A DNA stretch of 13,215 nt from Rhodospirillaceae bacterium (GTDB taxonomy: Bacteria > Pseudomonadota > Alphaproteobacteria > MPNO01 > UBA2964): assembly GCA_018660305.1 (NCBI GenBank), contig JABJKO010000313.1:1-13215 (forward strand). The letters are read 5' to 3'. Shown here piece after piece: positions 1-13,215 of this stretch (position 1 is the stretch's first letter; the number at the start of each line of letters is the position of its first letter). The notes below the pieces were generated by a model. The model made no database searches, was not told where the DNA came from, and worked only from the letters and a program-made list of their open reading frames with translations. The position numbers and the translations under genes were made by a program.

Positions 1-2
1 CG

Positions 3-80
3 AAGGCCGGGTTCTTTTATCCCGTGGCGTCGTTGCGCGTCTTTGCCGATGCGGGGCATCGCCATGCGAAGCGCGCCTAA
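3..80 (+). CDS. Possible C-terminal end of an unidentified protein (partial)
   Basis: Frame 3 is open from the window edge to a TAA at 78-80. It encodes about 25 residues ending in LRVFADAGHRHAKRA. Third codon positions are mostly G or C, as in neighbouring genes, and this is the only one of the three forward frames that looks like a natural protein tail. The start lies outside the window and the fragment is too short to name a family. It would run towards the FAD monooxygenase gene, whose stop is at 147. The 66 bases between the two ends show no convincing terminator. This could be chance open sequence. Confidence 0.35.
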   Translation, partial: KAGFFYPVASLRVFADAGHRHAKRA

Positions 81-146
81 CCACGGGGAAAAATAATCCC
101 GGTCAAATGGTTCTATTTAGGTGTATAGGGCTCTAGGGAGCGCCGT

Positions 147-1208
147 TCAACTGCTCAGGAAACGGCGGGCGACGCGGCGTTGCAGGGCGGGCGACCGATC
201 AATCAGGGAGAAGGCGGCAAAGGCGGCGGCCCGTGTCAGGGGCCCGGTAGAGGTGACCAGCCGCCTGATGCGCTCGCTGGCCGCGATGGTTTGCGCGCCC
301 GCCGCGTGACGCGAGGCGCTGTAGCCGTCAAGGCTCTTCCCGATGATGCGCCGCGCCAGTTCGGCGGCGTCGGCGATGCCCAGATTCATCCCGCGCCCCC
401 CAGCCGGTGAATGGCAATGGGCGGCATCGCCCGCCAAAAACACCCGCCCGGCCTTGTAGTCAGGTACCTGCCGGATGGAAATATTGAACCGGCCTTCCCT
501 GTGGATTTGCGTGACCTCAAGGTCGAGGGGCAGGGTCGCCAGCGACTCTTCCGTATTGGATATGACCCGATAGCGCTCGGCTTCCAGCGGGGCGACCACC
601 GCGACGCGCCCGCCCTCCAGCATGCAGAGCGTAAAAGTCTCGCCATGGGGCCAGTTGACGGCCTCCACATCGGCAATGGACCAGGTTTCCGGCAGGTCGA
701 ATCCGGGATAGTCGAGGCCGAGAGTTTGGCGCACGGCGCTTTGTATGCCGTCGGCGCCGATCACCAGATCGTAGGCCGCCTCCTTGCCATTCTGTGTACC
801 GGCAACGACCCGTTCGTCATCCTGCTGCATCTCTGTCAGGGCGCACCCATAGGTGACGTCCCCTCCCGCGGCCACCAGCGCCTCCCGCAGCGCCGCCTCT
901 GTCCGATCCTGGGCCAGGGCAATTCCGTAATCCCAGTCCGGGTGTCCGCCCTGCAGCGACACGGTCATTTTAGGCGCTGTGCCATGGAACAGTTTGAGCG
1001 CGCGCAGCTTGATCCCCTCGGCGAGCAACCGCTCGGTGACGCCCGACGGGGTCAGGATCTCAAGGCTGCCGGGCAGGATCCCCACGGCGCGCGACAGGGT
1101 CGATGCCTCTTCTTTGCGATCGATGATTGTGGCGATGATACCCTGGCGCGCCAGCTCGATTGCGGCGGTCAATCCGGTTGGGCCGGCTCCGACTATTAGG
1201 ACACGCAT
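147..1208 (-). CDS. FAD-dependent monooxygenase (group A, PHBH fold)
   Basis: A 353-residue flavoprotein of the FAD_binding_3 family, which uses NAD(P)H and O2 to hydroxylate aromatic or related substrates in the cytoplasm. Three family motifs are visible: the N-terminal dinucleotide fold GAGPTG (residues 7-12) with an acidic residue closing the second strand (D30); the DG motif in IGADGIQSAVR (D153-G154); and the GD motif in FLAGDAAHCHSPAGGRG (G260-D261), which contacts the FAD ribityl chain. The start at 1208 is chosen because the Rossmann strand MRVLIVGAG begins there and an AGGAAG ribosome site lies 5 bases upstream (complement of 1214-1219). A longer frame to 1376 would add 56 low-complexity residues and overlap the divergent VOC gene. 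The protein is somewhat short for the family and lacks the C-terminal thioredoxin-like domain of phenol hydroxylases. Its substrate cannot be predicted. Neighbouring VOC, amidase and decarboxylase-like genes suggest aromatic catabolism. Confidence 0.85.
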   Translation of the reverse strand: MRVLIVGAGPTGLTAAIELARQGIIATIIDRKEEASTLSRAVGILPGSLEILTPSGVTERLLAEGIKLRALKLFHGTAPKMTVSLQGGHPDWDYGIALAQDRTEAALREALVAAGGDVTYGCALTEMQQDDERVVAGTQNGKEAAYDLVIGADGIQSAVRQTLGLDYPGFDLPETWSIADVEAVNWPHGETFTLCMLEGGRVAVVAPLEAERYRVISNTEESLATLPLDLEVTQIHREGRFNISIRQVPDYKAGRVFLAGDAAHCHSPAGGRGMNLGIADAAELARRIIGKSLDGYSASRHAAGAQTIAASERIRRLVTSTGPLTRAAAFAAFSLIDRSPALQRRVARRFLSS

Positions 1209-1277
1209 CACGGCTTCCTGTCCCCATTGCAAATGGCGCATGGGAAGGAATTCATTTTGTCCTCCCCGATTTTTCGC

Positions 1278-1283
1278 TATCCT
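1278..1283 (+). promoter_or_regulatory. Possible -10 box for the VOC gene
   Basis: TATCCT lies 31 bases before the VOC start codon, in the 106-base divergent gap to the FAD monooxygenase gene. A weak TTGTCC (1257-1262) sits 15 bases upstream. The match to a sigma-70-type promoter is poor, so this is only a candidate. Confidence 0.2.
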
Positions 1284-1314
1284 TTTCCTCCGCACCCCAA
1301 CAGGGAGAGATGCC

Positions 1315-1803
1315 ATGGTCAAGGCCCGCAAGCTCGGACACGTTGTCATCAATGTCAGTGATCTCGATGCGTCCATCGATTTCTATCAGACGGCGATCGG
1401 CGCCGAAGTGGTCTCGCGGAGCCGCGAGGGCAAGCTCGCCTTCCTGTCGCTGGGCGAGCAGCATCACGATATCGGCCTGGTCCAGCGCGCCACCGGCCCG
1501 GCCCCCGATGCGACCCAGACCGGTCTCGTGCACATGGCCTGGCAGCTCGGCGATTACGCGGAATTACAGGCGGCCTATAAGGAACTCACCGACGCCGGCA
1601 TTGCGGCCGAGCCGATCCAGCACAATGTCACCAACAGCCTCTATCTCCACGACCCCGACGGCAACACGTTGGAAATCTATGTGGATCGCTGGGGCGAAGA
1701 GGGCATTGACGTCATGCGCAATAACGGCCCGCAACGCCGCGCCCTCAATATCGACACCGGCGAGGCAGTGGGCGAAACCCAGGAAGTACTGCAGGCGCGT
1801 TAG
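1315..1803 (+). CDS. VOC-family protein, extradiol dioxygenase-like
   Basis: A 162-residue protein of the vicinal oxygen chelate superfamily, which includes catechol 2,3-dioxygenases, glyoxalase I and fosfomycin-resistance enzymes. It has two beta-alpha-beta-beta-beta modules. The first opens with KLGHVVINVSDLDASIDFY (residues 7-25). The second runs from GLVHMAW (70-76) to the signature LHDPDGNTLEIYVDRW (111-126). Likely metal ligands are H9, H73 and E120. The DPDGNTLEIY motif resembles one-domain extradiol dioxygenase-like proteins more than glyoxalase I. The start is supported by AGGGAGAG (1302-1309). The gene diverges from the FAD monooxygenase and ends 3 bases before the stop of amidase 1, so the convergent transcripts must overlap. 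Ring cleavage is an inference from family and context, and another VOC chemistry remains possible. Confidence 0.82.
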   Translation: MVKARKLGHVVINVSDLDASIDFYQTAIGAEVVSRSREGKLAFLSLGEQHHDIGLVQRATGPAPDATQTGLVHMAWQLGDYAELQAAYKELTDAGIAAEPIQHNVTNSLYLHDPDGNTLEIYVDRWGEEGIDVMRNNGPQRRALNIDTGEAVGETQEVLQAR

Positions 1804-1806
1804 GGC

Positions 1807-3159
1807 TCAGTTCTCCTTAAACAGATCCAGCACCGCCCGTGCCGCGGCGAAGGCGGCGGCGTCCTGCTCGGCATAGCCCATGATCTGCAGACCCAGCGGC
1901 AGCCCATCGCATTGGAGGACCGGCAGCGAAAAGGACGGTGTGCCCAATATGGACGACGGCACCGCGAACACCGCATCGCCGGTCCAGTTGTGCCCGACTG
2001 GGGCCGGACCGGGGGCCGAGAGCGTCACGCAGACATCGGCGTCGGCTTTCAGCCCTTTATAGATATCGCGGATCTGCTGGCGTTTGCGCAGCAGCCCCTG
2101 ATAATCCTCATTGGTCATGGCCTCGGCGAATTCCAGCCGGTCCTGGGCTTCCGGGCTCAGCTTGGTGCGGTCCATGTCCCGCGCATAGGTGTTGAGCGGC
2201 CAGCGGAACTCCCAGCTATTGAGCCCGCCCGACAGCGCGACGCCACCGGCGATGGCCGCCTCGATGGCCGCGACGCCGGCATGACTTTCCCGGTCGATCA
2301 CTTCGATATTGGCATCCACCAGCATCCCGCGCGCATCGGACAGCGCCATCTTGGCCGATGGTTCGGCGCCCTCCCAGCCTTCGGTCTCCAGCATGGCGAC
2401 GCGCTTTGGTTTTTTCGCCGCCGGGGCTTCCATTGGCCCCGACACGCCGGGGCGGCCGGAATCGCCTCCGACCCTTGCGACGATGGCGCGGGCGATTTCC
2501 CAGGTTTCCTCCAGCGTGGCCGCGAAGGTGCTGGTGGCGCTCTGGCTGATGGTATCGAAACTGCCGCCGCGGTTGATGCCGCCCACCGTGGGCTTGAAGG
2601 CGAACACGCCGCAGAAGCTGGCCGGCCGGATGGTGGAGCCCAGACCCTGGGTGCCAAGCCCGGCCGGTACCATGCCGCAGGCGACAGACGCCGCCGTGCC
2701 GCTGGAGGAGCCGCCCGGCGTGCGTGACAGATCCCACGGGTTGCGGGTGCCGCGCGCTGGCTGGGCGGCGAACTCGGTGGTGACCGATTTGGCGAGGATG
2801 ACCGCGCCGGCCTCGCGCAGCGCGGCGACGGCGGCGCAATCGCGCTTGCCTTCCCAGCCGGTGAACAGGTCCGATCCCTGCCCGGTCGGCATGTCCGCGG
2901 TTTCCATGATGTCCTTGATGCAGAGCGGCATGCCGTCGATCAGCGATAAATTCTTGCCCTCTTTCCAGCGCGTGGAGGCGGCATCGGCGGCGTCGCGCGC
3001 GCCGTCAATATTGGTGGCCACGAAGGCGCCGATATCGGGTTCCAGCGCCTCGATGGTGGTCAGGCACTCCTCGAGAAACGCCCGTGGGCCGGATGATCCG
3101 TCCTTGAAGGAGGGTAATGCTGCGCGATAGGACCGCATGGTGGGTGTCGTGTCTGCCAT
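1807..3159 (-). CDS. Amidase-signature family amidohydrolase (amidase 1)
   Basis: A 450-residue cytoplasmic enzyme of the amidase signature (AS) family, which hydrolyses amides to acid and ammonia with a Ser-cisSer-Lys triad. The triad is visible as K82 (in CIKDIMET), S151 (first Ser of GGSSSGTAAS) and S175 (in GLGSTIRPA). Its spacing (93 residues Lys to Ser, 24 Ser to Ser) matches characterised AS enzymes. The start has a strong GGGAGG ribosome site just upstream. The gene is last in the leftward operon, 58 bases after the gamma-CA-like gene, and is a clear paralogue of amidase 2: about two thirds identical over the central 130 residues, counted by eye. No Asp-tRNA/Glu-tRNA amidotransferase partners (GatB, GatC) are present, so a GatA role is unlikely. 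The substrate is unknown. A catabolic amide, or an amide-like intermediate of ring breakdown, would fit the context. Confidence 0.88.
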   Translation of the reverse strand: MADTTPTMRSYRAALPSFKDGSSGPRAFLEECLTTIEALEPDIGAFVATNIDGARDAADAASTRWKEGKNLSLIDGMPLCIKDIMETADMPTGQGSDLFTGWEGKRDCAAVAALREAGAVILAKSVTTEFAAQPARGTRNPWDLSRTPGGSSSGTAASVACGMVPAGLGTQGLGSTIRPASFCGVFAFKPTVGGINRGGSFDTISQSATSTFAATLEETWEIARAIVARVGGDSGRPGVSGPMEAPAAKKPKRVAMLETEGWEGAEPSAKMALSDARGMLVDANIEVIDRESHAGVAAIEAAIAGGVALSGGLNSWEFRWPLNTYARDMDRTKLSPEAQDRLEFAEAMTNEDYQGLLRKRQQIRDIYKGLKADADVCVTLSAPGPAPVGHNWTGDAVFAVPSSILGTPSFSLPVLQCDGLPLGLQIMGYAEQDAAAFAAARAVLDLFKEN

Positions 3160-3217
3160 TGGTTGCCTCCCAGGGCTTTCTTCCCGTTTCCAGCCGGCCG
3201 CTTTATGGTTGGGTTTG

Positions 3218-3739
3218 TTATTCCAGCGGTTTTAGTTCGTTTCGGTACCGTTCGGCGCGGGCCACATAGCTCGCGACGATGCGTTTCATCAGATCCCGTT
3301 GGTCGTCCGACACCTCGCGGATGACCCGCCCCGGTGCGCCGAGCACCAGCGAATTGTCGGGGATTTCCTTGCCTTCGCCCACCAGCGCCTTGGCGCCGAT
3401 CAGACAGTTCCTGCCGATTTTGGCCCCGTTGAGGATGACGCTGTTGATGCCGATCAGGCTACCCTCGCCGATAGTACAACCATGCAGCATGCACATATGG
3501 CCGACCGATACATTGTCGGCCAGCGTCAGGGGAAAGCCGGGGTCCGTATGCATCACGCAGCCATCCTGGATGTTGACGTTATCGCCGATCACCATGGGAT
3601 CGTTATCGCCGCGCAGGACGGAATTCCACCAGATGCTGACATTGTTCCCCAGCGTCACGTCACCGATCACATCGGAATCGGGGGCGATCCAGACGCCCTC
3701 TCCGGTGCTTGGTTCCTTGGAGCCGAGGGCGTATTTCAT
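3218..3739 (-). CDS. Gamma-carbonic anhydrase-like hexapeptide-repeat protein
   Basis: A 173-residue left-handed beta-helix protein of the gamma-CA/YrdA/PaaY/CaiE group. Hexapeptide repeats of the type IGDNVNIQDG run from about residue 20 to 125, followed by a C-terminal helix (about 143-170) that packs on the helix in trimers. The three metal-binding histidines of the family are present: H64 (in VMHTD), H81 and H86 (in VGHMCMLHGC). Length is typical for short bacterial members that lack the acidic loop of the archaeal enzyme Cam. Its ATG overlaps the TGA of amidase 2 (ATGA, 3736-3739), implying translational coupling. Members may hydrate CO2, or act as acyl-CoA thioesterases as PaaY does. 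The position between two amidases suggests a helper role in the same pathway, which is an inference. Confidence 0.88.
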   Translation of the reverse strand: MKYALGSKEPSTGEGVWIAPDSDVIGDVTLGNNVSIWWNSVLRGDNDPMVIGDNVNIQDGCVMHTDPGFPLTLADNVSVGHMCMLHGCTIGEGSLIGINSVILNGAKIGRNCLIGAKALVGEGKEIPDNSLVLGAPGRVIREVSDDQRDLMKRIVASYVARAERYRNELKPLE

Positions 3740-5094
3740 GCCAGCTCGGACTGGATGGACCCGGCGGTGGCGAACAGGTCGGCATCCTGATCGGTGAAGC
3801 CCATGAGCTGGAGCCCCAGCGGCATGCCGTCATCTTCGAATACCGGCATGGTCAGGCTGGGACAGCCCAGCAGCGAGGTGGGCACGGTGAAGATCGGATC
3901 ACCGGTCCAGTCGAGCCCCACCGGCGCCGCGCCGGGAGCCGACAGGGTCATGCAGGCATCCACATGGGCGCTGAGCGCCTCATAAATCGCCCGGACCTTG
4001 GCCCGCTCGGCGATCAGCCCGGCATATTGCTCCTGACTCATGCCCTGGGCTTCTTCCAGGCGTCCCACCGCGCTGGTGCTGAGCTTGGATTTGTCCATGT
4101 CATTGGCATAGGTGTTGAGCGGCCAGTGGCCCTCCCAGGCATTGATCTCCATGGACAGTTCGCGGGCGCCGGCGATGGCTTTCTCGGCGGCCGCGACGGC
4201 GTCGCTGGAACTCTTGTCCACCACGTCGATATCGGCGGCTTTCAGCTTGTCGCGCGCGTCGTTGATGGCCTGCTTGGCGGCATCGGTGGCGGTCGGCCAG
4301 CCGGCGGTTTCCAGAAAGGCAATGCGCTTCGGCTTTTTTGCTGCCGGCAGATCGATGGGGCCGGTGAGCCCCACATAGCCCGGATCGCCCCCGGCGCGCA
4401 GCGAAATGGCGCGGGCCACTGTCCAGGTGTCGGCCAGGGTGGCGGCCAGGACGCCGGAGCAGCTCTGGCTGAAATCGTCGAAGCTGCCACCGCGGTTGAT
4501 ACCGCCGACGCTGGGTTTGTACCCATAGGCGCCGCAATAGCCGGCGGGGCGGATGATGGAGCCGATAACCTGGGTGCCCAGCGCCGCCGGCAGCATGCCG
4601 ATCCCCACCGAGGCCGCGGACCCGCTGGAGGACCCGCCCGGCGTGCGTGTCGTATCCCACGGGTTGCGGGTGGTGGACGGGTGCGAGGAGGCGAATTCGG
4701 TGGTCACGGTCTTGGCGACCACCACCGCGCCGGCGGCACGGAGGGCCGCTACGGCGGCGCAATCGCGCTTACCATCCCAGCCGGTAAATAATGGCGAGCC
4801 CTGCCCGGTGGGCATATGGGCGGTTTCCATGATGTCCTTGATGCCGATGGGCATGCCGTCGATGGGCGATAGCGTTTTGCCGGCTTTCCAGCGTTCGCCG
4901 GCGGCATCGGCGGCAGCCCGGGCGCCCTCGAAATTGGTGGCGGCAAAGGCGCCGACCCGTTCCTCCTGGGCCTCGATCACCTCGATGCAGCGCTCGAGAA
5001 AAGCGCGCGGTGAATCGCTGCCATCGGCAAAGGCGCTTGTGGCGGCAATATAAGCCCGCCGGCCGAGCCCGGCTGTGTCCTGATCAGAAGGCAT
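3736..5094 (-). CDS. Amidase-signature family amidohydrolase (amidase 2)
   Basis: A 452-residue AS-family hydrolase, paralogous to amidase 1. Triad: K86 (in GIKDIMET), S155 (in GGSSSGSAAS) and S179 (in VIGSIIRPA), with the same 93- and 24-residue spacing. Shared stretches include GKRDCAAVAALR and VGGINRGGSFD. The start has AAAGGAGA about 5 bases upstream (complement of 5100-5107). The gene is second in the leftward operon, 25 bases after the SDR stop, and overlaps the next gene by 4 bases. The paralogues differ most just after the TTEFA motif (SSHPSTT versus AQPARGT) and in the C-terminal half, which suggests different substrates or divided roles. The true substrate is unknown. Confidence 0.88.
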   Translation of the reverse strand: MPSDQDTAGLGRRAYIAATSAFADGSDSPRAFLERCIEVIEAQEERVGAFAATNFEGARAAADAAGERWKAGKTLSPIDGMPIGIKDIMETAHMPTGQGSPLFTGWDGKRDCAAVAALRAAGAVVVAKTVTTEFASSHPSTTRNPWDTTRTPGGSSSGSAASVGIGMLPAALGTQVIGSIIRPAGYCGAYGYKPSVGGINRGGSFDDFSQSCSGVLAATLADTWTVARAISLRAGGDPGYVGLTGPIDLPAAKKPKRIAFLETAGWPTATDAAKQAINDARDKLKAADIDVVDKSSSDAVAAAEKAIAGARELSMEINAWEGHWPLNTYANDMDKSKLSTSAVGRLEEAQGMSQEQYAGLIAERAKVRAIYEALSAHVDACMTLSAPGAAPVGLDWTGDPIFTVPTSLLGCPSLTMPVFEDDGMPLGLQLMGFTDQDADLFATAGSIQSELA

Positions 5095-5119
5095 GGGTGT
5101 CTCCTTTATTTGCGACAGT

Positions 5120-5929
5120 TCAGCCGTCGCGATAAGCGTCCATCAGCGGTTTCTGCTGGCCGCCGTCGATTTCGATCATGGTGCCGTTGACGAAATGGGC
5201 CAGCGGCGAGGCGAGATAGGTCACCAGCTGGGCGACCTCCTCGGTTTCGGCGATGCGGCCCAGCGGAATGCTGCGCGGCGCCAGCTGGTTGGCCTCGTCG
5301 AACGGTAGTTTCATATCGCGGGACATGGCCTTGACCAACCCGTCCCAGCGCTCGGTGCGCACCGGCCCCGGATTGACGGCGGCGAAGGTGATGTTGTCGG
5401 GCCCGTACTGACCGGCCAGCGACATTGTCAAATTCTGTCCCGCGGCGTTGGCGGCACCGGGCGCGACTTCCCAGTAGGACGGTTTGACCCCGTCATTGCC
5501 GATCAGATTGACCACCCGTCCGCCGCCCTGTTTTTTCATATAAGGCACGACAGCCCGGGTGCAGCGCACATAGCCGAAGAATTTCAACGCGAGCGCCGCT
5601 TCCCAATCGTCGTCGGTGAGCGATTCCAGCGTGCCGCCCGCTGCCGCGCCGGCATTGTTTACCAGAATGTCTATGCGGCCCAGCGCCTCGGCGGCCCCTT
5701 CGATAAAGGCGTTGGCGTCTTCGGTCTTGGTCAGATCGGCGACGAGGGGCACGATCTTGCGGTTGGTCGCCCGTGCGATCTCGGCGGCGGTGTCATCGAG
5801 CACATCCTTGCGCCGGGCGCAGATGGCCACATCGACGCCCTCCTGTGCCAGGCACAGCGCAATGGCCTTACCGATCCCGACGCTGCCGCCGGTGACAACA
5901 GCCGTCTTACCTTCGAGTTTCAGATCCAT
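5120..5929 (-). CDS. SDR-family protein with a substituted catalytic tetrad
   Basis: A 269-residue Rossmann-fold protein of the classical SDR type. The cofactor motif TGGSVGIG (residues 13-20), NNAG (91-94) and the C-terminal YLASPLAHFVNGTMIEIDGG are all present. A basic pair, R39-R40 after strand 2, suggests NADP(H). The catalytic Asn-Ser-Tyr-Lys tetrad is not: alignment by eye puts K116 at Asn, G144 at Ser, P157 at Tyr and N161 at Lys (segment APGAANAAGQNLTMSLAGQ). It may use another mechanism, or bind cofactor without normal dehydrogenase activity. The start at 5929 is chosen because MDLKLEGKTAVVTGG begins there with an AGGG nearby. The longer frame to 6070 would overlap the divergent molybdenum-subunit gene. 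It is first in the leftward operon. Automated annotation would probably call it a 3-oxoacyl-ACP reductase (FabG), which its active site does not support. Confidence 0.85.
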   Translation of the reverse strand: MDLKLEGKTAVVTGGSVGIGKAIALCLAQEGVDVAICARRKDVLDDTAAEIARATNRKIVPLVADLTKTEDANAFIEGAAEALGRIDILVNNAGAAAGGTLESLTDDDWEAALALKFFGYVRCTRAVVPYMKKQGGGRVVNLIGNDGVKPSYWEVAPGAANAAGQNLTMSLAGQYGPDNITFAAVNPGPVRTERWDGLVKAMSRDMKLPFDEANQLAPRSIPLGRIAETEEVAQLVTYLASPLAHFVNGTMIEIDGGQQKPLMDAYRDG

Positions 5930-6033
5930 CCTCAGCCCTGTTGGTTGTATTTTCTGATTGCCGGCATCATCCCCCGAGTCCCCGTCATTGGAAAGGGCGC
6001 AGCGCAACATTTTCGCCGCCCCTAAGAATGCGC

Positions 6034-6039
6034 TAGGCT
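6034..6039 (+). promoter_or_regulatory. Possible -10 region before the molybdenum-subunit gene
   Basis: The 139-base divergent gap (5930-6068) must hold promoters for both operons. TAGGCT lies 29 bases before the rightward start, within AATGCGCTAGGCTGG (6027-6041). A near-identical element occurs upstream of the small membrane protein gene (10991-11005, 13 of 15 bases the same), which supports a promoter role. No good -35 box is visible. Confidence 0.25.
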
Positions 6040-6068
6040 GGGGAGACTGACCTAAGGGATGGGAGTTC

Positions 6069-8381
6069 ATGAATTATATCGGACAATCGGTGGCGCGGCT
6101 CGAGGACCGCCGCCTGCTGCGTGGCGAGGGGCAGTTCGTCGATGACGTGACGTTGCCTGACATGGCGGTGATGGCCATTTTGCGGAGCCCCCATGCCCAT
6201 GCCCGTATCCGGTCGGTGGATTTGTCGGCGGCCCGCGCCTTTCCCGGCGTGATCGACGCCTTTTCCGCCGGCGATCTGGACGGCGATCTGCCGCTTATCC
6301 CCCTTCGGCTGACGCCGTTCGAGGGTTTCGAGCGGTTCCTGCAGGCCCCCATCGCGGCGGAAAAAGTCCGGTTCGTGGGCGAGCCGGTTGCCGTCGTGGT
6401 GGCGAACAGCCGCGCCGTAGCCGAGGATGCGCTGGCGCGGATCGAGGTCGATTACGATATCCTGCCCCCTGTGCTCGACAATGATTCGGTGGCCTCCGGC
6501 GACGTGCTGGTGCATGAGGCGGCGGGTGAAAATTATGGTACCCGATACCAGGTCTCGCGGGGCGATGCCGATTCCGCCTTTGCCGGGGCGGACTATACCC
6601 GCCGTGAAATTTTCACCACCAACCGGCACGCCCCCTGTCCCATGGAGACCCGCGGGCTGATCGGCATCTTCGATCCCGACAAACCGCTCTTGCGCCTGAT
6701 CGGCGCCACCAAGGTGACCTATTTTAACCGCCGCCACCTCGCCGCCGCCTTTGATCTGCCGGAGGAGGCCGTGGAGCTGATCGAGGTCGATGTGGGGGGC
6801 GCCTTCGGCCAGCGCGGCGAGCTCTACCCCGAAGACTATCTGGTGCCCATGGCCGCAAGGCGGGTTCGCCGCCCGGTCAAATGGATCGAGGACAGGCGCG
6901 AGCATCTCATGGCGGCCAACCATTCGCGCGATATCCAGTTCGATATGGAGATCGCCGCCACCAATGAGGGCATGATCCTGGGCATGCGGGCGATTGTGCG
7001 CGGCGACATGGGCGCCTATATGCGGACCAATGGCGGTGTCGTGACCGCCCGTGCGGCTCTCTATCTTCCCGGCAGCTACCGGATTCCCAATTTCACCTGC
7101 GACGTGGAATTCCTGATGACCAACAAGACGCCGGTGGGCACCTATCGCGGCCCCGGCCGGTTCGAGGCCGGGTTCTGCCGAGAGCGGATCATCGACATGA
7201 TGGCCGCCGATCTGGGGCTGGATCCCGCCGAGACCCGGCTGAAAAACCTTCTCACCCCCGACGAGCTGCCCTATCCCATCGGTGAGCTGGTGCCGGGGGA
7301 CCGCGACACAATCATGGAGAAAGGTGATTTCCTCGATGGGCTGCGGCGCGTTCTTGACGCCATCGACTATGATCAATGGAAAGACCGGCAGGGTGAGCTG
7401 GTGGATGGCAAGTTGATCGGGTTGGGTATCGCCTGTTTTACCGAAAGCAGCGCCGCCGGTCCGCCCGAGACCGCGCGCGTTACCGTGGATCCCCATGGCG
7501 GCATCGAAGTGCGCATCGGCGCCTCCACGGTGGGCCAGGGCGTGGAAACCGCCATGGCGCAGATTTGCGGCGATCTTCTGGAAATTCCCATGGAAGGGAT
7601 CACGGTGCTGCACGGCAGCACGACCCTGCTGGATAGCGGTGGCGGGACGTTCGCCAGCCGCAATACGGTGATGGCCGGCAACGCGCTGCGGGTCGCCGTC
7701 GAGACATTGCAGGCACGCTGTATCGAGCTTGCCGCTTTGCGCTGGAACCAGGCCACCGACGGCTTGAGTTATGGCGATGGCGGCGTGCGCAACGACGAAA
7801 ATGGCGAATTTCTGGGCATTGTCGAGCTTGCCGCCTTCGAATCATCACGCGCGGAGTCTCCGGATTCTGGCGGGCTGTCGGCGGACGGCGTGTGGAATAA
7901 TCAGGGCAAGTTGGCCTTTTCCAGCGGCGCCCATGCCTGTCTTCTCGCGGTCGATCCCGAAACCGGAGAAGTCGAGCTCAAGAAATATGCCCTTCTGGAA
8001 GAGGTCGGCCGGGCGCTCAACCCCGCCATGGTGGAAGGCCAGTCGGTGGGCGGGTTGGTCATGGGGCTCGGCGGCACGTTTCTCGATCACCTGATCTATG
8101 ACGATGACGGCCAGCTTCTGACCACCAACCTCGCCGACTATCTGCTGCCGGTCAGCACCGGTCTGCCGGAGATCACCAGTATCATGCGCGAAGACTATCC
8201 CTCCGACTCCAACCCCATGGGATTCAAGGGCGTGGGTGAAGGCGGGATCACGTCTGTGGCCGGGGCGGTCGGCAACGCGGTGGCGCAGGCCCTCAAAGGC
8301 CACGGCGTCGAGATCACGGATTTGCCGCTCAGCCCGGCCCGGCTCTATGCGCTTATTGACGAGGCGGGATCTAAAATATGA
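6069..8381 (+). CDS. Xanthine dehydrogenase-family molybdenum-binding subunit (form II CoxL-like)
   Basis: A 770-residue large subunit of a molybdenum hydroxylase of the xanthine dehydrogenase/aldehyde oxidase/CODH family, which hydroxylates C-H bonds of heteroaromatics or aldehydes with water as oxygen source. An N-terminal a/b hammerhead domain spans about 15-130, followed by the two Moco-binding domains. Cofactor motifs are VDVGGAFGQRG (240-250), GASTVGQGVETA (484-495) and GGGTFASRN (524-532). E724 in KGVGEGG is the expected catalytic glutamate. The active-site loop reads GTYRGPGR (357-364), close to the AYRGAGR type of form II proteins. It lacks the AYxCSFR loop of true CO dehydrogenase. 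Ribosome site GGGAG ends 5 bases before the ATG. The iron-sulfur and FAD subunits are not adjacent, which is unusual. The stop overlaps the amidohydrolase start (ATGA), so the two are probably co-translated. Confidence 0.9.
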   Translation: MNYIGQSVARLEDRRLLRGEGQFVDDVTLPDMAVMAILRSPHAHARIRSVDLSAARAFPGVIDAFSAGDLDGDLPLIPLRLTPFEGFERFLQAPIAAEKVRFVGEPVAVVVANSRAVAEDALARIEVDYDILPPVLDNDSVASGDVLVHEAAGENYGTRYQVSRGDADSAFAGADYTRREIFTTNRHAPCPMETRGLIGIFDPDKPLLRLIGATKVTYFNRRHLAAAFDLPEEAVELIEVDVGGAFGQRGELYPEDYLVPMAARRVRRPVKWIEDRREHLMAANHSRDIQFDMEIAATNEGMILGMRAIVRGDMGAYMRTNGGVVTARAALYLPGSYRIPNFTCDVEFLMTNKTPVGTYRGPGRFEAGFCRERIIDMMAADLGLDPAETRLKNLLTPDELPYPIGELVPGDRDTIMEKGDFLDGLRRVLDAIDYDQWKDRQGELVDGKLIGLGIACFTESSAAGPPETARVTVDPHGGIEVRIGASTVGQGVETAMAQICGDLLEIPMEGITVLHGSTTLLDSGGGTFASRNTVMAGNALRVAVETLQARCIELAALRWNQATDGLSYGDGGVRNDENGEFLGIVELAAFESSRAESPDSGGLSADGVWNNQGKLAFSSGAHACLLAVDPETGEVELKKYALLEEVGRALNPAMVEGQSVGGLVMGLGGTFLDHLIYDDDGQLLTTNLADYLLPVSTGLPEITSIMREDYPSDSNPMGFKGVGEGGITSVAGAVGNAVAQALKGHGVEITDLPLSPARLYALIDEAGSKI

Positions 8382-9379
8382 CTATCGACGTCCACGCCCA
8401 TTTTGTGCCGCCCGAAGTGATCCATACGCTCGCCGATCGCGGAGCCGATTTCGGGATCGATCTGATTGAGACCCAACCGGGTTGCCACTGTTGCAAGTTT
8501 CCGTCGGGCCTGACCATCAGGCCGTTTTTCGAGACCCTGACCAACGTGGATTTGCGCCTTGCCGACATGGACCGGCAGAAGATCGACCGGCAGGTGCTCA
8601 CATTGTGGGCCGATATTTTCGGCTATGAGCTGCCGCCCGACAAAGGTCTGGCCTGGCATGGGCTGATGAACGATTGCCTGGCGCGGCTGTGCGATCAGTC
8701 GCCGGAGCGCTTCGCCTGGATGGGGTCGGGGCCCTTGCAGGATGCGGCGCTGGCCGCCCGCGAGCTGGAACGGACCCTCAAAGCAGGCGCCATCGGCACC
8801 ATGATCGCCGCCCATATCGAGGACCGTAACCTTGGCGAATGCGATCTCGATGAATTCTGGGCCGCCTGTGTCGAGCTGAACGCACCGGTGTTCGTCCATC
8901 CCGCCCAGCCCGTCGCGCCGCCGCGCGCCGAGCGCTTCGCCCTCAACCAGATCTGCGCCTACACAAATGATACGGCGCTGACCATCGGGTCCATGGTCTC
9001 CACCGGTGTGCTGGACCGGTTTCCCGACCTGCAGCTCATCCTGTCCCATGGCGGCGGCTCGCTGCCCTATCTCATCGGCCGGTTCGACCGCATGTACCGT
9101 GCCGCCGATCCCAAGGTCACCGGCACCATCGCCGAACGCCCGCCATCGGACTATCTGGCGCGGTTCCATTACGACACCATCCTGCATCATGGCCCGGCGC
9201 TCCGCTATCTGCGCGATCTGGTGGGGGTCGAGAAAATGCTGCTGGGCACCGACGTGCCGTTTCCACCGGGGGACCCCGATGCGCTGGCCAGCCTGCGCGC
9301 CGCCGCGTTCAGTGATGAGCAGATAAACCAGATCGCCGAACTCAACCCGCGGGCTCTGTTCGAGGCGCTCGGCGGGTAG
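8378..9379 (+). CDS. Amidohydrolase family 2 protein, ACMSD-like decarboxylase
   Basis: A 333-residue TIM-barrel metalloenzyme of the amidohydrolase_2 family. Members include 2-amino-3-carboxymuconate-6-semialdehyde decarboxylase (ACMSD), gamma-resorcylate decarboxylase and 5-carboxyvanillate decarboxylase. Metal and catalytic residues are in place: H6 and H8 (VHAH), H174 (VFVHPAQP), H224 (LSHGGG) and D292 (GTDVPFP). Total length and these positions are close to those of ACMSD. A CHCC cluster (residues 36-39) in the substrate-side loop is unusual. The ATG overlaps the TGA of the preceding gene, so the pair forms a two-gene unit. A non-oxidative decarboxylase acting on a hydroxylated aromatic acid or ring-cleavage product would fit the neighbours. 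Hydrolysis cannot be excluded. Confidence 0.87.
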   Translation: MTIDVHAHFVPPEVIHTLADRGADFGIDLIETQPGCHCCKFPSGLTIRPFFETLTNVDLRLADMDRQKIDRQVLTLWADIFGYELPPDKGLAWHGLMNDCLARLCDQSPERFAWMGSGPLQDAALAARELERTLKAGAIGTMIAAHIEDRNLGECDLDEFWAACVELNAPVFVHPAQPVAPPRAERFALNQICAYTNDTALTIGSMVSTGVLDRFPDLQLILSHGGGSLPYLIGRFDRMYRAADPKVTGTIAERPPSDYLARFHYDTILHHGPALRYLRDLVGVEKMLLGTDVPFPPGDPDALASLRAAAFSDEQINQIAELNPRALFEALGG

Positions 9380-9391
9380 GACCTTCTAAGT

Positions 9392-9475
9392 CGTCATCCT
9401 CGTGCTCGACACGAGGATCTTCAGCCAACGAGCCTCGACAGGTATGAGATCCTCGGATCAAGTCCGAGGATGACG
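9392..9475. repeat. Nested palindromic repeat pair (REP-like element)
   Basis: CGTCATCCTCG (9392-9402) and its exact complement CGAGGATGACG (9465-9475) bracket the element. Each arm is itself a hairpin. Arm 1 has 9 bp, 9396-9404 with 9410-9418, loop CTCGA. Arm 2 has 9 bp, 9449-9457 with 9463-9471, loop TCAAG. The two arms, one inverted, match at about 24 of 30 bases. GTCATCCTCG palindromes of this style are common dispersed intergenic repeats in alphaproteobacteria. It lies 12 bases past the amidohydrolase stop and may also end or protect that transcript. Confidence 0.75.
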
Positions 9476-9496
9476 AGGGGTGTTTTAGGGTGGGCC

Positions 9497-9526
9497 TTGT
9501 TTCGACTCTGAGGCGGGTGCTAAATT
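9497..9526 (+). promoter_or_regulatory. Candidate promoter of the peroxiredoxin gene
   Basis: TTGTTT (9497-9502) and TAAATT (9521-9526) are separated by 18 bases. Each matches a sigma-70 consensus box at about 4 of 6 positions. The -10 box ends 41 bases before the ATG, between the palindromic repeat and the ribosome site. Confidence 0.35.
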
Positions 9527-9567
9527 TTCCCGTCAATAATGACACACTGATAGGGGAAGAGGGCAAA

Positions 9568-10020
9568 ATGGCCTTGATTGAAACTGGTGCCCAGGCACCG
9601 GCTTTCTCGCTACCCAACCAGGATGGCAGTAACGTGTCGCTGGCCGATCATGCCGGCAAATACGTTCTGCTCTGGTGGTATCCGAAAGCCGACACACCTG
9701 GGTGAACCATCGAAGGCAACGGGTTCCGTGATAGAATCCAGGACTTCAATGACAAGAATGCCGTTATCGTCGGGATCAGCATCGATCCTGCCGGTGACAA
9801 CAAAGCGTTCAAGGATAAATTCGATTTTCCTTACGATCTGCTGAGCGATGCGGACACTTCCATGTCCAAAGCGTACGGCGTGGACATTACCGATTCGGGG
9901 CGCACCAGCCGCAAATCGGTCCTTGTCGGCCCGGACGGCAAGGTCGCGGTATCTTACGATCCCGTGACGCCGGCCGAGCATCCCGACCAGGTCCTCGCCG
10001 ATCTGGCCAAACTCGGCTGA
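9568..10020 (+). CDS. Selenocysteine-containing Bcp-type peroxiredoxin (TGA at 9703-9705 read as Sec46)
   Basis: A thioredoxin-fold peroxidase of the AhpC/TSA, BCP/PrxQ-like group, which reduces peroxides in the cytoplasm. One frame runs from ATG 9568 to TGA 10018-10020, interrupted only by TGA at 9703-9705. Read through, it gives 150 residues of normal family length. Before the TGA: PAFSLPNQDG (11-20) and LLWWYPKADTPG (34-45). After it: TIEGNGFRDR, VIVGISIDP (66-74), LLSDAD (91-96) and TSRKSVLVGPDGKV (113-126). The TGA falls exactly on the peroxidatic cysteine of the YPKxxTPGCT motif, after T43, and R115 matches the conserved active-site arginine. There is no Cys anywhere else, so it would be a one-Sec enzyme resolved by an outside thiol. 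Ribosome site AAGAGGG lies 4 bases before the ATG, and a SECIS-like hairpin follows the TGA. A recent nonsense mutation is the alternative, but coding is intact on both sides. Automated calls would give a 45-residue fragment. Confidence 0.87.
9703..9739 (+). promoter_or_regulatory. Sec-coding UGA and putative bacterial SECIS hairpin
   Basis: The UGA (9703-9705) is followed by two mutually exclusive folds. Fold A: GGGTTC (9721-9726) pairs with GAATCC (9734-9739), 6 bp with one G-U. Its 7-base loop CGTGATA has G at position 2 and begins 21 bases after the UGA. Fold B: ACGG (9719-9722) pairs with CCGT (9726-9729) around loop GTT, 17 bases after the UGA. Both meet the usual bacterial SECIS rules: short stem, G among the first two loop bases, loop 16-37 bases downstream. 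The hairpin would recruit SelB. No folding was computed. Confidence 0.6.
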
Positions 10021-10027
10021 TCAGCCA

Positions 10028-10043
10028 GATCACGAACGTGATC
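10028..10043. repeat. Short palindrome after the peroxiredoxin gene
   Basis: GATCACG-AA-CGTGATC is a perfect 7-bp inverted repeat with a 2-base spacer, 8 bases past the stop. It could be a regulator site or a minor RNA hairpin. Nothing else ties it to a function. Confidence 0.35.
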
Positions 10044-10054
10044 GACACAGCCAG

Positions 10055-10094
10055 CGCCGTCCCCAGCGAAAGCCGGGGGCGGCGTTGTCTTATT
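10055..10094 (+). terminator. Rho-independent terminator of the peroxiredoxin gene
   Basis: CGCCGTCCCC (10055-10064) pairs with GGGGGCGGCG (10075-10084) over 10 bp with one G-U. An inner GC-GAAA-GC tetraloop hairpin caps it. The stem is followed by TTGTCTTATT. It sits 35 bases after the stop codon at the right place to end that transcript. The tract is only partly T-rich. Confidence 0.65.
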
Positions 10095-10110
10095 GTGTGG
10101 TGGTCGGCCC

Positions 10111-10689
10111 ATGCCCGATAAGCCCCGGGTAAAAAACCCCCGCAAGATGACGCCCAAGCGGCTTGAGAATATTGCGATTTATTACTGTCAGCGCTTTCTG
10201 ACCTCTGAAGCCAAACTGGCCAAGCATCTGGAAAACCGCCTTTTCCGCGAGGTGGCGGATGCCCAGGAACGCGTGGAATTCGCCAAAGAAATCCCCGCCA
10301 TCGTGAAGAAGCTGGCCGGTGCCGGACTGGCCAATGACCGCGAGGCGGCCTCGGCCAAGCTGCGCGGCGCCCTGCGGTCCGGCTACGCCAGGAAAGCCGC
10401 CGTGGCCGTCGCCGCCCGCTCGGCCCGCGTCGATAGGGAAATTGTCGAGGCGGAATTGGCGGAGGCCGCCCGGGACGCTTTGCCGGACATTGATTTCGAA
10501 AATCTCGATCGCCGCGAAGAAGGCGCGGCCCTGGCTACGGAATCCCTCAGACGCGCCCGCCGCGGTCCCTGGCGCCCGCGCGGCCAGGACGAAACCACAA
10601 AACGCCGGGATATTGCCTGGCTTCAGCGCCGGGGATTCGGGTTTGAGGACATTCGCAGCGCGATGGATATTGATTTTCTGGAGGAGTGA
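10111..10689 (+). CDS. recX: RecX family regulatory protein
   Basis: A 192-residue, mostly helical, highly charged protein with the layout of RecX, which binds RecA filaments and modulates recombination and the SOS response. Features seen are the opening three-helix repeat NIAIYYCQRFLTSEAKLAKHLENR (split: NIAIYYCQRF, LTSEAKLAKHL), the central AGLANDREAASAKLRGALRSGYARKAA region, broken here as AGLANDREAA and LRGALRSGYARKAA, and a third repeat ending in RRGFGFEDIRSAMD. ATG 10111 is preferred because the typical N-terminus follows it. A TTG at 10093 would add 6 residues, and neither start has a strong ribosome site. recA is not in the window, so this is a stand-alone recX. A basic N-terminal tail (PDKPRVKNPRKMTPKR) precedes the first repeat. 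The family call is good, but the repeats are divergent. Confidence 0.78.
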   Translation: MPDKPRVKNPRKMTPKRLENIAIYYCQRFLTSEAKLAKHLENRLFREVADAQERVEFAKEIPAIVKKLAGAGLANDREAASAKLRGALRSGYARKAAVAVAARSARVDREIVEAELAEAARDALPDIDFENLDRREEGAALATESLRRARRGPWRPRGQDETTKRRDIAWLQRRGFGFEDIRSAMDIDFLEE

Positions 10690-10705
10690 GAGGGGGCAGG
10701 GAGCT

Positions 10706-10720
10706 TAAAAGTGTCTTTTA
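10706..10720. repeat. AT-rich hairpin after recX
   Basis: TAAAAG (10706-10711) and CTTTTA (10715-10720) form a perfect 6-bp stem with loop TGT, 16 bases past the recX stop. It could be a weak terminator in either direction, but there is no clear T-run beyond it. The rest of 10721-10786 shows nothing recognisable. Confidence 0.3.
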
Positions 10721-10786
10721 GAAAATGCGCGCCCTGAACCTGATTTGAGATATTTTTCGAACCAAAGCGCCTTCGACCCGCTCTTC

Positions 10787-10818
10787 ATTCCGCCGAAGCG
10801 CGTTTGCGCGAAGGCGAA

Positions 10819-10819
<1 letters not shown>
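10787..10819 (-). terminator. Hairpin at the 3' end of tRNA-Ser
   Basis: ATTCCGCC and GGCGAAT form an outer stem with a one-base bulge, and GCGC (10798-10801) and GCGC (10806-10809) form an inner stem around GTTT. GAA/GAA mismatches lie between. The stem starts at the last base of the tRNA CCA. It may act in tRNA 3' processing or transcription end. No T-run follows, so intrinsic termination is uncertain. Confidence 0.35.
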
Positions 10820-10908
<89 letters not shown>

Positions 10909-10918
10909 GGCGCGCGAC

Positions 10919-10946
10919 AATCTAACAGCCTGCACAGCAATCTCAA
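10919..10946 (-). promoter_or_regulatory. Promoter of tRNA-Ser
   Basis: On the minus strand TTGAGA (complement of 10941-10946) and TAGATT (complement of 10919-10924) are spaced 16 bases apart. They match the sigma-70 boxes at 5 of 6 and 4 of 6 positions. The -10 box ends 10 bases before the mature tRNA 5' end. Confidence 0.5.
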
Positions 10947-10997
10947 GCGTTAGATGGGTGGCGGTGACACCCGGTTCCGTCACGGCAAAAAATGTTC

Positions 10998-11003
10998 TAG
11001 GCT
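10998..11003 (+). promoter_or_regulatory. Possible -10 box for the small membrane protein gene
   Basis: TAGGCT lies within AATGTTCTAGGCTGG (10991-11005), nearly the same as the element before the molybdenum-subunit gene. It sits 42 bases before the TTG start. Between them, ACGGGCC (11012-11018) and GGCCCGT (11023-11029) can form a 7-bp leader hairpin. Confidence 0.3.
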
Positions 11004-11045
11004 GGATCGCGACGGGCCGGCGGGCCCGTAATACGGGGGGCACTT

Positions 11046-11366
11046 TTGGTCGTTTGTCGCATCATCGCCTGGATGTTCGTGCTGGCGGCACTGCTGGTCG
11101 GCGCCTATGAAATCATGGAGCTGCTCAAGACCGGCGGCTGGCGCATGACGGCGCTGGGCGAGGTCTGGTTCAAGCTTCACCCGTCCAGTCTCAACGGCGC
11201 CCAGGCGGGGATCCAGCGCTATGTCGCGCCGTGGCTGTGGGAGCCGGTGATCACCACCATCCTGCTGTGGCCCGGCTGGCTGGTTTTCGGCGTGCCCGGC
11301 GTTCTCGGGCTGCTCCTGTGCCACAGGCGCAAGCGCTATTTCCGCATGCCCCGGCGGCTCAGGTAG
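11046..11366 (+). CDS. Small inner-membrane protein of unknown function
   Basis: A 106-residue protein with two hydrophobic segments: residues about 6-25 ([20 protein letters not shown]) and about 69-91 ([20 protein letters not shown] and on). The intervening 40-residue loop contains [20 protein letters not shown], and the tail is strongly basic ([14 protein letters not shown]). The positive tail suggests both ends face the cytoplasm, with the loop in the periplasm. TTG 11046 is chosen because GGGGGG (11035-11040) lies 5 bases upstream, whereas ATG 11073 would cut into the first membrane segment. I do not recognise the family. Codon use matches the neighbours. It converges on lepA with a 5-base gap, so no terminator can separate them. 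Confidence 0.7.
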
Positions 11367-11371
11367 TCACG

Positions 11372-13174
11372 CTATTCGCTGCTGATCCGTAGGGCCTCGA
11401 TGAAGGCGGATTGCGGAATTTCGACCGAGCCGAACTGCCGCATGCGCTTCTTGCCTTCCTTCTGCTTATCCAGAAGCTTGCGTTTGCGCGACACGTCTCC
11501 GCCATAGCATTTCGCGGTGACATCCTTGCGCATGGCGCTGATGGTCTCGCGGGCGATGACCTTGCCGCCGATGGCGGCCTGCACCGGGATCTTGAAAAGC
11601 TGGCGCGGGATGAGATCCTTGAGCCGGCCGCAGATGGAGCGGCCGCGATTCTCCGATTGGGTACGATGGACGATCATGGACAGGGCATCCACCGGTTCCG
11701 TATTGACCAGGATCGACACCTTGACCAGTTCGCCCTCCACATAATCCTCGAGCTGGTAATCGAAGCTCGCATAGCCCCGGCTCACGGATTTGAGACGGTC
11801 GTAGAAATCGAACACCACCTCGTTCAGCGGCAGGCGGTAGACCGCCATGGCCCGGTTGCCGGCATAGGTGAGATCGAGCTGGATGCCGCGCCGTTCCTGA
11901 CACAATGTCAGCACGGCGCCGAGGTAATCGTCGGGGACCAGAATAGTCGCCTTGATCCACGGCTCCTCGACGGCCTTGATCTTGACCGGATCGGGCCAGT
12001 CGGCGGGATTGTGAATTTCCTGCGTGGAACCGTCGTTGAGATGGACGCGGTAGACCACCGAGGGGGCGGTGGTGATCAGCTCGAGATCGAACTCGCGGGT
12101 CAGCCGTTCCTGGACAATCTCCAGATGCAGGAGCCCGAGAAATCCGCAGCGGAACCCGAAACCCAGCGCGGCCGAGGTCTCCGCCTCGTAATGGAAGCTG
12201 GCATCGTTGAGCCGGAGCTTGGCGAGGCTGTCGCTCAGATCGCCATAATCGGCGGCATCCACCGGAAACAGCCCGCAAAACACCACCGGGACGCTGGGCT
12301 TGAAGCCCGACAACACCTCGGCGGTCTGGCGTTTGTCGTCGGTGATGGTGTCGCCCACGTTGGTTTCCGCCACATGCTTGATGGAGGCGGTGATAAAGCC
12401 GAGCTCGCCGGGATAGAGCGCATCCACCTCGGTGCGTTTGGGGGTGAACACGCCCACCGATTCGACCTGATGCACCGCGTCGCTGGCCATGAAGCGGACT
12501 TTCATGCCGCGCTTCAGCACCCCGTCATGGATGCGGACGAGAATCATCACCCCCAGATAGGTGTCGTACCAGCTATCCACCAGCAGGGCCTTGAGGGGGG
12601 CGTCTTTCTCACCGGACGGCGGCTTCAGGCGGGTGATCAGCGCTTCCAGCACCTCTTCGATGCCCTGGCCGGTTTTGGCCGAGACCTCGATGGCATCGGA
12701 GGCGTCGAGCCCGATGACGTCTTCGATCTGCTGGCGGATGCGGGCCGGTTCGGCGGCCGGCAGATCGATCTTGTTGAGCACCGGGATGATCTCATGATCG
12801 GCGTCCAGCGCCAGATAGACATTGGCCAGGGTCTGCGCTTCCACCCCCTGCGAGGCATCCACGATCAGCAGCGATCCCTCGCAGGCGGCCAGCGACCGGC
12901 TGACTTCATAGGTGAAATCCACATGGCCGGGCGTGTCCATCAGATTGAGCTGATAGACCTCACCGTCCCTGGCCTTGTAGACCAGCCGGACGGTCTGCGC
13001 CTTGATGGTAATGCCGCGCTCGCGCTCAAGTTCCATGGTGTCGAGCATCTGTTCCTTGAGCTCGCGCGCGGTCACCCCGCCGCAGACCTGAATCAGCCGG
13101 TCGGCCAGGGTCGACTTGCCATGATCGATATGGGCAATAATCGCGAAATTGCGGATGTGGGAAAGGTCTGTCAT
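11372..13174 (-). CDS. lepA: Elongation factor 4 (LepA), ribosome-associated GTPase
   Basis: A 600-residue translational GTPase that acts on stalled or initiating ribosomes. The GTPase motifs are complete: G1 AHIDHGKST (14-22), G2 in [10 protein letters not shown]3 [12 protein letters not shown]4 NKIDLPAA, G5 SAKTGQGI. The EF-G-like domains II, III and V follow ([18 protein letters not shown] is typical). The LepA-specific C-terminal domain contains [20 protein letters not shown] in part ([15 protein letters not shown]). Length is normal. ATG 13174 gives the family's usual [10 protein letters not shown] start. A TTG three bases earlier is possible, and no strong ribosome site is visible for either. 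The promoter lies beyond the window edge. Confidence 0.97.
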
Positions 13175-13215
13175 CAAAATTTCTATTCAGGGCGCTCCAG
13201 CCCTCTCCCCCTCCC

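Follow-up and report, generated by a model that had tools for sequence, protein, structure and literature searches.

An in-frame UGA that probably encodes the peroxidatic selenocysteine of a Bcp/PrxQ-type peroxiredoxin in an alphaproteobacterium

What does the TGA codon mean that interrupts an otherwise open peroxiredoxin gene in a 13,215-nucleotide stretch of Rhodospirillaceae DNA (contig JABJKO010000313.1; the whole stretch is called the window below)? A reading made from the letters of the window only had proposed that a Bcp-like frame is split by one TGA at the codon of the catalytic cysteine, residue 46, and that selenocysteine (Sec) replaces the redox cysteine there. Codon comparison, a hairpin behind the UGA and the sel genes of relatives support this proposal, and we are highly confident that the gene encodes a selenoprotein, i.e. 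that the UGA is decoded as Sec with the aid of the hairpin, and that the product is a 150-residue peroxiredoxin of predicted Bcp/PrxQ fold carrying Sec in place of the peroxidatic cysteine. The grounds are comparative: the reading frame, the position of the UGA, the hairpin, the co-occurrence of sel genes in relatives and the predicted fold. Sec insertion, peroxidase activity and the reductant are what we infer from them.

The frame opens with an ATG, upstream of which lies the purine-rich stretch GGGGAAGAGGG, and its single internal stop is the TGA at codon 46, in the context KADTPG-TGA-TIEGNGFRD. The read-through protein contains no cysteine at all, and its Pfam AhpC-TSA match (111.8 bits, residues 7–127, cut-off 26) runs across the TGA, as does its Redoxin match (70.6 bits, residues 6–136). 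Coding continues in frame past the TGA to a second TGA, as the sequence-only reading had stated. When 11 frames of the window were checked for stops, the peroxiredoxin frame was the only one with an internal stop.

Table 1. Features in and around the predicted selenocysteine peroxiredoxin gene (positions in the window)
Feature	Position	Strand	Basis or remark
Amidohydrolase	8378–9379		upstream of the peroxiredoxin gene
Predicted selenocysteine peroxiredoxin gene (Bcp/PrxQ type, 150 residues, Sec46)	9568–10020	+	frame, Pfam, homologues, fold model
In-frame UGA predicted to be read as selenocysteine, peroxidatic position; motif P39-x-x-x-T43-x-x-U46	9703–9705	+	relatives' codons
T43 codon, Thr of the T-x-x-U/C motif	9694–9696	+	invariant, 61-row alignment
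R115 codon, conserved Arg	9910–9912	+	invariant, 61-row alignment
SECIS-like hairpin, 6-bp stem (9721–9726 with 9734–9739), 7-nt apical loop CGUGAUA (9727–9733)	9721–9739	+	15 nt 3' of the UGA
UGA serving as stop of the peroxiredoxin gene	10018–10020	+	frame reading

The codon homologous to codon 46 was examined in a scan of genome contigs from a species-genome collection. Of 576 confirmed stretches, the best 80 were kept; among these it was TGA in 32, TGC or TGT in 48 and TGG in none, and because of this selection the share of TGA does not give its prevalence. The occurrence of TGA at the same codon in 32 loci of other genomes excludes chance, and the 48 loci are the cysteine homologues that had been suggested as a check. 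Judged by their record titles, 21 of the 32 TGA loci come from Alphaproteobacteria, and we regard this as a well-controlled selenoprotein family in that class; the other titles name Gammaproteobacteria, Immundisolibacterales, Gemmatimonadetes, Planctomycetota, Phycisphaerae, SAR324 and Flavobacteriales, and these loci may have been wrongly binned. We also sampled 297 genomes from the order to which G001, the source of the closest relative, belongs. Among the matches listed, the best match had TGA at the site in 16 genomes, and two genomes (G068 and G141) had a TGC gene of 56–58% identity; a 17th genome, G093, carries a TGA gene that is a distant paralogue.

Public protein records present the site differently. 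A homologue search found 1124 entries, the best 120 of which had tryptophan (82) or cysteine (27) at the site or did not match the motif (11). Five of these 11 (P0009, P0083, P0095, P0101 and P0107) are 103–104 residues long and start just past the UGA; P0009 is the entry of the window's own gene, in this stub form. The selenoprotein thus appears to be mis-recorded in P0002–P0007, P0083, P0095, P0101 and P0107, and the family illustrates how databases mis-call such genes, either as a 103–104-residue stub or with an active-site tryptophan.

The 82 tryptophans could be taken to mean that TGA encodes tryptophan (code 4) in the window's organism. They suggest, however, that code 4 was used in gene calling on short metagenome contigs, and the tryptophan at the site is best read as TGA translated in that way. 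TGA ends the peroxiredoxin gene, ten further frames of the window were checked, of which six also end in TGA and none has an internal one, and only TGA, TGC and TGT were seen in the 80 genome-contig loci, so that a tryptophan codon has a vanishingly small chance of being the right answer. To our knowledge, tryptophan is unable to serve as the peroxidatic residue in peroxiredoxins. The stubs, for their part, are what an ordinary ORF caller leaves of this gene, namely a 103-residue tail, and they would be expected if a nonsense mutation had turned it into a pseudogene. That explanation is extremely improbable, because the same TGA stands in 32 of the 80 loci and the coding sequence is conserved before and after it (L017 and L030 leave their contigs), and because dN against eight relatives was 0.11–0.26 upstream and 0.18–0.41 downstream of the hairpin at a dS of at least 0.78 or saturated beyond computing; the silent sites of the hairpin are, moreover, frozen (see below). 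Decay behind the TGA in close relatives, which the sequence-only reading had named as evidence against itself, was not seen, either as frameshifts or as relaxed constraint. Cysteine being the usual residue at the site (48 of the best 80 loci), a sequencing or assembly error in a true TGC or TGT codon might also be suspected, but TGA occupies the same codon in many other assemblies, and does so together with a hairpin that the 48 cysteine genes lack; we give an error hardly any credence. Selenocysteine is the reading that we retain for codon 46.

The sequence-only reading had advised a search for a SECIS element, and a SECIS-like hairpin was found. In all 33 TGA genes (the 32 of the best 80 of 576 loci, and the window) the sequence 15 nt past the UGA follows the pattern GGR-TTC-CGT-GAY-MGA-ATC-C, with the loop CGUGAYM, and its silent sites are fixed: TTC, CGT and ATC, AGA or CGA, and GGG or GGA, each in 33 of 33. 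Elsewhere in the same genes, CGT makes up 12% of the Arg codons. At the corresponding sites of the 48 cysteine genes, Arg is encoded by six different codons and Phe by TTC in 25 and TTT in 23 cases, and the hairpin is not common to these genes.

The pairing of the helix is intact in all 52 aligned Sec rows, despite the fixing of rare codons, and over the 50 distinct rows every one of the 300 cells in the 6-bp helix is paired. Four of the six pairs never vary, the third pair occurs as GU, AU and GC, and a two-sided change is found in one row only (L114, genome G192). When the partners were moved by one to three columns as a sliding control, pairing fell from 100% to 66.7% or less. In a shuffle control, 10 or 11 of 500 shuffles reached the observed value on four measures, and 455 did so on the measure of further pair types, the fifth; this control is weak since the hairpin varies so little. 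RNAalifold also put forward a lower stem (columns 10–13 with 42–45), which was broken at one pair in up to 9 of the 52 rows and was rejected.

In the published bSECIS model (PMC13188914, consulted in part), the loop has 3–9 nt with a G in its first two positions, the stem has 4–16 bp, the loop lies 16–37 nt from the UGA, and the minimum free energy is at most −7.5 kcal/mol. The hairpin of the window has a 7-nt loop with G at position 2 and a 6-bp stem, and its loop lies 21 nt from the UGA, so that its geometry agrees with the model. The folding energy is less favourable and reaches the limit only when flanking sequence is included. Its 19 nt alone fold with −4.5 kcal/mol; the 45 nt after the UGA reach −9.4 kcal/mol, a value that relies on a lower stem which we do not claim and that gave z = −0.63 against shuffles. 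The 45-nt stretch reached −7.5 kcal/mol in 45 of the 52 rows and missed it in seven, and the hairpin was part of the lowest-energy fold in 49, the exceptions being L009 and the second copies of L122 and L123. In a search of genomes, the 19-nt motif was present in 31 of 31 TGA genomes, as expected from its derivation from them, and in none of seven control genomes with a strong tRNA-Sec match and a cysteine gene; a reversed control pattern gave no match, and the window contains the motif once, at the hairpin.

The hairpin might be a mere by-product of the conserved protein sequence GFRDRIQ: conservation extends to the amino acids, the invariance of four pairs leaves thin covariation, and by itself the hairpin is only modestly stable. 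A by-product would not account for silent positions fixed to rare codons, as with CGT in 33 of 33 genes against a background of 12%, or for pairing that is held where the protein differs (G to E in L114; D to A and I to T in L118), and it sits poorly with the lack of the motif in the seven control genomes. We thus consider it very unlikely, and a SECIS-like function of the hairpin remains the reading that we favour.

The sel genes, which had been proposed as a check on the genome of the window itself, were present in the genomes of relatives carrying the TGA form. For tRNA-Sec we counted matches of at least 63 bits, at a gap in the scores, rather than at the Rfam threshold of 47 bits, since matches of about 50 bits, which are probably other tRNAs, also pass the latter. 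The 31 TGA genomes had SelB over the cut-off in 30 cases, SelA in 29, SelD in 28 and tRNA-Sec in 25, the strong tRNA-Sec match being absent from six; the 18 cysteine genomes had SelB in six, SelA in six and tRNA-Sec in seven (Fisher p = 2e-6, 1e-5 and 0.005 for SelB, SelA and tRNA-Sec, respectively). In the 297 genomes of the order, SelB was found in 11 of the 16 TGA peroxiredoxin genomes versus 25 of the 281 others, or in 12 of 17 versus 24 of 280 if G093 is moved to the TGA group. The machinery is, accordingly, not exclusive to genomes with the TGA peroxiredoxin.

Five TGA genomes of the order had no SelB over the cut-off, and each of them has at least one other sel gene. G001 has SelA, SelD and a 90-residue start of SelB directly 3' of selA; in G198, SelA and SelD were found and SelB was not over the cut-off, and in G149, tRNA-Sec and SelD, again with no SelB over the cut-off. 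G215 and G192 showed SelD only, which bears an in-frame TGA of its own; SelA, SelB over the cut-off and tRNA-Sec were not found in them. None of SelA, SelB, SelD and tRNA-Sec was found in G068 and G141, the two genomes with TGC genes. Such absences are weak evidence, since MAGs are numerous among the named records. By LepA DNA, the window's organism was nearest to G236 (76%) among 24 genomes of the family of G001, and in G236 SelA, SelB, SelD, tRNA-Sec and a TGA peroxiredoxin are all present.

The best SelD match has an in-frame TGA in many genomes (G012, G003, G192, G215, G236 and others), which probably make more than one selenoprotein. G231 has two tRNA-Sec matches, one of them on the contig of its Sec peroxiredoxin (C89).

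The AlphaFold2 model of the read-through protein had a pLDDT of 96.6, with residue 46 close to where helix 44–55 begins; its best PDB matches were Bcp/PrxQ enzymes, and the 1-Cys enzyme AhpE was close behind. T43 and R115 were invariant in all 61 rows of the alignment, in line with the earlier designation of R115 as the conserved Arg. This Arg has an active-site role in peroxiredoxins. A role of the Thr of the T-x-x-U/C motif is described in PMC8533274 (consulted in part). The resolving cysteine of PrxQ, five residues on, is absent from all 33 TGA genes (32 from the best 80 of 576 loci, plus the window), and 18 of the 33, including the window, have no cysteine anywhere in the stretch read (L017 being cut by the contig end); the remaining genes contain between one and four, whose positions differ.

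We propose that the hairpin would direct SelB and tRNA-Sec to decode the UGA as Sec, and that the selenol of Sec46, activated by T43 and R115, would attack the peroxide and be converted to a selenenic acid. Since the protein has neither the PrxQ resolving cysteine nor any other, an external thiol, either thioredoxin or one of low molecular weight, would most likely reduce the oxidised selenium. We consider such a one-selenol cycle probable.

Sec peroxiredoxins with a TxxU motif, abundant in ocean metagenomes, are already known. In the sections of the following papers that we consulted, the TxxU peroxiredoxin (COG1225) ranks second in abundance among the known selenoproteins of the Sargasso Sea set, with 43 sequences (PMC1088965), GOS contributed 253 sequences (PMC2398784), and a 2016 survey counted it in 78 organisms (PMC5029168). 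The claim made from the letters that such proteins belong to a limited set of bacteria was therefore too strong, as this peroxiredoxin is among the commonest published marine selenoproteins. Likewise from partial texts, the alphaproteobacterial Sec users known to a 2006 survey had FdhA only (PMC1794560), and a tRNA-Sec nested in alphaproteobacterial selB has already been published (PMC8124441).

The marine proteins (COG1225/Bcp; PMC1088965, PMC2398784 and PMC9312934) share with the window protein the Bcp-type domain, the peroxidatic Sec in T-x-x-U and a SECIS after the UGA. The consulted portions of these accounts treat the family as a whole and do not describe the clade of the window, the missing resolving cysteine or the fixed SECIS, and we found no paper devoted to this clade among openly licensed PMC papers. 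Refinements offered here are the cysteine-free active site, the near-invariant SECIS and a likely reversion from Sec to Cys.

PrxU (NF040737) belongs to the same superfamily, but the window protein scores 48.9 bits against its cut-off of 270 and has 150 residues against 233 profile positions, and is thus of a different subfamily. With Bcp/PrxQ thiol peroxidases (NF006960; PDB 3drn, 5enu, 5epf and 5iiz) it shares the fold, the PxxxTxxC/U motif and the conserved Arg; it differs in having Sec for Cys, scores 104.8 bits against a cut-off of 140, and lacks the cysteine five residues on that 26 of the 48 cysteine genes (best 80 of 576) possess. AhpE (PDB 1xxu and 4x0x; 1-Cys according to the entry title) has the same fold (TM-score 0.89–0.90 by query length), but is Cys-based and 28–29% identical.

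A tree was built from 102 rows and 149 columns, which are few, and rooted at the midpoint. One supported clade (98/90) held 50 Sec rows and two TGC rows. The TGC rows, on a long branch (0.6), were nested in a supported 34-row subset (99/91), and their sister placement (99/78) fell short of full support. Their position inside the Sec clade suggests that the two TGC relatives have likely reverted from Sec to Cys. Two more Sec rows, L031 and L074, fell outside the clade on long branches. Sec forms that stand beside Cys forms of machinery-less relatives provide a natural experiment on why a peroxidase keeps selenium, and the same comparison bears on how a one-selenol peroxiredoxin gets reduced. 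We are evenly divided on a broader proposal, in which the genes would form a distinct, mostly alphaproteobacterial clade of one-selenol peroxiredoxins that has dropped the resolving thiol, is encoded by a solitary gene with a near-invariant 19-nt SECIS, and exchanges Sec for Cys when the machinery is lost; catalysis in members such as the window protein would then depend on one selenium atom and a reductant from outside.

A paralogous Sec group, L117 (1072–1515, −), L118 (1077–1520, −), L120 (889–1329, +) and L121 (883–1323, +), formed one clade (100/100) in which the TPG before Sec is replaced by GGG or GNN and the SECIS-like hairpin is still kept; with the catalytic Thr lost, the chemistry should differ. 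In L122 (782–1708, −) and L123 (749–1801, −), Sec peroxiredoxin genes stand in tandem pairs, the second copies having the active site AGTYGUS.

The neighbourhood was scanned for ORFs within 6 kb of the 33 genes, 3 kb on both sides being available in only 20 of the 32 fetched loci. No neighbour family recurred in more than four of the 33 loci, so that the gene looks solitary, and the scan found no operon partner or reductant gene. The ORF downstream of the peroxiredoxin gene was weakly RecX-like, its 25.2 bits falling short of the Pfam cut-off of 26. A scan of positions 9380–10150 gave one promoter-like site, inside the peroxiredoxin gene, and no terminator, and a comparison with plasmids gave no DNA match. 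Between the amidohydrolase and the peroxiredoxin gene lies an inverted repeat (9391–9476; 30-nt arms, 83% complementary), possibly a dispersed palindromic element. Farther upstream (1807–5094), two related amidase genes, 75% identical over a 300-nt stretch, flank a gene for a hexapeptide-repeat protein.
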